Below are positions 1 to 64,000 of a stretch of DNA of 64,000 nucleotides, piece by piece. The stretch is taken from positions 3,317,001 to 3,381,000 of the forward strand of contig NZ_CP019952.1 in the NCBI RefSeq assembly GCF_002021815.1. Direction: 5' to 3'. Origin of the DNA: Pseudomonas parafulva (lineage in GTDB: Bacteria; Pseudomonadota; Gammaproteobacteria; Pseudomonadales; Pseudomonadaceae). The position numbers and the translations under genes were made by a program. A model generated the notes under the pieces. It had not been told where the DNA came from, searched no databases, and worked only from the letters and a program-made list of their open reading frames with translations. Position 1 is the stretch's first letter, and each line of letters opens with the position of its first letter.

Positions 1-1114
1 TGGTGGCGAAGGCCACGGCCGAGATGAAGCCCAGGAACACACTTCCGCCCACGGCATTGGCCAAGTGCACGGCGGCCATGTTGTTACCGCCCAGCAAGGC
101 GCCGGCTGCGTCCTTGAAGTCCGGGTTGGTGCTGACCAACAGGATCGCGCCGAAGCCGATGATGAAGGTCAGGATGTAGAAGTAACCGATGAAACCGGTG
201 GCGTAGAGCACGCTCTTGCGGGCTTCCTTGGCATCGCTGACGGTGAAGAAGCGCATCAGGATGTGTGGCAGACCAGCCGTACCGAACATCAGGGCCAGGC
301 CCAGCGAGAAGGCCGAGATGGGGTCCTTGACCAGACCGCCGGGGCTCATGATGGCCTCGCCCTTGGCATGCACCTTGATGGCTTCGGAGAACAGGGTGTT
401 GAAGTCAAAGCCTACGTGCTTCATCACCATCAGCGCCATGAAGCTTGCACCCGACAGCAACAGCACCGCCTTGATGATCTGTACCCAGGTAGTGGCCAGC
501 ATGCCGCCGAACAGCACGTACAGGCACATCAGGATACCGACCAGAATCACGGCCACGTGGTAGTCCAGGCCGAACAGCAGTTCGATCAACTTGCCGGCAC
601 CTACCATCTGTGCGATCAGGTAGAAGGCCACCACCACCAGCGACCCTGAGGCGGACAGGGTGCGGATCTGCTTTTGCCCCAGGCGATAGGAGGCGACGTC
701 GGCGAAGGTGTATTTGCCCAGGTTACGCAGGCGCTCGGCGATCAGGAAAAGGATGATCGGCCAACCTACCAGGAAGCCAATGGAGTAGATCAAGCCATCG
801 TAGCCGGAGGTGAACACCAAGGCGGAAATACCCAGGAACGAGGCTGCCGACATGTAGTCGCCGGCAATGGCCAGGCCGTTCTGGAACCCGGTGATGCGAC
901 CACCGGCAGCGTAGTAGTCCGAGGCGGACTTGTTGCGCTTGGAAGCCCAGTAGGTGATGCCCAGGGTGAAGGCCACGAAGGCCACGAACATGGCGATGGC
1001 AGAAACGTTCAGCGGTTGTTTCTGCACCTCGCCGGTCAGGGCATCGGCAGCCCACACGGCGGGTGCAAAGACGCCGCAGGCCAGAACGGCCAGTGTCTTG
1101 GCAGGACGAATCAT
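1..1114 (-). CDS. actP: Cation/acetate symporter ActP (partial, C-terminus beyond window)
   Basis: Sodium:solute symporter family (SSS) permease that imports acetate and other short carboxylates across the inner membrane. About 371 N-terminal residues are present; the family is usually near 550, so about one third lies off the left edge. The start gives a cleavable-looking hydrophobic N-terminus ([16 protein letters not shown]... ending AVWA), followed by the ActP hallmark around residues 62-95 ([15 protein letters not shown], then [11 protein letters not shown]) and repeated hydrophobic segments. The start codon overlaps the stop of the upstream DUF485 gene as ATGA, so the two are translationally coupled, as in the yjcH-actP operons of other proteobacteria. 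Confidence 0.93.
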
Positions 1115-1422
1115 TGTTGCGCCTCCTTCAGGATGGCCTTGTTCAACTCATCGAATTCGCCGTTGGCACGGCGCACATAGATGGCGGTCAGGACAAATGC
1201 CGAGATGATCAGCCCGACGCCCAGGGGAATGCCCCAGGTGATCGATGAATCAGGGCTGATCTTGGCGCCCAGTATCTGGGGGCCGTAGGCGATCAGAAGG
1301 ATGAAAGCGCAATAGAGCCCGAGCATGATCGCCGAGAGTATCCAGGCGAACCGTTCGCGCTTGCTGACCAGCTCCTTGAAACGGGGGCTGTTTTGTATCG
1401 AGAGGTAAATGCTGTCGTTCAT
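1111..1422 (-). CDS. yjcH: DUF485 family inner-membrane protein (YjcH-like)
   Basis: A 103-residue membrane protein with two predicted transmembrane segments (about 25-47 and 60-83) separated by a short loop, matching the DUF485 size and layout. This family is almost always encoded immediately before ActP, and here the genes share an ATGA overlap. Its biochemical role is not established; an accessory role in acetate uptake is inferred from linkage. The start [10 protein letters not shown] was chosen over an upstream in-frame codon because AGGA lies about 8 bases before it and family members begin at this point. Confidence 0.9.
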
Positions 1423-1909
1423 TGTTTTTGTCCTAGCAGCACAGAGAGGGAATGTAACCCACACCCTTACTTTATGCGGCTGTTGGACGGCAACCAGACG
1501 ACCTTAGTCTTAGATGCAACGGTGTTTTACCGATTGCGTAACAACGCGGGCGACCAACGTGGGTTTGGCAGGGTCTGCCAGTGGGCGCCATGGTGCTTGT
1601 AGGGCGTCACTAAAGCGTTGGGTCCCAACTCCCCGCAGGCAGGATCTGTGCCTGACCTCGTGTATAGAGAGCCCCCGGATCATTGCCCAGCACCGAGCGT
1701 ACAGAGATGTCGATAAATCGGACTTCGCACTACATCTGCTCCAAGGTTGTAGGCGGCGAGGGTGTGGTGGTCGGTGGGTTATTAGTAATCTGCTACGTGG
1801 CTTATAGTGTGCCCATCGTTTGAATCGAACCACCTTGAATTTTCCATAACTGCAAATAAGCAATCTAGCAACTCAGAGGATCTTGTTAAGGCACTCTATG
1901 CCCCTGCTG
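1423..1909. other. Gene-free leader region upstream of yjcH-actP
   Basis: About 490 bases with no convincing coding region. Short open frames exist on both strands but have no recognisable product, ribosome site or family features. The part nearest yjcH must hold the promoter of the acetate operon, but I see no clear sigma-70 or sigma-54 elements and call none. The region becomes AT-richer towards the microsatellite at 1915. Confidence 0.5.
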
Positions 1910-1914
1910 TTGAT

Positions 1915-2010
1915 CTTGATCTTGATCTTGATCTTGATCTTGATCTTGATCTTGATCTTGATCTTGATCTTGATCTTGATCTTGATCTTGATCTTGATCT
2001 TGATCTTGAT
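1915..2010 (+). repeat. Hexanucleotide microsatellite (CTTGAT)16
   Basis: Sixteen perfect tandem copies of CTTGAT, preceded by one degenerate copy (GTTGAT at 1909-1914) and ending exactly where the structured repeat copy A begins (CTTCGCGACTTC). One forward frame reads Leu-Asp and a second Leu-Ile, while the third contains TGA in every unit. The reverse strand reads Ile-Lys, Ser-Arg or Gln-Asp. The low-complexity peptides this creates are not credible proteins. The length and perfection suggest recent slippage expansion. Confidence 0.95.
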
Positions 2011-2229
2011 CTTCGCGACTTCAGAAGGCCGAACGCAGGGCTTGCGGAGGGAGGTGACAGGCATGGATGCCTGTCAAGCGCTGGGCCCCAGGATGGGGCC
2101 TACAGCGCGGTCCTCCCGGGAGCAAGACCGGAGTGAGGGAACCCCGAAGCGCAGCGTAGGGGCCGTATGAACGGAGCGCAGCGTTTTTTGGTTACTTTTT
2201 GTCGCGTTTGACAAAAAGTGACTCGCCGT
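2011..2229 (+). repeat. Structured intergenic repeat, copy A, 5' part (interrupted by IS)
   Basis: First part of a roughly 280-bp repeat, about 95 percent identical by eye to copy B (3776-4053, opposite strand) over its first 160 bases, then more divergent. Visible structures: a near-perfect hairpin at 2056-2075 (GACAGGCAT/ATGCCTGTC), a GCGCTG...CAGCGC stem enclosing GGCCCCA/TGGGGCC at about 2078-2108, and a 13-bp hairpin at 2191-2222 (GTTACTTTTTGTC/GACAAAAAGTGAC). The IS3 element enters at 2229/2230, inside a third small stem (CGCC-GTAAG-GGCG); the remainder resumes at 3677. Confidence 0.85.
2191..2222 (+). terminator. Terminator-like hairpin at the 3' side of repeat copy A
   Basis: A 13-bp stem with a 6-base loop (GCGTTT) and one G-T wobble, carrying A5/T5 runs inside the stem on both sides. 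The same position in copy B has a 12-bp stem whose outermost pair is C-G instead of G-C, a compensatory change. No T-run follows the stem, so it is not a textbook rho-independent terminator. It is called here because of its shape. Confidence 0.45.
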
Positions 2230-2261
2230 TGAACTGACCCCCAAAAGTTGGACAGTGAGCG

Positions 2262-3086
2262 CTATGGGGCCAGCGCGTGGGTCCGAAATTGTATCGGACT
2301 CAGGCCATCAAGTCTGAGGCTGATGCGTTTTTGGTTGTAGTAAGCGATGTAATCATCAAGTCCTGAAGCCAACTGCTCGACATTTTCAAACGACTCCAGG
2401 TAAAAATATTCGCTCTTGAGTGTGCCGAAAAAGCTTTCCATTGCGGCGTTGTCTAGGCAGTTGCCCTTACGCGACATACTCTGCTCAATGTTCTTCTCGG
2501 CCAGCATATGCCGGTAAGTGGGCTGCCTGTACTGCCATCCTTGATCGGAGTGCAATATCGGTTTATCACCTGGATTCAGCCGCTCAAAGGCTTGCTCAAG
2601 CATTGCCGAGACCATCTTGAACTCCGGGCGCCGGTTAATCTGATAAGCGAGGATTTCGCCGTTATACAGGTCCATCAACGGCGAAAGAAACAGCTTCTGC
2701 CCCTTCACTTTGAACTCTGTCACGTCGGTTGCCCATTTCTGATTAGGGGCTCCTGCCTTGAATTCTCGCCTGAGCAGATCAGGCGCAACCAGTCCCTCTG
2801 AGCCTCGGTACGAGCGATATTTCTTCGCCCTGACCAGCGACTGGAGACCCATAAGCTGCATCAGTCGCTGCACCTTCTTGTGATTAATCATCCGACCGTT
2901 GTGCTTGAGGGTCTCAGTGATCCGGCGATAGCCATACCGTCCCTTATGCTCGTGATAGACGTTGTTGATACTCTCTTTCAAAGCCGCATGCTTGTCAGTC
3001 AACAACACCTTGCTTTGGTAATAAAAGGTACTACGTGCAAGCCCGGCGGCACGTAACAGCAGAGCGAGTCGATGCCCGTGCCTCAA
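2262..3086 (-). CDS. IS3-family transposase OrfB (DDE catalytic domain)
   Basis: Catalytic part of the transposase, 274 codons from a TTG that overlaps the orfA stop (TTGA). The rve-type integrase fold shows the DDE triad: Asp in WATDVTEF, Asp in LHSDQGWQYR and Glu in NAAMESFFGTLKSE. It ends with the usual IRL-proximal DYIAYYNQKRISLRLDG block. Its frame stays open upstream as far as the A AAA AAG slippery site at 3158-3152, so the functional product is most likely an OrfAB fusion made by -1 frameshifting. Independent initiation at the TTG is less likely. Confidence 0.93.
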   Translation of the reverse strand: MRHGHRLALLLRAAGLARSTFYYQSKVLLTDKHAALKESINNVYHEHKGRYGYRRITETLKHNGRMINHKKVQRLMQLMGLQSLVRAKKYRSYRGSEGLVAPDLLRREFKAGAPNQKWATDVTEFKVKGQKLFLSPLMDLYNGEILAYQINRRPEFKMVSAMLEQAFERLNPGDKPILHSDQGWQYRQPTYRHMLAEKNIEQSMSRKGNCLDNAAMESFFGTLKSEYFYLESFENVEQLASGLDDYIAYYNQKRISLRLDGLSPIQFRTHALAP

Positions 3087-3625
3087 TCCCTGGACAGCCT
3101 TCGTTTTCTCGCCTGCGCAGTGCGAGGGTCCGCTTGGATCAAGGCATCGAGCTTTTTTAGGTAAGCATTCTCCGCACGCAGATATTCCAGCTCTTCGAGC
3201 ATTTGCTCGGGTGTCAGGTCGCTATCCGAAGCGGTAGGAGGACTTGCGCTGGTTTTTTTCGATGGCTTACGGGGCATGCTCAACTCTCGGGTATGATGCG
3301 GATGAAGTGCTTCAACTCCGCCTTGATCATACAACCTTTTCCACTGCCTGATGCTACTTGGACCACGAATATCAAACTGGATGCAGGCTTGCTGGGCAGA
3401 CAATCCTTCTTGCTCAATGCACTGCAAAACCTTCAATTTGAACTGGGCATCGTAGCGGCTGTACTTGGCACTTAAACCGGCTGCGCCGTGTTTTTCATAG
3501 CCCTTTACCCACCGACGTAGCATCGATGGACTGAGGTCATGCTTTAGCGCCACTTCATGAATGCTAGGAGCAGAAAGGCACTCTTCGATGAGTGCCTGTT
3601 TGAGCGCCAGGTTGTATTTCGTCAT
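3083..3625 (-). CDS. IS3-family transposase OrfA (DNA-binding, double helix-turn-helix)
   Basis: A 180-residue protein with two helix-turn-helix units (about residues 10-35 and 55-85), a Ser/Lys-rich linker and a C-terminal leucine-zipper-like segment (LEELEYLRAENAYLKKLDALI), the arrangement of IS150-type InsJ proteins. It binds the terminal inverted repeats. The codons CTA AAA AAG near residue 152 form a canonical A6G -1 slippery sequence, followed within about 25 bases by a possible CTCGC/GCGAG stem that could stimulate shifting. The start MTKYNLALKQ is preceded by GGAGGG a few bases upstream. Confidence 0.92.
   Translation of the reverse strand: MTKYNLALKQALIEECLSAPSIHEVALKHDLSPSMLRRWVKGYEKHGAAGLSAKYSRYDAQFKLKVLQCIEQEGLSAQQACIQFDIRGPSSIRQWKRLYDQGGVEALHPHHTRELSMPRKPSKKTSASPPTASDSDLTPEQMLEELEYLRAENAYLKKLDALIQADPRTAQARKRRLSRD
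3152..3158 (-). promoter_or_regulatory. A6G programmed -1 frameshift site of the IS element
   Basis: On the coding (minus) strand the orfA frame reads CTA AAA AAG. Slipping back one base here gives GCT CGA TGC..., which runs without a stop into the orfB frame. A6G is the characterised shift site in several IS3-family members including IS150. Function in this copy is inferred. Confidence 0.8.
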
Positions 3626-3676
3626 GGAACACCCTCCGGTGAGATAGGTGTCCAACATTCGGGGGTCAGTTCACGT

Positions 3677-3741
3677 AAGGGCGAAAAGGTGACTAAGCGT
3701 CGCCATCGCAAATGGACTATGCTCTCTTTCAATACCCACGC
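3677..3741 (+). repeat. Structured intergenic repeat, copy A, 3' part
   Basis: Continuation of copy A after the insertion sequence. AAGGGCG completes the CGCC/GGCG stem broken by the IS, and GGTGACTAAGCG aligns with GGTGACTGTGCG of copy B. Similarity fades gradually, but both copies seem to end in CCCACGC (3735-3741 here; the inverted match GCGTGGG is at 3776-3782). Confidence 0.65.
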
Positions 3742-3751
3742 CAACGCAATC

Positions 3752-3772
3752 AAACTTGAAACTTGAAACTTG
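3752..3772 (+). repeat. Heptanucleotide AAACTTG x3 at the centre of the inverted repeat pair
   Basis: Three perfect tandem copies of AAACTTG (3752, 3759, 3766), lying in the 34-base gap between CCCACGC (3735-3741) and GCGTGGG (3776-3782) where copies A and B meet head to head at their 3' ends. No coding potential. It is the third tandem array of the locus and differs in unit length from the two flanking hexamer arrays. Confidence 0.85.
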
Positions 3773-3775
3773 AAA

Positions 3776-4053
3776 GCGTGGGCGCGCACAGCAAGTTGGT
3801 ATTCATTGGCGCGGGTGGCGCACAGTCACCTTTCCGCCCTTACGGCGGCTTACTTTTTGTCTTGTCAAAAAGTAAGCAAAAACCGCCTGCTCCTATCATC
3901 CGGCCCCTACGCTACGCTTCGGGGTTCCCTCGCTCCGGGCTTGCTCCCGGGAGGACCGCGCTGCAGGCCCCATCCTGGGGCCCAGCGCTTGACGGGCATC
4001 CATGCCCGTCACCTCCCTCCGCAAGCCCTGCGCTCGGCCTCCTGAAGTCGCGA
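3776..4053 (-). repeat. Structured intergenic repeat, copy B (uninterrupted)
   Basis: Inverted copy of the same element, read on the minus strand from about 4053. Matching structures are a hairpin at 3991-4010 (GACGGGCAT/ATGCCCGTC), the GCGCTG stem, a 12-bp hairpin at 3848-3877 (GCTTACTTTTTG/CAAAAAGTAAGC) and CCGCC-CTTAC-GGCGG at 3834-3848. Compared with copy A, the first hairpin has a paired A-T to G-C replacement and the long hairpin a paired G-C to C-G replacement. The one frame open in both copies (GLRREVTGMDA...) differs by amino-acid changes at about one site in ten, so protein coding is unlikely. Confidence 0.85.
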
Positions 4054-4085
4054 TCTGCGGCGCCTGAGCTACCGCGCGCTTAGAA

Positions 4086-4477
<392 letters not shown>

Positions 4478-5848
4478 ATGATTATGCACTTTGCACCTGT
4501 GGAGCAGGCCAGCCAGTTTCTGGCCGCCAACCCCGAAATCGATCTGTTTGAACTGTTCATCCTCGACGCCAACGGCGTGCCACGCGGCAAGCTGCTGCAC
4601 CGTGATGAACTGCTGGCCGTGTACCAGACCGGCCGGCCATTACCCAGCACCATTCTCGGCCTGACCGTAAACGGCGACGACGTGGAAAACTCGGGCTTGG
4701 TCTGGGATGTCGGCGACATCGATTGCCGTGCCTACCCACTCGATGGCAGCCTGGTACGCCTGCCCTGGCGCCGGGTGCCGACCGCAGCGCTGCAAGTGAG
4801 CATGCACCCACACCAAGGCCTGCCGGCCAGCGTGGCCGATCCGCGTCATGTACTGTTGCGTACCGTCGAAGCCCTGAAGGCCGACGGGTACCACCCCGTG
4901 ATGGCCTGCGAGCTGGAGTTCTACCTGCTCGACCAGCAGCGCGATGCCCATGGCCATCCGCAACCGGCGCTCGACCAGGACGGCGGACGCCCTCGCAGCA
5001 CTCAGGTGTACGGGCTGCGAGAGCTGGAGCAGATCGAGCCGTTCCTGGCAGACCTGTATGCGGCCTGCAAGGCACAGGGCATACCGGCGCGTACGGCCAT
5101 TTCGGAATACGCCCCAGGCCAAGTGGAGATTACCCTCGAACACGGTGATGCCGTGCAAGCGATGGACCAGGCAGTACGCTACAAGCGCCTGGTCAAAGGC
5201 ATCGCCCACGCCCATGGCATGCAGGCCTGCTTCATGGCCAAGCCCTTCGGCCACTTGGCCGGTACCGGTATGCACATGCACCTGAGCCTGGCCGACAGCG
5301 CCGGCCGTAACCTGTTCGCCAGCGAAGATCCGGCCGGCACACCGCTGCTGCGTTACGCAGTGGCCGGCATGTTGCAGCACCTGCACGCGTCGCTGCTGCT
5401 GTTTTGCCCCAACGCTAACTCCTTCCGCCGCTTCCAGGCCAATAGCTACGCGCCCCTGTCGCCCACCTGGGGCGTGGACAACCGCACGGTCAGCCTGCGG
5501 GTGCCGGGCGGGCCGGCCAATAGCCGGCATGTTGAGCACCGTATCTGCGGGGCCGACGCCAATCCGTACCTGGCTGCCGCCGCCATGTTGGCCGCCAGTC
5601 ACAGCGGCATACGTGATCAGCTCGACCCTGGCGCGCCGATTCAGGGCAATGGCTATGCCCAGGCGACCGAACACCTGCCAACTGACTGGCTCACCGCGCT
5701 GCAAGCCCTGGAGCAGTCGACCTGGGCCCGCGAAGCACTGGGCGATGCGTTTCTTGGCGTGTACCTGAAGGTCAAGCGCGCCGAATACCGGCAATTCATG
5801 GCCGAAGTCAGCGAACAGGACTGGCGCTGGTACCTGCACCAGGCCTGA
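4478..5848 (+). CDS. Glutamine synthetase family protein, glutamylpolyamine synthetase-like (PuuA type)
   Basis: A 456-residue type-I-like glutamine synthetase fold, the usual size for PuuA/SpuI enzymes that join glutamate to putrescine or other amines with ATP. Visible blocks are the metal-binding ACELEFYLL (about 143-151), GTGMHMHLSL (about 262-271), NSFRRFQANSYAP (about 314-326) and the C-terminal GVDNRTVSLRVPGG...HRICGADANPYLA (about 332-365). It lies 25 bases before an FAD oxidoreductase of the PuuB type, so a gamma-glutamyl amine catabolic pair is likely; the substrate cannot be told. The start is uncertain: ATG at 4478 or ATG at 4484 are both near a weak GAGCG. Confidence 0.88.
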   Translation: MIMHFAPVEQASQFLAANPEIDLFELFILDANGVPRGKLLHRDELLAVYQTGRPLPSTILGLTVNGDDVENSGLVWDVGDIDCRAYPLDGSLVRLPWRRVPTAALQVSMHPHQGLPASVADPRHVLLRTVEALKADGYHPVMACELEFYLLDQQRDAHGHPQPALDQDGGRPRSTQVYGLRELEQIEPFLADLYAACKAQGIPARTAISEYAPGQVEITLEHGDAVQAMDQAVRYKRLVKGIAHAHGMQACFMAKPFGHLAGTGMHMHLSLADSAGRNLFASEDPAGTPLLRYAVAGMLQHLHASLLLFCPNANSFRRFQANSYAPLSPTWGVDNRTVSLRVPGGPANSRHVEHRICGADANPYLAAAAMLAASHSGIRDQLDPGAPIQGNGYAQATEHLPTDWLTALQALEQSTWAREALGDAFLGVYLKVKRAEYRQFMAEVSEQDWRWYLHQA

Positions 5849-5873
5849 GCCCCACACAGAACAAGGATTACCC

Positions 5874-7181
5874 ATGAACGCAGCAGTGAACAAAGGCCCG
5901 GCGCAACGTGCGCCGTCCTACTACACCGCCACCCTCAACGACCCCACCACTTACCCCCAGCTCAAGGGCACCGTGCAGGTGGACGTGGCAATCATCGGCG
6001 CGGGCTTCACCGGCTTGGCAACGGCCGTGGAACTGGCCGAACGCGGCCTGAAAGTCGCAGTGCTCGAAGCCAACCGGGTGGGCTGGGGCGCCAGCGGGCG
6101 CAATGGTGGTCAAGTGACCGGCAGCCTGTCGGGTGACGAAGCCATGCGCGCACAGATGCGCAAGCGGCTGGGTAGCGACGTGGATGATTTCATCTGGCAC
6201 CTGCGCTGGCGGGGCCACCAGATTATCGAGCAACGGGTGGCCCGCTATGGCATCGACTGCGACCTCAAGCACGGTCACCTGCACGCGGCCATGAAACCCT
6301 CGCACCTGGACGAGCTACGGGCTTTCGAGGCCCAGGCACAGCGCCATGGCATGGGTGATCAGGTCGAGCTGCTCGACCGCCAGGCGATGGCCGAACACCT
6401 GCAAAGCCCCCTGTACTTGGGCGCCCTGAAGAACCGGCGCAACCTGCACCTGCACCCGCTGAACCTGTGCCTGGGCGAAGCCCGCGCCGCCCACAGCCTG
6501 GGCGCGCTGATTTTCGAGCAGACCGAAGTGCTGGAAATCGTGCACGGCCCTCGCCCTGCCGTGGTGACGGCCCATGGGCGTGTGGACGCGCGCCAGGTGA
6601 TGCTGGCAGGCGATGTCTATCACAAGCTGGAAAAGCGCCAGCTCAAGGGCAAGATATTCCCGGCCATGGGCGGCATCGTCACCACGGCGCCATTGGGCGA
6701 GCTGGCAGCGCAAATCAACCCGCAGGACCTTGCCGTCTATGATTGCCGATTCGTGCTGGACTACTATCGCCTGACGGCCGACAAGCGGCTGCTGTTCGGC
6801 GGCGGCGCCAACTACTCAGGGCGCGATTCGCGGGATATCGAAGCCGAACTGCGCCCGTGCATCGAGCGTACTTTCCCTGCCTTGAAGGGCGTGCCCATTG
6901 CGTTTCAATGGAGCTGCGCCATGGGTATCGTGGTCAATCGCATACCCCAAGTGGGCAAGCTTTCGGACCATGTCTGGTACTGTCAGGGCTACTCCGGGCA
7001 CGGCATCGCCACCAGCCACATCATGGGCGAAATCATGGCTCAAGCCATGACCGGCACCCTGGAGCAATTCGACACCTTCGCCCAATGCAAGCATGTGCGT
7101 GTGCCGATGGGAGACGTGTTGGGCAACCCGCTCCTGGCAGCGGGCATGTGGTACTACCAGATGCTGGAAAAACTGCGCTGA
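5874..7181 (+). CDS. FAD-dependent oxidoreductase, gamma-glutamylputrescine oxidase-like (DAO family)
   Basis: A 435-residue DAO-family flavoprotein. The Rossmann FAD motif VAIIGAGFTGLATAVELAERG begins near residue 38, followed by LEANRVGWGASGRNGGQV, which is typical of PuuB and sarcosine-oxidase-like enzymes. The C-terminal region has WYCQGYSGHGIATSHIMGE, the second FAD contact of the family. Preceded by AAGGA and 25 bases from the synthetase gene, it forms a two-gene operon. Likely reaction: oxidative deamination of the gamma-glutamylated amine to an aldehyde, ammonia and peroxide. No aldehyde dehydrogenase, gamma-glutamyl hydrolase or transporter follows. Confidence 0.9.
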   Translation: MNAAVNKGPAQRAPSYYTATLNDPTTYPQLKGTVQVDVAIIGAGFTGLATAVELAERGLKVAVLEANRVGWGASGRNGGQVTGSLSGDEAMRAQMRKRLGSDVDDFIWHLRWRGHQIIEQRVARYGIDCDLKHGHLHAAMKPSHLDELRAFEAQAQRHGMGDQVELLDRQAMAEHLQSPLYLGALKNRRNLHLHPLNLCLGEARAAHSLGALIFEQTEVLEIVHGPRPAVVTAHGRVDARQVMLAGDVYHKLEKRQLKGKIFPAMGGIVTTAPLGELAAQINPQDLAVYDCRFVLDYYRLTADKRLLFGGGANYSGRDSRDIEAELRPCIERTFPALKGVPIAFQWSCAMGIVVNRIPQVGKLSDHVWYCQGYSGHGIATSHIMGEIMAQAMTGTLEQFDTFAQCKHVRVPMGDVLGNPLLAAGMWYYQMLEKLR

Positions 7182-7193
7182 AGCAAGGACCGC

Positions 7194-7232
7194 CCGCCCT
7201 GCGAGGCCTCGTCAAAAGGGGATGCAGGGCGG
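7194..7232. terminator. Candidate terminator between convergent genes
   Basis: Nine-base stem CCGCCCTGC/GCAGGGCGG with a long loop that itself contains the palindrome GAGGCCTC. It lies between the convergent oxidoreductase and fadD1 genes. No clear T-run on either side, so only moderate support. Confidence 0.4.
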
Positions 7233-7253
7233 TGGCAGGCGGTGCGCGCCAGG

Positions 7254-8951
7254 TCAGGCGCTTTTCTTGAGGTTGAGCTTCTTGAGCTCTTCGTCGCGCA
7301 GTTCGCGACGCAGGATCTTGCCGACGTTGGTGGTCGGCAGGGTGTCGCGGAACTCGACCAGACGTGGCACCTTGTAGCCGGTGAGGTTGGCGCGCATGTG
7401 CTCCATCACCTGCTCTTTGGTCACCGTCATGCCAGGTTTGACCACGACGAAGACCTTGATCAGCTCCCCGGATTTTTCATCCGGAATGCCGATGGCCGCA
7501 CACTGCGATACGCCAGGCACCGCCGCTAGCACGTCTTCGAGTTCATTGGGGTAGACATTGAAGCCGGACACCAGAATCATGTCCTTCTTGCGGTCGACGA
7601 TACGCATGTAGCCGTCAGGCTGAATCAGGGCGATGTCGCCAGTCTTGAGCCAGCCTTCGCTGTCGAGAATTTCGGCGGTGGCCTCCTCGCGCTGCCAGTA
7701 GCCCTTCATCACCTGAGGGCCCTTGACGCACAGTTCGCCCACTTCGCCCAAGGGCAACTCGTTGCCGGCGTCGTCGACAATCTTGCACAGCGTGGACGGC
7801 ACCGGAATACCAATGGTGCCTACCTGGTTGGCCTGCGCGGGGTTCACGGCGGCCACCGGGCTGGTTTCGGTCATGCCATAGCCTTCGCAGATGGCGCAGC
7901 CCGTCACCGCACGCCAGCGCTCGGCAACGCTCAGTTGCAGCGCCATGCCGCCGGACAGGGTGATCTTCAAGGCCGAGAAGTCCAGGGCGCGGAACGCATC
8001 GCTGTTGCAAAGCGCCACGAACAGCGTATTGAGGCCCACGAAACCTGTGAACTTCCACTTGCCCAGTTCCTTGACCATGGCGGACAGGTCGCGGGGGTTG
8101 CTGATCAGCACGTTGTGGTTGCCGATCAGCATCATGGCCATGCAATGGAAGGTGAAGGCGTAGATGTGGTACAGCGGCAGCGGGGTGATGAGAATCTCGC
8201 ACCCTTCCTGCAGGTTCGAGCCCATCAGCGCCCGGCACTGCAACATGTTGGCCACCAGGTTGCGGTGGGTCAGCATGGCGCCCTTGGCCACACCGGTGGT
8301 GCCGCCGGTGTATTGCAACACGGCCACATCATTGGCTTGCGGGTTGGCCTCGGTCACCGGCTGGCCCTTGCCCAGGGCCAGGGCATCGTTGAAGCGCACG
8401 GCGCTGGGCAGGTGATAGGCCGGCACCATCTTCTTGACGTACTTGATCACGCTGTTGATCAGCAGCCGCTTGAGCGCAGGCAGCAGGTCTGCCACTTCGG
8501 TGACGATGACGTGCTTGACCTGGGTCTTGGGCACTACCTTCTCGGCCAGGTGCGCCATGTTCGCCAGGCACACCAGCGCTTTGGCGCCGGAGTCCTTGAA
8601 CTGGTGCTCCATTTCCCGGGCGGTGTACAGCGGGTTGGTGTTGACCACGATTAGGCCGGCGCGCATGGCGCCAAATACCGCCACCGGGTACTGCAGCACG
8701 TTGGGCAGTTGCACCGCGATGCGATCACCGGGCTTCAGGTCGGTATGCTGTTGCAACCAGGCGGCAAAGGCACCGGAAAGGGTATACAACTCACCGTAGG
8801 TCAGGGTCTTGCCCAGGTTGCTGAAGGCCGGTTTGTCGGCAAAGCGCTGGCAGGATTGCTTGAGTACCGCCTGGATGTTGGGGAATTCGTCGGGATCGAT
8901 CTGCGCCGCGATACCGGCCGGATACTTGTCCTTCCAAAAATGGTCGATCAT
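7254..8951 (-). CDS. fadD1: Long-chain fatty acid-CoA ligase FadD1
   Basis: Activates fatty acids to acyl-CoA with ATP on the inner face of the membrane, the entry step of beta-oxidation. 565 residues, typical of FadD. ANL-superfamily motifs: P-loop YTGGTTGVAKGAMLTH (about 212-227), GYGMTETSP (about 355-363), the FACS signature WLKTGDIALIQPDGYMRIVDR (about 432-452) and KDMILVSGFNVYPNE after it, and the C-terminal catalytic Lys in NVGKILRRELRD (about 542). The ATG at 8951 has AAGGAG nine bases upstream; an in-frame start 13 codons earlier is less likely. A second ligase follows the same pattern upstream, as in the fadD1-fadD2 pair of P. aeruginosa. Confidence 0.95.
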   Translation of the reverse strand: MIDHFWKDKYPAGIAAQIDPDEFPNIQAVLKQSCQRFADKPAFSNLGKTLTYGELYTLSGAFAAWLQQHTDLKPGDRIAVQLPNVLQYPVAVFGAMRAGLIVVNTNPLYTAREMEHQFKDSGAKALVCLANMAHLAEKVVPKTQVKHVIVTEVADLLPALKRLLINSVIKYVKKMVPAYHLPSAVRFNDALALGKGQPVTEANPQANDVAVLQYTGGTTGVAKGAMLTHRNLVANMLQCRALMGSNLQEGCEILITPLPLYHIYAFTFHCMAMMLIGNHNVLISNPRDLSAMVKELGKWKFTGFVGLNTLFVALCNSDAFRALDFSALKITLSGGMALQLSVAERWRAVTGCAICEGYGMTETSPVAAVNPAQANQVGTIGIPVPSTLCKIVDDAGNELPLGEVGELCVKGPQVMKGYWQREEATAEILDSEGWLKTGDIALIQPDGYMRIVDRKKDMILVSGFNVYPNELEDVLAAVPGVSQCAAIGIPDEKSGELIKVFVVVKPGMTVTKEQVMEHMRANLTGYKVPRLVEFRDTLPTTNVGKILRRELRDEELKKLNLKKSA

Positions 8952-9184
8952 GCAAGCCCACTCCTTCAGCAACAGCGAAGTTCGTTTCACGCGTCGAGGC
9001 GTTTATTATTGATATGAGATGACGGCCTGATGCAAACCAGATCATCTGAAAGCGGGCCGAGAGTAGCAGCTTTGCCGAGGGTCTACTAGAGCCCAAAGCG
9101 GGCTTGACAGTCACAAAGGTGACTCAATGAATACTTCGGGTCACGTTTAGAGTATTTGACTTAATGAGCCGGTTAGGCCACCGG

Positions 9185-9221
9185 GATGTGCCGTGCGCCA
9201 GGCCCTGGCACACGGCACATC
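9185..9221. terminator. Candidate terminator after fadD2
   Basis: Perfect 11-bp stem GATGTGCCGTG/CACGGCACATC enclosing a GCCAGG..CCTGGC inner stem, 23 bases beyond the fadD2 stop. No T-run follows on the minus strand, although TTCCTT follows on the plus strand. Confidence 0.5.
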
Positions 9222-9243
9222 TTCCTTGTCGCGGGCTATCGAT

Positions 9244-10932
9244 TTAGCTGGCGTCACGCAGTTCGCGCCGCAGGATCTTGCCCACCGGCGTCATCGGCAG
9301 CGCCTCGCGTAGCACGATCTGCTTGGGCACTTTGTAGCCGGTAAGGTTGGCCTTGCAATAGGCCTTGAGCTCCTCGACATCCACCCCCCCTTCGCGCGGC
9401 ACCACGAACAACTTCACCGCTTCGCCAGAACGCTCGTCTGGCACGCCGATGGCGGCACAGTTGGCGACTTTGGGATGGCCCATGACCACCTCTTCGACTT
9501 CGTTGGGGTACACATTGAAGCCCGACACGATGATCATGTCCTTCTTGCGGTCGACGATACGAGTGAAACCGTCGGGGTCGATCACGGCAATGTCACCGGT
9601 TTTGAACCAGCCTTCGGCGTCCAGTGCCTCGGCCGTGGCGTCGGGTTGCTGCCAGTAGCCCTTCATGACCTGCGGGCCCTTGATGCACAGCTCACCGGGC
9701 TCACCCAGGGCCAGCTCGTTGCCGTCGGCATCGATCACCTTGAAAGCCGTGCCCACCACCGGGATGCCCACCGTGCCCAGCCGCGCCAGCGTGCCGTAGG
9801 GGTTGGTGCTGGCCACGGGGGACGTTTCGGTCAGGCCGTACCCTTCGACGATGCGGCAACCCGTCAGCTGTTCCCAGCGCTCGGCCGTGGCCTTGACCAG
9901 GGCAGTGCCGCCGGAGTTGGTGACCTTCAATGCAGAGAAATCGAGCTGGCGGAACCCGGGGTGGTCCATCAGCGCGACGAACAGGGTGTTGAGGCCCAGC
10001 AACGCAGAAAACCGCCACTTGCCCAGCTCCTTGATGAAGCCTGGTATGTCCCGCGGGTTGGTGATCAGCACGTTGTGGTTGCCGGTGACCATCATGCACA
10101 TGCAGTTCGCGGTGAAGGCATAGATGTGATAGAGGGGCAACGGCGCGATCATCACCTCTTCGCCGTCCTTGAGTAGCTTCTGCCCGTCCGGCCCATGCTG
10201 GGAGAAACAGGCCAGCACCTGCAGCATGTTTGCCACCAGGTTACCGTGGGTGAGCATCGCGCCCTTGGCCAGCCCCGTCGTGCCGCCGGTGTACTGCAGC
10301 ACGGCGATGTCACCCAGGCTCAAGGGCACAGGCATGGGCACGCTATCGCGGCCCTGGCGCAGTACCTGCTTGAACGACACGGCCTGGGGCAGCGCATAGG
10401 CTGGCACCATCTTCTTGAGCTTGTCGACCACGGTGTTGACCAGCCAGCCTTTGAGCGTAGGCAGCATGTCGCCCATCTTCGCCTCGATCAGGTACTCGAT
10501 ACCGGTATCGGGCAGGACCGTCTGCACACGCTTGCCGAACAGGTTCATGTACACCAGGGCCCGGGCGCCGCTGTCCTTGAACTGGTGGCGCATTTCGCGC
10601 TCGGTGTAAAGCGGGTTGGTGTTGACCACGATCAGCCCGGCGCGCATGGCGCCGAACACGGCGATGGGGTACTGGAGCACGTTGGGCATTTGCACCGCGA
10701 TGCGGTCGCCCGGCTTGAGGTCGGTCTGTTGCTGCAGCCAGCAGGCGAAGGCGGTCGACAGACGATCGAGGTCGGCGTAGGTCAAGGTCACGCCCAAATT
10801 GCTGAAGGCCGGGCGATCGGCAAAGCGCTTGCAGGAGCGTTCGAACACCTCGACCACTGACGCGTAGGCCTGCATGTCCAGGGTGGAGGGCACGCCCGCC
10901 GGGCGCTTGTCATTCCAGAAGTCGGCTTGCAT
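9244..10932 (-). CDS. fadD2: Long-chain fatty acid-CoA ligase FadD2
   Basis: Paralogue of the downstream fadD1 with 562 residues and the same motif order: YTGGTTGLAKGAMLTH (about 212), GYGLTETSP (about 366), WFKTGDIAVIDPDGFTRIVDR (about 442) and VGKILRRELRD at the C-terminus. Starts MQADFWNDKRPAG with GAGGAA upstream. About 290 bases separate it from fadD1, enough for a separate promoter, so the two may be expressed independently. In P. aeruginosa the two enzymes differ in chain-length preference; this cannot be judged from sequence here. Confidence 0.95.
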   Translation of the reverse strand: MQADFWNDKRPAGVPSTLDMQAYASVVEVFERSCKRFADRPAFSNLGVTLTYADLDRLSTAFACWLQQQTDLKPGDRIAVQMPNVLQYPIAVFGAMRAGLIVVNTNPLYTEREMRHQFKDSGARALVYMNLFGKRVQTVLPDTGIEYLIEAKMGDMLPTLKGWLVNTVVDKLKKMVPAYALPQAVSFKQVLRQGRDSVPMPVPLSLGDIAVLQYTGGTTGLAKGAMLTHGNLVANMLQVLACFSQHGPDGQKLLKDGEEVMIAPLPLYHIYAFTANCMCMMVTGNHNVLITNPRDIPGFIKELGKWRFSALLGLNTLFVALMDHPGFRQLDFSALKVTNSGGTALVKATAERWEQLTGCRIVEGYGLTETSPVASTNPYGTLARLGTVGIPVVGTAFKVIDADGNELALGEPGELCIKGPQVMKGYWQQPDATAEALDAEGWFKTGDIAVIDPDGFTRIVDRKKDMIIVSGFNVYPNEVEEVVMGHPKVANCAAIGVPDERSGEAVKLFVVPREGGVDVEELKAYCKANLTGYKVPKQIVLREALPMTPVGKILRRELRDAS

Positions 10933-11227
10933 TTATTGTTGTTCCTCTGCCGGGACCTGCACTGCGTCCTGTAGTCCAAGTGCCTGCGCGCTGACTATGC
11001 ACAGGCGTTGGTTCGACGTTAGCAGGTAAGCCAGGCACGGCCCAGTCATCAGCGCCTGCCATTAACATTGTGAATCTTATTTGTGCCCTTCCTGCAATTT
11101 GCTCGACTGTGGGTACACTGACGTGGGCGCAAAATGTGATCCGGGCCCCCCCGGCAAGCGTCTCACCCGTCTGGCCGACGCCCTGCGCGCGACCGGCATC
11201 CGACCTGTACTGCTTAAGGAAGCCCTG

Positions 11228-11698
11228 ATGTCCCAGCTCAGCAACACGCCCTACGAAGCCCTAGAAGTCGGCCAGAAAGCCGAATACACGAAGTTGGTCG
11301 AGGAGCGCGACATCCAGCTGTTCGCCGCCATGTCCGGCGATCACAACCCAGTGCACCTGGACGCCGAGTTCGCGGCCAAAAGCATGTTCCGCGAGCGCAT
11401 TGCCCATGGCATGTTCAGCGGCGCGTTGATCAGTGCGGCGGTGGCCTGCACGCTCCCAGGCCCTGGCACCATCTACCTGGGCCAGCAGATGAGCTTCCAG
11501 AAGCCGGTCAAGATCGGCGACACCCTGACGGTGCGCCTGGAAATCCTGGAGAAATTGCCCAAGTTCAAAGTGCGTATCGCCACCAACGTGTACAACCAGA
11601 ACGACGAACTGGTCGTGGCAGGTGAAGCCGAGATCCTGGCACCGCGCAAGCAGCAGACCGTGGAACTGGTTTCCCCGCCGAACTTCGTGGCCAGCTGA
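11228..11698 (+). CDS. phaJ1: (R)-specific enoyl-CoA hydratase, MaoC family (PhaJ1-like)
   Basis: Hot-dog fold hydratase of 156 residues, the PhaJ1 length. It converts trans-2-enoyl-CoA from beta-oxidation to (R)-3-hydroxyacyl-CoA, a monomer precursor for medium-chain polyhydroxyalkanoate. The catalytic Asp-His motif is clear in FAAMSGDHNPVHLD (about 33-46), followed by RIAHGMFSGALIS. The start MSQLSNTPYEAL is preceded by AAGGAA; an in-frame upstream extension lacks family similarity. Divergent from fadD2, the same neighbourhood as phaJ1 next to fadD1/fadD2 in other pseudomonads, which supports the symbol. Confidence 0.92.
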   Translation: MSQLSNTPYEALEVGQKAEYTKLVEERDIQLFAAMSGDHNPVHLDAEFAAKSMFRERIAHGMFSGALISAAVACTLPGPGTIYLGQQMSFQKPVKIGDTLTVRLEILEKLPKFKVRIATNVYNQNDELVVAGEAEILAPRKQQTVELVSPPNFVAS

Positions 11699-11706
11699 GC
11701 ACCGTC

Positions 11707-12150
11707 GTGCCCTCACGGCCGCCTGTGCACTGCACCCGGCTTTCAGCCCCGGAACAGCGGTTGCTCGACCACTTCTATCGCCAACAGGGTTCGCGCATGC
11801 GCGCCCCTGCGCAGGGCAAGCTCTGGGTGGCCAGGTCGCCGGGCATCATTGCTGGGTTGTCTCTGAGCGAGGTGGAGAGTGGTCAGTGGCTGACGGGGCT
11901 GTTCGTGGCGCCTGATCGGCGCTCGGAAGGCGTGGGTATGCAGTTGGTCGCAAAGGCTCTGGAGAACGCTTGTGGCAGTACGTGGTTGTTCTGCCATCCA
12001 ACGCTTGCCAACTACTATGCACGCCAGGGGTTTGCGCCGGCTGGTGAGCTACCCCAGTCGCTGCGTGACAAGCTCCAGCGCTATCAGCGCAGCAAGGCCC
12101 TGATAGCGCTGGAGCGCACTGCCCATCCGGGGCAGTTCAGCGCGGGGTAG
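11707..12150 (+). CDS. GNAT family N-acetyltransferase
   Basis: 147 residues from a GTG only eight bases after phaJ1, so probably co-transcribed. The acetyl-CoA binding block LFVAPDRRSEGVGMQLVAKAL (about 63-83) and the C-terminal NYYARQGFAPAGELP fit the single GNAT domain. The acceptor is unknown. Its last 14 bases overlap the 3' end of the convergent yihY-type gene. Confidence 0.82.
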   Translation: MPSRPPVHCTRLSAPEQRLLDHFYRQQGSRMRAPAQGKLWVARSPGIIAGLSLSEVESGQWLTGLFVAPDRRSEGVGMQLVAKALENACGSTWLFCHPTLANYYARQGFAPAGELPQSLRDKLQRYQRSKALIALERTAHPGQFSAG

Positions 12151-13096
12151 GTTCAACCCCCGCCGCTTCGTCAGCACTGGGGCGCTCCTGGCCCAGCACC
12201 TTGGGCTTTTCATCGTCGCGGGTGCCATCGAAGTCTTTTTCGCCTGGGTCCTTGCCCTCGGCCGACATGTGTTCAATCACCGCATTCATCTCCGCGCCCA
12301 GCAACAGCACGGCAGCCGAGATGTAGAAGTACAGCAGCAGCACGATGATTGCCCCGATGCTGCCATACATGGCGTTGTAGTCTGCAAACGTCTTCACGTA
12401 ATAGGCAAAGCCCAGCGACGCGATGATCCACACTACAACCGCCAGCACCGAGCCCGGGGTAATGAAGCGGAATTTCTGCTCCACATCAGGCATGACGTAG
12501 TAAATAACCGCGACCGCGACCATCAGCAGAATCACGATCACCGGCCAGCGAAGGATGGTCCACAGGGTGACGATGAACTCTTCCATGCCGATCTGCGCCG
12601 CGATCCACTCCATGACCTGCGGGCCCAGCACCATCAGCGCCGCGGCCGCCAGCAGCATGCCTGCCAACCCAATGGTGTACAGCACCGACAGCGGGATACG
12701 CTTCCAGACCGGGCGACCTTCCGGCACGTCGTAGGCCGCGTTCATGGCGCTCATCATCAACCGCACACCGGCTGAAGCCGTCCACAGGGCAATGACGATA
12801 CCCACCGACAGCAGGCCACCTTTGGACTGCTGGAGTTGGTCGATGACAGGGTTGACCTGCTCAAGGGCCTGGGGCGGCAAGACCAGCTCCGACTGCAAAC
12901 GCAGCCAGGAGAAGAAGTCCGGCAGGTGCAGGAAACCGATCAGGGCAATGAGAAACAACAGGAAGGGGAACAACGAGAAAAGGGCCTGGTAGGCCAATGC
13001 CGAAGCATAGGTGGACATTTCGTCATCGAGGAATTCGTTGACGGTGCGCACCAGTACGCGGTGCAAGGGTAAACCCTGCAAGGCGGAAAAAATCAT
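12137..13096 (-). CDS. YihY/BrkB-family inner-membrane protein
   Basis: 319 residues with about six transmembrane helices and the family hallmark near the N-terminus (ALAYQALFSLFPFLLFLIAL) plus SAGVRLMMSAMNAAYDV and YGSIGAIIVLLLYFYISAAVLLLGAEMNA. Older annotation called this ribonuclease BN, which is now known to be wrong. The exact function is unknown. The C-terminal 50 residues are charged and presumably cytoplasmic. The 3' end overlaps the GNAT gene by 14 bases on the other strand. Confidence 0.9.
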   Translation of the reverse strand: MIFSALQGLPLHRVLVRTVNEFLDDEMSTYASALAYQALFSLFPFLLFLIALIGFLHLPDFFSWLRLQSELVLPPQALEQVNPVIDQLQQSKGGLLSVGIVIALWTASAGVRLMMSAMNAAYDVPEGRPVWKRIPLSVLYTIGLAGMLLAAAALMVLGPQVMEWIAAQIGMEEFIVTLWTILRWPVIVILLMVAVAVIYYVMPDVEQKFRFITPGSVLAVVVWIIASLGFAYYVKTFADYNAMYGSIGAIIVLLLYFYISAAVLLLGAEMNAVIEHMSAEGKDPGEKDFDGTRDDEKPKVLGQERPSADEAAGVEPTPR

Positions 13097-13253
13097 AGCG
13101 TCTCCTTTCGCCGCTTGATCGATCTGACGTTCAGTCTAATGGACCCTGCGCTTGGGGTGCTGCTCCCGGTAATCATGCAACGGCTTTAAATAATTCTGCC
13201 TGTTACCGCCCCCTGCTTCGAAACGCAGAGGACGGCTCGGCAGGCGTGAGTCA

Positions 13254-13439
13254 TTACTTGGTCAGGTCGTCGACCTTGTTTTTCACGTCGCCTTTGACCT
13301 GTTGGCCTTCGCCCTTGATTTCCTGGGCCTTGCCTTCGCCTTTGAGTTTTTCGTTGTCAGTGAGGTTGCCAACACCTTGCTTGATGTTGCCCATTGCCTC
13401 GTTGGCCATACCTTTAATTTTGTCTCCAGTACCGCTCAT
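13254..13439 (-). CDS. CsbD-family stress protein
   Basis: 61-residue hydrophilic, Lys/Gly-rich protein: MSGTGDKIKGMANEAMGNIKQ, then GEGKAQEIKGEGQQVKGDVKNK, the CsbD/YjbJ repeat pattern. Members are abundant, intrinsically flexible general-stress proteins of unknown mechanism. AGGAG precedes the ATG. The 217 bases upstream contain no other gene and should carry a stress promoter; GAAACT followed 18 bases later by TCAAC hints at an ECF-type promoter but is too weak to call. Confidence 0.9.
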   Translation of the reverse strand: MSGTGDKIKGMANEAMGNIKQGVGNLTDNEKLKGEGKAQEIKGEGQQVKGDVKNKVDDLTK

Positions 13440-13656
13440 GGCAAAACTCCTGTGAGGTAGCACGCGTATCGTGCCGACAGAAGGTTGACCCAGCCGCTTG
13501 CACAGGAGTTTCAAGAAATTTGCGTCAACAAGCCAAACGGTTACAAACGGTCGAAATACAGTCCCGTAAGGCTCCGTTGCGAGCCTCAAACCTTGCCCGG
13601 CAAGGTGCCACCCCTCACAATGCGGCCTTTGAAGGCTTCGACCCGCAGGAACCTGC

Positions 13657-14037
13657 ATGAAACTCGACAAACCCGCTGCCATCGCCCGCCGCAACAGCAC
13701 GTTGGCGCGCCCGGTACTGACCAGTGCCAACACGCTGTTCGCCATCCTCGACCCCAAGCGCAACCTGTGGTGGTTCGAGGTCCCGGTGGCCTTGCTCCGC
13801 AAGGGCCAGCCCGATTGGGTCAACCTGCTGTTGCACACCCCGCTGACCGATGAACTCCAGCACCTGAAGGTGCCGGTCAACTTCCTGCGGGCTCACCAAG
13901 AGCAGATGGAAGTGCGCAACCCTGGCAAGCGTCGCTCCACCATCAGTCTGGCCCTTAGCGCTGACCGCGACTCGCTGCTGCGCGACACTCGCCCCGGTGG
14001 TGATCAGCTGGACTTCAACACCTTCGTGCAGGGCTGA
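13657..14037 (+). CDS. Conserved hypothetical protein (unrecognised)
   Basis: 126 residues, no signal peptide or membrane segment. Composition is basic at the N-terminus (MKLDKPAAIARRNSTLARP), with a hydrophobic centre (NLWWFEVPVALLRKGQPDWVNLLLH) and a hydrophilic C-terminus. I recognise no domain. Coding is supported by GC-rich third positions and by neat packing: its stop abuts, without a gap, the stop of the convergent cvfB gene. Confidence 0.7.
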   Translation: MKLDKPAAIARRNSTLARPVLTSANTLFAILDPKRNLWWFEVPVALLRKGQPDWVNLLLHTPLTDELQHLKVPVNFLRAHQEQMEVRNPGKRRSTISLALSADRDSLLRDTRPGGDQLDFNTFVQG

Positions 14038-14874
14038 TCAGGCTTTCTCGATCCGGTCGTCATGGATGACGATGCGGCCTTGCTTGAACAGCCCGCCGAT
14101 GGCCTTCTTGAAATTGCCCTTGCTGACATTGAACAGCTTGCTGATCAATGCAGGGTCGCTCTTGTCGGAAACCGGCAGCACCCCACCCTCGGCCTCCAGG
14201 CGCGCCATGATCTGCTCCTGCAAGCTGTCGGACAGCGCAGCGCCCACTGGCTGCAGGCTGAGCGACACTTTGCCGTCAGCCCGCACTTCCTTGATGTAAC
14301 CCTGCTCGTGCATGCCTGAGCGCAGGAACTTGAACACCTCGTTCTTGTGGATCAAGCCCCAGTGACGGTTGTTGATGATGGCCTTGAAACCCATCGGCGT
14401 TTCGCCGGCCACCAGCAGTTCCACCGGCTGCCCAGGCTTGTAGTCGGCAGGCGTGGTGTCGAGGTAGCGGTCCAGGCGCGAGGTGGCGGTGATGCGGCGG
14501 GTGCGCTTGTCCAGGTACACGTGCACCACGCAGTAGTCACCGATCTTCAGCGGCCGTGCCTCTTCGGAATACGGCATCAGCAGGTCCTTGGGCAGACCCC
14601 AGTCCAGGAAGATGCCCGCACCATTGATGTCCTTGACCTTGAGGCTGGCGAACTCGCCCACCTGCACCTTGGGCTTCTCGGTGGTGGCGATCAGCTGGTC
14701 TTCGCTGTCGAGGTAGATGAACACGTTCAGCCAGTCATCGACTTCAGTCTCGGCACCCTTGGGAATGTAACGGGACGGCAGCAGGATTTCCCCGTCGGCA
14801 CCGCCGTCCAGGTACAGGCCGAAGTCCACGTGCTTAACAATTTGCAAACTGTTGTAACGCCCAAGCAGAGCCAT
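14038..14874 (-). CDS. cvfB: S1-like RNA-binding protein, CvfB family
   Basis: 278 residues, the CvfB/YitL size. It has an N-terminal S1-like segment (VDFGLYLDGGADGEILLPSRYIP), a second (GAGIFLDWGLPKDLLMPYSE), a third (GFKAIINNRHWGLIHKNEVF), and a C-terminal winged-helix part ending FNVSKGNFKKAIGGLFKQGRI. Family members bind RNA and influence virulence-factor expression in Gram-positives; the role in Pseudomonas is not defined. Convergent and directly adjacent to the hypothetical gene on the other strand. Confidence 0.88.
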   Translation of the reverse strand: MALLGRYNSLQIVKHVDFGLYLDGGADGEILLPSRYIPKGAETEVDDWLNVFIYLDSEDQLIATTEKPKVQVGEFASLKVKDINGAGIFLDWGLPKDLLMPYSEEARPLKIGDYCVVHVYLDKRTRRITATSRLDRYLDTTPADYKPGQPVELLVAGETPMGFKAIINNRHWGLIHKNEVFKFLRSGMHEQGYIKEVRADGKVSLSLQPVGAALSDSLQEQIMARLEAEGGVLPVSDKSDPALISKLFNVSKGNFKKAIGGLFKQGRIVIHDDRIEKA

Positions 14875-15037
14875 TTTCGAACATCCTCAAGTCAAGGCGG
14901 CTATTTTCCGGATAGACCCGCCCTGGTGTCAAAGCCTGCGGTCGGTTCATCGCCATCCAGGCCTCCACGCGCCATCCGGTGGAACCGCAGGTGTTGTGCT
15001 GCGTCTACCCATTGGCTGCCACTGCAAGGACCCGCAC

Positions 15038-15901
15038 ATGCCTGCACGCCTGCTCAAAGTCCTGTCGATCTGCCTGGGTTTCGCCCTGCTGCTGGGTGCT
15101 TGCAGCCGCATCGACCTGGCCTATCGCAACCTCGATCGCCTGGTGCCCTGGTCGCTCGGCGACTACCTGGACATGAACCGTGAGCAGAAAACCCTGCTCG
15201 ATGATCGCCTCCGGCAGCACCTGGCATGGCATTGCCAGACGCAACTGCCCGGCTACCTCGACTGGCTGGACCGCCTGCGCACCATGGTGGCCGATAACCA
15301 GGTCACCGACCAGGCGCTGCAGCAGCGCACCGAGGAGGCCCGCGAGGCAATTGGCCGGGTCGCGGCCGAAATCACGCCGTCGGCCACCGAGTTGCTGCAA
15401 GGCATGAGCGATGCGCAGGTGGCCGAGATGCGCGATGCATTTCGTGACGATATTGCCCAGCGGCGCAAGGAATATGTCGACACCCCCCTGCTCAGCCAGA
15501 TCAGCGAGCGCGCCGAGCGCATGGAAAAGCGCCTCAAGCCCTGGTTCGGCGAGCTGACCGAGGTCCAGAAGCAACGGGTCGGCGCCTGGTCCCGCGCCTT
15601 GGGTGACCAGAACAGCGAATGGATACGCAATAGGGCCCATTGGCAGCAACAACTGCTGCTGGCGGTGGAACAACGCCACGAGCCAGGCTTCCCGGAACGG
15701 GTCGCGACCTTGCTGCAAAACAAGGAAAGCCTGTGGACAGCCGACTATCGCCAAGCTTTCCAGAATACCGAGCGGCAGGCCCGTAGTCTGGTGGTGGACT
15801 TGGTGCAGCAGAGCAACCCCGCCCAACGCCAGGTGCTGCTGGAGCGGCTGACCAAGGTGCGCAGCGACTTCAGCGCCTTGAAGTGCCTGCGCGGGGCTTG
15901 A
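15038..15901 (+). CDS. DUF6279-type outer-membrane lipoprotein
   Basis: 287 residues. The start at MPARLLKVLSICLGFALLLGAC gives a textbook lipoprotein signal with LGAC lipobox and Cys22; the next residue Ser favours outer-membrane sorting. The rest is a long, charged, mostly helical domain (Glu/Arg/Gln rich, including RAERMEKRLKPWFGELTEVQKQRV) that may form coiled coils. AAGGA is nine bases before this ATG, whereas a start 14 codons earlier lacks one. Function unknown; small predicted periplasmic lipoproteins of this type are common in pseudomonads. Confidence 0.82.
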   Translation: MPARLLKVLSICLGFALLLGACSRIDLAYRNLDRLVPWSLGDYLDMNREQKTLLDDRLRQHLAWHCQTQLPGYLDWLDRLRTMVADNQVTDQALQQRTEEAREAIGRVAAEITPSATELLQGMSDAQVAEMRDAFRDDIAQRRKEYVDTPLLSQISERAERMEKRLKPWFGELTEVQKQRVGAWSRALGDQNSEWIRNRAHWQQQLLLAVEQRHEPGFPERVATLLQNKESLWTADYRQAFQNTERQARSLVVDLVQQSNPAQRQVLLERLTKVRSDFSALKCLRGA

Positions 15902-16008
15902 ACAGACCACGCCAGGGCACTGGCTGAACTTCATTGGGCAAGAAAGCGCAAGAATCCAACGGCCTGCTGACGTACACTCGCGCCCCTGCCAAGCCCCTGG
16001 AGACCGTC

Positions 16009-16896
16009 GTGAGCCCCATCGCCCTAGCCCGCCTGCTAACCCTTGCTGCCGTATGGGGCGCGAGCTTTCTGTTCATGCGCATCATTGCCCCTGTACTGGG
16101 CACCGTGCCGACGGCCTTCTTCCGTGTCTCCATCGCCTGCCTGGGCTTGATCGCACTGCTCGGCGCTGCGCGCATACGCTGGGATTTTCAAGGGAAACTA
16201 GGCGCCTGCCTGGTGCTGGGCATGATCAACTCGGGCATTCCGGCCACCTTTTATTCTGTGGCAGCCCAGGTGCTGCCAGCCGGTTATTCGGCCATCTTCA
16301 ATGCCACGACGCCCTTGATGGGCGTGCTGATCGGCGTGTTGTTCTTCAAGGAACCCATGACGTTGGCCAAGTTGTGCGGCATTTTCCTGGGCCTGTTCGG
16401 CGTGGGCATCCTGAGCGGTGCGGGGCCTGTAGCCCTTGATGCAGCCCTGTTGCAAGGCGCCCTGGCGTGCCTGGCGGCCACGACCTGCTATGGCTTTGCC
16501 GGCTACCTGGCCCGCCGCTGGGTCAGTGGCCTGGACAGCCGCCTGTCGGCCCTGGGCAGCATGCTCGGCGCGACCCTGCTGCTTACCCCGTTGTTCGCTT
16601 GGAGCGCCCTTACCCAGCCACCTGCCAGCTGGGGCGGCTGGCAGGTCTGGGGCTCACTGGTGGGGCTTGGCCTGTTGTGCACGGCGTTCGCCTACATCCT
16701 GTACTTCCGCCTGCTGGCCGAAATCGGCCCGGTCAAGGCCAGTACGGTGACCTTCATGATCCCCGTGTTCGGGGTGCTGTGGGGGGCCTGGCTGCTGAAT
16801 GAGCCGTTGTCGATGGCCCACCTGTACGGCGGCCTGCTGATCGGCGTGGCCCTGTGGCTGGTGCTGCGCCCGGCACGGCGCCGAGGCGCTGCATGA
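16009..16896 (+). CDS. EamA/DMT-family transporter
   Basis: About 295 residues with ten predicted transmembrane helices in two EamA repeats. The first starts LLTLAAVWGASFLFMRIIAPVLG and the second around the middle (GALACLAATTCYGFAGYLARR). These are drug/metabolite exporters; the substrate cannot be told. The GTG at 16009 (VSPIALARLL) is preferred because the preceding in-frame stretch reads as non-coding, with TACACT about 30 bases upstream resembling a -10 element; an ATG at 15934 is an alternative. Coupled to the next gene by an ATGA overlap. Confidence 0.87.
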   Translation: MSPIALARLLTLAAVWGASFLFMRIIAPVLGTVPTAFFRVSIACLGLIALLGAARIRWDFQGKLGACLVLGMINSGIPATFYSVAAQVLPAGYSAIFNATTPLMGVLIGVLFFKEPMTLAKLCGIFLGLFGVGILSGAGPVALDAALLQGALACLAATTCYGFAGYLARRWVSGLDSRLSALGSMLGATLLLTPLFAWSALTQPPASWGGWQVWGSLVGLGLLCTAFAYILYFRLLAEIGPVKASTVTFMIPVFGVLWGAWLLNEPLSMAHLYGGLLIGVALWLVLRPARRRGAA

Positions 16897-17357
16897 ACGG
16901 CGTCTACAGGAAAGTGCTGTTCCCGCTGCAGCAGGACCCCAATGGCTATCCGCCGGCATCGGTGGAAGGGCTATGGGCCAGGGCCGTCGACGACGGTTAC
17001 GTGATCGACAACATCCCGTTCCATGTCTACGGCATCGCCCCAGGTGACGTGATCTGCACCCATGAGCAGGCAGGCCAACACTGGTTTGCCCAGTTGCTGC
17101 GCAGCAGTGGCAGCTCGGTGTTCCGGGTTCGGGTCAAGCCGCCCGAGACACTGGAGCAGGTAAGCGAAGCCCTGGTCGAGTTCGGGTGCACCTGTGAAAG
17201 CGAACCTGCGGTGAAGATGCTGGCGGTCGCCGTCCCACCGGCACGAACGCTCGACACCCTGCTGTATTACCTGATCACCCAGCGTGAAGCGGGTTTCCTG
17301 GACTTCGAGGAAGGGGTGCTGCGCCACTGCGTCGCCCAAGAATTTCGCCAGGGGTAA
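16893..17357 (+). CDS. DUF4265 domain protein
   Basis: 154-residue soluble protein. The conserved core AVDDGYVIDNIPFHVYGIAPGDVICTHE matches the DUF4265 pattern in which a short beta-rich segment precedes an alpha/beta region. No catalytic residue is evident. The ATG overlaps the stop of the transporter gene (ATGA), so they are translated together, although no functional link is known. Confidence 0.8.
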   Translation: MNGVYRKVLFPLQQDPNGYPPASVEGLWARAVDDGYVIDNIPFHVYGIAPGDVICTHEQAGQHWFAQLLRSSGSSVFRVRVKPPETLEQVSEALVEFGCTCESEPAVKMLAVAVPPARTLDTLLYYLITQREAGFLDFEEGVLRHCVAQEFRQG

Positions 17358-17374
17358 AGGGCAACTGCCTTGCA

Positions 17375-17399
17375 GGCGCCCTACCCTGTCGAGGGCGCC
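17375..17399. terminator. Bidirectional terminator between DUF4265 gene and lpxO
   Basis: Perfect 8-bp stem GGCGCCCT/AGGGCGCC with a 9-base loop, placed in the 43-base gap between two convergent genes. There is no T-run, but position supports a termination role. Confidence 0.55.
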
Positions 17400-17400
17400 G

Positions 17401-18336
17401 TCAGAACAACCAGCGGTACAGCAGATAGGCTACGACCACGGCCAGTATCGGTCGCAACACGCGGTAAGCCTTGGGGTTGGCACGCTTGAACTGCTTGACG
17501 CGCGTGCTCAGCTTGTTGCTGAACCGCTTGCTCCAGGCGTAGGCCTGGTTGATCCCGCCCACGCGTTCATCGTCTGTATTCTGCGGTGCAGTGGCGCGGC
17601 CCAGAAATGCGCTGACCTTGCGGTTGACGCGGGTCATGAACGGGCTGTTCAGGGGACGCTCCACGTCGCAGAACAGAATCACCCGGGTCACGTCGGTCTC
17701 GTTCTTGACCCAGTGCACGTAGGTCTCGTCGAACATCACGTCCTGGCCGTCGCGCCAGGCATAGGGTTGGCCGTCCACATAAATGCGGCAGGCATCGGAG
17801 TTGGGCGTGGAGAGACCCAGGTGATAGCGCAGGGAACCTGCAAACGGATCACGGTGCGGGTTCAGGTGGCTGCCGCCGGGCAGCAGGGCGAACATCGCCC
17901 CTTTGACGTTGGGGATGCTGCTGACCAGCTCGACGGTTCGCGGGCACAGGGCTTCGGCAGACGGCAGGGGTTTGTCGTACCACTTCAGGTAGAAGCGCTT
18001 CCAGCCTTTCTTGAAGAACGAACCGAAACCGGCGTCGTTGTCCTTTTCGGCTGCGCGGATATAACCCTCGTCGAACAGGCGCATGGCCTCCTCGCGGATT
18101 TCCTGCCAGTTGTCCTTGAGCACGTCCAGCTCCGGGAAGCGTTGACGGTCCAGGTACGGCTTGGACGGCACGCCCGAAAACAGGTACATCAACGCATTGT
18201 AGGGGGCGAACAGCGCCGAATGGTTGACGAACTGGCGCAACACCGGCAGGCGGGCCTTGCCGCGCAGGTGGACGAACAGCACGCTGCCGAAGAACACCAG
18301 CAGCACACCTGCCTTGGCGAGGAAGGAAACGGTCAT
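17401..18336 (-). CDS. lpxO: Lipid A 2-hydroxylase LpxO
   Basis: 311-residue member of the aspartyl/asparaginyl beta-hydroxylase family. It hydroxylates the secondary laurate of lipid A using Fe(II) and 2-oxoglutarate. An N-terminal membrane anchor (FLAKAGVLLVFFGSVLFVH) and a C-terminal hydrophobic tail are present. Catalytic features are LNPHRDPFAGSLRYHLGL (first metal His and 2-oxoglutarate region, about 157-175) and the second His in DETYVHWVKNETDVTRVIL (about 203-221). It stands alone with its own promoter and is convergent with the DUF4265 gene. Confidence 0.9.
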   Translation of the reverse strand: MTVSFLAKAGVLLVFFGSVLFVHLRGKARLPVLRQFVNHSALFAPYNALMYLFSGVPSKPYLDRQRFPELDVLKDNWQEIREEAMRLFDEGYIRAAEKDNDAGFGSFFKKGWKRFYLKWYDKPLPSAEALCPRTVELVSSIPNVKGAMFALLPGGSHLNPHRDPFAGSLRYHLGLSTPNSDACRIYVDGQPYAWRDGQDVMFDETYVHWVKNETDVTRVILFCDVERPLNSPFMTRVNRKVSAFLGRATAPQNTDDERVGGINQAYAWSKRFSNKLSTRVKQFKRANPKAYRVLRPILAVVVAYLLYRWLF

Positions 18337-18412
18337 GCAACACTCCTAGGGCGGGACACAGGCCAGCGCTGCCTGTTCCGGGGGAAAATCATCCGGGCAT
18401 CATAAACCTATC

Positions 18413-18439
18413 GCGCCCAGGCACAAACCACCTGGGCGC
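18413..18439. terminator. Candidate terminator after cysK
   Basis: Perfect 9-bp stem GCGCCCAGG/CCTGGGCGC with a 9-base loop, 70 bases beyond the cysK stop and before lpxO on the same strand. A weak T-containing stretch follows on the minus strand. Confidence 0.5.
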
Positions 18440-18509
18440 AACGATACGGATGAAGATTGTGCAATGAAGCCTGTTACCAGGTATTGCTTCGAGTCACCGC
18501 CTAGGCAGG

Positions 18510-19484
18510 TTATTGCTGGGTTTCCTGCTCGCTGAACAGGTCGCTGAACAGCATGCTGGACAAGTAACGCTCGCCTGAGTCAGGCAGAATCACCACGAGG
18601 GTCTTGCCCTGCATTTCCGGCTTTTCTGCAAGGCGCACGGCAGCGGCCATCGCGGCACCGCAGGAAATACCACACAGGATGCCTTCTTCCTGCATCAGAC
18701 GGATAGCCATGGCCTTGGCTTCGTCGTCGCCCACCGTCATGACCTGGTCGACGATCGACAGGTCGAGGTTCTTCGGCACGAAGCCCGCGCCGATGCCTTG
18801 GATCTTGTGCGGCGTGGGCGTCAGCGCCTCGCCTGCCAGGGTCTGGGTGATCAGCGGCGAGGAAATGGGCTCGACCGCCACCGAGGTGATCGCCTTGCCC
18901 TGGGTGTGCTTGATATAGCGCGAGATGCCGGTGATGGTGCCGCCAGTGCCGACACCGGCAACCACCACATCCACGGCGCCATCGGTATCGCTCCAGATCT
19001 CCGGGCCCGTGGTCTTTTCGTGGATGGCCGGGTTGGCAGGGTTTTCGAATTGCCCGGGCATGAAGTACTGCTCGGGGTTGGAGGCGACGATTTCGTTGGC
19101 TTTCTCGATGGCGCCCTTCATGCCCTTGGCAGGTTCGGTGAGCACCAGTTCGGCGCCAAGGGCCTTGAGCACCTTACGCCGCTCCAAGCTCATGGAGGCC
19201 GGCATGGTCAGCATGAGCTTGTAGCCCCGGGCGGCAGCGACGAAGGCAAGGCCAATACCGGTGTTGCCCGAGGTGGGTTCGACGATGGTCATGCCGGGCT
19301 TGAGCTTGCCGCTGCTCTCGGCGTCCCAGACCATGTTCGCGCCGATGCGGCATTTGACCGAATACCCTGGGTTGCGCCCTTCGATCTTGGCCAGGATGGT
19401 CACGCCGCGTGGCGCGAGGCGGTTGATCTGCACCAGGGGCGTGTTGCCGATGGAGTGGGCGTTGTCTGCGTATATACGGCTCAT
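18510..19484 (-). CDS. cysK: Cysteine synthase A (O-acetylserine sulfhydrylase)
   Basis: PLP enzyme making cysteine from O-acetylserine and sulfide. 324 residues. The Schiff-base lysine is Lys42 in [15 protein letters not shown], followed by the substrate loop PTSGNTGIG (about 68-76), the PLP-phosphate loop GTGGTITG (about 177-184) and the C-terminal [10 protein letters not shown]. The VKCRIG context points to the CysK type and not CysM. The start [19 protein letters not shown] has AAGGA upstream; a much longer in-frame extension is non-coding. Confidence 0.95.
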
Positions 19485-19616
19485 GGCAGGGTCCTTGGCA
19501 TGATGAAGACACGGAAAGACCCCAAGGGTAAGCCCCGGCCTCAAGGCCCGTAAAGCCTCTTCGAACTCCGGTGCAGACCCTGCGGTCAACCACACACCTT
19601 GCCCTGGAGAACTGCC

Positions 19617-20690
19617 ATGAGAGCCCGCTATCGCTGGCCGCTGATCGCCCTCGGCAGCCTCATCGTGCTGCTGGTGGCCTTGCAGCTTGCCCTGCCCTAT
19701 CTTGTGCGCGACTACCTCAATGAAAAACTGGCCGACATGGGCGACTACCGGGGGCAGGTCAGCGATGTGGACCTGGCCTGGTGGCGCGGTGCCTACACCG
19801 TTAACGGGCTGAAGATCGTCAAGACCACGGGCAAGGTGCCGGTGCCTTTTCTCAACGCCCCGGTAATCGACATCTCGGTCAGCTGGCATTCGCTTTGGTA
19901 TGACCGCGCCGTGGTGGCCGAAGTGGCCTTCCTACGCCCGGAGCTGAACTTCGTCGATGGCGGCGACAAGCAGAACTCCCAGACCGGCCAGGGCACTGAC
20001 TGGCGTCAGCAACTGGACAAGCTGCTGCCCATCACGCTCAACGAGGTGGTGATCGATGACGGGGTGCTGACCTTCCGCAACTTCAGCTCCAAGCCCCCGG
20101 TCACGCTCAAGGCGACGCAGCTGCAGGCCAGCATTCGCAACCTCACCAACATCCGCGACGAAGCCGGCCGGCGCGACGCCAGTTTCGAAGCCCGTGCCCT
20201 GGTCGCAGGTGATGCCAAGGTCGAGAGCCGTGCCACCTTCGATCCGTTCAGCGATTTCGACGACTTCGAGTTCCGCCTGCGTGCCACCGGCATCGAGCTG
20301 CGCAGACTCAACGACTTTGCCAGTGCTTATGGCAAGTTCGACTTCAAAGCTGGCCATGGCGATGTGGTCATCGAGGCCGAGGCCACCAATGGCCGCCTGA
20401 ACGGCTACATCAAGCCCCTGCTGCGCGACGTCGAGGTATTCGATTGGCAACAGGACGTGGAGGACAAGGACAAGGGCCTGTTCCGCTCGGTCTGGGAGGC
20501 GCTGGTGGGGGCCACCGAAACCGTGCTCAAGAACCAGCCGAAAAACCAGTTCGCCACGCGCGTTGAGCTCAGTGGCAGCGTGCGCAGGCAGAACATCAGT
20601 GCGTTCGAGGCCTTCCTGCAGATCCTGCGCAATGGATTCGTGCAGGCGTTCAGTGCGCGCTATGAACGCAGCGCGCCGGATTCCGACTAA
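19617..20690 (+). CDS. DUF748 (AsmA-like) membrane-anchored protein
   Basis: 357 residues with a single N-terminal membrane anchor ([21 protein letters not shown], about 6-26) and a large periplasmic beta-rich domain of the DUF748/AsmA type ([31 protein letters not shown] and [18 protein letters not shown]). Proteins of this superfamily are linked to outer-membrane lipid transport or assembly; the specific role here is unknown. ATG at 19617 follows CTGGAGA. It diverges from cysK. Confidence 0.85.
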
Positions 20691-20714
20691 GGCGCAGTGA
20701 CGAGACATTCGGGG

Positions 20715-20741
20715 ACTGAATACGCGGTCTGCGTTTTCAGT
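20715..20741 (+). terminator. Stem-loop after the DUF748 gene
   Basis: ACTGAA-T-ACGC / GCGT-T-TTCAGT, an 11-position stem with one T-T mismatch and a 5-base loop, 25 bases after the stop. No downstream T-run. Confidence 0.45.
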
Positions 20742-20880
20742 CGTCGTACCCCCGCGTTATAGTCGGGCCCACCATCACACCCTGTGTTGGCCACCTGAGC
20801 GCCAGCCTGCCGCCCACACCAAGGGCGGCTGACAGGCTGACTGCTCATAGGCCCGCAAGCCCAAGCAGAGGAAAGACCCC

Positions 20881-21726
20881 ATGAAGTTCGAAGGCACGGG
20901 TGACTATGTCGCCACGGACGACCTGAAACTGGCCGTCAATGCGGCCATCACCCTCGAGCGCCCGCTGTTGGTCAAGGGTGAGCCTGGTACCGGCAAGACC
21001 ATGCTGGCCGAGCAGTTGGCAGCTTCGTTCGGGGCGCGCCTGATTACCTGGCACATCAAGTCCACAACCAAGGCCCACCAGGGCTTGTACGAATACGATG
21101 CCGTCAGCCGCCTGCGCGACTCCCAGCTGGGTGTAGACAAGGTCCACGACGTACGCAACTACCTGAAAAAAGGCAAGTTGTGGGAGGCCTTCGAGGCCCA
21201 GGAGCGGGTGATCCTGCTGATCGACGAGATCGACAAGGCCGATATCGAATTCCCCAACGACCTGTTGCAGGAACTCGACAAGATGGAGTTCTACGTCTAT
21301 GAAATCGACGAGACCATCAAGGCCAGGCAGCGCCCGATCATCATCATCACGTCCAATAACGAAAAGGAGCTGCCGGACGCTTTCCTGCGCCGCTGCTTCT
21401 TCCACTACATCGCCTTCCCCGACCGGGCCACGCTGCAGCGCATCGTGGATGTGCACTACCCCAACATCAGCCAGTCGCTGGTGAGCGAGGCGCTGGACGT
21501 GTTCTTCGACGTGCGCAAGGTACCGGGCCTGAAGAAAAAGCCTTCAACGTCCGAGCTGGTCGACTGGCTGAAGCTGCTGATGGCCGACAATATTGGCGAA
21601 GCGGTACTGCGCGAGCGCGACCCGACCAAGGCCATCCCTCCGCTGGCCGGGGCGCTGGTGAAAAATGAGCAGGATGTGCAGCTGCTCGAGCGCCTGGCCT
21701 TTATGAGCCGGCGCGGCAACCGCTGA
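20881..21726 (+). CDS. MoxR-family AAA ATPase
   Basis: 281 residues. Walker A GEPGTGKT (about 33-40), Walker B VILLIDEIDKAD (about 110-121), sensor 1 IIIITSNNEKELP and an arginine-finger region FLRRCFFHYIAFP. MoxR ATPases act as chaperones or metal-centre assembly factors together with a VWA partner, which follows after 13 bases. The pair is not next to a dehydrogenase or other client gene, so the target is unknown. A good AGGAAAG lies just before the ATG. Confidence 0.92.
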   Translation: MKFEGTGDYVATDDLKLAVNAAITLERPLLVKGEPGTGKTMLAEQLAASFGARLITWHIKSTTKAHQGLYEYDAVSRLRDSQLGVDKVHDVRNYLKKGKLWEAFEAQERVILLIDEIDKADIEFPNDLLQELDKMEFYVYEIDETIKARQRPIIIITSNNEKELPDAFLRRCFFHYIAFPDRATLQRIVDVHYPNISQSLVSEALDVFFDVRKVPGLKKKPSTSELVDWLKLLMADNIGEAVLRERDPTKAIPPLAGALVKNEQDVQLLERLAFMSRRGNR

Positions 21727-21739
21727 GGGAGCCGGGGCC

Positions 21740-22918
21740 ATGTTGCTCAACCTGTTCAACGAAATGCGCGCGGCGAAGGTGCCGGTGTCGGTGCGCGAAC
21801 TGCTCGACCTGCACCATGCCTTGCAACGGCATGTGGTGTTCGCCGACATGGACGAATTCTACTACCTGGCCCGCGCCATCCTGGTGAAGGACGAACGCCA
21901 TTTCGACAAGTTCGACCGGGCCTTCGCCGCTTACTTCAACGGCCTGGAGAACCTGGATCGACACATCGAGGCGTTGATCCCTGAGGACTGGCTGCGCAAG
22001 GAATTCGAGCGCTCGTTGACCCCTGAGGAGCGCGCGCAGATCCAGTCACTGGGTGGGCTGGACAAGCTGATCGAGGCGTTCAAGCAGCGCCTGCAGGAGC
22101 AAAAGGAGCGCCACGCAGGCGGCAACAAGTGGATTGGCACCGGTGGCACCAGCCCGTTCGGCTCGGGTGGGTACAACCCCGAAGGTATCCGCGTGGGCGA
22201 TGCTGGCGAGCGCCAGGGCAAGGCAGTGAAGGTCTGGGACCAGCGCGAGTACAAGAATCTGGACGATCAGGTGGAGCTGGGTACGCGCAACATCAAGCTG
22301 GCCCTGCGGCGCCTGCGCAAGTTCGCCCGCCAAGGCGCTGCCGAAGAGCTGGACATCGATGGCACTATCGACCATACCGCACGCGATGCGGGGCTGCTGA
22401 ACATCCAGATGCGCCCGGAGCGGCGCAACACGGTGAAATTGCTGCTGCTGTTCGACATCGGTGGCTCGATGGATGCCCATGTCAGGGTCTGCGAGGAGCT
22501 GTTCTCGGCCTGCAAGACCGAGTTCAAGCACATGGAATACTACTACTTTCACAACTGCGTGTACGAGACGGTCTGGAAGAACAACTTGCGGCGCACGTCG
22601 GAGCGTTATTCCACGTTCGACCTGCTGCACAAGTACGGCGAGGACTACAAGGTCGTGTTCGTCGGGGACGCAGCCATGGCCCCTTACGAAATCACCCAGC
22701 CGGGCGGCAGCGTGGAGCATTGGAACGAGGAAGCCGGGTATGTCTGGATGCAGCGCATCATGGCCAAGTTCCGCAAGGTCATCTGGATCAACCCATACCC
22801 CCGCCAGGCCTGGGGTTACACCGCTTCTACCCAGCTGGTGCGTGAACTGATCGAGGACCGGATGTATCCACTGACCTTGCAGGGGTTGGAGGATGGGATG
22901 CGGTATTTGTCGAAGTAA
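21740..22918 (+). CDS. VWA domain protein, CoxE-like, MoxR partner
   Basis: 392 residues. The N-terminal helical region includes PVSVRELLDLHHAL, the pattern seen in CoxE/YeiN-type VWA proteins; a Gly-rich linker lies near residues 130-155; the VWA domain begins with NTVKLLLLFDIGGSMDAH (about 230-247). The MIDAS motif is DxGGS here and not the classical DxSxS, which may weaken or alter metal binding. It forms a two-gene operon with the MoxR ATPase. Confidence 0.87.
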   Translation: MLLNLFNEMRAAKVPVSVRELLDLHHALQRHVVFADMDEFYYLARAILVKDERHFDKFDRAFAAYFNGLENLDRHIEALIPEDWLRKEFERSLTPEERAQIQSLGGLDKLIEAFKQRLQEQKERHAGGNKWIGTGGTSPFGSGGYNPEGIRVGDAGERQGKAVKVWDQREYKNLDDQVELGTRNIKLALRRLRKFARQGAAEELDIDGTIDHTARDAGLLNIQMRPERRNTVKLLLLFDIGGSMDAHVRVCEELFSACKTEFKHMEYYYFHNCVYETVWKNNLRRTSERYSTFDLLHKYGEDYKVVFVGDAAMAPYEITQPGGSVEHWNEEAGYVWMQRIMAKFRKVIWINPYPRQAWGYTASTQLVRELIEDRMYPLTLQGLEDGMRYLSK

Positions 22919-22938
22919 AGCCGCAAAGTCACGCCCCC

Positions 22939-23078
22939 TGTAGGAGCGGCCTCGCCGGGGCGCCGGACCGGCCGCGATGGGCCGCGCAGCGGCCCCAGGA
23001 TTTCAGCTTCGCAGTCCAGATCGCCGAGGCCGCTGCGCGGCCTATCGCGGCCGGTCCGGCGCCCCGGGAAGGCCGCTC
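22939..23078. repeat. Inverted REP pair (BIME)
   Basis: Arms at 22939-22996 and 23028-23078 are inverted copies matching at about 48 of 51 compared positions, separated by 31 bases. The core GGGCCGCGCAGCGGCCC and the GCCGGACCGGCCGCGAT stretch are like other REP sequences in this window. It sits between the 3' ends of two convergent transcription units, where it may act as a terminator or mRNA stabiliser. The right arm overlaps the last codons of pxpC. Confidence 0.9.
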
Positions 23079-24001
23079 AACAACACGTGCCAGCGTTCCA
23101 GATACGCCTGCTGCTCCCGCCATGCCTGCTCCTGCATTACCGGCCGCAATCGCACCTTCGCCCCTGGCATGCACTGTGCCAGTTGTGCCAGTGCCAGGGG
23201 CGTCAGCGCCCCCAGGCGGGGATAACCGCCGATGGTCTGGCGATCATTGAGCAACACGATCGGCTGCCCATCGGGCGGGACCTGGACGGCGCCAAGGGGA
23301 ATGCCTTCGGAGATCATGGCCGGGCCTTGATAAACCAGAGGCGGGCCAAGCAGGCGGATGCCCATGCGGTCGGCACGGGTGTCCAGCGTCCAGTCGCAGT
23401 TGAAGGCATCGAACAGACTAAGGCCAGCAAAGTCGCCGATCTGCGCGCCAATCACCAGGTCCAAGGTGGGCTTGACCACATACTCAGGACGCAGGTGACC
23501 AGGCACTTCGCGGATCGGTGTGGCTGTACCGGCAAAACTCAAGCATTGGCCTTCACGCAACACGCCGCCCTGGCCATCGACCCCGCCCAGCCCCTCGCGC
23601 ACGACCGTGGCACAACTGCCCATCACAGGCTCGGCATCGAAACCGCCCGGTGCGGCCAGATAAGCGCGAGCGCCCTGCCGAGGTTGTCTGAGGGTAAGGC
23701 GCTGCCCCTTCGTCAGGGTGAAACTGCGCCAAGGGGCCAAGTAGTGCTCGTCGATGTGCGCGTCCAGGTCGGCCCCGGCCAGCGCCAGTACGCAATCGTG
23801 CTGCGCCACCACGCTGAATCCACCCAAGGCAACCTCTACGACGGGAGCCTGCAGAGCGTTGCCCAGCAACCCGTTGGCCCAGTGCATCGCGACCCAATCC
23901 AAAGCGCCGCCCTGGGTGACCCCAAGGTGCCTCACGCCAAATCGGCCTGCATCCTGTAGCGCACACAGCGGTGTGCTGGCCTCGACTCGCAAATGCTTCA
24001 T
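23042..24001 (-). CDS. pxpC: 5-oxoprolinase subunit C (biotin-dependent carboxyltransferase family)
   Basis: 319 residues, KipA/AHS2 family, which with PxpA and PxpB hydrolyses 5-oxoproline to glutamate using ATP. Family features include TPLCALQDAGRFGVRHLGVTQGG at the N-terminus and GIPLGAVQVPPDGQPIVLLNDRQTIGGYPRLG (about 232-263). The start overlaps the pxpB stop as ATGA. The final ten or so codons (GLPGAPDRPR and stop TAG) are supplied by a REP sequence, so the native C-terminus has probably been replaced or extended. Confidence 0.92.
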   Translation of the reverse strand: MKHLRVEASTPLCALQDAGRFGVRHLGVTQGGALDWVAMHWANGLLGNALQAPVVEVALGGFSVVAQHDCVLALAGADLDAHIDEHYLAPWRSFTLTKGQRLTLRQPRQGARAYLAAPGGFDAEPVMGSCATVVREGLGGVDGQGGVLREGQCLSFAGTATPIREVPGHLRPEYVVKPTLDLVIGAQIGDFAGLSLFDAFNCDWTLDTRADRMGIRLLGPPLVYQGPAMISEGIPLGAVQVPPDGQPIVLLNDRQTIGGYPRLGALTPLALAQLAQCMPGAKVRLRPVMQEQAWREQQAYLERWHVLLSGLPGAPDRPR

Positions 24002-24684
24002 TCCTGTGCCTCCTCATCACCGCCCAACGCCAGAAACGCCTGCCGCGTCACCGAGACGAAGCGGACGCGGTCGCCCGGTTGCAGCAGGCTGTAGCCGTCC
24101 CGCTCACGGTCGAACAACCGCACCGGCGTACGCCCGATCAGGTTCCAGCCACCGGGGGAAGCGGCCGGGTACGCAGCGGTCTGGCGCTCGGCAATGCCGA
24201 CACTGCCCGCTGCCACCTGCTTGCGCGGGGTGCTTAGCCTCGGGGTGGCCAGCCGTTCGTCCACCAGCCCCATGAACGCGAAACCCGGCGCGAATCCCAG
24301 GGCGAACACCGGGTAGTCACGTTCACTGTGCAAGCGCACGACCTCAGCCTCGCTCAGGCCTGCCCGGCGGGCCAGCACGGGCAACTCCGGGCCGACGCTG
24401 GCGTGGTACCACACCGGTATCTCGTGCAGGCAGCCGGTGTTCTCAGTGCCAGGCTGCAGCCCTTCAAGGGCTTGCACGATCAGGCAGCGTGCATCGGCCG
24501 GCGGCAGGTCGAAATGCACCATGAGGGTGGTGTAGGACGGCACCAGGTCGCGCAAGTGCGCACCAAAAGCCGCTTGCAAGCGCTGACTGGCGGCAAGCAC
24601 CCAAGGCATGTTGGCTTCCTCGATACGCTCGAACAGACGCACCATCAGGCAATCGATGCCGACCACTTCGATGCGTGGGGTCAT
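23998..24684 (-). CDS. pxpB: 5-oxoprolinase subunit B
   Basis: 228 residues, KipI/AHS1 family. Characteristic blocks are [50 protein letters not shown] and [18 protein letters not shown]. It works as part of the PxpABC 5-oxoprolinase. ATGA overlaps join it to both pxpA upstream and pxpC downstream. The start [14 protein letters not shown] is chosen because it overlaps the pxpA stop; a longer in-frame extension would run into pxpA. Confidence 0.92.
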
Positions 24685-25460
24685 GCTGATCTGATCCCAT
24701 CGAGTGCCTGGCGGATCTGCCGAACTGCCGTCACAGAGCTGTCGTTGTCCCCATGCACGCACAGCGTTTGGGCTTTGAGCAGCAGTCCAGTGCCATCACT
24801 GGCCAGCAGTGCTTCGCCGCGGGCCAGCTTTACGGCTTGCTCGACCACTTGCGCCGGGTCGTGATGCACGGCGCCCGGCAGGCGTCGCGACACCAGGTGG
24901 CCGCTGGCGGTGTAGGCCCGATCGGCAAACGCCTCGAACCAGAGCGGTACGCCGATTTCAGTACCCAGCGCCTGGGCCGCCCCATTGTCGGCCGTAGCCA
25001 TGAGCATCAGCGGCAGGCCACTGTCATAGGCCGCCACGGCCTCCAGCACCGTGCGCAGGATCAATGGGTCGGCCATCATGTCGTTGTACAACGCACCGTG
25101 GGGTTTTACGTAGGCGACGCGTGTGCCCTGGGCCTTGCAGATGCCATCGAGCGCGCCGATCTGGTAGTGCAGCAGGTCACGGATTTCTTCGGCACTGCAC
25201 GCCAGGCTGCGCCGGCCGAAGCCGACCAGGTCCGGGTAGGCCGGGTGTGCGCCAATGGTTACCCCGTGTTCCAGCGCCAGCGCCACGGTGCGGCGCATGA
25301 TGCCGGGGTCACCAGCGTGGTAGCCGCAGGCGATGTTGGCACAGTCGATGTAGGGCATGACCTCGGCATCCAGGCCCATGCGCCAGCTGCCGAAGCTTTC
25401 GCCCATGTCGCAGTTGAGTAACAGGCGTTGCACCACGGTGTACCCCTTGTCGTTATTCAT
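24681..25460 (-). CDS. pxpA: 5-oxoprolinase subunit A (LamB/YcsF family)
   Basis: 259 residues. LamB/YcsF motifs: [17 protein letters not shown] near the N-terminus, [13 protein letters not shown] [13 protein letters not shown] (about 43-55), [17 protein letters not shown] (about 68-84) and [14 protein letters not shown] (about 114-127). It catalyses the ring-opening part of 5-oxoproline use. Located nine bases after the MFS transporter gene, which suggests uptake and degradation of a linked substrate. 5-oxoproline arises spontaneously from glutamine and from protein N-termini. Confidence 0.93.
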
Positions 25461-25469
25461 GTTCCTACC

Positions 25470-26756
25470 TTAGCGCGCCTGCAATTGTTTGCCGCGTGTT
25501 TCTGGCAGGCTTAGCGCTGCCACGATCACCACGCCATAGGACACGGCCGAGAACAAGCCGATACCCAGGCCCAGCGGCACCTGCTGCCCCAGCATACCAA
25601 TCAGCAGCGGGAACAGCGCCGCGACGATCTTGCCGACGTTGTAGCAAAAGCCCTGCCCCGAGCCGCGCACGCGCGTGGGAAACAGCTCGGTCAGAAAGGC
25701 CCCCATGCCGCTGAAGATGCCCGAGGCGAAAAAGCCCAGCGGGAAGCCCAACCACAGCATCACCCCATCACTGACGGGCATTTGCGTGTACAGCAGCACG
25801 ATGACGAACGAGCCTACGGCGAACAGGATGAAATTCTTTTTGCGCCCTAGCAGGTCGGACAGGTAGGCGCTGATCACGTAGCCCACGTAGGAGCCTACGA
25901 TCACCATCGCCAGGTAGCCGCCGGTACCCAGCACGCTCAGCCCGCGTTCGTTCTTCAGAAACGTGGGCAGCCAAGCGGTGATTGCGTAGTAGCCGCCCAG
26001 TGCGCCAGTGGTCAGCAGCGAGGCGCGCACGGTGGTCCAGAGCAGACCGGGGGCGAAGATTTCGTAGAAGTGCGATGGCGCCTCGGTGTCTTCGGCTGCC
26101 TTGGCCTGGCGGTAGACCTCCGGGTCTTTCACCAGCCGCCGAACGAAGATCACGAACACGGCCGGCACCAGCCCCAGTAAAAACAGCGCTCGCCAGGCCT
26201 GCTCCTGCGGCAACCAAGTGAAGAGCAGCGCGTACAGGATGGCCGTCAGCCCCCAACCAATGGCCCAGCCTGACTGCACCATGCCCACTGCCTTGCCGCG
26301 GTCTTGGGCACGGATGACCTCGCCGATGAGCACCGCGCCTGCCGTCCACTCACCGCCGAAGCCAAAGCCCATGAGGGTCCTGGCAATCAGCAGTTGCTCG
26401 TAGTTCTGGGCAAAGCCGCAGAGGAAGGTGAAGAAGGCGAACCACAGCACCGTCAGTTGCAGGGTGCGGACCCGGCCGATGCGGTCGGAGAGAATGCCGG
26501 CCACCCAGCCACCGATGGCCGAAGCGACCAGGGTACTGGTGTGGATCAGCCCGGCCTCGGTGGTGGTGATGCCCCATAGCATGATCAGCGTGGGGATGAC
26601 GAAGCTCAGCATCTGCGTGTCCATGCCGTCCAGGCCATAGCCGATCTTGCAGCTCCAGAAGGTGCGCCGTTGTTGCTGATCGATGTCGCGGTACCAGGCA
26701 AAAGGCCCGGAGGAGGATGGGGAACTGACCTGCTGCTGCGTGCCGGTGGGGTTCAT
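25470..26756 (-). CDS. MFS transporter (metabolite:H+ symporter type)
   Basis: 428 residues, about 12 transmembrane helices, with the MFS A-loop GILSDRIGRVRTLQ and the FGFGGEWTAGAVLIGE motif common in aromatic acid, sialic acid and metabolite H+ symporters. A hydrophilic N-terminus of about 30 residues precedes helix 1. It leads the pxpABC operon with a nine-base gap, so import of 5-oxoproline or a related compound is inferred. Divergent from a LysR gene that probably controls it. Confidence 0.88.
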   Translation of the reverse strand: MNPTGTQQQVSSPSSSGPFAWYRDIDQQQRRTFWSCKIGYGLDGMDTQMLSFVIPTLIMLWGITTTEAGLIHTSTLVASAIGGWVAGILSDRIGRVRTLQLTVLWFAFFTFLCGFAQNYEQLLIARTLMGFGFGGEWTAGAVLIGEVIRAQDRGKAVGMVQSGWAIGWGLTAILYALLFTWLPQEQAWRALFLLGLVPAVFVIFVRRLVKDPEVYRQAKAAEDTEAPSHFYEIFAPGLLWTTVRASLLTTGALGGYYAITAWLPTFLKNERGLSVLGTGGYLAMVIVGSYVGYVISAYLSDLLGRKKNFILFAVGSFVIVLLYTQMPVSDGVMLWLGFPLGFFASGIFSGMGAFLTELFPTRVRGSGQGFCYNVGKIVAALFPLLIGMLGQQVPLGLGIGLFSAVSYGVVIVAALSLPETRGKQLQAR

Positions 26757-26886
26757 GGATGCCTCGGCTTGTTGGTATTGTTTTATGGGGCGACAGCAAA
26801 GGTCGCGGCCTGGGCTTCATGTTCAGAGCACGCGGCGCTGACGTCCAACGAGAAAAACCCTGGGTCTGGAACAAGAAAAACTGATC

Positions 26887-27813
26887 ATGAACCTTCGCTT
26901 TCTCGAAACGTTCGTCTGGGTCGCTCGTCTCAAGAGCTTCCGCCTGACCGCGCAGAAGCTGTTCACCACCCAGGCGTCGGTGTCCAGCCGTATCGCGGCG
27001 CTGGAGGCCGACCTTGGCGTCAAGCTGCTGTTGCGCGACTCGCGCGGGGTCAGCCTGACTCCGGAAGGCAGCAAGGTGCTGGAACATGCCGAGCGCATGC
27101 TGGAAACCGCCAAGGCGCTCAAACAGTCGCTGGACAGCGACCGGGCCAAGGTCGGGCGTATTCGTCTCGGGGTGATGGACACGGTCATTCATACCTGGAT
27201 GAGCGCGCTGGTGGCCGAATTGACCGAGCGCTATCCGCAGGTGGAAATCGAACTCATCGCCGACACGGCGCTGAACCTGCGCGAACAACTGCACAAGGGT
27301 TTTTTGGACGTTATCGTGCAAACAGACTTACTGCGCGAGCCCTCGATCCGCAGCCTGGATCTGGCGCGCTACCCGATGGGCTGGATAGTCGCGGCAGGCT
27401 CGCACCTGCACAGGGACTACACGTCACTGATCGAGCTGGGGCGCGAGCGCATCGTGACATTCTCGAAGAATTCACGGCCGCATCAGGAAGTGCTGGCCTT
27501 GTTGCAAGGTGCCGGGGCGCAAACGCCGAGGTTGAACTGTGTCAATTCGGTAGCGGCTATTACCCGCTTGTTGCGCGACGGCTTTGGCATTGGGGCCTTG
27601 CCGCCTGCCCTGGTAGAGGCCGAACTGAACCAGGGTGACCTGGTGCTGCTGGCTGGGCTTGAGCCCCCGCCGAGCCTGGAACTGGTGGTGGCCTGGCAGA
27701 CCGGGGTGGCGTTGGTGGAGGAAGTGGTTGGAGTTTGTCGGCAGGTACTGGAGCGCTATGCACAGGATGTGGGCGGGCAACGGATCGTGCTGGTGCCGGG
27801 GACTATGGGCTGA
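26887..27813 (+). CDS. LysR-family transcriptional regulator (probable regulator of the pxp operon)
   Basis: 308 residues. N-terminal winged helix-turn-helix MNLRFLETFVWVARLKSFRLTAQKL...ASVSSRIAALEADLG (1-50) and a LysR substrate domain with RIRLGVMDTVIHTW and GIGALPPALVEAEL. Transcribed divergently from the MFS-pxpABC operon across a 130-base gap, the classical LysR arrangement. No convincing T-N11-A operator was found by eye. Confidence 0.9.
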   Translation: MNLRFLETFVWVARLKSFRLTAQKLFTTQASVSSRIAALEADLGVKLLLRDSRGVSLTPEGSKVLEHAERMLETAKALKQSLDSDRAKVGRIRLGVMDTVIHTWMSALVAELTERYPQVEIELIADTALNLREQLHKGFLDVIVQTDLLREPSIRSLDLARYPMGWIVAAGSHLHRDYTSLIELGRERIVTFSKNSRPHQEVLALLQGAGAQTPRLNCVNSVAAITRLLRDGFGIGALPPALVEAELNQGDLVLLAGLEPPPSLELVVAWQTGVALVEEVVGVCRQVLERYAQDVGGQRIVLVPGTMG

Positions 27814-27902
27814 GGGTTTGTAGCCCGATTTGGAATGGGACCAGCCCAGGACCGGATGGGAGCGTAGCGCACTCCCGCTCATGCAGGGTGTCAGGACTTC
27901 AC

Positions 27903-28424
27903 CTAACGCCAACTCTCTTTCACCGCCCCACGTCGCCCACCCAGTATCAGCCGACCTATGCCCAACAACAGGCTTTCAACCACGAACGCCAGCACGAACC
28001 CGGCACCGACGCCCCAGCCGATGGCCTCAGGCGCCAGCAAAATCTGATAGCCGTAGCCGTTGAGCGTTTCTTCTAGCAGCCGCGGGTCGGCTTGCACCAG
28101 GACGTGCCAGGTACGCTGCGCCCATGAACCTTGCAGCGCTTGCCATTCGTCTTCAAGCAGCTGGTTGCGAATCATCAGGCTTTCGATGCTGTTGGCGTCA
28201 CTGAGAAAGACCGGGTCGTCACTGCTGCGGTAGTGTCGCAACAAGGCTTGCAGATCGCCGTTGAAAAAGCGCTCGGCTGTCTGGCGGAAGCCGTCCAGCG
28301 CTTCGCGTGACTCGAACAGGTGGGCCTCCACGCGCTGGCTGTAATCCTTGACCAGCCCCGGGACCTGGATGCCGGCCAATAGCCCGAAGGTGAACAGCAG
28401 CAACCGCAGGTAACTTCTGAACAT
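27903..28424 (-). CDS. DUF2937 membrane protein
   Basis: 173 residues, with an N-terminal hydrophobic segment (LRLLLFTFGLLAGIQVPGLV) and a C-terminal one (GAGFVLAFVVESLLLGIGRLI), and a helical, charged periplasmic middle containing the FRQTAERFFNGDLQALLRHY stretch. This fits DUF2937, a family of unknown function. It lies nine bases after the YafJ-type gene and is probably co-transcribed. Confidence 0.82.
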   Translation of the reverse strand: MFRSYLRLLLFTFGLLAGIQVPGLVKDYSQRVEAHLFESREALDGFRQTAERFFNGDLQALLRHYRSSDDPVFLSDANSIESLMIRNQLLEDEWQALQGSWAQRTWHVLVQADPRLLEETLNGYGYQILLAPEAIGWGVGAGFVLAFVVESLLLGIGRLILGGRRGAVKESWR

Positions 28425-28433
28425 GCAGCATCC

Positions 28434-29207
28434 TTAGCTTTGTCCGTGCGCGGTGCACTCGCCGTGCCGCCACAGGGCCCACTGACCTGGCGCGTAGCGG
28501 TTCCAGGTTTCGTTCTCGGTCAAGGCCTCGGTGGCGATCACCGTGACCACGTCGTTGGGGGTGGTTTGGGTATGGAAATCGACGATCAGGTCGACATCCT
28601 TCAGCCGTGCCGCGCCAAACGGCGCGCGACGGGTAATGTGGACCAGCTTCGTCGAACAGAAGCAGAACAGCCAGTCACCATCGCTGAGCATGCAGTTGAA
28701 CACGCCGCGGGCGCGATAACCGGCACAGGCTTCGACCAGCACCGGCAGTAACTGTTCCACCGGCACCGGCTCCGGGAAGGCGCCGCGGATGCGATTGAGC
28801 AGATCACAGAAGGCCGCCTCGCTGTCGGTATCACCAATGGGCTGGTAAAAGTTTGTGGAGCCGGTGAAGTCACCCAGCTGGCCGTTGTGGGCAAAGCACC
28901 AGTTGCGCCCCCACATCTCGCGCATGAAGGGGTGGGTGTTGGCCAGGCAGACCTTGCCCACATTGGCCTGGCGGATGTGGCCGATCACTACTTCGCTCTT
29001 GATCGGGTAGCGCCTTACCAGGTTGGCCACCTCGGACTCGCTGCTGGCGGCGGGGTCCTGGAACAGGCGCAGGCCGCGCCCTTCGTAGAAGCCGATGCCC
29101 CAGCCGTCACGGTGCGGGCCAGTGCGACCGCCGCGCTGTATCAGGCCGGTGAAGCTGAAGACGATGTCGGTGGGGACGTTGGCACTCATGCCCAGCAGTT
29201 CGCACAT
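28434..29207 (-). CDS. Class II glutamine amidotransferase (YafJ-like)
   Basis: 257 residues. The mature N-terminus would be Cys2 ([17 protein letters not shown]), the Ntn nucleophile. [18 protein letters not shown] and the oxyanion/substrate block [12 protein letters not shown] with GDTDSEAAF complete the glutaminase domain. There is no partner synthase domain, as in E. coli YafJ. Role unknown; a protein or small-molecule deamidase is possible. Confidence 0.9.
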
Positions 29208-29221
29208 GGCGGTGTCTCCGT

Positions 29222-29716
29222 TTACAGGCGGGGCTCGACCCGGCCGGCGCCAGCAGGCAGCACAGGCGGGTCGTCACGGTAACGATCGCCACGCTCGGCG
29301 GCCAAGGGCTCCCCCGGCGCCAGCGCCTGCGCTTCGGCGGCCTCGCGCTGGGCGGCGGCTTCGGCCCGCAGGCGGCGCTCGCGGGCGCGTTTCTCCAGCG
29401 GCCAACGCACTAGCACGAACAGGAAATACAGCACGAAGGCGATCATGCCGTACATGGCGAAGTCCGACACTGCGCGCCAGGCGTTGTTGCCCACCTTGAA
29501 GGCGACATCCAGTACCGTGATGGCAATGGCCGGGGCGAAGCTGTCCTTGACCGGGTCGACCACGGTCGGCGTAAACAGCAGCACCGCCAGCACGACGCGC
29601 AGCGGTTCGCGCAGCCAGCGCCACATCCAGCCGGTAAGCTTGAAGCCCACCAGAAGGCAGCCCAGGGCGGCCACGGCGTAGAGGCCCCAGGCCAGGGTGT
29701 AGTCGTTCTCGATCAT
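29222..29716 (-). CDS. Hypothetical membrane protein
   Basis: 164 residues with three hydrophobic segments (about 7-30, 39-52 and 87-107), then a basic, Ala/Arg/Glu-rich helical tail ([23 protein letters not shown]) and a Pro-rich end. I recognise no domain. It is 14 bases upstream of the YafJ-type gene on the same strand, suggesting one operon with it and DUF2937. Confidence 0.75.
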
Positions 29717-29843
29717 GGTAATCGTGCAAGCCAGGCAAAGAGGTGCCTATGATAAACACATTTCCTGGCGCACACAGTGTTTGCCTGTACCGGTGCAGCG
29801 CCGAAGCTGCCGGTAGCGCCCCTCAAGAACCGAGAGAAATTCG

Positions 29844-31886
29844 ATGCCAAGCACCCACTTGCCGCCCCTGGCCAGAGCCGACGATGCGACCGACCCCTAC
29901 GCGTGGTTGCAACAGCGTGACGATCCCCAGGTACTGGCTTACCTCGAAGCGGAAAATGCCTATCAGCAAGCCTGTCTGGCCGATCAGGCCCCCTTGCGCG
30001 AACAGGTGTTCGAGGAGATCAAAGGCCGCATCCAGGAAACCGATCTGTCCCTGCCATCGCCGTGGGGGCCCTACCTGTACTACACCCGCACCACCGCAGG
30101 CGATGAATACCCCCGCCATTATCGCTGCCCACGCCCTGCCGATGATTCCAACACGGTCGATGAAGGCCTGGAGCAACTGTTGCTCGACCCAAACGCCCTG
30201 GCAGGCTGCGGCTTTCTCTCGCTGGGGGCGTTCAACGTCAGTCCCGACCATCGCCTGTTGGCTTATAGCCTGGACACCAGCGGCGACGAAATCTACACCT
30301 TGTACGTCAAGGATCTGGCCACGGGCGATGTAACGACCCTGCCCTTCGACGACTGCGATGGCAGCCTGACCTGGGCCAATGACAGCCGTACGCTGTTCTT
30401 TGCCGAACTCGACGATACCCACCGCCCTTGGCGGCTGTACCGGCATACGTTGGGTCAGGAAGGTGCCCAGCGGGTATTCGAGGAGCCCGATGGCCGGTTC
30501 TTCCTGCACTGTTACCGCACCAGCTCCGAACGCCAGTTGGTGCTGCTGCTCAACAGCAAGACCACCAGCGAAGCCTGGGTGCTGGACGCGGCCACGCCGC
30601 AAGCGCCGTTCACCTGCCTGGCACCGCGTGTGGAAGGCCATGAGTACTTCCCCGATCATGGCCTGCTCGATGGGCAGTGGCGATGGTTCATCCGCACCAA
30701 CCAAGACGGTATCAACTTCGCCCTGTATCACGCCCCGGCCGACCCCGTGCCAAGCCGTGCCCAGTGGCAACGGCTGGTCGCCCATCGCGATGACATCATG
30801 CTTGAAGGACTGAGCCTCAATGCCAGCGCATTGACCCTGAGCCTGCGTGATGGCGGCTTGCCGATCATCGAAGTGCGCCCACAGGGTCTGCCGCCCTACC
30901 GGGTGGATTTACCTGACGCGGCCTACAGCCTGTACGTGCAGGACAGCCTGGAATTCGACAGCCCTCGGGTACGCTTGCGCTACGAAGCGCTGAACCGGCC
31001 GGCCCAGGTACGTCAGCTGGCGCTGGCCACTGGCGCGCAGGAGGTGCTCAAGCAGACGCCGGTGCTGGGGCCCTTCAATGCCGACGCCTATGTCAGCGAG
31101 CGCCTGTGGGCCACCGCGGCAGACGGTACCCAAGTGCCGATCAGCCTGGTGCGACGGCGCCAGGATGTGGGTCGCACCACACCGCTCTACCTGTACGGGT
31201 ACGGCGCCTATGGCGAGAGCCTGGACCCATGGTTCTCCCATGCGCGGCTGAGCCTGCTGGAACGTGGTGTAGCGTTTGCCATCGCCCATGTGCGCGGCGG
31301 CGGCGAGCTGGGCGAGGCCTGGTACCGTGCCGGCAAGCAGGAACACAAGCACAATTCCTTCAGCGATTTCATCGCGTGCGCCGAACACCTGATCAACGCA
31401 GGCGTGACATCCTCTGCAACCCTGGCCATCAGTGGGGGCAGTGCCGGCGGGCTGCTGATCGGCGCCGTGTTGAACCTGCGTCCCGAGCTGTTTCGCTGCG
31501 CCATCGCCGAGGTGCCCTTTGTGGATGTGCTCAACACCATGCTCGACCCTGAGCTGCCGTTGACGGTGACCGAGTATGACGAATGGGGCAATCCCGCGGA
31601 GCCTGAGGTGTACGAGCGCATCAAGGCCTATGCGCCGTATGAGAACGTGAAAGCCCAGCCCTACCCGGCCATGCTGGTGGTGGCAGGCTACAACGACAGC
31701 CGAGTGCAGTACTGGGAAGCGGCCAAGTGGGTCGCCCGCCTGCGTACGCGCAAGACCGATGACAACCTGCTGCTGCTCAAGACCGAGATGGGTGCCGGGC
31801 ATGGGGGTATGAGCGGGCGCTACCAGGGGTTGAAGGACGTGGCCTTGGAGTATGGGTTTGTGCTGGGTGAGCTGGGGGTTGTCTGA
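29844..31886 (+). CDS. ptrB: Oligopeptidase B (serine protease S9A)
   Basis: 680 residues, a prolyl-oligopeptidase-fold enzyme that cuts short peptides after Arg or Lys. The beta-propeller precedes a C-terminal alpha/beta-hydrolase domain with Ser533 in SGGSAGGLLIG, Asp618 in YNDSRVQYWEAAKW and His653 in GAGHGGMSGR, spaced as in E. coli PtrB. No signal peptide, so cytoplasmic or periplasmic by leakage. The start MPSTHLPPLARADDATDPY follows GAGAGAAA. Monocistronic. Confidence 0.95.
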   Translation: MPSTHLPPLARADDATDPYAWLQQRDDPQVLAYLEAENAYQQACLADQAPLREQVFEEIKGRIQETDLSLPSPWGPYLYYTRTTAGDEYPRHYRCPRPADDSNTVDEGLEQLLLDPNALAGCGFLSLGAFNVSPDHRLLAYSLDTSGDEIYTLYVKDLATGDVTTLPFDDCDGSLTWANDSRTLFFAELDDTHRPWRLYRHTLGQEGAQRVFEEPDGRFFLHCYRTSSERQLVLLLNSKTTSEAWVLDAATPQAPFTCLAPRVEGHEYFPDHGLLDGQWRWFIRTNQDGINFALYHAPADPVPSRAQWQRLVAHRDDIMLEGLSLNASALTLSLRDGGLPIIEVRPQGLPPYRVDLPDAAYSLYVQDSLEFDSPRVRLRYEALNRPAQVRQLALATGAQEVLKQTPVLGPFNADAYVSERLWATAADGTQVPISLVRRRQDVGRTTPLYLYGYGAYGESLDPWFSHARLSLLERGVAFAIAHVRGGGELGEAWYRAGKQEHKHNSFSDFIACAEHLINAGVTSSATLAISGGSAGGLLIGAVLNLRPELFRCAIAEVPFVDVLNTMLDPELPLTVTEYDEWGNPAEPEVYERIKAYAPYENVKAQPYPAMLVVAGYNDSRVQYWEAAKWVARLRTRKTDDNLLLLKTEMGAGHGGMSGRYQGLKDVALEYGFVLGELGVV

Positions 31887-31980
31887 GGCGCCGGGCTGTT
31901 TTGTGCGCGCAGCGGCCCCAGCGATCTGAGTTCATGCATGACGGCAAGCCGCAAGGTGAGGTGTGGACGGCCGCCTTCGA

Positions 31981-32259
31981 TCACTCCTGATCCCGCCCCG
32001 GCTTCTCTAGATCCTGCCGCAACCCTGGCAGTGGCTGGTCCTTGGGCGGGCCGGGCACTGGCATTGGCGGTAGCAAGGGTGCCCCTTGGGAGGTGCCGGT
32101 GGCTTTGGGCGGGCTGCTTGGGGTGATCTGCGGATACGGCGTGGGGGTGGGTGTACCCGGCGCACCGGGTACAGGCGTGGTCAACCGCGGCGGCGTGCTG
32201 GCAGCGTGAGCCGCAGGCACGCCCGCCACCAAGACCACGGCGAGAATCGCAGCAAGCAT
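31981..32259 (-). CDS. Small secreted proline-rich protein
   Basis: 92 residues. Signal peptide MLAAILAVVLVAGVPAAHA, then a low-complexity mature part rich in Pro, Thr, Gly and Ser (TPPRLTTPVPGAPGTPTPTP) ending in a charged DLEKPGRDQE. AGGAGG lies at ideal distance before ATG, which supports expression. I recognise no domain; a periplasmic or surface linker-like peptide is possible. Confidence 0.7.
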   Translation of the reverse strand: MLAAILAVVLVAGVPAAHAASTPPRLTTPVPGAPGTPTPTPYPQITPSSPPKATGTSQGAPLLPPMPVPGPPKDQPLPGLRQDLEKPGRDQE

Positions 32260-32391
32260 CGGCAACCTCCTGTTCAGAATCTTCCTACAGGCTACGCCCA
32301 TATGACATTTTTCGCCTGTGCGCCGATCATGCAGCCGCGCTAGACTCGACGGCATAACCGTCATTTGCCTGATCAGAACGAAGGAAACACC

Positions 32392-32760
32392 ATGACCTCC
32401 TCTACTTCCGCTGCCACTGCGCGCCTGGACCGCATCCTCGCCGATGCCAAGCGCGACAAGGAAATGGGCTACCGCGACAAGGCCCTGAGGATGTACCCGC
32501 ACGTGTGCGGGCGTTGTGCACGCGAGTTCGCCGGCAAGCGCCTGAGTGAGCTTACCGTGCACCACCGTGACCACAACCACGACAACAATCCCCAGGACGG
32601 CTCCAACTGGGAGCTGCTGTGCCTGTACTGCCATGACAACGAACACTCGCGCTACACCGATCAGCAATACTTCAGCGAAGGCTCCACCAGCACCCCAAGC
32701 ATTGCCAAGGCTACCCACAACCCGTTCGCGGCACTGGCAGGCATGCTGAAGAAGGACTGA
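32392..32760 (+). CDS. YajD-family HNH nuclease-like protein
   Basis: 122 residues. A CGRC zinc knuckle (about 40-43) and LYCHDNEH form the metal site, and LTVHHRDHNHDNNPQDGSNWELLC carries the HNH signature with the characteristic His pair. E. coli YajD is the named relative; cellular function is unknown. AAGGAAA precedes the ATG. Confidence 0.88.
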   Translation: MTSSTSAATARLDRILADAKRDKEMGYRDKALRMYPHVCGRCAREFAGKRLSELTVHHRDHNHDNNPQDGSNWELLCLYCHDNEHSRYTDQQYFSEGSTSTPSIAKATHNPFAALAGMLKKD

Positions 32761-32792
32761 CCAGCACCCCCCCACCATGACCGGGCAACCCG

Positions 32793-32798
32793 TATAAT
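32793..32798 (+). promoter_or_regulatory. Consensus -10 element upstream of the SpoU-type methyltransferase
   Basis: TATAAT preceded by CCCG, 29 bases before the GTG start. No clear -35 at 17 bases upstream, but the perfect hexamer in GC-rich DNA supports a sigma-70 promoter. Confidence 0.6.
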
Positions 32799-32827
32799 CG
32801 CGTCTTTTTTGCGAAGGGCCCCGGTTC

Positions 32828-33298
32828 GTGGCTAACAAACGATACAGTTGCATCGGCCTGTTCAACCCCAAGTCGGCCGAAAACGTAGGCTCGGTAATGC
32901 GTGCGGCTGGCTGCTACGGGGTCAACTCGGTGTTCTATACCGGCAAGCGCTACGAGCGCGCGCGGGACTTCGTGACCGACACCAAGCGCGTGCACTACGA
33001 CATTCCACTGATCGGCATCGATGACCTGCAACGCATCATCCCGCTGGGCTGCACCCCGGTGGCCGTGGAACTGGTCGAAGGCGCCCGCCCCCTGCCCGAC
33101 TACACCCACCCGGACCGCGCCATCTACATCTTCGGCCCCGAAGACGGCAGCCTCAGCCCTGAGGTAAGGGCCTGGTGCGAGGAAACCATCTACATTCCCA
33201 CCACCGGCTGCATGAACCTGGCGGCCACGGTGAACGTGGTGCTGTACGACCGTCTGGCCAAGGGCCTGAACACCCGCTCGGGCCCAAAATTCAAGTGA
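32828..33298 (+). CDS. SpoU/TrmH-family RNA 2'-O-methyltransferase
   Basis: 156 residues, a minimal SPOUT domain. Motif 1 is IGLFNPKSAENVGSVMRAAG (about 10-29), motif 2 YIFGPEDGSLSPE (about 98-110) and motif 3 IYIPTTGCMNLAATVNVVLYD (about 120-140), building the knotted SAM site. The substrate is tRNA or rRNA but cannot be assigned. The GTG start (MANKRYSC) follows GAAGGG. Confidence 0.9.
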   Translation: MANKRYSCIGLFNPKSAENVGSVMRAAGCYGVNSVFYTGKRYERARDFVTDTKRVHYDIPLIGIDDLQRIIPLGCTPVAVELVEGARPLPDYTHPDRAIYIFGPEDGSLSPEVRAWCEETIYIPTTGCMNLAATVNVVLYDRLAKGLNTRSGPKFK

Positions 33299-33402
33299 TG
33301 GGTGCGCTGTCATGACCGCCAGGAGGTTCGCCTGGCACATCGAGTGAACGTCGCCGGCCGCAGGCAGGTCAGCTGCTTACACATCACCAAGAGGGCTTAC
33401 CA

Positions 33403-33744
33403 ATGCTTGATAATCACTCTGATGCACCGTTGCAGGAAAAGAACGTCCATGGCATGGAACGCGCCACTTCGTTGGCCGGCGGTGCTTTGCTGGTGGGCAA
33501 AGGACTGAGCCAGGGCGGTATCGTAGGGCTGTTCAAGATAGCCGTCGGTGGCCTGGCGCTGGTGCGCGGCTTCACTGGGCATTGCGCCACCAAGGCGTGG
33601 TTGCAGCACCACCGCGATCAGTACAACCAGCTGAAATCGGACCTCAAGCGTACTGGGGACGAGCTGACTGCACTGAAGGACAGTGCCAAAGCGGCCACCG
33701 AAGGCGTGACAGTGACCGGCAAGGATCCTGTCGCTGGGGTGTGA
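33403..33744 (+). CDS. DUF2892-like membrane protein
   Basis: 113 residues. A Gly-rich hydrophobic stretch (ATSLAGGALLVGKGLSQGGIVGLFKIAVGGLALVRG, about 21-56) resembles the YgaP/DUF2892 paired-helix domain, followed by GHCATKAWLQ and a charged C-terminal helix. Function unknown. Preceded by GAGGGC about eight bases before ATG. Confidence 0.72.
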   Translation: MLDNHSDAPLQEKNVHGMERATSLAGGALLVGKGLSQGGIVGLFKIAVGGLALVRGFTGHCATKAWLQHHRDQYNQLKSDLKRTGDELTALKDSAKAATEGVTVTGKDPVAGV

Positions 33745-33765
33745 TGCCCTGGACTGTATCCTGGT

Positions 33766-33790
33766 CTTGCCGTGGCGGCGTTGCGGCAAG
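33766..33790 (+). terminator. Candidate terminator after the DUF2892-like gene
   Basis: 7-bp stem CTTGCCG/CGGCAAG with an 11-base loop, 22 bases after the stop codon. Weak support without a T-run. Confidence 0.35.
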
Positions 33791-33915
33791 GCGTCTACTT
33801 GACGGCTGCGGTTTGGTGTAGTGCTCACACATTCGATTTGAGGGCACCCGGGGCGACGTGCCTTCGGTCAGGGCCTGCGCCAGAGGCTCACGCATTCAAC
33901 TTCGTAGCACATATC

Positions 33916-34025
33916 GCCGGGGCCGCTTCGCGCCCCATCGCGGCACAAGGGCCGCTCCTACACTGGAAGCCGTAGCTCAAACCCTGTAGGGGCGGTCCTT
34001 GTGCCGCGATAGGCTGCGCAGCAGA
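33916..34025. repeat. Inverted REP pair (BIME)
   Basis: Two inverted copies of the putida-type REP (33916-33963 and 33984-34025) share ATCGCGGCACAAG and GCTCCTACA or its variant, with a 20-base spacer. Both arms have diverged from the palindromic core seen in the other pairs here. Confidence 0.85.
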
Positions 34026-34125
34026 CCCATAATCTGAGATTCCATACTGCTGGAACCGTTTTACGGATCCGATGACCTTCAAAAGTTGCGCAACACGTGG
34101 CTCCCACCGGGCATTGTGTAGCGCA

Positions 34126-35343
34126 TCAATGCAGTACCTTGCTCTGCAACGCCTCCGACCGACGTCCGAGTACGTTTTCGCTGATCTGCACGAAGTCCTC
34201 GAGGCTGACGCTGGGCAGTCGCATCAGCCCGCGCGCCACGTCGTCGAGCGATTGCCGGGCCTGGGTATGAATACGGATCTCTTTGTCCAGTGCCTGCAAC
34301 AGCATCACCCCTCGCGCCACCTGGGCAGGCGTCGCCTGGTGCCCCTTGAGGTGCTTGACGCTTGCGCCCTGTTTGCTCAAGCGCGCCTGCCAGGCCTGAT
34401 AACGATCATCACTCATGCCACCTGATCGGCGCAGCAGCTCGGTGGCGTAGTAGTCGGTCAAGCTCTCGATCAACCAGTCATTGCCCTCACGCCCACGCAG
34501 CTGAGTGAACAACTGGACCACTTCGCGCAGCAGCGGGCTGCTGCCGCTCTCGCTGACCATGGCCTGGCCACTGTGCAGGTAGAGCGAGCCGTGGGCTGCC
34601 ATCGCCCCGCGCCACATGTGGTCGCGTGCGCCCACCACCAGCAGTTTGGGCGGGTTTCTCGGGAAGGTGGCCTGCAGTTGCGGCCAGATGTAGGTCAGCA
34701 AGGTCAGGTTGTCCATGCGGCGCATCCCTTCCCCAACCGGCGCCGCCACCGTCACGTCGGTTTCGCCCAGGCGCGCACGGCGGCTACCCAGGTTGCCAGC
34801 CAGCATCCAGCCCGTGGGGCGGTCGAACAGGCGCGAGACGTTGTCGATGCGGAACTTGTCCTTGCCAATACGTGGCCAGGCGGTCTCGACGCTTTTCCAG
34901 CCTTCGGGCAGGTCGAATGCCAGGCGGGCGACCAACTCGGTGCCGTCCTGCTGGTCCAGCCGACCGGGTGGGACCAGTTGGTCGCCCATGAACAGTGCCC
35001 AGTGCGCTGTCATGCGGGTGTTGTACACCCCAGGCCCGTGGAGCTGGTTCAACTGCACGCGGTAGCTCAGGCTGGTCTTGCCGGGCGCTGGCTGCCATAC
35101 CCCGCGCTGGCCGCGAAGCTGCCAGTGGCCATCTGCTTGGAAGCCGCTGTAGGCCCCCGCCTTGCCCAGGTCGAAGTCCAAACTGCGCACAGCACTGCCA
35201 TCGGCCAGCGTAAGGCGCACTTCGGCCTGCCCGGTCGCAGGCAACAGCCGAACCTGATAGTCAAGATCGACTTTCTTCGCCCAGGCCGGTGCCCCCGCCA
35301 TCAACCCCAACACGGCCACCAGCACACTCAAACGGCTACGCAT
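34126..35343 (-). CDS. Exported peptidase-like protein without a zinc motif
   Basis: 405 residues with a signal peptide (MRSRLSVLVAVLGLMAGAPAWA). Beta-rich N-terminal half, then a helical region whose GNDWLIESLTDYYATELLRRSGG resembles the second part of gluzincin peptidases (M1/M61: WxxEGxxxYY). The expected upstream HExxH is replaced by LLREVVQLFTQLRG, so zinc catalysis is unlikely. Probably periplasmic and non-catalytic. Lies 38 bases downstream of ycgN on the same strand. Not firmly recognised. Confidence 0.75.
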   Translation of the reverse strand: MRSRLSVLVAVLGLMAGAPAWAKKVDLDYQVRLLPATGQAEVRLTLADGSAVRSLDFDLGKAGAYSGFQADGHWQLRGQRGVWQPAPGKTSLSYRVQLNQLHGPGVYNTRMTAHWALFMGDQLVPPGRLDQQDGTELVARLAFDLPEGWKSVETAWPRIGKDKFRIDNVSRLFDRPTGWMLAGNLGSRRARLGETDVTVAAPVGEGMRRMDNLTLLTYIWPQLQATFPRNPPKLLVVGARDHMWRGAMAAHGSLYLHSGQAMVSESGSSPLLREVVQLFTQLRGREGNDWLIESLTDYYATELLRRSGGMSDDRYQAWQARLSKQGASVKHLKGHQATPAQVARGVMLLQALDKEIRIHTQARQSLDDVARGLMRLPSVSLEDFVQISENVLGRRSEALQSKVLH

Positions 35344-35381
35344 ACCGACACTCCTTGTTCACCAGCGGGTAAAGCGCCTGG

Positions 35382-35831
35382 TTAGCTGGCGCGAAAGATC
35401 AGGTGGTCTTCCCAGTCGTCCTCGTGCACGTCACGCTCGCTGAGCATGCGCCCTGCCTGGGAGATGCGCTGCTCATGCACTTGCTGACGGTCACCGCATA
35501 CCAGGTGGTGCCAGACCGGCAAGTCCTTGCCTTCGCTGACCAGGCGGTAACCGCAAGTCGCTGGCAACCAACGAAACTGGTCAGCCTTGCCCGGGGTGAG
35601 CTGAATGCAGTCGGGCACCTGGGCGAAGCGATTGGGATAGTCGCTGCACTGGCAAGTGTCGAGGTCCAGCAACTTGCAGGCGATGCGGGTGTAGTAGACG
35701 CTGTTGTCGTCCTCGTCCTCGAGCTTTTGCAAGCAGCACAGCCCGCAGCCGTCGCACAGCGACTCCCATTCCTGCGGGTTGAGTTGCTCTAGGGTCTTGC
35801 GCCGCCAGAACGGGGCGTTATCAGCGATCAT
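35382..35831 (-). CDS. ycgN: YcgN-family cysteine-cluster protein
   Basis: 149 residues of the UPF0260/YkgJ-type zinc/iron chelate family. Cys residues are arranged as [11 protein letters not shown] near residue 30, then [14 protein letters not shown] and CGYRLV. Such clusters bind a metal; the function is unknown. The start [17 protein letters not shown] fits the family start. Confidence 0.9.
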
Positions 35832-36085
35832 GACGCGATTTCCTGCAAGGGATCAGCAGCGCGTGTCCGACATCGGGCCCGAGGCAGACAGCGCCTGAAA
35901 CGGTTCGTTAAGGCGTGCAGCATGGAGCTGGTAGCCGTGGCGGCGCCAGTCTAGGGCCTGGCATGCAGCAATACCAGACCGCTTGTCAGCCGTGCTCGAA
36001 CTCAGGCCCATAGCAGGGTGATACGCCTGAAGGGCACCCCGAGGGCGCCACCTGCGGGCAGCGCGCTCTGATACAGGCCGGTCGA

Positions 36086-37018
36086 TCAATACCCGCGGTC
36101 GAAGTTCACCTCGCCACGCAGCGCCTGGTCGGCTTCGAACGCCTGCAGGTTGTCGAGGAACAACCGCACCATGGCCGCAGGCGTGGTGGGCGCTGCGCTG
36201 TGTCCGGTCAGCAACAGGCCCCAGGCGGTCCAGAATGGATGCTGCCTGGGCAGAGGTTCCTGGCGGCATACGTCGATCACCGCCCCGGCCAGGTGCCCCT
36301 CTTTCAGCGCCTCCACCAGGTCGGCGTCGACGACAGCCACACCGCGCCCGGCATTGATGAACAACGCAGTTGGCTGGAAACGCCGGAACATCGCCGCGTC
36401 AAAGATATCGTGCGTGGCCGGCGTGTCGGGCAGCAGGTTCAGCACATAGTCGACCTCGCCCACCAGGCGCGCGAGATCGTCCAGGGCTGCTACCTCGGCG
36501 AATGGCGGCTGTTCACGGGCCTGGCTGGCCACACCGTACAGCACCACCCCGAACGGGCGCAGGAACTCGGCCACGGCCTGGCCGATATCGCCGGTGCCGA
36601 CGATCAATACCTTGCGGCCCTGCAGCGAGCAACCAGGGCGCTCATCCCAGCGCCGCTCCACCTGGCTGACCAGGCGCGACAGGACGTGCCGTTCATGGCC
36701 CAGCATGTAGGTGAGCATGTATTCGGCCATGACCTGGCCGAAAATGCCCACAGCGCGGGTCAGGCGATACGCGCGGGGCAGCCCCGTGGCCAGCAGTGGC
36801 GTGATGCCGGCCCAGGTCGACTGCATCCAGTGGGGGCGATGCCCCTGGCGCAACAAGCTGGCCAGCAGGTCGGGCTGGCCGAGCCAGACCGGGCACTGTG
36901 GCGCCAGCCGGGCCAATTGCGCGGAATCGTCGCTGGTCAGGACTTCAAGGTGCGGTGCCGCCTGGTGCAACAGGTCGGCGTAGCGGGCGTGGTCATGCTC
37001 GGCAATCAGTACGCGCAT
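36086..37018 (-). CDS. D-2-hydroxyacid dehydrogenase (GhrA-like)
   Basis: 310 residues. The NAD(P) dinucleotide motif VLIVGTGDIGQAVAEFL (about 138-154) sits in the middle, followed by LFINAGRGVAVVDADLVEAL (catalytic Arg region nearby), DVCRQEPLP with the catalytic Glu, and GHSAAPTTPA with the His. These enzymes reduce glyoxylate or hydroxypyruvate. It lies two bases from ycgL and is likely the last gene of an rnd-ycgL-dehydrogenase operon, an order conserved in pseudomonads. Confidence 0.9.
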   Translation of the reverse strand: MRVLIAEHDHARYADLLHQAAPHLEVLTSDDSAQLARLAPQCPVWLGQPDLLASLLRQGHRPHWMQSTWAGITPLLATGLPRAYRLTRAVGIFGQVMAEYMLTYMLGHERHVLSRLVSQVERRWDERPGCSLQGRKVLIVGTGDIGQAVAEFLRPFGVVLYGVASQAREQPPFAEVAALDDLARLVGEVDYVLNLLPDTPATHDIFDAAMFRRFQPTALFINAGRGVAVVDADLVEALKEGHLAGAVIDVCRQEPLPRQHPFWTAWGLLLTGHSAAPTTPAAMVRLFLDNLQAFEADQALRGEVNFDRGY

Positions 37019-37020
37019 GA

Positions 37021-37314
37021 TCAGGCGGGATCGTTTCGGTGCAGCAACTCGTCGGGCAGGTGCTCGATGTACTCGTCATCCGGCGGCGGCATCTGCAGGT
37101 GATAACCCTGATTGTCGAGGTTTTCCAGCACCTTGGTGATGTCTTCGCGGGCCAGCTTGCGTTCGGGGCTGAGCACCAGGTCGAAGGCGTGCTGGGGCGT
37201 GCCGAAGAACGGCAGCAAGCCTTCGGGTACGCGTTGCAAGCCATCGGCCTTGAGCACGTACAGGTACATTTCGTTCTTGCGGGGGCTCTTGTAGATCGAG
37301 CAGATGCGTTTCAT
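37021..37314 (-). CDS. ycgL: YcgL domain protein
   Basis: 97 residues, [20 protein letters not shown] followed by [22 protein letters not shown] and [12 protein letters not shown], the YcgL/DUF709 pattern. Structure known, function not. Start overlaps the rnd stop as ATGA. Confidence 0.92.
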
Positions 37315-38444
37315 TGAGGGTCTCCGGCACCGGCCAGGCTGTCCAGCAGTGCCTGGCCCATCCGCTCACGGCGCCAGCCGCGCAGCGAATCGGGCAAGGT
37401 GTAAGGGCCGTCGGGGTAACCGCTTTTGAGCAGGGCCTCGAGGGTTTTCTTGCGCAGCATTAGCTCGGGCGCGATACCCAGCCGTTGCCCTTCGGCCTGG
37501 CCGACGGCGCGCAGTTGCTTGAGAATGCCCGAGGCTTCGATAGGCAACGGCTCAGGCAATGGCTCGGGCCATTGTTCGGCCGGAAGGCTAGCGGCGTGCT
37601 TGATCAGTTGCAGCAAGGTTTCGCCATCCTGGCGCAAGGTGCGCGGGTGCATGTCGTCGATGCGGGCCAAGGCCGCCAGGTTGGTCGGCTGGCTCTTGGC
37701 GATGGGCCACAGCGCATGCTCCTTGAGGATGCGGTTGCGCGGAACGTCACGCAGGCGGGCCTCGCGCTCGCGCCAGGCGCACAGGGCGCGCAGCACCGCC
37801 AACTGCTGGGGCGACAGCTTCCACGCCAGCTTGACCTCACGGTACAGACTGTCGGGCTGCACCTCGCGGCGCAACTGGGCCACCAGTTCAGCACCGTCTT
37901 CCAACACCCAGGCGTACTTGTCGTCGGACAGGCGCGCATGCAAGGCGCTGAACAGCTCGGCCAGGTGCACGGCGTCCTCGGCGGCATAGCTGACCTGGGT
38001 CTCGGACAGTGGACGTTGCAACCAGTCGGAGCGGGTCTCGCCTTTGGGCAGGTCGATGCCCAGTACCTCCTGTACCAGCCGCGAATAGCCCATGGAGAAG
38101 CCAAGGTTGAGATAGCCGGCAGCCAGCTGGGTGTCGAACAACGGCTGGGGCAGCTTGCCGGTCAGGCGCAGCAGCACCTCCAGGTCCTCGCTGCAGGCAT
38201 GCAGCACCTTGACCACGTTACAGTCTTCGATCAGCTCGGCCAGCGGCTGCCAGTTGGCGATCAACAGCGGGTCGATCAGGAACGCGCACTTGCCATCGCC
38301 AATCTGGATCAGCCCTGCCTTGGGGTAGAAGGTATCGACGCGCATGAATTCGGTATCGACCGCGACAAACGGCAATTGGCGCCAGTCGCGGCAGTGTTCG
38401 GCCAGGCTCAGGTCGTCACGGATCCAGTGAATTTCGATGGCCAC
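37311..38444 (-). CDS. rnd: Ribonuclease D
   Basis: 377 residues. 3'-to-5' exonuclease trimming tRNA and other RNAs. DEDD exonuclease motifs: [16 protein letters not shown] (Exo I, about 27-42), [15 protein letters not shown] (Exo II) and [12 protein letters not shown] (Exo III), followed by HRDC domains. First gene of the rnd-ycgL-dehydrogenase unit. Confidence 0.94.
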
Positions 38445-38634
38445 AAGGCTCTCCCACTAACATTGGCGCGCAGTATATACGGCGCGGGCACTGCTGGTGA
38501 AACCCGGGCCATCCTTGATGTCGATCAATGGTGCAATTTCACGGACTGTGCAACCAGGCCGGCGCCAAGCTCCAGGCAATGTCCCCCCCACTGCGCGTTG
38601 ACGGCGTTCGCCAGGCAAGCCCACCCTCGCCTGC

Positions 38635-40272
38635 TCAGCGCCTGGCGGTGAGCCAGGGCCGGCAGCTGGCAAACAGGTCCAGGGACCGCTCGTACACCTG
38701 GGTGTGAACCTGCAACAACCCCAGCATCGAGTGGAACAGGTTGTCCTGGGACAAGGGCGCATCGTTCAACTTGGCCAGGCAACCAGTATCGACACCGAAG
38801 TCCTGCTGATAGCTGTCGGAAAACCAGGCCAGCAGCGGTACATGCTTTTGCTGTTCCGGGGCAATGGCGTACGGCGTCCCGTGCAGGAACAGGTTGTACT
38901 CGCCCAGCGATTCGCCATGGTCGGACAGGTAGATCATGGCCGTATCGACCTTGTCCTGCCGGCTGCGCAGGGTGTCGATCAAGCTGGCCAGGACCCGGTC
39001 GGTGTAGGCCAGGGTATTGTCGTAGCCATTGATGATCTGCGCCTGGCTGCACTGGTCCAGGGCATTGCTCTGGCACACCGGGGCAAAGCGCTGGTCGGCC
39101 TTGGGGTAGCGTTTGAAGTAGTCGGGGCCGTGGCTGCCCATCTGGTGCAACACCAGCACGGTGTCCTTGTCCAAGTGGTCGATCAGCTCGCCCAACCCCT
39201 GCAGCAGGATTTCGTCGTGGCACTCGCCTTCGCCGCAGAATTGCGGGTCCTTGAGCTTGCTCATATTGATGAACTGCACGCGGTCGCAGGTGCCCTTGCA
39301 CCCGGACTGATTGTCGCGCCACTGCACATCCAGGCCCGCCCGCTTGAGAATATCGAGCAGCCCTTCGCGGTTCTTGGCGATGCGCGCATCGTAGGCCTTG
39401 CGGGGCATGCCGGAAAACATGCAGGGTACCGACACAGCCGTTTCAGTGCCGCAGGAATGAACGTCCGAGAACGCCAGCAACCCTTGCTCGGCGGCAAGCC
39501 TGGGGGTGGTATCGCGGTTGTAGCCCAGCACGCCGAAATGATCAGCGCGCGCGCTTTCACCCACCACCAGCACCGTCAGGGACTTGCGCTGATGGTGCTG
39601 CCAGTCCGGGGTGCGGGCGGCATCTTCGCCATAGTGGGCAAAGGGGCGTGCACTGGTGACCACGCGCTCGCTCACGTAGGCCATGGAGGCACCGACGATA
39701 TTGCTGGGGGTCAGCATCAGGCGCAGTTCGTGGTGATTGCGAAACAGCGACGACAGACCCTGGTAATTGGCCAACCCTACCGAGCCCAGGCCTACCACGC
39801 AGGCCGCCGTGACCACCAGCTTGCCGAACAGCTCGCGCTGCCACGGCCGATACACCACCGGCGCTCGCCACAGCAGTACCGAGGGCAATACTCCAAGGCC
39901 AAGCATGTACAAGCCGAACTTCAGCGACAGCAGGTCGCGCACTTCTGCCACGTTGGTTTCGGCGATGTTGGCGAACATGCCTGCATCGATCAGCACGCCA
40001 TAGCGGTTCATGAAATACGCCACCGCCGCACCACTGACGAACAGCAGCACCAGCAAGGGCTTGAGCACATAGCGGAAGGCAATGAGGGTAAGGATGAGGT
40101 TGAAGGCGAACAACATCAGCACCGCAAATGCCAGGGTCAACCACAGGCCGGGCAAGCCGGGGGGCACTACCTGTTCCAGGTGCTCCCAAAGAAAGACATT
40201 CAAGCCGATCAACAGGTACAGGCTGGCCAGCAGCGTGACCCATTCGGTGCGCAGGGGTTTGATGTTGAGCAT
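38635..40272 (-). CDS. eptA: Phosphoethanolamine transferase (EptA family)
   Basis: 545 residues. Five N-terminal transmembrane helices, then a periplasmic sulfatase-fold domain. VVGESARADHFGVLGYNRDTTP holds the metal site, the nucleophilic Thr is in SCGTETAVSVPCMFSG (about 271-286), and Zn-binding residues occur in SDHGESLGEYNLFLHG. It transfers phosphoethanolamine from phosphatidylethanolamine to lipid A or core, lowering negative charge and polymyxin sensitivity. Alone in its transcript, with an AT-rich upstream region. Confidence 0.92.
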   Translation of the reverse strand: MLNIKPLRTEWVTLLASLYLLIGLNVFLWEHLEQVVPPGLPGLWLTLAFAVLMLFAFNLILTLIAFRYVLKPLLVLLFVSGAAVAYFMNRYGVLIDAGMFANIAETNVAEVRDLLSLKFGLYMLGLGVLPSVLLWRAPVVYRPWQRELFGKLVVTAACVVGLGSVGLANYQGLSSLFRNHHELRLMLTPSNIVGASMAYVSERVVTSARPFAHYGEDAARTPDWQHHQRKSLTVLVVGESARADHFGVLGYNRDTTPRLAAEQGLLAFSDVHSCGTETAVSVPCMFSGMPRKAYDARIAKNREGLLDILKRAGLDVQWRDNQSGCKGTCDRVQFINMSKLKDPQFCGEGECHDEILLQGLGELIDHLDKDTVLVLHQMGSHGPDYFKRYPKADQRFAPVCQSNALDQCSQAQIINGYDNTLAYTDRVLASLIDTLRSRQDKVDTAMIYLSDHGESLGEYNLFLHGTPYAIAPEQQKHVPLLAWFSDSYQQDFGVDTGCLAKLNDAPLSQDNLFHSMLGLLQVHTQVYERSLDLFASCRPWLTARR

Positions 40273-40363
40273 TCAGGTTCGCAACCAAGAGAAGTGACCA
40301 CCAGTGCCGGATGGCACTGGGAGCAAGCTGGGCGAACTCTAGAAACCGAGCCATCAATTTTCT

Positions 40364-40379
40364 GTGAAAAATAACGTAA
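40364..40379 (-). promoter_or_regulatory. Possible ColR-like box upstream of eptA
   Basis: On the minus strand TTACGTTATTTTTCAC, about 92 bases before the ATG, agrees with the reported ColR pattern (YYNASNNYTTTTTSAC) at 14 of 16 positions. Weak but located in the only AT-rich stretch of this leader. Confidence 0.3.
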
Positions 40380-40521
40380 CAATTTAGTGAAAGCGCTGAT
40401 TTCGACGCGTACCCGTCAGTCGTTCAGCAGGGGTTCAGGTTTCGCAGCCTCCCTCCCCGGGACAAACGCGGCTATCCTCAGAGGTCAGGACCTTAACCAA
40501 TCCCCTGACAGAGGTGAAGAA

Positions 40522-40755
40522 ATGCCTGTTCCGCACGATCTGCTCGCTGACTTGCACGTTACCGCTGACGCATTCCAGGCACTCATTGACAAGGACCAGA
40601 CGCTGCATGGCTTGCACAAGGAGTACAACGCCAAGGACAAGGAAGTGGTCGCCGCCGAGAAGAACGGCACCAACGACGAGGCCGTTACGCGCTTGCGCCG
40701 CGAGCGGCTGCTGATCAAGGACAAGATCGAGCGCATCATCCACCCGCCCAAATAA
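40522..40755 (+). CDS. YdcH-family small protein (DUF465)
   Basis: 77 residues, fully helical and charged: FQALIDKDQTLHGLHKEYNAKDKEV, then LRRERLLIKDKIERII, typical of DUF465. Function unknown; members are abundant small helical proteins. GAGG precedes the ATG; it lies in its own transcript opposite the PLP enzyme. Confidence 0.9.
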   Translation: MPVPHDLLADLHVTADAFQALIDKDQTLHGLHKEYNAKDKEVVAAEKNGTNDEAVTRLRRERLLIKDKIERIIHPPK

Positions 40756-40772
40756 TCACCGGCCTCTTTGCA

Positions 40773-40812
40773 AGCGCCAGCCCGTCATCGCTTCGCATGA
40801 CAGGCTGGCGCT
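40773..40812. terminator. Bidirectional terminator between ydcH-type and PLP enzyme genes
   Basis: Long stem AGCGCCAGCC-C-GTCAT / ATGAC-A-GGCTGGCGCT with one mismatch and an 8-base loop, located in the 84-base gap of two convergent genes. Confidence 0.65.
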
Positions 40813-40839
40813 GAACCGCTCGCCGCTACAGCCCTGCCA

Positions 40840-42009
40840 TCACTGTCCGGCCAAAGCGCCCAGCGCCGTTTCCAGGTCATCGATCAAATCGGCGACCGCC
40901 TCGATGCCCACCGACAGGCGCAACAGGTTCTCACTGATGCCCATTGCCCCTTTCTGCTCGGGGCTCATGGAGCAGTGGGACATGGTCCAGGAATGGTTGA
41001 TCATGCTTTCGACCCCACCCAGCGAGTCGGCCAGCACGAAAATCTGCAGCGCTTCGACCAGCCGATTGAGCGCCGCCCGATCACCCTTGACCTTAATGGC
41101 AACCACCGCCCCGCCGCTGCGCATCTGACGCTTGCACAGTTCATGCTGCGGATGGCTTGGCAGCCCTGGGTAGTACACCTGCTCGACCTGCGGGTGGCCC
41201 TCGAGCCTGCGGGCCACTTCCAGCGCGTTGGCACACTGGCGCTCCATGCGCACGTCCAGGGTCTTGAGGCCGCGCAACGCCAGGTAGCAATCGAACGGCC
41301 CTTGCACCGCGCCGATGGCCATGCTGATGCGGCGCAGCTGTCGGTGCAGGTCTTCGCTGGCCGCCACCACCACCCCACCGGTGAGATCGGAATGGCCACC
41401 GATGTACTTGCTGGCCGAGTGCATGACCAGGTCCACGCCCAGGGTGATCGGGCGCTGGTTCCACGGTGAGCAGAAGGTATTGTCGATGCAGGTCAGGATG
41501 CCCCGGGTGCGGGCAAGGTCGCAGACGGCCTTGATGTCGACCAGGTGCAGCAGCGGGTTGGTCGGTGATTCGATCCAGATCAGCCGGGTTTCGGGCTTGA
41601 TGGCAGCAGCCACGGCATCGAGGTCGTTGAGGTCGACGTACGTGGTGGTCAGGCCGGACGTGCGGCTGCGGTAGTCCTCCAGAATTCGGAAGGTGCCGCC
41701 GTATACACCGTTCATCACCACCACATGGGCGTCCTTGGGCAGCAGTTCGAGCACGGTGGCCGTGGCATTCACCCCTGACGCACAGGCCACCGCCCCTACG
41801 CCTTCCTCCAAAGCTGCAACACAGGTCTCATAGGCGTGGCGGGTGGGGTTGCCTACGCGGCTGTAGGAGTAGTCCGGCGTGTCGTCCAGGCCGCGCTTGA
41901 TGAACGAACTGGCCGTGACGATGGCTGGAAAAATGGCATTGTCGGCGACTTCGAACTGCTCGCCGGCATGAATGGTTCGGGTGGCGAAATGGCGCGGCTT
42001 GTCGGACAT
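40840..42009 (-). CDS. Cys/Met metabolism PLP enzyme (cystathionine gamma-synthase/lyase type)
   Basis: 389 residues. Schiff-base Lys201 in MHSASKYIGGHSD, and the fold-type I motifs SYSRVGNPTRHAYE, ACASGVNATATVL and IDNTFCSPWNQRPI. The family includes cystathionine gamma-synthase (MetB), gamma-lyase and methionine gamma-lyase; sequence by eye cannot separate them. Divergent from an Lrp-type regulator across about 100 bases, which suggests amino-acid-responsive control. Confidence 0.88.
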   Translation of the reverse strand: MSDKPRHFATRTIHAGEQFEVADNAIFPAIVTASSFIKRGLDDTPDYSYSRVGNPTRHAYETCVAALEEGVGAVACASGVNATATVLELLPKDAHVVVMNGVYGGTFRILEDYRSRTSGLTTTYVDLNDLDAVAAAIKPETRLIWIESPTNPLLHLVDIKAVCDLARTRGILTCIDNTFCSPWNQRPITLGVDLVMHSASKYIGGHSDLTGGVVVAASEDLHRQLRRISMAIGAVQGPFDCYLALRGLKTLDVRMERQCANALEVARRLEGHPQVEQVYYPGLPSHPQHELCKRQMRSGGAVVAIKVKGDRAALNRLVEALQIFVLADSLGGVESMINHSWTMSHCSMSPEQKGAMGISENLLRLSVGIEAVADLIDDLETALGALAGQ

Positions 42010-42113
42010 GGTCGTGCTCGTTGGCAGAGGTAAGGTTGCCACTATCGCACAACGCAAAAGCCCTGACCTTGGGGTACCCTGTGAAAACTTCTTCGCCACG
42101 GCCCATGCACTCT

Positions 42114-42575
42114 ATGGACAGCTTCGACCGACACATTCTGACCCTCTTGCAGCGCGATGCCGCGCTCTCGCTCAAGGCCTTGGCCGAGGCCGTCAACCTG
42201 TCCACCACCCCTTGCTGGAAGCGGGTCAAGCGCCTGGAAGACGAAGGCTATATCGTCGGTCGTGTGGCCCTGCTGGATCCTGGCCTGCTAGGGCTGGGCC
42301 TGACCGTGTTCGTGCAGGTCAAGACCCAGCGCCATGACAGTGCATGGCTGGAGCAGTTCGCCGCCACGGTCACGGCGTTCGAGGAGGTGATGGAGTGCTA
42401 CCGCATGTCCGGCGACTGGGACTACATGCTGCGGGTGGTGGTAGGCGATATCGCGGCGTATGACCGGTTCTACAAGAAGCTGATTACCAGCACCGATGGG
42501 TTGTCCAACATTACCTCGAGCTTTGCCATGGAGCAGATGAAGTACACCACGGCCTTTCCAGTGAACCGCGGTTGA
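42114..42575 (+). CDS. Lrp/AsnC-family transcriptional regulator
   Basis: 153 residues. N-terminal helix-turn-helix MDSFDRHILTLLQRDAALSLKALAEAVNLSTTPCWKRVKRLEDEG (1-45) and a RAM ligand domain with VMECYRMSGDWDYMLRVVVGD. Divergent partner of the PLP trans-sulfuration gene, which it probably regulates. ATG at 42114 fits the family start; ATG at 42105 adds three residues. Confidence 0.9.
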   Translation: MDSFDRHILTLLQRDAALSLKALAEAVNLSTTPCWKRVKRLEDEGYIVGRVALLDPGLLGLGLTVFVQVKTQRHDSAWLEQFAATVTAFEEVMECYRMSGDWDYMLRVVVGDIAAYDRFYKKLITSTDGLSNITSSFAMEQMKYTTAFPVNRG

Positions 42576-42613
42576 CGCGGGTTTGCACGGGCGGCCCTGT
42601 TGCACACTGAGGC

Positions 42614-44944
42614 TCAGTCGGTCGCCAGGGCCGCTGCAATGCGATTATCCGCCTTGGCCTTCTCGACCTTGATTGCCACGAACTTGGAGGTCGGGGTGGA
42701 GGTCCCTTCACCATAACTTTCCAGCGGCACCAGGGGGTTGGTTTCCGGGTAATAGGCGGCAGCCTGCCCCTGCGGCACGTCATAGGCCACCAGACGAAAA
42801 CCCGACACCCGTCGCTCGACGCCGTCGTCCCAGAGCGACACCAGGTCGACGTGTTCACCGGGCTCGAAGCCCATGCGCCGAATGTCGGCCTCGTTGACGA
42901 ACACCACTTCGCGTAGCCCGAACACACCGCGGTAACGGTCATCCAGGCCATAGAGGGTGGTGTTGTACTGGTCATGGGAGCGCAGGGTTTGCAGGATAAG
43001 GTCCGGTTTGTCGCCACGGGCCAGCACCTGGGCATTGACCAGTTCAGCGGGTAGCGCATTGGGGCTGAATTGCGCCTTGCCGGTGGCCGTGCGCCAGGTG
43101 CGGTCGGCAGCGTGGTTACCCAGGTGGAAGCCCCCGGGTTGCTGCAGGCGTTCGTTGAAATGTTCGAAGCCTGGAATCACGTCGGCAATCAGGCTGCGGA
43201 TATGGGCATAATCGGCCACGGCGTGCTCCCAATCGATGGGGTGCTTGCCCAGGGTGGCCTGGGCCATGCCGGCAATGATCCAGGGTTCGGAGCGCATGTG
43301 GGGCGAACGTGGCCGTAGCTGGCCGTGGGAGATGTGCACCATGCTGAAGGTGTCTTCGACTGTTACACCTTGCGGCCCGCTGGCCTGCAGGTCGATTTCG
43401 GTGCGGCCCAGGCAGGGCAGGATCAAGGCATCGCCACCGGTCACCAGGTGCGAGCGGTTGAGTTTGGTGGAAATCTGCACGGTCAGTGCGCAATTGCGCA
43501 GGGCGGCATGGGTGCGTGCGGTGTCTGGGGTGGCCTGGGCAAAATTGCCCCCAAGGCCGATGAACACCTTCGCCCGACCTTCTTCCATGGCCTTGATCGC
43601 CAGTACGGCGTTGTGCCCGTGGGTGCGCGGCACCTGGAACTCGAAGCGAGCTTGCAAGGCATCGAGCAAGGCGGTCTTGGGCTTCTCGTCGATGCCCATG
43701 GTCCGGTCACCCTGCACGTTGCTGTGCCCGCGCACCGGCGAGAGCCCCGCGCCGGGTTTGCCGACATTGCCACGCAGCAATTGCAGGTTGACGATTTCCT
43801 GGACGATGGCCACCGAATGGCGATGCTGGGTAACGCCCATGGCCCAGCACATGATCACGCGCTCGGCCTTGCGGTACATGCGCGCGGCCTGTTCGATCTC
43901 GGCCTGGGTCAGCCCGGACTGCGCCACGAGGGCCGGCCAGGGTGTGGCATCCAAGGTCTGCAGGTAGGCCTCGATGCCGCTGGTGTGCTCGGCAATGAAC
44001 GCATGATCGAACACCGCAGGTTCGCCCTTGGCCTTGGCTTCGCGTTCCCACTGCAGCAGGTACTTGGCGATGCCGCGCATGACCGCCATGTCCCCGCCCA
44101 GTGCCGGGCGGAAGTAGGCGGTATTGGTGGGCTCGGAGCCGTTGCTGAGCATCTCCAGGGGGTGCTGCGGGTGCTGGAAGCGCTCAAGGCCCCGCTCCTT
44201 GAGGGGGTTGAAACATACCACCTGGGCACCGCGCTTCACGGCTTCGCGCAGCGGTTCGAGCATGCGCGGGTGGTTGGTGCCAGGGTTCTGGCCAATGACG
44301 AAGATGGCGTCGGCCAGCTCCAGGTCGTGAAAGACCACGGTGCCTTTGCCTACGCCCAGGGTCTGCGCCATCCCGACGCCGCTGGCCTCGTGGCACATGT
44401 TCGAGCAGTCCGGGAAGTTGTTGGTGCCGTAGGCGCGCACGAACAACTGATAAAGGAAGGCCGCTTCGTTGCTGGCCCGGCCCGAGGTATAGAACTCGGC
44501 CTGATCGGGAGATTCCAGGGCGTGCAGGTGCTTGGCGATCAGCGCGAAGGCCTCTGCCCAGCTCGTCTCGACATAGTGGTCGGTGGCCGCGTCATAGCGC
44601 ATGGGATGAGTCAGGCGGCCCTGGAACTCGAGCCAGTAATCGGTCTGATCGGCCAGGGCACTGACGCTGTAGCGGGCAAAGAAGGCCGGATCGACCGAGC
44701 GCCCGGTGGCCTCCCAATTGACGGCCTTGGCGCCGTTCTCGCAAAACTTGACCGTGTCGTTTTCCGGCGACTCGCCCCAGGCGCAACCGGGGCAGTCGAA
44801 GCCGCCATTCTGGTTGGTCTTGAGCATGGCGCGCAAATTCTTGAAGGCGTTGTCACTGCCCAGCCAGCTTTTTGTCACGCTCTTGAGCGCGCCCCAGCCG
44901 GCAGCGGCGCCTTTGTAGTCGCGGATATGTGGGTCCTGGCTCAT
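42614..44944 (-). CDS. FdhF/YdeP-family molybdopterin oxidoreductase
   Basis: 776 residues. N-terminal iron-sulfur binding cysteines in DCPGCAWGE (about 49-57), a molybdopterin domain with YTSGRASNEAAFLYQLFVRA, and a C-terminal dinucleotide-binding domain (LILQTLRSHDQYNTTLYGLDDRYRG). The size and motifs fit YdeP-type proteins, implicated in acid resistance in E. coli, and not selenocysteine formate dehydrogenases. No signal peptide, so cytoplasmic. It diverges from moaA, which makes its cofactor. Confidence 0.9.
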   Translation of the reverse strand: MSQDPHIRDYKGAAAGWGALKSVTKSWLGSDNAFKNLRAMLKTNQNGGFDCPGCAWGESPENDTVKFCENGAKAVNWEATGRSVDPAFFARYSVSALADQTDYWLEFQGRLTHPMRYDAATDHYVETSWAEAFALIAKHLHALESPDQAEFYTSGRASNEAAFLYQLFVRAYGTNNFPDCSNMCHEASGVGMAQTLGVGKGTVVFHDLELADAIFVIGQNPGTNHPRMLEPLREAVKRGAQVVCFNPLKERGLERFQHPQHPLEMLSNGSEPTNTAYFRPALGGDMAVMRGIAKYLLQWEREAKAKGEPAVFDHAFIAEHTSGIEAYLQTLDATPWPALVAQSGLTQAEIEQAARMYRKAERVIMCWAMGVTQHRHSVAIVQEIVNLQLLRGNVGKPGAGLSPVRGHSNVQGDRTMGIDEKPKTALLDALQARFEFQVPRTHGHNAVLAIKAMEEGRAKVFIGLGGNFAQATPDTARTHAALRNCALTVQISTKLNRSHLVTGGDALILPCLGRTEIDLQASGPQGVTVEDTFSMVHISHGQLRPRSPHMRSEPWIIAGMAQATLGKHPIDWEHAVADYAHIRSLIADVIPGFEHFNERLQQPGGFHLGNHAADRTWRTATGKAQFSPNALPAELVNAQVLARGDKPDLILQTLRSHDQYNTTLYGLDDRYRGVFGLREVVFVNEADIRRMGFEPGEHVDLVSLWDDGVERRVSGFRLVAYDVPQGQAAAYYPETNPLVPLESYGEGTSTPTSKFVAIKVEKAKADNRIAAALATD

Positions 44945-45171
44945 GGGTGAAATCCTCGCCCTGCTATGGCTTTTGTCCAGCCTATGAAGCCTTGTGTAGA
45001 GCCGTCCAATCGAAAGATCCTACGAGGTGATAAGCGCCTTCGATGACCCCCGTAAACGCGGGAGCTGAGCAGTGATAGAGAGCGTTTATCGGTCAGTCGG
45101 CCAAAGCCATTTGACGGCTCGGCCCGCCAGGCGCTAGCTTGGAGGCCATTCCCCCTGATTCGAGCGCATAC

Positions 45172-46176
45172 GTGGAACAGAGCAGCCGGGCACTGATCGA
45201 CGGCTTCAACCGGAAAATCGACTACCTGCGGATGTCGGTCACAGACCGCTGCGACTTCCGTTGCGTGTACTGCATGGCCGAGGACATGCAGTTTCTGCCC
45301 CGCCAGCAGATCCTGAGCCTTGAAGAGCTGTTCCAGGTGGCCGAGCGTTTCGTGGCGCTGGGCACCCGCAAGATTCGCCTGACCGGGGGCGAGCCGCTGG
45401 TACGCCAAGGCATCGTCGACCTGTGCGGGCGCATCGCTGCCCTGCCAGGGCTGCGCGAGTTGTGCCTGACCAGCAACGGCTCGCAGTTGGGGCGCCTGGC
45501 ACAACCGCTCTTCGATGCGGGGGTGACGCGGCTGAACATCAGCCTCGACAGCCTGGATGCCGACCGTTTCAAGCAACTGACCCGTACCGGCGACCTGCAC
45601 CAGGTAATCGCCGGCATCGACGCGGCACGTAAAGCCGGCTTTTGCCGTACCAAGCTCAACTGCGTGGTACTGAAGGGCCGCAATGACCATGAGCTGGTCG
45701 ACCTGGTGCGCTTTGCGATCGATCGCGAACTGGACATCACCTTCATCGAGGAAATGCCGCTGGGGGAGATCAGCGAGCACGCCCGTGGAGAGTCGTTTTT
45801 CTCCAGCGACGAGGTCCGCGCGAGGCTGGCCGAGCAGTTCAGCCTGATCGAGTCGACCGAGTCTTCCCAGGGCCCTGCGCGGTACTGGCGCCTGGCCGAT
45901 GCCCCGCAAACCCGGGTGGGGTTCATTTCGCCCCACAGCCACAACTTCTGCGCCACCTGCAACCGCGTACGCCTCACCGTAGAGGGTCGCTTGTTGCTGT
46001 GCCTGGGCAATGAGCACTCGGTCGACCTCAAGCATGTGCTGCGGGCCCATCCCGGCAACGCTGAACGGCTGGAAAAAGCCATTCGCGACTCGTTGCACCT
46101 CAAGCCGTACCGCCATCACTTCGAGGTGGGCGGCGACGTTCAAATCCTGCGCTTCATGAACATGACCGGCGGCTGA
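45172..46176 (+). CDS. moaA: GTP 3',8-cyclase MoaA (molybdopterin biosynthesis)
   Basis: 334 residues. Radical SAM enzyme converting GTP towards cyclic pyranopterin monophosphate. The N-terminal cluster is Cys27-x3-Cys31-x2-Cys34 ([11 protein letters not shown]), the C-terminal substrate cluster Cys260-x2-Cys263-x13-Cys277 ([11 protein letters not shown]...LLLCLG), and the essential GG tail ends the protein (MNMTGG). The GTG start is preceded by an unusually distant GGAGG (about 30 bases), so the true start is not certain. Divergent from the YdeP-type molybdoenzyme. Confidence 0.93.
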
Positions 46177-46196
46177 TCAGCCGTCTCTGGATTGCC

Positions 46197-47096
46197 ATGA
46201 TCGTTCATCCCACCCAGGGTGTGCTGCGAGTACTGTTCACCCTCAAAGGGTCGATCATCAAGCAGATCGCCCTGCGCTGCCTGATGGTCACCTTGCTCGC
46301 GGCAGTCATCGTCCTGGTGGAACGGCATTACCCGGCATTCTTCTATCCGGTCAGCGCTACACCGTTCACACTGCTCGGCTTGTCGCTGTCGATCTTCATG
46401 AGCTTTCGCAACAACGCGTGTTATGACCGTTGGTGGGAGGGGCGCAAGGCCTGGGGCAGGTTGATCGTCGAGATTCGGTCGTTCAATCGCGAAAGCGTGG
46501 TGATCGCCGATGCCGCGCTGCGCGCCGACATGCTGCGCAGCCTGTGCGGGTTCGCCCATGGGCTCAATGCCAGGCTGCGAGACGAGGACGACCTGGCCGC
46601 CGCGCGGCCCTGGCTGGGCAATGCCGAGGCGATCAGCCCCCACAACGTGTGTAACGGCATCCTCCTGCACCTGGGCGAGCAGTGTTCGCGGTTGACCGAG
46701 CAGCAGGGCCTGTCCGAGTGGCGCTACAACCTCTTGGCGCAGCGGTTGGCGGGGCTTGGGGAGGTTCAGGCCACCTGCGAGCGGATCAAGGGGACACCGT
46801 TGCCCTTCCCCTATACCTTGCTGCTGCATCGCACCATCTACATCTTCTGCCTGTTGCTGCCTTTCGCCCTGGCCGAACCGCTAGGCTGGCTGGCGCCGCT
46901 GTTCACGACCATCGTTGGGTATACCTTCTTTGGGCTCGATGCCATCGGCAACGAGTTGGAAGACCCGTTCGGGCGCGACGAGAACGACCTGCCTACCGAT
47001 GCCATGGTGCGAACGGTAGAGCGTGATGTATTGGCCGCCCTGGGGCAGACGCCGCTACCGCCAGCGCTGTTGCCGGTGGGGTATGTGTTGAGTTGA
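46197..47096 (+). CDS. Bestrophin-like membrane protein (YneE family)
   Basis: 299 residues with four hydrophobic helices. SLSIFMSFRNNACYDRWWEGRKAWG (about 64-88) and LDAIGNELEDPFGRDENDLP (about 257-276) are the bestrophin/YneE signatures. The family forms anion or cation channels; E. coli YneE-type channels conduct cations. It begins 20 bases after moaA, suggesting co-transcription. Confidence 0.9.
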   Translation: MIVHPTQGVLRVLFTLKGSIIKQIALRCLMVTLLAAVIVLVERHYPAFFYPVSATPFTLLGLSLSIFMSFRNNACYDRWWEGRKAWGRLIVEIRSFNRESVVIADAALRADMLRSLCGFAHGLNARLRDEDDLAAARPWLGNAEAISPHNVCNGILLHLGEQCSRLTEQQGLSEWRYNLLAQRLAGLGEVQATCERIKGTPLPFPYTLLLHRTIYIFCLLLPFALAEPLGWLAPLFTTIVGYTFFGLDAIGNELEDPFGRDENDLPTDAMVRTVERDVLAALGQTPLPPALLPVGYVLS

Positions 47097-47100
47097 AGGC

Positions 47101-47168
47101 GCTGCGAAGCTCAAAGGAAGCGGTCACCCACAATCGCTGAGACAGGTGCACGTGTTGAGCTTCGCTGC
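47101..47168. terminator. Long inverted repeat between convergent genes
   Basis: GCTGCGAAGCTCAA (47101) and TTGAGCTTCGCTGC (47155) pair at 13 of 14 positions across a 40-base loop. Likely transcription end for both the yneE-type and azoreductase genes. Confidence 0.4.
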
Positions 47169-47170
47169 AG

Positions 47171-47770
47171 TTAGGCTACCGACGCCAGGCTTGCCTTGGC
47201 CTGGTTCAGGCCCTTTTCATGGAAATCTCCGCTCATGTTCAGGCCTTCGGCATGAATGAACGTCACGTCGTGAATGCCAATGAAGCCCAGCACCTGCCGC
47301 AGGTAGGGTTCCTGATGGTCGCTGCCAGCCCCTGCATGGATGCCGCCGCGTGCGGTCAGTACAATGGCACGCTTGCCGTTCAACAGGCCCTGGGGGCCGG
47401 TGGGCGTGTATTTGAAGGTGATGCCGGCGCGCAGTACATGGTCCAGCCAGGCCTTGAGGGTACTTGGGATGGTGAAGTTGTACATGGGCGCTGCCAACAC
47501 CAGCACATCGGCTGCCAGCAACTCGTCGGTCAGCACGTTGGAGCGGGCCAGGGCTTGGTGCTGGGCAGCACTGCGCTGGTCTTCAGGGTTCATCCAGCCG
47601 CCGAGCAGGTCGGCGTCCAGGTGCGGCACCGGGTTGGCCGCCACGTCACGCACCGTAATCTGGTCGGACGGGTGGGCGGCGCGCCACTGCGCAGTGAAGT
47701 CCTGGGTCAGTTGGCGGGAAATCGAATCCTGCTGGCGTGCACTGCTTTCGACGATCAGAACATGGGACAT
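47171..47770 (-). CDS. azoR: FMN-dependent NADH azoreductase
   Basis: 199 residues, flavodoxin-like fold. SSARQQDSISRQLTQDF near the N-terminus binds the FMN phosphate; APMYNFTIPSTLKAWLDHVLRAG and TARGGIH complete the pocket. It reduces azo dyes and quinones with NADH; the physiological role is probably quinone detoxification. Convergent with the bestrophin-like gene. Confidence 0.92.
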   Translation of the reverse strand: MSHVLIVESSARQQDSISRQLTQDFTAQWRAAHPSDQITVRDVAANPVPHLDADLLGGWMNPEDQRSAAQHQALARSNVLTDELLAADVLVLAAPMYNFTIPSTLKAWLDHVLRAGITFKYTPTGPQGLLNGKRAIVLTARGGIHAGAGSDHQEPYLRQVLGFIGIHDVTFIHAEGLNMSGDFHEKGLNQAKASLASVA

Positions 47771-47873
47771 GACGGCCTCCATCGGGCTGGGGTAGATGCG
47801 ATGGAGGAAGGTTAACGCTTGACCTATCGATGAAAAAGCGTAAATAGTCGGTACGATTTATCGATTAATTAGT

Positions 47874-48188
47874 TTATTCAACTGCGCATTTTACGCTGAT
47901 GCGCAACTTGATGATCTGCCGGTTGAACTTGGCGGTAACATCGGCGCGCTTGCCGGCCGGTACATTTACCCGGCGCACCCGCGGGGCTTCAGGGCCGTTG
48001 CGAAAGGTCACCTTGCAGGCGGCGGGCACCTGGCCGTAGTTCTCAAGGGTAATCGCCCCTAGGTCATAGGCCGTGTCATAGGCCGTGGCGTCCACCTTCA
48101 CCCCGTCCATGTGTTTCTCCATGTCGATGGGATAGGCAAAAGCGGTCACCGGCAGGCATAGCAGCAATGCCGCACAATATTTCTTCAT
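47874..48188 (-). CDS. Small exported protein of unknown function
   Basis: 104 residues. Signal peptide MKKYCAALLLCLPVTAFA, then a small beta-rich domain (GAITLENYGQVPAACKVTFRNGPEAPRVRRV) with two Cys residues that could form a disulfide (CKVTF and ISVKCAVE). Looks periplasmic. Divergent from the LysR gene 50 bases away, so it may be controlled by it. Confidence 0.75.
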   Translation of the reverse strand: MKKYCAALLLCLPVTAFAYPIDMEKHMDGVKVDATAYDTAYDLGAITLENYGQVPAACKVTFRNGPEAPRVRRVNVPAGKRADVTAKFNRQIIKLRISVKCAVE

Positions 48189-48237
48189 GGGGCGTTCTCC
48201 TTGTGTAGAGCGCAGCTTAGGCCAACAGGAGCAGGAC

Positions 48238-49167
48238 ATGAAAGCGCCACGCGTGACGCTGGATCAATGGCGGACCTTGCAAGCTGTAGTCGATCATGGC
48301 GGGTTTGCCCAAGCTGCCGAGGTGCTGCACCGCTCGCAATCGTCGGTCAGTTACACCGTGGCGCGCATGCAGGAACAGCTGGGTGTACCGTTGCTACGCA
48401 TCGACGGCCGCAAGGCGGTGCTGACCGAGGCAGGCAGTGTGCTGCTGCGCCGCTCGCGGCACCTGGTCAAGCAGGCCAGTCAACTCGAGGACCTGGCGCA
48501 CCACATGGAACAGGGTTGGGAAGCCGAGGTGCGCCTTGTGGTCGATGCCGCCTACCCCAGCGCGCGCCTGGTGCGTGCCCTGGCCGCCTTCATGCCGCAA
48601 AGCCGCGGCTGCCGCGTGCGCCTGCGCGAGGAAGTGCTGTCCGGGGTCGAGGAAGTGATGCTCGACGGCATCGCCGACCTTGCCATCAGCAGCTACAACA
48701 TTGGCGGCTACCTGGGCGCGGAGTTGAGCGCCGTGGAATTCGTGGCCGTGGCCCACCCTGACCACAGCCTGCACCGGCTGGGACGCGAACTGACTTTCCA
48801 GGACCTTGAAAGCCAGTTGCAGGTGGTGATTCGAGATTCGGGCCGCTCACAGCCACGCGATGTGGGCTGGCTTGGCGCCGAACAGCGTTGGACGGTCGGC
48901 AGCCTGGGCACGGCTGCCACCTTCGTCAGCAGCGGGCTGGGCTTTGCGTGGTTGCCGCGGCATATGATCGAGCGCGAGCTGCGTGACGGTGTGCTCAAAC
49001 CCCTGCCGCTGGACCAGGGCGGTAGCCGCCATCCCCTGTTCTATCTTTACGCGAGCAAGGAGAAGTCCTTGGGCCCGGCCACGCAGATCCTCATCGACCT
49101 GCTGCGCAACTTCGACACGGCACCGTTGGATGTGCCCTTCGCAGCCCCGGCCCAGGCGGGAGTGTAA
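48238..49167 (+). CDS. LysR-family transcriptional regulator
   Basis: 309 residues. HTH domain VTLDQWRTLQAVVDHGGFAQAAEVLHRSQSSVSYTVARMQEQLG (about 6-49) and a substrate domain with LVVDAAYPSARLV and SSGLGFAWLPRHMIE. AGGAGCAGGAC precedes the ATG. Divergent from the small exported protein; the azoreductase just beyond that gene may also be a target. Confidence 0.9.
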   Translation: MKAPRVTLDQWRTLQAVVDHGGFAQAAEVLHRSQSSVSYTVARMQEQLGVPLLRIDGRKAVLTEAGSVLLRRSRHLVKQASQLEDLAHHMEQGWEAEVRLVVDAAYPSARLVRALAAFMPQSRGCRVRLREEVLSGVEEVMLDGIADLAISSYNIGGYLGAELSAVEFVAVAHPDHSLHRLGRELTFQDLESQLQVVIRDSGRSQPRDVGWLGAEQRWTVGSLGTAATFVSSGLGFAWLPRHMIERELRDGVLKPLPLDQGGSRHPLFYLYASKEKSLGPATQILIDLLRNFDTAPLDVPFAAPAQAGV

Positions 49168-49400
49168 TGGGCAGGACCGACTGCGAACGCGGGTCCCGGC
49201 TGGCTGTCTGAGCTGGGTACAAAACCTCGCGATCAGGCCCTGACACAATTTCAAACGCTGCGCCTGTGCCCGGCCTGCCACCTAGGCTGGCAGCCGTGGG
49301 AGATTCACGGCACGCTATTGCTCCTTGTACATTGCGATGTATCCACCGTACCGGCGGCCCTCGAATGCAGCCGCCTCCACTTTGAAGGACCTTTGCGCCC

Positions 49401-49958
49401 ATGCTGAAAAAACTGCTGCTTACCGCCTGTTCCGTCGCGTTCGCCACCAGCGTCATGGCTTCCGACAAGACGCCGCACGTTGTGCTGGACACCAGCTTCG
49501 GCCAGGTGGAAATCGAGCTCAATGCCGAGAAGGCCCCACTCAGCACCAAGAACTTCCTGCAGTACGTGGACAGCGGCTTCTACAACAACACCATCTTCCA
49601 CCGGGTAATCCCGGGCTTCATGGTGCAAGGCGGCGGCTTCACCGAGCAAATGGTGCAGAAGGACACCAAGGACCCGATCCGCAACGAGGCCAGCAATGGC
49701 CTGCAAAACACCCGCGGCACCTTGGCCATGGCCCGCACCTCGAACCCGAATTCGGCCACCAGCCAGTTCTTCATCAACGTGGCCGACAACGATTTCCTCA
49801 ACCCGGGCCGTGACGCGGGTTATGCCGTGTTCGGCAAGGTGACCAAGGGCATGGAAGTTGTCGACCAGATCGTCAATTCGCCCACCACCGTCAAGAAAGG
49901 CATGCGTGACGTGCCCGCTGACCCAGTGTTCATCAAGTCGGCTAAACGCATCGATTGA
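49401..49958 (+). CDS. ppiA: Peptidyl-prolyl cis-trans isomerase A (periplasmic cyclophilin)
   Basis: 185 residues with a signal peptide ([20 protein letters not shown]). Cyclophilin active-site blocks are [21 protein letters not shown] and [20 protein letters not shown]. It speeds proline isomerisation of exported proteins in the periplasm. Strong fit with PpiA and its length. Confidence 0.93.
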
Positions 49959-50019
49959 TCGCGGGTCTCACAGGGACGTGACCCGATTACCGGTCGGTTG
50001 AACAGGAGTTTCAACGCTG

Positions 50020-51852
50020 ATGCTGTACCGTCGTTTCGAGCAACTGATCGACATCTTCCGTGACGCCCCCAGCGAAGCGCCGCCCAGCGGCGTGTGGGCA
50101 TTCTATTTCTATTATCTGCGCCAGGTCTGGCCAAGCTTTCTGGCTTTGCTGGTGGTTGGCCTGATCGCTTCGTTGATCGAAGTGGCCATGTTCAGCTTCC
50201 TGAGCCGCATCATCGACCTGGCCCAGGGCACGCCCAGCGCCAGTATTTTCAGCGAGCACAGCGGCGAGTTGATCTGGATGCTGGTGGTGGTGCTGTTGCT
50301 GCGTCCGTTGTTCTTCGGGCTGCATGACCTGCTGGTGCATCAGGCCATCAACCCAGGCATGACCAGCATGATCCGCTGGCAGAACCACAGCTATGTGCTC
50401 AAGCAAAGCCTGAACTTCTTCCAAAGCGACTTCGCCGGGCGCATTGCCCAGCGCATCATGCAGACCGGCAACTCGCTGCGCGACTCGGCGGTGCAGGCGG
50501 TGGATGCGTTATGGCATGTGCTGATCTACGCCATCACGTCGCTGGTGTTGTTTGCCGAGGCTGATTGGCGGTTGATGTTGCCCCTGGTGGTCTGGATCGT
50601 GTGTTTCATTGCCGCCTTGGCGTATTTCGTGCCACGGGTCAAAGCGCGCTCGGTGGTGTCGTCCGATGCCCGCTCCAAGCTGATGGGCCGCATCGTCGAT
50701 GGCTATACCAACATTGCCACGCTCAAGCTGTTTGCCCACACCGATCACGAACAGCAGTATGCCCGCGAAGCTATCAGCGAGCAGACCGAGAAAACCCAGC
50801 TGGCTTCGCGGGTGATCACCAGCATGGACGTGGTCATCACCACGTTGAACGGCTTGCTGGTGGTCGGCACCACCGGGCTTGCCCTGTGGCTGTGGAGCCA
50901 GTCGCTGATCACGGTGGGGGCCATTGCCTTGGCGACTGGTTTGGTCATCCGCATCGTGAACATGTCGGGGTGGATCATGTGGGTGGTCAACGGCATTTTC
51001 GAGAACATTGGTATGGTGCAGGATGGGCTGCAGACCATAGCCCAGCCCGTCACCGTCACCGACCGCCCTGCTGCCCCGGCCTTGAAGGTTACCCAGGGCG
51101 CCGTGCGGTTCGAGAACGTGCGCTTTCACTATGGTGAAGCGAGGAATGTGATCGAGGGGCTGAACCTGGCGATTCGGCCCGGGGAAAAGATCGGCCTGAT
51201 CGGACCGTCTGGTGCCGGGAAGTCGACCTTGGTGAATTTGCTGTTGCGTCTGTACGACGTGCAAGGTGGGCAGATTCTGATCGATGACCAGGACATTGCG
51301 CAGGTGAGCCAGGCAAGCCTGCGTGCGCAGATCGGCATGATCACCCAGGACACCTCGTTGCTGCACCGCTCGATCCGCGAGAACCTGCTGTACGGCCGCC
51401 CGGATGCGACTGACGCCCAGTTGCAGGAAGCAGTGCGCCGCGCCCGGGCTGATGAGTTCATCCCGCACCTGTCGGACGCCCAGGGCCGTACCGGTCTGGA
51501 TGCGCATGTAGGTGAGCGTGGAGTGAAGCTGTCCGGCGGCCAGCGCCAGCGCATCGCGATTGCCCGGGTGCTGCTGAAGAATGCGCCGATTCTGATCATG
51601 GACGAGGCCACGTCCGCGCTGGATTCGGAGGTGGAGGCGGCGATCCAGGAGAGCCTGGAAACGCTGATGCAGGGCAAGACCGTGATCGCCATCGCCCACC
51701 GGCTGTCCACCATTGCCCGCATGGACCGGCTGGTGGTGCTGGACAAGGGCCGGGTCGTGGAGGTGGGTAGCCATACTGAGTTGCTGGAGCAGCGGGGGCT
51801 GTATGCGCGGCTTTGGCAGCATCAGACAGGTGGGTTTGTGGGGGTTGATTAG
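50020..51852 (+). CDS. ABC transporter, fused permease and ATPase (MsbA/exporter type)
   Basis: 610 residues. N-terminal membrane domain of about six helices, then the nucleotide-binding domain: Walker A GPSGAGKST (395-403), signature LSGGQRQR (about 504-511), Walker B ILIMDEATSALD (about 525-536) and the H-loop IAHRLSTIA. Half-size exporter acting as a homodimer. The substrate is unknown; lipid, peptide or drug export are all possible. Confidence 0.92.
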   Translation: MLYRRFEQLIDIFRDAPSEAPPSGVWAFYFYYLRQVWPSFLALLVVGLIASLIEVAMFSFLSRIIDLAQGTPSASIFSEHSGELIWMLVVVLLLRPLFFGLHDLLVHQAINPGMTSMIRWQNHSYVLKQSLNFFQSDFAGRIAQRIMQTGNSLRDSAVQAVDALWHVLIYAITSLVLFAEADWRLMLPLVVWIVCFIAALAYFVPRVKARSVVSSDARSKLMGRIVDGYTNIATLKLFAHTDHEQQYAREAISEQTEKTQLASRVITSMDVVITTLNGLLVVGTTGLALWLWSQSLITVGAIALATGLVIRIVNMSGWIMWVVNGIFENIGMVQDGLQTIAQPVTVTDRPAAPALKVTQGAVRFENVRFHYGEARNVIEGLNLAIRPGEKIGLIGPSGAGKSTLVNLLLRLYDVQGGQILIDDQDIAQVSQASLRAQIGMITQDTSLLHRSIRENLLYGRPDATDAQLQEAVRRARADEFIPHLSDAQGRTGLDAHVGERGVKLSGGQRQRIAIARVLLKNAPILIMDEATSALDSEVEAAIQESLETLMQGKTVIAIAHRLSTIARMDRLVVLDKGRVVEVGSHTELLEQRGLYARLWQHQTGGFVGVD

Positions 51853-51917
51853 GTGAGGTCCAGGCTTTGAGGGTTCAGGCTTTATGAAGGGGATCAAATC
51901 CAGGCGTCTGGTCAAAA

Positions 51918-52080
51918 GCCGGGGCCGCTGCGCGGCCCATCGCGGCACGAGGCCGCTCCTACAGGGGGATTGCGGCGCCTGCATTAGCCAGCAGGTCCCG
52001 GGTAGCCTGCGGCGCCTGCATTAGCCAGCAGGTCCCGGGTAGGAGCGGCCTTGTGCCGCGATGGGCCGCAAAGCGGCCCC
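51918..52080. repeat. Inverted REP pair (BIME) upstream of RAYT
   Basis: REP copies at 51918-51963 and, inverted, 52039-52080 share GGGGCCGC, GGCCCATCGCGGCAC and AGGCCGCTCCTAC. They lie just upstream of the REP-associated transposase gene, the standard placement for elements mobilised by RAYTs. Confidence 0.9.
51971..52042 (+). repeat. 37-bp tandem duplication inside the REP spacer
   Basis: Unit 1 (51971-52007) and unit 2 (52008-52042) share 35 identical bases starting TGCGGCGCCTGCATTAGCC. Each unit contains a small stem CCTGC/GCAGG. Confidence 0.93.
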
Positions 52081-52211
52081 AACGATACCAAGGCAATTCC
52101 GAAAGCCAGCCTCTCTGGAATGACTCTGCGTCACACCCCGTAAAACTGTCCCGCCACTCCCCGCACCTCGCCCAGCTACCCTTGCAGTCTTCATCCACCA
52201 AGGAGCTACCC

Positions 52212-52663
52212 ATGGAAGGCCGCGGCACTCACCGTTTACGTCTAGGCAGGTTCTCCGAGCCCGGGCGGTTATACCTACTGACCACCGCCACCCGAAACCG
52301 TACCCCACTTTTCACACACCTGCACTACGCCAGGGCCGTGATCCAGCAGCTGCAACTCACTGCTGCGCAACGACAGTGCCAGAGCCTCGCCTGGGTACTG
52401 ATGCCCGATCACTTGCACTGGCTTATCACGCTAGGCCCCTGCAGCCTCGACGAGCTGATGCGTGAATTCAAATCACGCAGCAGTTGCGCGCTTTACACAC
52501 GAGGCGCCGAGCACCAGCGATCTGGCAACCTGGCTTCCATGACCGCGCCCTTCGCCGTGACGAACAGGTGCGCAGCGTCGCTCGCTACATCATCGCCAAT
52601 CCAATCCGCGCCGGCCTGGTAACGCGAGCGAGCGATTACCCGCATTGGGACTGTGTCTGGCTC
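52212..52663 (+). pseudogene. REP-associated tyrosine transposase (RAYT), frameshifted
   Basis: Y1-type transposase related to IS200/IS605 TnpA that recognises REP hairpins. The first frame (from ATG 52212 with AAGGAG upstream) carries the GRLYLLTTATRNR-type start and the HUH His pair in MPDHLHWLI. After the codons for EHQR the conserved continuation IWQPGFHDRALRRDE...ARYIIANPIRAGLVTR...YPHWDCVWL, which includes the Tyr helix, is in the -1 frame. One missing base between 52519 and 52520 (CG-ATC) explains this. The second frame has also lost its usual stop and stays open to 52804, overlapping the convergent gene. Inactive unless shifting occurs; no slippery site is visible. Confidence 0.88.
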
Positions 52664-53816
52664 AATGGCCCTCTTCCCGGCGATAAGGCAACATCTCCCG
52701 TGCCTGGGCGGCATACGCCATTACCCCTTCACGCTCCTGAAGCAGAAAATCGGCCACCGCCGTGCGTAACCCGGGATGCAGCAGGTAATGCCACGAGCGC
52801 GTGATTACCGGCTCGAACCCGCGAATCAACTTGTGCTCACCCTGGGCGCCAGCATCGAAACGTTGCAGCCCTTGGGCTATGGCGAAGTCCATGCCTTGAT
52901 AGAAACACGTCTCGAAATGCAGGCGATCGAACTCGGCCAGGCAGCCCCAGTAACGGCCAAACAGACTGTCCCCACCTACCAGGCTCAGCGCCATTGCCAC
53001 GTCCCGCCCGGCCTGGCGCGCCATTACCACGCGCAGGGCGTGGGGCATGCGCTCGGCCAGCAAGCTGAAGAACTCCCGCGTCAGGTAAGGCGCCCGGCCG
53101 CGCACAGCGTAGGTGTTGGCGTAACACAGGTAGACGAAATCCCACTGGGCTTGGTCCAGTTCGTCACCCCGGTACCAGCGAAAATCAATCCCCTGCCCCG
53201 CTACCTGCTCACGCTCCTTGCGCATCTGCTTGCGCTTGCGGGAGCTGAGGGTGTCGAGAAAATCCTGGAAATCGCGGTAGCCGCGGTTCTGCCAGTGAAA
53301 CTGGCAACCCAGGCGCTCCATCCAGCCCGGCAGACGCGCCAACTGTTCGTCCAGCGCAGGGTCGGTGAAGTTGATGTGGGCGCCAGACAGGCCGGCTTTG
53401 CTCAGGTACTCGGGCAAGGCCTGCAGTAACAAGTGCCCGGCTGCCGCATCGGCCGTCAGCAAGCGCGGGCCACTGACCGGGCTGAACGGCACGGCGCCCA
53501 GCAGCTTGGGATAGTAGGCGATGCCAGCCCGTTCACAGGCGTGCGCCCAACCATGGTCGAAGACGTACTCACCGTACGAATGCCACTTGCGGTAACCCGG
53601 CAGCAGCGCTTGCACCTTGCCCTCGTGCTCGAGCACCAGGTGTTCGGCCGCCCACCCGTTGTTGCGCGCGACACTGCCGCTGTCTTCCATCGCACTGAGA
53701 AAGGCATGGCTGAGAAACGGCTGGCCTTCGGGCACCAGGGCGTCCCAGGTGGCGGCTGGCATATCACGCAAATGAGCAAGGCTATACAGACTGGTCACAG
53801 GGTCGGCTCGCGGCAT
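52662..53816 (-). CDS. COG3146-type GNAT-fold protein (FemAB-like, peptidogalycan family)
   Basis: 384 residues. Blocks such as PFLSHAFLSAMEDSGSV, YGEYVFDHGWAHACERAG, RKRKQMRKEREQV and RFDAGAQGEHKLIRGFEP are the signature of COG3146/PF04339, a FemAB-like acyltransferase fold of unknown substrate. The ATG at 53816 (MPRADPVTSLYSL) is preferred over an upstream TTG. Its 3' end overlaps the degenerating end of the RAYT remnant. Confidence 0.85.
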   Translation of the reverse strand: MPRADPVTSLYSLAHLRDMPAATWDALVPEGQPFLSHAFLSAMEDSGSVARNNGWAAEHLVLEHEGKVQALLPGYRKWHSYGEYVFDHGWAHACERAGIAYYPKLLGAVPFSPVSGPRLLTADAAAGHLLLQALPEYLSKAGLSGAHINFTDPALDEQLARLPGWMERLGCQFHWQNRGYRDFQDFLDTLSSRKRKQMRKEREQVAGQGIDFRWYRGDELDQAQWDFVYLCYANTYAVRGRAPYLTREFFSLLAERMPHALRVVMARQAGRDVAMALSLVGGDSLFGRYWGCLAEFDRLHFETCFYQGMDFAIAQGLQRFDAGAQGEHKLIRGFEPVITRSWHYLLHPGLRTAVADFLLQEREGVMAYAAQAREMLPYRREEGH

Positions 53817-54045
53817 CAAGGCCCCCAGTATCACCAAGCTGGGCGCCGGACTCAAATGACGATCGCCCCGCAGCCTTCACTTCACAGCAGTGACATCATT
53901 GCGACATTAATCTGTCACTCGCCCCCGCAATACTTGCGCCTGTTTTCCGGAACCACAGAACCTGTCTATTCAGGCCCTTCCGGAGACATGCCAACACAGG
54001 GGCGGGCGCTCGGCGTCCCCCATCTTATTCAGTAGGGAGAACCAT

Positions 54046-55293
54046 ATGCGTCTTGTTTCTACACTTACCGGAGCAAGCCTGACCGGCATGGTGCTGGCCA
54101 TGAGCACCACTCCGGCCAGTGCGGCCGTCGACGCCAAGCTGCTCGAAATGCTCCGCGCCAATGGCTCGATCAACCAGGCGCAATACAGCGAGCTGCAGGC
54201 TGACCTGGCCCAGGAAAACAAGGAAAAGGCCGCTCAGAAGGCCCAGTCCGAGCGCATGAGTTCGTTCGAGCAAAAAGTGGCCTGGGCGGCCAAGACTCAG
54301 ATCAAAGGCGACGTGCGCCTGCGTTATGAAGACGTCAACGTGGACAACCCGATTTCCCGCAGCGGCAACCAGGACCGGGAGCGTGTGCGTGCCCGTGTCG
54401 GATTCTACAGCGAGATCAACCCGCAAGTGGACGCCGGGGTGCGGGTCGCCACCGGCAGCAGCGCCGATGCGCGCTCGACCAACCAGAGCCTGGACAACTA
54501 CTTCGAGAAGAAATCGTTGTGGGTGGACCTGGCCTACCTGGACTGGCACCCCACCGCCGTGCCGAACCTGCACCTGATCGGCGGCAAGATGATGCAGCCC
54601 TGGGTGAGCATGGGCGACATCATCTGGGACAGCGACATCAACCCCGAAGGCGTAGCCGCCACCTACAAGACCAACCTGGGCCCTGCCGAGGTGTTCGGCA
54701 GCATCGGCCACTACAACCTCAAGGACAACGTCGACGGCGACGGCGTGCAGTTCAAGCACGATGCACAGCTCTACGCTGCGCAGTTGGGGACCAAGTTCAA
54801 CGCAGCCGACACCGTCAAGGTCACGGTGGGCGGCAGCGTGTACGGCTACGACAACGACAAGTCGTCGGCCGCGCTGCGCTCGCTGGGCAACACCACCGAC
54901 GAATTCAACCTGGTGGAAGGCTTTGGCCAGGTGGACTTCACCGGCTTTGCCATCCCGCTGTCGGCCTATGGCCAATTCGTGAAGAACACCGAGAGCACCG
55001 ATGGGCAGGACAAGGCCTGGCTGGCGGGTCTGAAGAGTAAGATCGGGGCCTGGAGCCTGGACTACAACTACCGCGACGTGCAGCGCAATGGCGTCGTGAG
55101 CCTGTTTACCGACTCGGACTTTGGCAACGGTTTCACCGGCTCGCGCGGTCACAAGTTCAAGGTTGGCTACGAGATCGACAAGAACTTCGCACTCGGTGCG
55201 GCCTATATGATGGCCAAGACCGACTACTCCAACCTGCCCAACAGCAACGCCGATGTGGATACGCTGCAGGTAGACCTGGAAGCCAAGTTCTAA
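54046..55293 (+). CDS. Putative outer-membrane porin
   Basis: 415 residues with a signal peptide (about 26 residues, ending TTPASA), a helical N-terminal segment (LLEMLRANGSINQAQYSEL...AQENKEKAAQKAQSERM) that could be a coiled coil, then alternating beta strands typical of a 16-stranded porin (IKGDVRLRYEDVNVDNP, GYEIDKNFALGAAYMMAKTDY) ending in a C-terminal Phe (VDLEAKF), the outer-membrane insertion signal. Resembles the Pfam Porin_5 type. GTAGGGAG precedes ATG. Confidence 0.87.
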   Translation: MRLVSTLTGASLTGMVLAMSTTPASAAVDAKLLEMLRANGSINQAQYSELQADLAQENKEKAAQKAQSERMSSFEQKVAWAAKTQIKGDVRLRYEDVNVDNPISRSGNQDRERVRARVGFYSEINPQVDAGVRVATGSSADARSTNQSLDNYFEKKSLWVDLAYLDWHPTAVPNLHLIGGKMMQPWVSMGDIIWDSDINPEGVAATYKTNLGPAEVFGSIGHYNLKDNVDGDGVQFKHDAQLYAAQLGTKFNAADTVKVTVGGSVYGYDNDKSSAALRSLGNTTDEFNLVEGFGQVDFTGFAIPLSAYGQFVKNTESTDGQDKAWLAGLKSKIGAWSLDYNYRDVQRNGVVSLFTDSDFGNGFTGSRGHKFKVGYEIDKNFALGAAYMMAKTDYSNLPNSNADVDTLQVDLEAKF

Positions 55294-55304
55294 GCACCGC
55301 CACC

Positions 55305-55342
55305 GCGCAAACGGCCGTCCCCATCCGGCCGTTTGCGCTTTT
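55305..55342 (+). terminator. Rho-independent terminator of the porin gene
   Basis: Perfect 13-bp GC-rich stem GCGCAAACGGCCG/CGGCCGTTTGCGC, 8-base loop and TTTT immediately after, 11 bases beyond the porin stop. The best terminator of the window. Confidence 0.9.
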
Positions 55343-55368
55343 AGGCGGCCATCGCCAGCCTTGCCGGC

Positions 55369-56490
55369 TTAGCGTTTGCGCAAAATCACGCTGCCGATCG
55401 AATACCCCGCGCCAAACGAGCTGAGCACACCCAGCGCCCCTTGTGGCAGGTCATCCTGATACAGGTGCAAGGCAATGATCGAGCCTGCCGAGCTGGTGTT
55501 GGCGTAGCGGTCCAGGATCACCGGCGCTTCCTGTTCACTCACTTCACGCCCCAGCAGCTTCTTGACGATCAGGTGGTTCATGCTGAGGTTGGCCTGGTGC
55601 AGCCAGAAGCGCGCCACATCGCTGGGCTGAAGGCCGTTTTCCTGCAAATGCTCGCCCACCAGCTCCGCCACTTTCGGGCACACCTCGCGGAACACCTTGC
55701 GGCCTTCCTGGATGAACAGCTTGTCTGCGGCGCCTTCGCCCTCCTCCGCCGCGCGGTTGAGAAAGCCGAAGTTGTTGCGGATGTTATTGGAGAACTCGGT
55801 CCACAGCTTGCTGCTGACCACGTCGAACTGGTGCGCCGATGTGGCGTGATCGGCGCGTTCGAGCAGTACCGCGGTCGCCGCATCGCCAAAGATGAAGTGG
55901 CTGTCACGGTCGCGGAAGTTCAGGTGGCCGGTGCACACTTCAGGGTTGACCATGAGCACGGCCCGCGCCTGCCCCAGCGCCACGCTGTTGGCGGCGGTCT
56001 GGATGCCGAAGGTGGCGGACGAACACGCCACGTTCATGTCGAAGGCAAACCCCTGGATGCCCAGCGCCTGCTGCACTTCGATGGCAATGGCCGGGTAAGG
56101 GCGCTGCAAGTTGGAACAGGCGACGATGACCCCGTCCACGTCGGCAGCGCTGCGGCCAGCGCGCTCCAGCGCCTGGCGCGCCGCCGCCACGGCCATTTCG
56201 CACAGCACCGACGGCTCGTCGTTGGAGCGCTCTGGCAGGCGCGGTTTCATGCGCTGCGGGTCGAGGATGCCGGCCTTGTCCATGACGAAGCGGCTCTTGA
56301 TACCCGAGGCCTTTTCGATGAACGCCGCATCGGACAGCGGTGCGGCTTCGACCTCGCCACGCTCGATGGCCTGGGCGTTGTCCTGGTTGAACTGCTGCGA
56401 CCAGGTGTTGAAGGAGGCTACGAGTTCTTCGTTGGAGATGCTCTGGGCCGGGGTGTACAGGCCGGTGCCGCTGATCACGACATTATGCAC
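55369..56490 (-). CDS. Beta-ketoacyl-ACP synthase III-type enzyme
   Basis: 373 residues with the KAS III triad Cys156 (NVACSSATFG), His298 (LHQANLSMNH) and Asn331 (NTSSAGS). It condenses an acyl-CoA with malonyl-ACP. It is longer than housekeeping FabH (about 320) and carries an N-terminal insertion (SQQFNQDNAQAIERGEVEAAPLS region), like the pseudomonad enzyme that routes octanoyl-CoA from beta-oxidation into fatty acid synthesis (P. aeruginosa PA3286). Assignment to that subgroup is inference from length and neighbourhood. Confidence 0.88.
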   Translation of the reverse strand: MHNVVISGTGLYTPAQSISNEELVASFNTWSQQFNQDNAQAIERGEVEAAPLSDAAFIEKASGIKSRFVMDKAGILDPQRMKPRLPERSNDEPSVLCEMAVAAARQALERAGRSAADVDGVIVACSNLQRPYPAIAIEVQQALGIQGFAFDMNVACSSATFGIQTAANSVALGQARAVLMVNPEVCTGHLNFRDRDSHFIFGDAATAVLLERADHATSAHQFDVVSSKLWTEFSNNIRNNFGFLNRAAEEGEGAADKLFIQEGRKVFREVCPKVAELVGEHLQENGLQPSDVARFWLHQANLSMNHLIVKKLLGREVSEQEAPVILDRYANTSSAGSIIALHLYQDDLPQGALGVLSSFGAGYSIGSVILRKR

Positions 56491-56549
56491 GGTCGTTCCT
56501 CTGTTCTTGGGCCATCGCCACCCGGCGCTGGCTGGAAATACACTGTTTT

Positions 56550-56568
56550 AGTGGCACTTTAGTACTAA
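56550..56568. promoter_or_regulatory. Adjacent palindromes upstream of the KAS III gene
   Basis: AGTGGCACT (56550-56558) directly followed by TTAGTACTAA (56559-56568), 60-78 bases before the start codon, in an AT-rich patch. Shape fits a regulator operator; the regulator is unknown. Confidence 0.35.
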
Positions 56569-56670
56569 CTTTGCGACGAGGGCAGAGCCCACGTTTGACG
56601 GTAGCCCACCTCATGGATGCCATCACCCTGTAGGCGGTGAGCATGCAGGCGAAGCAGGGCTGTGCGCAGT

Positions 56671-56687
56671 GGGCCGCCAAGCGGCCC
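56671..56687. terminator. REP-core hairpin after hrpA
   Basis: GGGCCGC-CAA-GCGGCCC, a perfect 7-bp stem about 35 bases past the hrpA stop. It looks like the palindromic core of a decayed REP and may end hrpA transcription. Confidence 0.5.
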
Positions 56688-56721
56688 GAAATTGTCTCAA
56701 TAGTGCCACAACTGTGTGAGT

Positions 56722-59700
56722 TTAGCCTTCCACCTGGCTCCACTGCTTGCTCAATCGCTTATCGGAAATCGGCACCTTGGTGCCCAGCTGCTGGGCGAAC
56801 AGCGACACGCGGTATTCCTCCAGCCACCAGCGGTACAGGACCAGCTGCTCGTCGCGCTTGCCTTCCTGGGCATGCTTGTCGGCACGGGCCTTGTACTGCG
56901 CCCACAAGTTGGCCAGTTCGCCACTCCATACCCGGTCCTTCTGCACCTGCGAACCCAGCTTCTCCAGGCGCAGCTCGATGGCCTTGAGGTAGCGTGGCAG
57001 CTCCTTGAACCACAGCGCCGGCGTTTCACGCACAAAGCCCGGGTACACCAGGTTGCCCAACTGCTGTTTGATATCGTTCAGGGCCACGGCCTGGCTCAGG
57101 TCGATCTTGCCCTTGAAGCGTTTCTGCAACCCGTGCCACAGCTTCAGCACCTCGAGGGTCTGCCGCGCCAGGCGCTCGGCATGCTCGGCCCAGCTGCCCC
57201 GCTTGCGTTCGGCCAGCGCCGCCAGGGCCGCGCCTTCACGGGGCAGCACCGGCTCACCGTCGAGAATGCAACTGTCCAGGCTGGCCAGCAGAATGTCTTC
57301 GACCAGCGCGTCGACCCGGCCCATGTCGCGGTACAGCAGCCCCAGTTCGGTCAGCCCAGGCAGCTTGCCACGCAGGAACTTGGCCGGCTCGGCCAGCTGT
57401 TGCAGCAGCAGGCGCTGCAAGGCGCGGCGGTGCTGGAAGTCGGCTTCGGCCTGGGTCGAGAAGCGGCCTTCACGCACCGTGCCATTGTCCTCGACCAAGG
57501 CCGGGTAAACCGTCATCGACAGCCCCGCGATCTTTTGCTGCGCCGTGGGCTTCACTTCGCTGAAGGCCTTGGCCTGCACCGGCTGCTCGCTTTTGGCATC
57601 GCGTGGCACTGCCAGCGCTGCCTGGCTGGCGGCGGCGAACCGCGCGGTCAGCTCCGCCAGGTCACGCCCTTCGCCCAGGAATTTGCCCTGCCCGTCGACC
57701 ACTTCGATGTTCATGCGCAGGTGGCCTTCGACCAGGCTGACCGATTCGTCCCAGGCCTCGTCGGGCACCCGCGCACCGGTCATGCGCAGCAGTTCATGGC
57801 CCAGGGCCTGGGGCAACGCGCCTTGGCCGAAGGTCATGCGGGCCAAGGCAGCCTTGACGAAGTCCGGCACCGGCACAAAGTTCTTGCGCAGGGCCTTGGG
57901 CAAGTTGCGAACCAGCGCCACGCACTTGGCTTCGAGCAGGCCGGGCACCAGCCACTCCAGGCGCTCGCCTGGCAGGCTCGGCAACAGGGGTGCCGGTACC
58001 CGAACGGTCACACCGTCACGGGGGTGATTGGGCTCGAAGTGGTAGGTCAAGGGCAGGCGCAGTTCGCCCACCTGCAAGCTGTCGGGGTACTGCGCGGCAG
58101 TCACCTCGCTGGCCTCGCGTGCCAGCACGTCTTCCTCGCGCATGATCAGCAGGTTGGGGTCTTTCTGGCTGCCCATGCGGTACCAGCTGTCGAAAGTGGC
58201 CGTCTGGTGGATCTCGGCCGGCAGGCGCGCTTCGTAGAACGCATAGAGCGTTTCTTCGTCGGCCAGGATGTCGCGACGGCGGGCCTTGGCCTCGAGGGCG
58301 TCGAGCGCTTCGAGCAGGCGCTTGTTGGCCGTCAGGCACTTGGCCCGCGACTGGATCTCACCACCCACCAGGGCCTCACGAATAAACAGCTCGCGGGAGG
58401 TGGCCGGGTCGATGGGGCCAAAATGCACCGGCCTGCGGCCGACCAGGATCAACCCATACAGGGTGATCTGCTCATAGGCCACGACCTGCCCGCGCTTCTT
58501 CTCCCAATGGGGCTCGAAGTGGTTCTTCTTGATCAGGTGGCCGGCCAGCGGCTCGATCCAGTCCGGCTCGATGCGCGCGACCACGCGGGCATAGAGCTTG
58601 GTGGTTTCCACCAGCTCGGCTGCCATGACCCACTGCGGGCGCTTGCGCCCGATACCCGATGACGGGTGCACCCAGAACCTGCGCTGCCGTGCGCCCTGGT
58701 AATCGCCGTCTTCGGTCTTGTGGCCGATCTGGCTGAGCAGGCCGCTGAGCACGGCTTTGTGCAGCTTGGGGTAGTCGCACGGTTCCTTGTTGACCGTCAG
58801 TTGCAGCTCGCGGCAGATCAGCGCCAACTGGCGATGGGCGTCGCGCCACTCACGCAGGCGCAGGTAATTGAGGAACTGCTTGCGGCACCAGTTGCGCAAG
58901 GGGTTGGCCGTCAACGCCTGGCGCTGCTCCTCGAAACCTCGCCACAGGTTGACCAGTGCGGCGAAGTCCGAATCCACGTCCTTCCACTGCGCGTGGGCCT
59001 GGTCGGCGGCCTGCTGGCGCTCAGGGGGGCGTTCGCGTGGGTCCTGCACCGACAGGGCGCTGGTGACGATCAGCACTTCCTGCAGGCTGCCCAGGCGCGC
59101 GCCTTCGAGCAGCATGCGGCCCAGGCGCGGGTCGATGGGCAGCCGAGCCAGCTGACGCCCGACCGGGGTCAGCTGATTTTCACGGTTGACCGCCGAGAGC
59201 TCTTGCAGCAGGTTGAAGCCGTCGCTGATCGCCTTGCCGTCTGGCGGTTCGATGAAGGGGAACGCGTCGATGGCGCCCAGGCGCAGGTGCAGCATTTGCA
59301 GGATGACGGCCGCCAGGTTGGTGCGCAGGATCTCGGGGTCGGTGAAAGCCGGTCGGCTGTTGAAGTCTTCTTCGCTGTACAGACGCACGCAGATGCCCGG
59401 CTCCACCCGTCCACAGCGGCCCTTGCGCTGGTTGGCGCTGGCCTGGGACACGGCTTCGATGGGCAGGCGCTGCACCTTGGCGCGGTAGCTGTAGCGGCTG
59501 ATGCGCGCCGTGCCGGTATCGATCACATAGCGGATGCCGGGGACCGTCAGCGATGTTTCGGCCACGTTGGTGGCCAGCACCACGCGCCGCCCGGCATGGG
59601 GCTGGAAGATCCGCTGCTGCTCGGCCGGCGACAGGCGCGCGTACAAGGGCAAGATTTCGGTATGGCGCAACTGCGCCTTGCGCAGAATCTCGGCGGCGTC

Positions 59701-60627
59701 GCGAATTTCGCGCTCACCGGGCAGGAAGATCAGCACATCGCCCGGGCCCTTGCCCTGGCCGCGCTCGTGCTGGGCCAATTCATCGAGGGTGGCAAGGATA
59801 GCCTGATCGACGGTGAGGTCGTCCTCGATCGGGTTGCCTTCCTCGTCCTGTTCGCTGGTCAGCGGGCGATACCAGGTTTCCACGGGGAAGGTACGGCCGG
59901 ACACCTCGATGATGGGCGCATTGTCGAAATGCTTGGAAAACCGCTCCAGGTCGATGGTGGCCGAGGTGATGATGAGCTTGAGGTCGGGCCGCCGGTGCAA
60001 CAGGGTCTTGAGGTAGCCGAGCAGGAAGTCGATGTTCAGGCTGCGTTCGTGGGCTTCGTCGACGATGATGGTGTCGTAGCGTTCCAGGAAGCGGTCGTGC
60101 TGGGTTTCGGCCAGCAGGATGCCGTCGGTCATGAGTTTGACCAGTGTGTTGGCATCGCTCTGGTCTTCGAAGCGCACTTGATAACCCACCAGGCAGCCCA
60201 GCGGTGTGCCCAGTTCCTCAGCCACCCGGGCGGCGACACTGCGCGCGGCGATCCGGCGTGGCTGGGTGTGGGCGATCAGGCCATGGCTGCCGCGGCCCAG
60301 TTCCAGGCAGATCTTGGGTAACTGGGTGGTCTTGCCCGAGCCGGTTTCGCCGGCGATGACCAGCACCTGGTGTTCGGCCAGGGCTTTTTTGATCTCGTCG
60401 CGCTTGGCGGCGATGGGCAGGCTGTCGTCGTAGCGCACCAATGGCACGCTCTGCTGGCGGGCGGTGACCTGGGCGCAGGACGCCTGCACCCGCTCTGCCC
60501 ACTGCGCCAGCTTTGCCTCGTCGGGGCGCTTGCGCAGTTCATGCAACTGGCGCCGCAGACGGTGGCGGTCGGCGATCATGGCGTGGTCGAGGTTTTGCAG
60601 CAGTTTGTCGATGGCGTGGTCAGTCAT
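56722..60627 (-). CDS. hrpA: ATP-dependent RNA helicase HrpA
   Basis: 1,301 residues, normal for HrpA. DEAH-box helicase: Walker A GETGSGKTTQLPK (about 94-106), VDEAHERS (about 187-194), SAT in IITSATIDLERFS, and the RecA-2 motifs TNVAETSLTVPGIRYVIDTG and QRKGRCGRVEPG. Then the ratchet and OB-like regions and a long DUF3418-type C-terminal half. In E. coli it resolves stalled ribosomes and mRNA structure and processes fimbrial mRNA. Long antisense open frames across it are shadows. Confidence 0.95.
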   Translation of the reverse strand: MTDHAIDKLLQNLDHAMIADRHRLRRQLHELRKRPDEAKLAQWAERVQASCAQVTARQQSVPLVRYDDSLPIAAKRDEIKKALAEHQVLVIAGETGSGKTTQLPKICLELGRGSHGLIAHTQPRRIAARSVAARVAEELGTPLGCLVGYQVRFEDQSDANTLVKLMTDGILLAETQHDRFLERYDTIIVDEAHERSLNIDFLLGYLKTLLHRRPDLKLIITSATIDLERFSKHFDNAPIIEVSGRTFPVETWYRPLTSEQDEEGNPIEDDLTVDQAILATLDELAQHERGQGKGPGDVLIFLPGEREIRDAAEILRKAQLRHTEILPLYARLSPAEQQRIFQPHAGRRVVLATNVAETSLTVPGIRYVIDTGTARISRYSYRAKVQRLPIEAVSQASANQRKGRCGRVEPGICVRLYSEEDFNSRPAFTDPEILRTNLAAVILQMLHLRLGAIDAFPFIEPPDGKAISDGFNLLQELSAVNRENQLTPVGRQLARLPIDPRLGRMLLEGARLGSLQEVLIVTSALSVQDPRERPPERQQAADQAHAQWKDVDSDFAALVNLWRGFEEQRQALTANPLRNWCRKQFLNYLRLREWRDAHRQLALICRELQLTVNKEPCDYPKLHKAVLSGLLSQIGHKTEDGDYQGARQRRFWVHPSSGIGRKRPQWVMAAELVETTKLYARVVARIEPDWIEPLAGHLIKKNHFEPHWEKKRGQVVAYEQITLYGLILVGRRPVHFGPIDPATSRELFIREALVGGEIQSRAKCLTANKRLLEALDALEAKARRRDILADEETLYAFYEARLPAEIHQTATFDSWYRMGSQKDPNLLIMREEDVLAREASEVTAAQYPDSLQVGELRLPLTYHFEPNHPRDGVTVRVPAPLLPSLPGERLEWLVPGLLEAKCVALVRNLPKALRKNFVPVPDFVKAALARMTFGQGALPQALGHELLRMTGARVPDEAWDESVSLVEGHLRMNIEVVDGQGKFLGEGRDLAELTARFAAASQAALAVPRDAKSEQPVQAKAFSEVKPTAQQKIAGLSMTVYPALVEDNGTVREGRFSTQAEADFQHRRALQRLLLQQLAEPAKFLRGKLPGLTELGLLYRDMGRVDALVEDILLASLDSCILDGEPVLPREGAALAALAERKRGSWAEHAERLARQTLEVLKLWHGLQKRFKGKIDLSQAVALNDIKQQLGNLVYPGFVRETPALWFKELPRYLKAIELRLEKLGSQVQKDRVWSGELANLWAQYKARADKHAQEGKRDEQLVLYRWWLEEYRVSLFAQQLGTKVPISDKRLSKQWSQVEG

Positions 60628-61032
60628 TGGGCTTTTCGGTGATGCAGGTGGGCCTGCGGTGTAATCGGCATTCGAAAGAGGTGTGATTGTCGCAGATTTG
60701 GTTATTGCTTGCTGGGGGTGCTTGAAAGGTTGGGCTGGCGGGTCGGTTTGAGGGTTCAGTTTCTCTCGGCGGGGCTGGAGCTGGCGGGTGCGCAGGTGAT
60801 GGGCGGCGACTTGGGTGGGGGCAGGGATTTGCGAACTGGCTGAGGTCGCCTGAACCGCTTTGCGTCCGTCGCGGCGAGGGTGTCAGTATTTTTGTGTGCG
60901 GGCCGGTAGCGGCCTGTCGTCAGGCAGACCCTCATATTCATCACGTTGGCCGGGTGAGCCGACCCCCGAACAAAACCGCTCGAACGCTTACGGCTCGAAC
61001 GGCTTTGTTTCAGGGATCACCGCACAGGCAAT
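60628..61032. other. Gene-free region upstream of hrpA
   Basis: About 405 bases with no supported gene. A 62-codon minus-strand open frame (60756-60944) is basic and Pro-rich and has no good ribosome site. GCTCGAACG occurs twice as a direct repeat at about 60978 and 60994. The hrpA promoter should lie next to its start; GACAAT about 60 bases upstream is a weak -10 candidate. Confidence 0.5.
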
Positions 61033-61893
61033 TTACTTGCCCGTCCACTCCTTCACTCGCTCTGGGTGCTTGGCCACCCAGTCCTTGGCGGCCGCTTCGG
61101 GCTTGGCGCCTTCCTGGATAGCCAGCATCACCTCGCCGATCTCATCCTTGGATTGCCAGCTGAACTTCTTCAGGAACTCGGCCACTTCCGGGGCCTTGGT
61201 GGCCAGCTCCTTGCTGCCGATGCTGTTGACGGTCTCAGCAGCGCCATACACGCCTTTGGGGTCTTCGAGGAACTTGAGTTTCCATTTGGCGAACATCCAG
61301 TGCGGGACCCAGCCAGTCACGGCGATGGACTGCTGCTTGGCGTAGGCACGGCCCAGCTCGGCGGTCATCGCAGCACCGGAACTTGCCTGCAGCTTGTAGC
61401 CGGTCAGGTCGTAGTCCTTGATCGCCTGATCGGTCTTGATCATGACACCGGAACCCGCATCGATGCCGACGATTTTCTGCTTGAACGAGGAATCGGTCTT
61501 CAGGTCAGCGATGCTCACCGCCTTGACGTACTCAGGCACGATCAGGCCAATCTTGGCATCCTTGAAGTTAGCGCCGTAGTCGACCACGTTGTCCTTGTTC
61601 TTGGCCCAGTACTCACCATGGGTCACCGGCAGCCATGCCGACAGCATGGCATCGAGCTTACCGGTGGCCACGCCCTGCCACATGATGCCCGTGGCCACGG
61701 CTTGCAGCTTCACATCGTAGCCAAGCTTCTGCTTGATCACCTCGGCGGCCACGTTGGTGGTAGCCACACTGTCTGCCCACCCATCCACGTAACCAATGCT
61801 GACTTCTTTGGCCATGGCCTGTGCGCCGCTCAAGGCCAGTGCCAGGGCGGTACCCACGCCCAGGAAACGACGCATTTTTGTTGAAGTAGCCAT
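61033..61893 (-). CDS. Glycine betaine/carnitine-type ABC transporter substrate-binding protein
   Basis: 286 residues. Signal peptide (MATSTKMRRFLGVGTALALALSGAQAMA), then an OpuAC-family quaternary-amine binding domain: SIGYVDGWADSVATTNVAAEVI, GVATGKLDAMLSAWLPVTHGEYW and VTGWVPHWMFAKW, with Trp residues that could form the cation-binding aromatic box. No permease or ATPase gene is adjacent, so it probably serves a transporter core encoded elsewhere, as CbcX, CaiX and BetX do in P. aeruginosa. GAGGGAA upstream of ATG. Confidence 0.9.
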   Translation of the reverse strand: MATSTKMRRFLGVGTALALALSGAQAMAKEVSIGYVDGWADSVATTNVAAEVIKQKLGYDVKLQAVATGIMWQGVATGKLDAMLSAWLPVTHGEYWAKNKDNVVDYGANFKDAKIGLIVPEYVKAVSIADLKTDSSFKQKIVGIDAGSGVMIKTDQAIKDYDLTGYKLQASSGAAMTAELGRAYAKQQSIAVTGWVPHWMFAKWKLKFLEDPKGVYGAAETVNSIGSKELATKAPEVAEFLKKFSWQSKDEIGEVMLAIQEGAKPEAAAKDWVAKHPERVKEWTGK

Positions 61894-62101
61894 CAAAGCA
61901 TTCCCTCGTCAGGTCTTGGAGATTCCATCATCTGCCTGCAACCAAGCCAGACCTGATCCAAGTACGACGCCCAGGCGCTCATACGCGACAGCACTGTGCC
62001 ATTAGCGGCAGCGGCATGGACCTGCCTGCGCGATCCTTGCATGCCAAAGGTTTGGCGCCGGGCTACTATTGGCCCTTTTGCCCCCGACGATGGACCGCCC
62101 G

Positions 62102-63652
62102 ATGCCCAGTTCCCCCCGCCTGCTGACATGTCTATATACCCTTGCCTGCCTGATCGGTCTGCTCGGGCTCGGTGGGCTCTGGTACGGGCTGGGCAGACCG
62201 GTGAACCTGCCCGACGCCGCCAATGCCACGCACAAGCTGCAGTGCGCATCCTATACCCCGTTCGACAAAGACCAGTCGCCCTACGACCAACCCATGCAAC
62301 TGCGCCCGACGCGCATGGACGCCGACCTGGCCCTGCTCGCTGAGCGATTCCAGTGCATCCGCACCTATTCCATGAGCGGTCTTGAGGCTATCCCGGCGCT
62401 GGCGCGCAAGCATGGCCTGAAGGTGATGCTCGGGGCCTGGGTCAATGCCCACCCGGCCGATACCGACCGGGAAGTCGCGCTGCTGATCGCCGCCGCCAAC
62501 GCCAACCCCGATGTGGTCAGCGCCGTCATCGTGGGTAACGAGACCTTGCTGCGCAAGGAAGTCACCGGCAAACGACTGGCCGAGTTGATTGCGCGGGTCA
62601 AGCGTCAGGTAAGCGTGCCGGTCACCTATGCCGATGTGTGGGAGTTCTGGCTGCAGCACCCTGAGATCGCGCCTGAAGTGGACTTTCTCACCATTCACTT
62701 GCTGCCGTATTGGGAAGACGAGCCACGGGGCATCGACGATGCGCTGGCCCATGTCGCCGACATACGCCGGCAGTTCGGCGAGCGCTTCGCGCCCAAGGAC
62801 ATCCTGATCGGTGAAACCGGCTGGCCCAGCGAAGGCCGACAGCGTGAAACCGCCCTGCCCAGCCGGGTCAACGAGGCGCGCTTCATTCGCGGCTTCGTCG
62901 CCATGGCCGAGCACAATGGCTGGCGCTATAACCTGATCGAAGCGTTCGACCAGCCCTGGAAACGCGCCAACGAAGGTGCCGTGGGTGGGTATTGGGGCCT
63001 ATACGATGCCGATCGGCAGGACAAGGGCATCCTCGAAGGGCCCGTCAGCAACTTGCCCGACTGGCCCACTTGGTGGCTGGGGTGCGCGGCGCTGGCAGCG
63101 CTGATGCTGTGCATGGCCGGGCGACCCCGCACACGCACAGGCGCGTGGGCCATGCCGCTGCTGGCCATGTTCGGTGCGGCGTGTCTGGGCCTGTGGGGCG
63201 AGTTGATGCGCAGCCACGCTCGTTTCGCCCCGGAGTGGGTGTGGGCAGGGCTGTTGGCGGGGTTGAACGTGCTGGTATTGGCCCGGGCACTGCTGCATCT
63301 GGCCCAGCCGCCAGGCGTACGCGGGCGCTGGTCTGACTGGCTGCAAAAGCGGGACGGCGGGTTGCTGCTGGCCGGCTTTGCAGGCGCCGTGAGCACATTG
63401 GCAATGGTGTTCGACCCCCGCTACCGCAGTTTTCCCAGCGCAGCGTTGGCCTTGCCAGCCCTGGTGTTCGTGCTGTGGCCCGTGCTGACACGGCGACGGG
63501 AGGCTACCTTGCTGGCAGGTATCATCGGCCTTGGCATACTGCCGCAGCTATTCATCGAAGGGCTGAACAGCGGACAGGCCTGGCGCTGGGCAGCCGTGAG
63601 CGCGCTGATGACTACTGCCCTGTGGCGCAGCCTGAGGCTCGGCCGCGCCTGA
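62102..63652 (+). CDS. GH17-family membrane protein (beta-glucan glucosidase/transglycosylase-like)
   Basis: About 516 residues. An N-terminal membrane anchor (LLTCLYTLACLIGLLGLGGLW), a periplasmic GH17 domain with catalytic Glu147 in VGNETLLRKE and Glu238 in LIGETGWPSEG, then about six C-terminal membrane helices. Pseudomonad relatives are linked to beta-1,3 or cyclic beta-glucan synthesis as transglycosylases. Either ATG 62102 or 62090 could be the start. No glycosyltransferase gene follows within the window. Confidence 0.87.
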   Translation: MPSSPRLLTCLYTLACLIGLLGLGGLWYGLGRPVNLPDAANATHKLQCASYTPFDKDQSPYDQPMQLRPTRMDADLALLAERFQCIRTYSMSGLEAIPALARKHGLKVMLGAWVNAHPADTDREVALLIAAANANPDVVSAVIVGNETLLRKEVTGKRLAELIARVKRQVSVPVTYADVWEFWLQHPEIAPEVDFLTIHLLPYWEDEPRGIDDALAHVADIRRQFGERFAPKDILIGETGWPSEGRQRETALPSRVNEARFIRGFVAMAEHNGWRYNLIEAFDQPWKRANEGAVGGYWGLYDADRQDKGILEGPVSNLPDWPTWWLGCAALAALMLCMAGRPRTRTGAWAMPLLAMFGAACLGLWGELMRSHARFAPEWVWAGLLAGLNVLVLARALLHLAQPPGVRGRWSDWLQKRDGGLLLAGFAGAVSTLAMVFDPRYRSFPSAALALPALVFVLWPVLTRRREATLLAGIIGLGILPQLFIEGLNSGQAWRWAAVSALMTTALWRSLRLGRA

Positions 63653-63675
63653 TACCTCTTTCCGTCAGCGTCACG

Positions 63676-63697
63676 GAGCGCCCCCTGGCGGGCGCTC
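63676..63697. terminator. Bidirectional terminator between the GH17 gene and the last gene
   Basis: Perfect 8-bp stem GAGCGCCC/GGGCGCTC, 6-base loop, then ATTTAC on the plus strand, in a 47-base gap between convergent genes. Confidence 0.6.
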
Positions 63698-63699
63698 AT

Positions 63700-64000
63700 T
63701 TACCTGACCAGACGCAGCCCCGCCAGCACCAATGCGAATACAGCGATGCTCGCGGTGTACAGCACCAATGCTGGCACTGCGAATAACAGGGCAATGCCGG
63801 CCAGCCATTTACCAGTCCGCCCCTTTAGCAGCCAGCCAAGCGCTGCCAGGGCCAGCCCGACCCAGGCCAGGACCTGGTGGTGAATACCCAACCCCAGCAA
63901 TGCCCGAAACTCGCACTGCCAATAGGCTGCTGGCTGAGTGCACAACCCTACCCACTGCCCGTCCTCCATCAGCCCGTAGCGCACGCCATAGCTGGCAGCG
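63700..64000 (-). CDS. Hypothetical membrane protein (partial at 5' end)
   Basis: About 100 codons, still open at the right edge (...AASYGVRYGLMEDGQWVGLC). Two or three hydrophobic helices (AWVGLALAALGWLL and LLFAVPALVLYTASIAVFALVLAGLRL). No recognised domain. A GTG at 63984 is a possible internal start, but the frame has no stop before the window ends, so it is treated as incomplete. Confidence 0.65.
   Translation of the reverse strand, partial: AASYGVRYGLMEDGQWVGLCTQPAAYWQCEFRALLGLGIHHQVLAWVGLALAALGWLLKGRTGKWLAGIALLFAVPALVLYTASIAVFALVLAGLRLVR

Follow-up and report, generated by a model that had tools for sequence, protein, structure and literature searches.

A dispersed two-hairpin repeat of Pseudomonas parafulva as a candidate RsmA/CsrA decoy RNA

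The stretch of Pseudomonas parafulva DNA analyzed here (the window, 64,000 nucleotides of contig NZ_CP019952.1) holds two units of a structured intergenic repeat, A and B, which are situated between divergent genes, point into the gap, and face each other with their 3′ ends toward the centre (Table 1). An earlier sequence-only reading had described them as two inverted copies, the first of them split in two, and both observations stand. The inverted-repeat analysis of the window finds arms at 2013–2188 and 3878–4053 that are 176 nt long and 91% complementary, and the two pieces of A are separated by a 1444-bp insertion sequence (IS) flanked by a CGT duplication (2227–2229 and 3674–3676). Three base changes between the copies had been named at paired positions. 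The change in the core hairpin is real (GACAGGCATGGATGCCTGTC in A vs GACGGGCATGGATGCCCGTC in B), as is the replacement of the outer G-C pair of the A/T-rich hairpin of A by C-G in B; the third position does differ between the copies (T.G in A, T-A in B), but the change is one-sided rather than paired.

Table 1. Positions of the repeat units, their hairpins, and the adjoining elements in the window.
Feature	Coordinates	Strand	Remarks
Unit A, 5′ part up to the IS insertion point	2011..2229	+	
Unit A, remainder past the IS	3674..3741	+	3674–3676 is the duplicated CGT
Unit B	3776..4080	-	305-nt stretch
TwoAYGGAY-like core of A, two hairpins with GGA in the loop	2053..2112	+	Rfam RF01731
TwoAYGGAY-like core of B, two hairpins with GGA in the loop	3954..4013	-	Rfam RF01731
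A/T-rich hairpin of A, first hairpin of the 3′ module	2191..2222	+	Inverted repeat; homologous to helix 3 of the covariation test
A/T-rich hairpin of B	3848..3877	-	Inverted repeat; the second IS occupies the loop at other loci
Last hairpin of A (TCGCC GTAAG GGCGA), left arm and part of the loop, cut by the IS	2223..2229	+	
Last hairpin of A, right arm and rest of the loop	3677..3684	+	
Last hairpin of B	3834..3848	-	Terminator-like on the + strand: GC stem, then CTTACTTTTT
Hexanucleotide array at the 5′ end of A	1911..2012	.	TTGATC units toward A
Hexanucleotide array at the 5′ end of B	4086..4147	.	CAACAG, CAACGG units
IS3-family insertion sequence, 1444 bp	2230..3673	-	ORFs 3083–3658 and 2262–3086; not part of the repeat

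The IS within A belongs to the IS3 family (NF033516, 327 bits against a cut-off of 160) and has a short target duplication of 3 bp. IS copies were counted only in the loci fetched for holding the repeat, and there all seven copies of the 1444-bp element share one insertion point, which lies in the last hairpin loop of A; both orientations occur, and each copy has a 3-bp duplication. A second IS3-family element of 1615 bp (the longer ORF scores 185.6 bits with NF033516, cut-off 160) is found at loci L034, L047, L048, and L049, in 4 of 4 cases in the loop of the A/T-rich hairpin and with an apparent 5-bp duplication. The ends of neither IS were found elsewhere in the 64-kb window. Insertion at a fixed point of palindromic repeats has been described for other IS3 members (PMC1525189).

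The genome that contains the window (G000) is a single contig of 4.69 Mb, in which B as a query gives at least 39 matches among the best 40 of 51 candidates scored. These resolve to 19 loci, comprising 15 inverted A/B pairs and four solo B units, plus one partial match of 43 bases; the 305-nt stretch of B is matched at full length and in a single piece at 12 of the 19, with 95–100% identity. Relative to the copies in the window, A stretches are ∼96–100% identical and B stretches ∼94–98%, and A and B are ∼86–93% identical to each other. Judged from these alignments, A and B are two recurring subfamilies and not merely two copies. Across the loci of this genome, A copies are closer to one another than to the B of their own locus, which suggests that the A/B pair spread or was homogenised as a unit. 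Hexanucleotide arrays abut the outer (5′) ends of the units, with a repeat unit that varies from copy to copy. All 15 A ends have an exact run of two or more units within 150 nt, and 16 of the 19 B ends have one of three or more units within 150 nt, the B units of L036, L044, and L045 having none. When B was compared with plasmids and phages by blastn, no match was obtained.

Paired changes in the stems had been taken as a sign of selection on structure, and a larger alignment supports this. We aligned 18 units without selecting on the hairpins and tested 29 pairs in four helices, leaving out of the pair count the inner stem of hairpin 2, which the aligner split. Among the 18 sequences, 17 of the 29 pairs change on both sides, and 95.4% of the cells are paired, compared with 38.7–48.3% when the partner is slid by 1–3 columns; cells changed on both sides number 81 vs 26 in shuffles. 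The stems vary widely and the loops remain A(N)GGA. On the sense strand, G.T pairs outnumber A.C pairs by 17 to 3 (12 of the 17 G.T at one pair), an excess that points to the sense strand without telling RNA from DNA. RNA folds of the cores form both hairpins, with z values of −4.3 (A) and −3.6 (B).

To survey the loops themselves, and before the Rfam match described below was found, we scanned 104 elements for every perfect hairpin on the 5′ side of the 3′ module. Of 129 distinct perfect hairpins, 55 have GGA in the loop, more than any other triplet (TCC, 5), and in 20 shuffles GGA loops averaged 3.4, with a maximum of 6, of ∼57 hairpins. When control windows from the same loci are taken as the reference, GGA loops occur in 87 of the 173 hairpins of 103 element windows vs 5 of 222 in 336 control windows; elements with short upstream sequence were dropped at <250 nt for the triplet scan, <300 nt for the control comparison, and <150 nt for the per-genome loop scan used below. 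At least one GGA hairpin with a stem of at least 6 is present in 52 of the 103 element windows, all taxa taken together, and absent from the other 51. Among 65 distinct close copies, defined by homology to A and B, 62 have two GGA hairpins, two have one, and one has none. The two GGA triplets are 23–25 nt apart in 32 of the 36 distinct sets with two GGA-loop hairpins. A high-affinity RsmE site is an ANGGAX hexaloop directly on a stem (PMC4005645), and CsrA is reported to bridge sites separated by 10–63 nt, best with >18 (PMC7652899); in the repeat, A(N)GGA loops sit directly on their stems, with at least two such sites at a distance within 10–63 nt. That the pair of GGA hairpins has the published anatomy of an RsmE/CsrA site (PMC4005645) is therefore well supported. 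GGA motifs alone can mislead, since binding of RsmA to RsmU survived the change of all four of its GGAs (PMC7694677).

At Rfam gathering scores, nothing is found in the whole window. In E-value mode, the cores of A (41.6 bits, E = 9.7e-5) and B (38.8 bits, E = 4.2e-4) match TwoAYGGAY (RF01731) over model positions 47–111, both under the gathering score of 43 bits. The cmscan alignment and the RNA folds show two adjacent hairpins with a short linker in A and in B; loop 1 is AUGGAU in both, and loop 2 is AGGAU, which has no Y and is one base short of AYGGAY. At 18 loci with related elements (16 with GGA loops and two without), there are 10 matches over the cut-off in eight loci, all of the GGA type, and none at the two loci without GGA. 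An A/T-rich hairpin lies 3′ of the core at 15 of 22 TwoAYGGAY loci by script, or 17 when two more seen by eye are included. Rfam places TwoAYGGAY in clan CL00106 together with PrrB/RsmZ. The motif was listed as a probable RNA from the human gut, gammaproteobacteria, and Clostridiales by Weinberg et al. in 2010 (PMC2864571), and its binding of CsrA was predicted in "Annotating RNA motifs" (NAR 2014, PMC4333381). The core and the CsrA idea are thus not new, and the statement in the sequence-only reading that no function had been described needs correcting, given a sub-threshold match to a motif of the RsmZ clan for which CsrA binding has been predicted (PMC4333381). One of the candidates in that reading, a small RNA family, is supported. 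The same reading had set a match to an annotated Rfam family against its own proposal, and this objection applies in part: such a family is matched, with both copies below its cut-off.

Among 53 genomes with a testable element, each judged on one to a few elements and with G413, G428, and G217 left out, A(N)GGA loops and CsrA occur together in 20, loops only in 2, CsrA only in 12, and neither in 19 (Fisher p = 0.00015, kinship ignored). With any GGA loop counted, the figures are 20, 4, 12, and 17 (p = 0.002, kinship ignored). The two loops-only exceptions of the strict count are metagenome bins in which no CsrA was found. In 12 of the 32 CsrA-bearing genomes, the module is present but the one to five elements inspected are without A(N)GGA loops; three of these 12 genomes are Pseudomonas. 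One genome (G230) has such loops in just 1 of 5 elements, another (G375) has GGA loops without the A, and by eye a Pseudomonas subfamily of copies has GNA triloops in place of GGA loops. CsrA-bearing genomes without A(N)GGA loops and the GNA-triloop subfamily indicate that CsrA binding is not a feature of every element. In the 18 genomes searched for both, CsrA is present in 9 of 9 with TwoAYGGAY vs 4 of 9 without. The P. parafulva genome encodes three CsrA homologues and is matched once by RsmZ, and RsmZ gives one match in each of four genomes.

A CsrA/RsmA site could also act in cis, in the untranslated regions of neighboring genes. Rfam types RF01731 as Cis-reg, and the Xanthomonas RNA RsmU, which binds RsmA, is cut from a 3′ UTR (PMC7694677). 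Weinberg et al., however, annotated the motif as unlikely to be cis-regulatory (PMC2864571), the copies in the window lie between divergent genes and point into the gap, and no preferred orientation to genes is seen. By simple ORF calls, the 19 P. parafulva loci are 9 convergent, 5 divergent, and 5 co-directional, and in a wider set of 72 elements 23 are sense, 21 antisense, 14 convergent, and 14 divergent. We consider a cis-acting role highly unlikely. A rule placing the repeat in 3′ UTRs was likewise rejected, orientation to ORFs being unbiased (23 sense and 21 antisense of 44 co-directional).

The sequence-only reading had also proposed a non-autonomous mobile element and a comparison of occupied and empty sites between strains. 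The comparison bears fruit at one locus, L039, where the site is empty in 11 relatives in which both flanks adjoin; in a twelfth (G457), the flanks are on different contigs. For the site in the window, 29 loci in relatives have neither the element nor the DUF485 gene within 1.5 kb, and the contig of the nearest relative ends at the matching site. At L042, the right flank is repetitive in one relative. Presence and absence at L039 and near-identity within the genome lend mobility some support. On the other side, no terminal repeats, no transposase of the repeat's own, and no target duplication were found. Terminal inverted repeats with a target-site duplication would mark a MITE; here the ends of the repeat run into variable hexanucleotide arrays, and the empty L039 sites are too divergent to show a duplication. 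The single Y1_Tnp (RAYT-like) match in the genome (3369278–3369520) adjoins none of the 19 loci, and mobilisation by a RAYT was rejected on that ground.

These observations are relevant to a reading in which the repeat is a REP/BIME-type interspersed element operating at the level of DNA, whose hairpins act as single-stranded DNA or cruciforms, are spread by an undescribed transposase, and serve as landing pads for IS elements. The near-identical copies, the tested site empty in the 11 relatives, the lack of orientation bias, and the two IS elements in hairpin loops (7 of 7 and 4 of 4 cases in the fetched loci) all agree with it, as does the frequency of inverted pairs elsewhere: counted by eye, 12 of 13 matches in G057 lie in convergent pairs, and 16 of the 21 matches listed for G061 lie in divergent pairs. 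It leaves unexplained, however, the preference for GGA on one strand, the near-constant spacing despite changing stems, and the association with CsrA, and the only Y1_Tnp match is ∼48 kb from the copies in the window. We regard it as unlikely.

The sequence-only reading placed related sequences in other pseudomonads, and by blastn 103 of 119 Pseudomonas genomes, the source genome included, do match B over at least some of its length. With the best 25 candidates per genome scored, TwoAYGGAY is found in at least 58 of 99 Pseudomonas genomes, in at least 51 of them over the cut-off, and gives no match in 41. Fuller counts at E ≤ 0.001 were made for 23 chosen genomes. P. parafulva has 31 matches, none of which reaches the gathering score, while G109 has 51, G395 (a Halothiobacillaceae bin) 57, G015 35, and G061 22. 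A match is present in 14 of the 23 and exceeds the cut-off in 10, P. parafulva not among them; the nine without a match include both Xanthomonas, whose elements have GGA loops by the hairpin scan despite this. The 3′ module reaches further. Its pattern (TTTTGGTTACTTTT-N3-24-AAAAGTRACYNGCC) occurs in at least 120 stretches of the genome collection, and the matches listed include Xanthomonas, Lysobacter, Cupriavidus, Psychromonas, and a Halothiobacillaceae bin as well as Cystobacterineae bins, Mucilaginibacter, Flavisolibacter, and an Oscillibacter bin, so that Bacteroidota are represented. Bins may contain contigs of foreign origin. The hairpin pattern on its own is found in 53 of 274 genomes within the class, several hits being plainly unrelated on reading. 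Read from pattern matches, the module is a candidate for common descent across phyla; outside Gammaproteobacteria, it is mostly without A(N)GGA loops and mostly in genomes without CsrA.

That the 3′ module is the part common to several phyla would suit an element that ends or insulates transcription at the borders of transcription units, with the GGA hairpins secondary. One strand of the module is terminator-like, and 14 of the 19 P. parafulva loci lie between convergent or divergent ORFs. Such an element has no role for the GGA loops, however; co-directional ORFs flank 44 of the 72 elements in the wider set, compared with 116 of 229 background gaps, and the region has just one terminator-like site vs 3.4 in shuffles. 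The termination site suggested in the sequence-only reading has one terminator-like match to its credit, which reads against the sense strand of B. We judge an end or border element of this kind quite unlikely. No promoter was recognised in the region, which has 1 promoter-like site vs 1.7 expected.

RsmA/CsrA is a global lifestyle regulator in gammaproteobacteria; RsmX/Y/Z draw it off, and the established decoys are encoded by one or a few genes. We favor, with a probability of roughly 60%, the reading that each unit is a gene for an RsmA/CsrA decoy RNA. From the features above, we infer transcription of the units, binding of RsmA/CsrA, titration, and termination. A sense transcript of a unit would form two adjacent hairpins with A(N)GGA loops, whose spacing would let one RsmA/RsmE/CsrA dimer clamp both. 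The conserved module 3′ of the pair, an A/T-rich hairpin and then a GC hairpin, resembles an intrinsic terminator in reverse and could keep antisense transcripts from running across the unit; where two units converge, the transcript of each would then end at the module of the other. Many near-identical copies might jointly draw off RsmA/CsrA as a decoy or sponge, in the manner of RsmX/Y/Z. More tentatively, and as a doubtful extension of the decoy reading, a self-spreading repeat may have become a distributed decoy system whose copy number differs from species to species and determines how strongly the regulator acts, the 3′ module being an ancient multi-phylum element that took up CsrA-binding hairpins in CsrA lineages. 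If dozens of dispersed copies do bind RsmA/CsrA, their number would be a heritable dial on the network, and a sequence passed over as an intergenic repeat would be a functional RNA. The 3′ module, whose pattern matches extend beyond Pseudomonas to Cupriavidus, Cystobacterineae bins, Bacteroidota, and an Oscillibacter bin, would represent a widespread interspersed element; our searches of open PMC papers found no description of it.

The repeat is a known motif in a setting for which we found no description. Searches of open PMC papers returned nothing relevant for the repeat's own sequence strings and no account of a dispersed composite repeat with a two-hairpin 3′ module, 5′ hexanucleotide arrays, frequent inverted pairs, presence and absence between species, and IS elements in its loops. 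Like TwoAYGGAY, it has two adjacent GGA-loop hairpins with a short linker, and some of its relatives exceed the gathering score; unlike it, the copies in the window stay below that score and have AGGAU as their second loop. The accessible text of the TwoAYGGAY accounts (PMC2864571, PMC4333381) makes no mention of the 3′ module, hexanucleotide arrays, inverted pairing, high copy number, or IS elements in loops. The R0–R200 families of P. fluorescens (Silby et al. 2009, PMC2718517) are also dispersed, structured intergenic repeats, often arranged tail to tail, and are given no RNA function in the accessible text of that paper; judged by size only, possible relatives are R178 (101 bp, with an internal 11-bp inverted repeat) and R200 (320 bp). 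With REP/BIME and REPIN elements, the repeat shares palindromic intergenic sequences, inverted pairs, and fixed-point IS insertion (IS1397, ISPsy8, and ISPpu9, IS3-family members included; PMC1525189), and it differs from them in its units of ∼255 nt with several hairpins and no adjoining RAYT gene. Like RsmX/RsmY/RsmZ and CsrB/CsrC, decoys that sequester RsmA/CsrA, it presents GGA in hairpin loops, and RsmZ belongs to the same Rfam clan; unlike RsmZ, with its single match per genome in four genomes, the repeat is scattered in dozens of copies, each of which has two main sites.

The 3′ module of the element, an A/T-rich hairpin followed by a GC hairpin, is also present outside Pseudomonas, in Bacteroidota, an Oscillibacter bin and a Cystobacterineae bin (loci L116, L163, L125, L165 and L132). 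The GGA hairpins, which are candidate RsmA/CsrA sites, were absent at all four of the loci that could be judged (L116, L163, L125 and L165), L132 lying too near a contig end. By eye, four non-Pseudomonas elements (L080, L081, L109 and L183) have other landmarks in common at the position of the Pseudomonas GGA hairpins, for example GAGCATCGCAG and TGTTTGAG...CGAGTT. Within Pseudomonas, a subfamily (L061, L063, L068, L077 and L079) has GNA triloop hairpins of the GCGNAGC type in the place of the GGA hairpins, and its 3′ module is the same as that of the GGA-hairpin elements.

Contigs of draft genomes often end within or next to the repeat, as in G457, G077, G081 and G116, where matches begin at contig base 1; because assemblies so often break there, repeat copy numbers in drafts are underestimates.

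Of the 18 loci scanned, two have a C4 antisense RNA (RF01695) match no more than about 0.6 kb from an element copy. The sole RAYT-like transposase match in the P. parafulva genome (G000) lies within the window, remote from the repeat. Three CsrA/Rsm homologues are encoded in this genome, one of which lies outside the window, ∼2 kb ahead of its first base.

Features near element copies and in or near the window
Feature	Position	Strand	Remark
C4 antisense RNA (RF01695)	L198:4712-4796	-	above gathering
C4 antisense RNA (RF01695)	L072:962-1049	-	above gathering
Y1_Tnp (RAYT-like)	window 52278-52520	+	
CsrA/Rsm homologue	G000:C1:3314926-3315084
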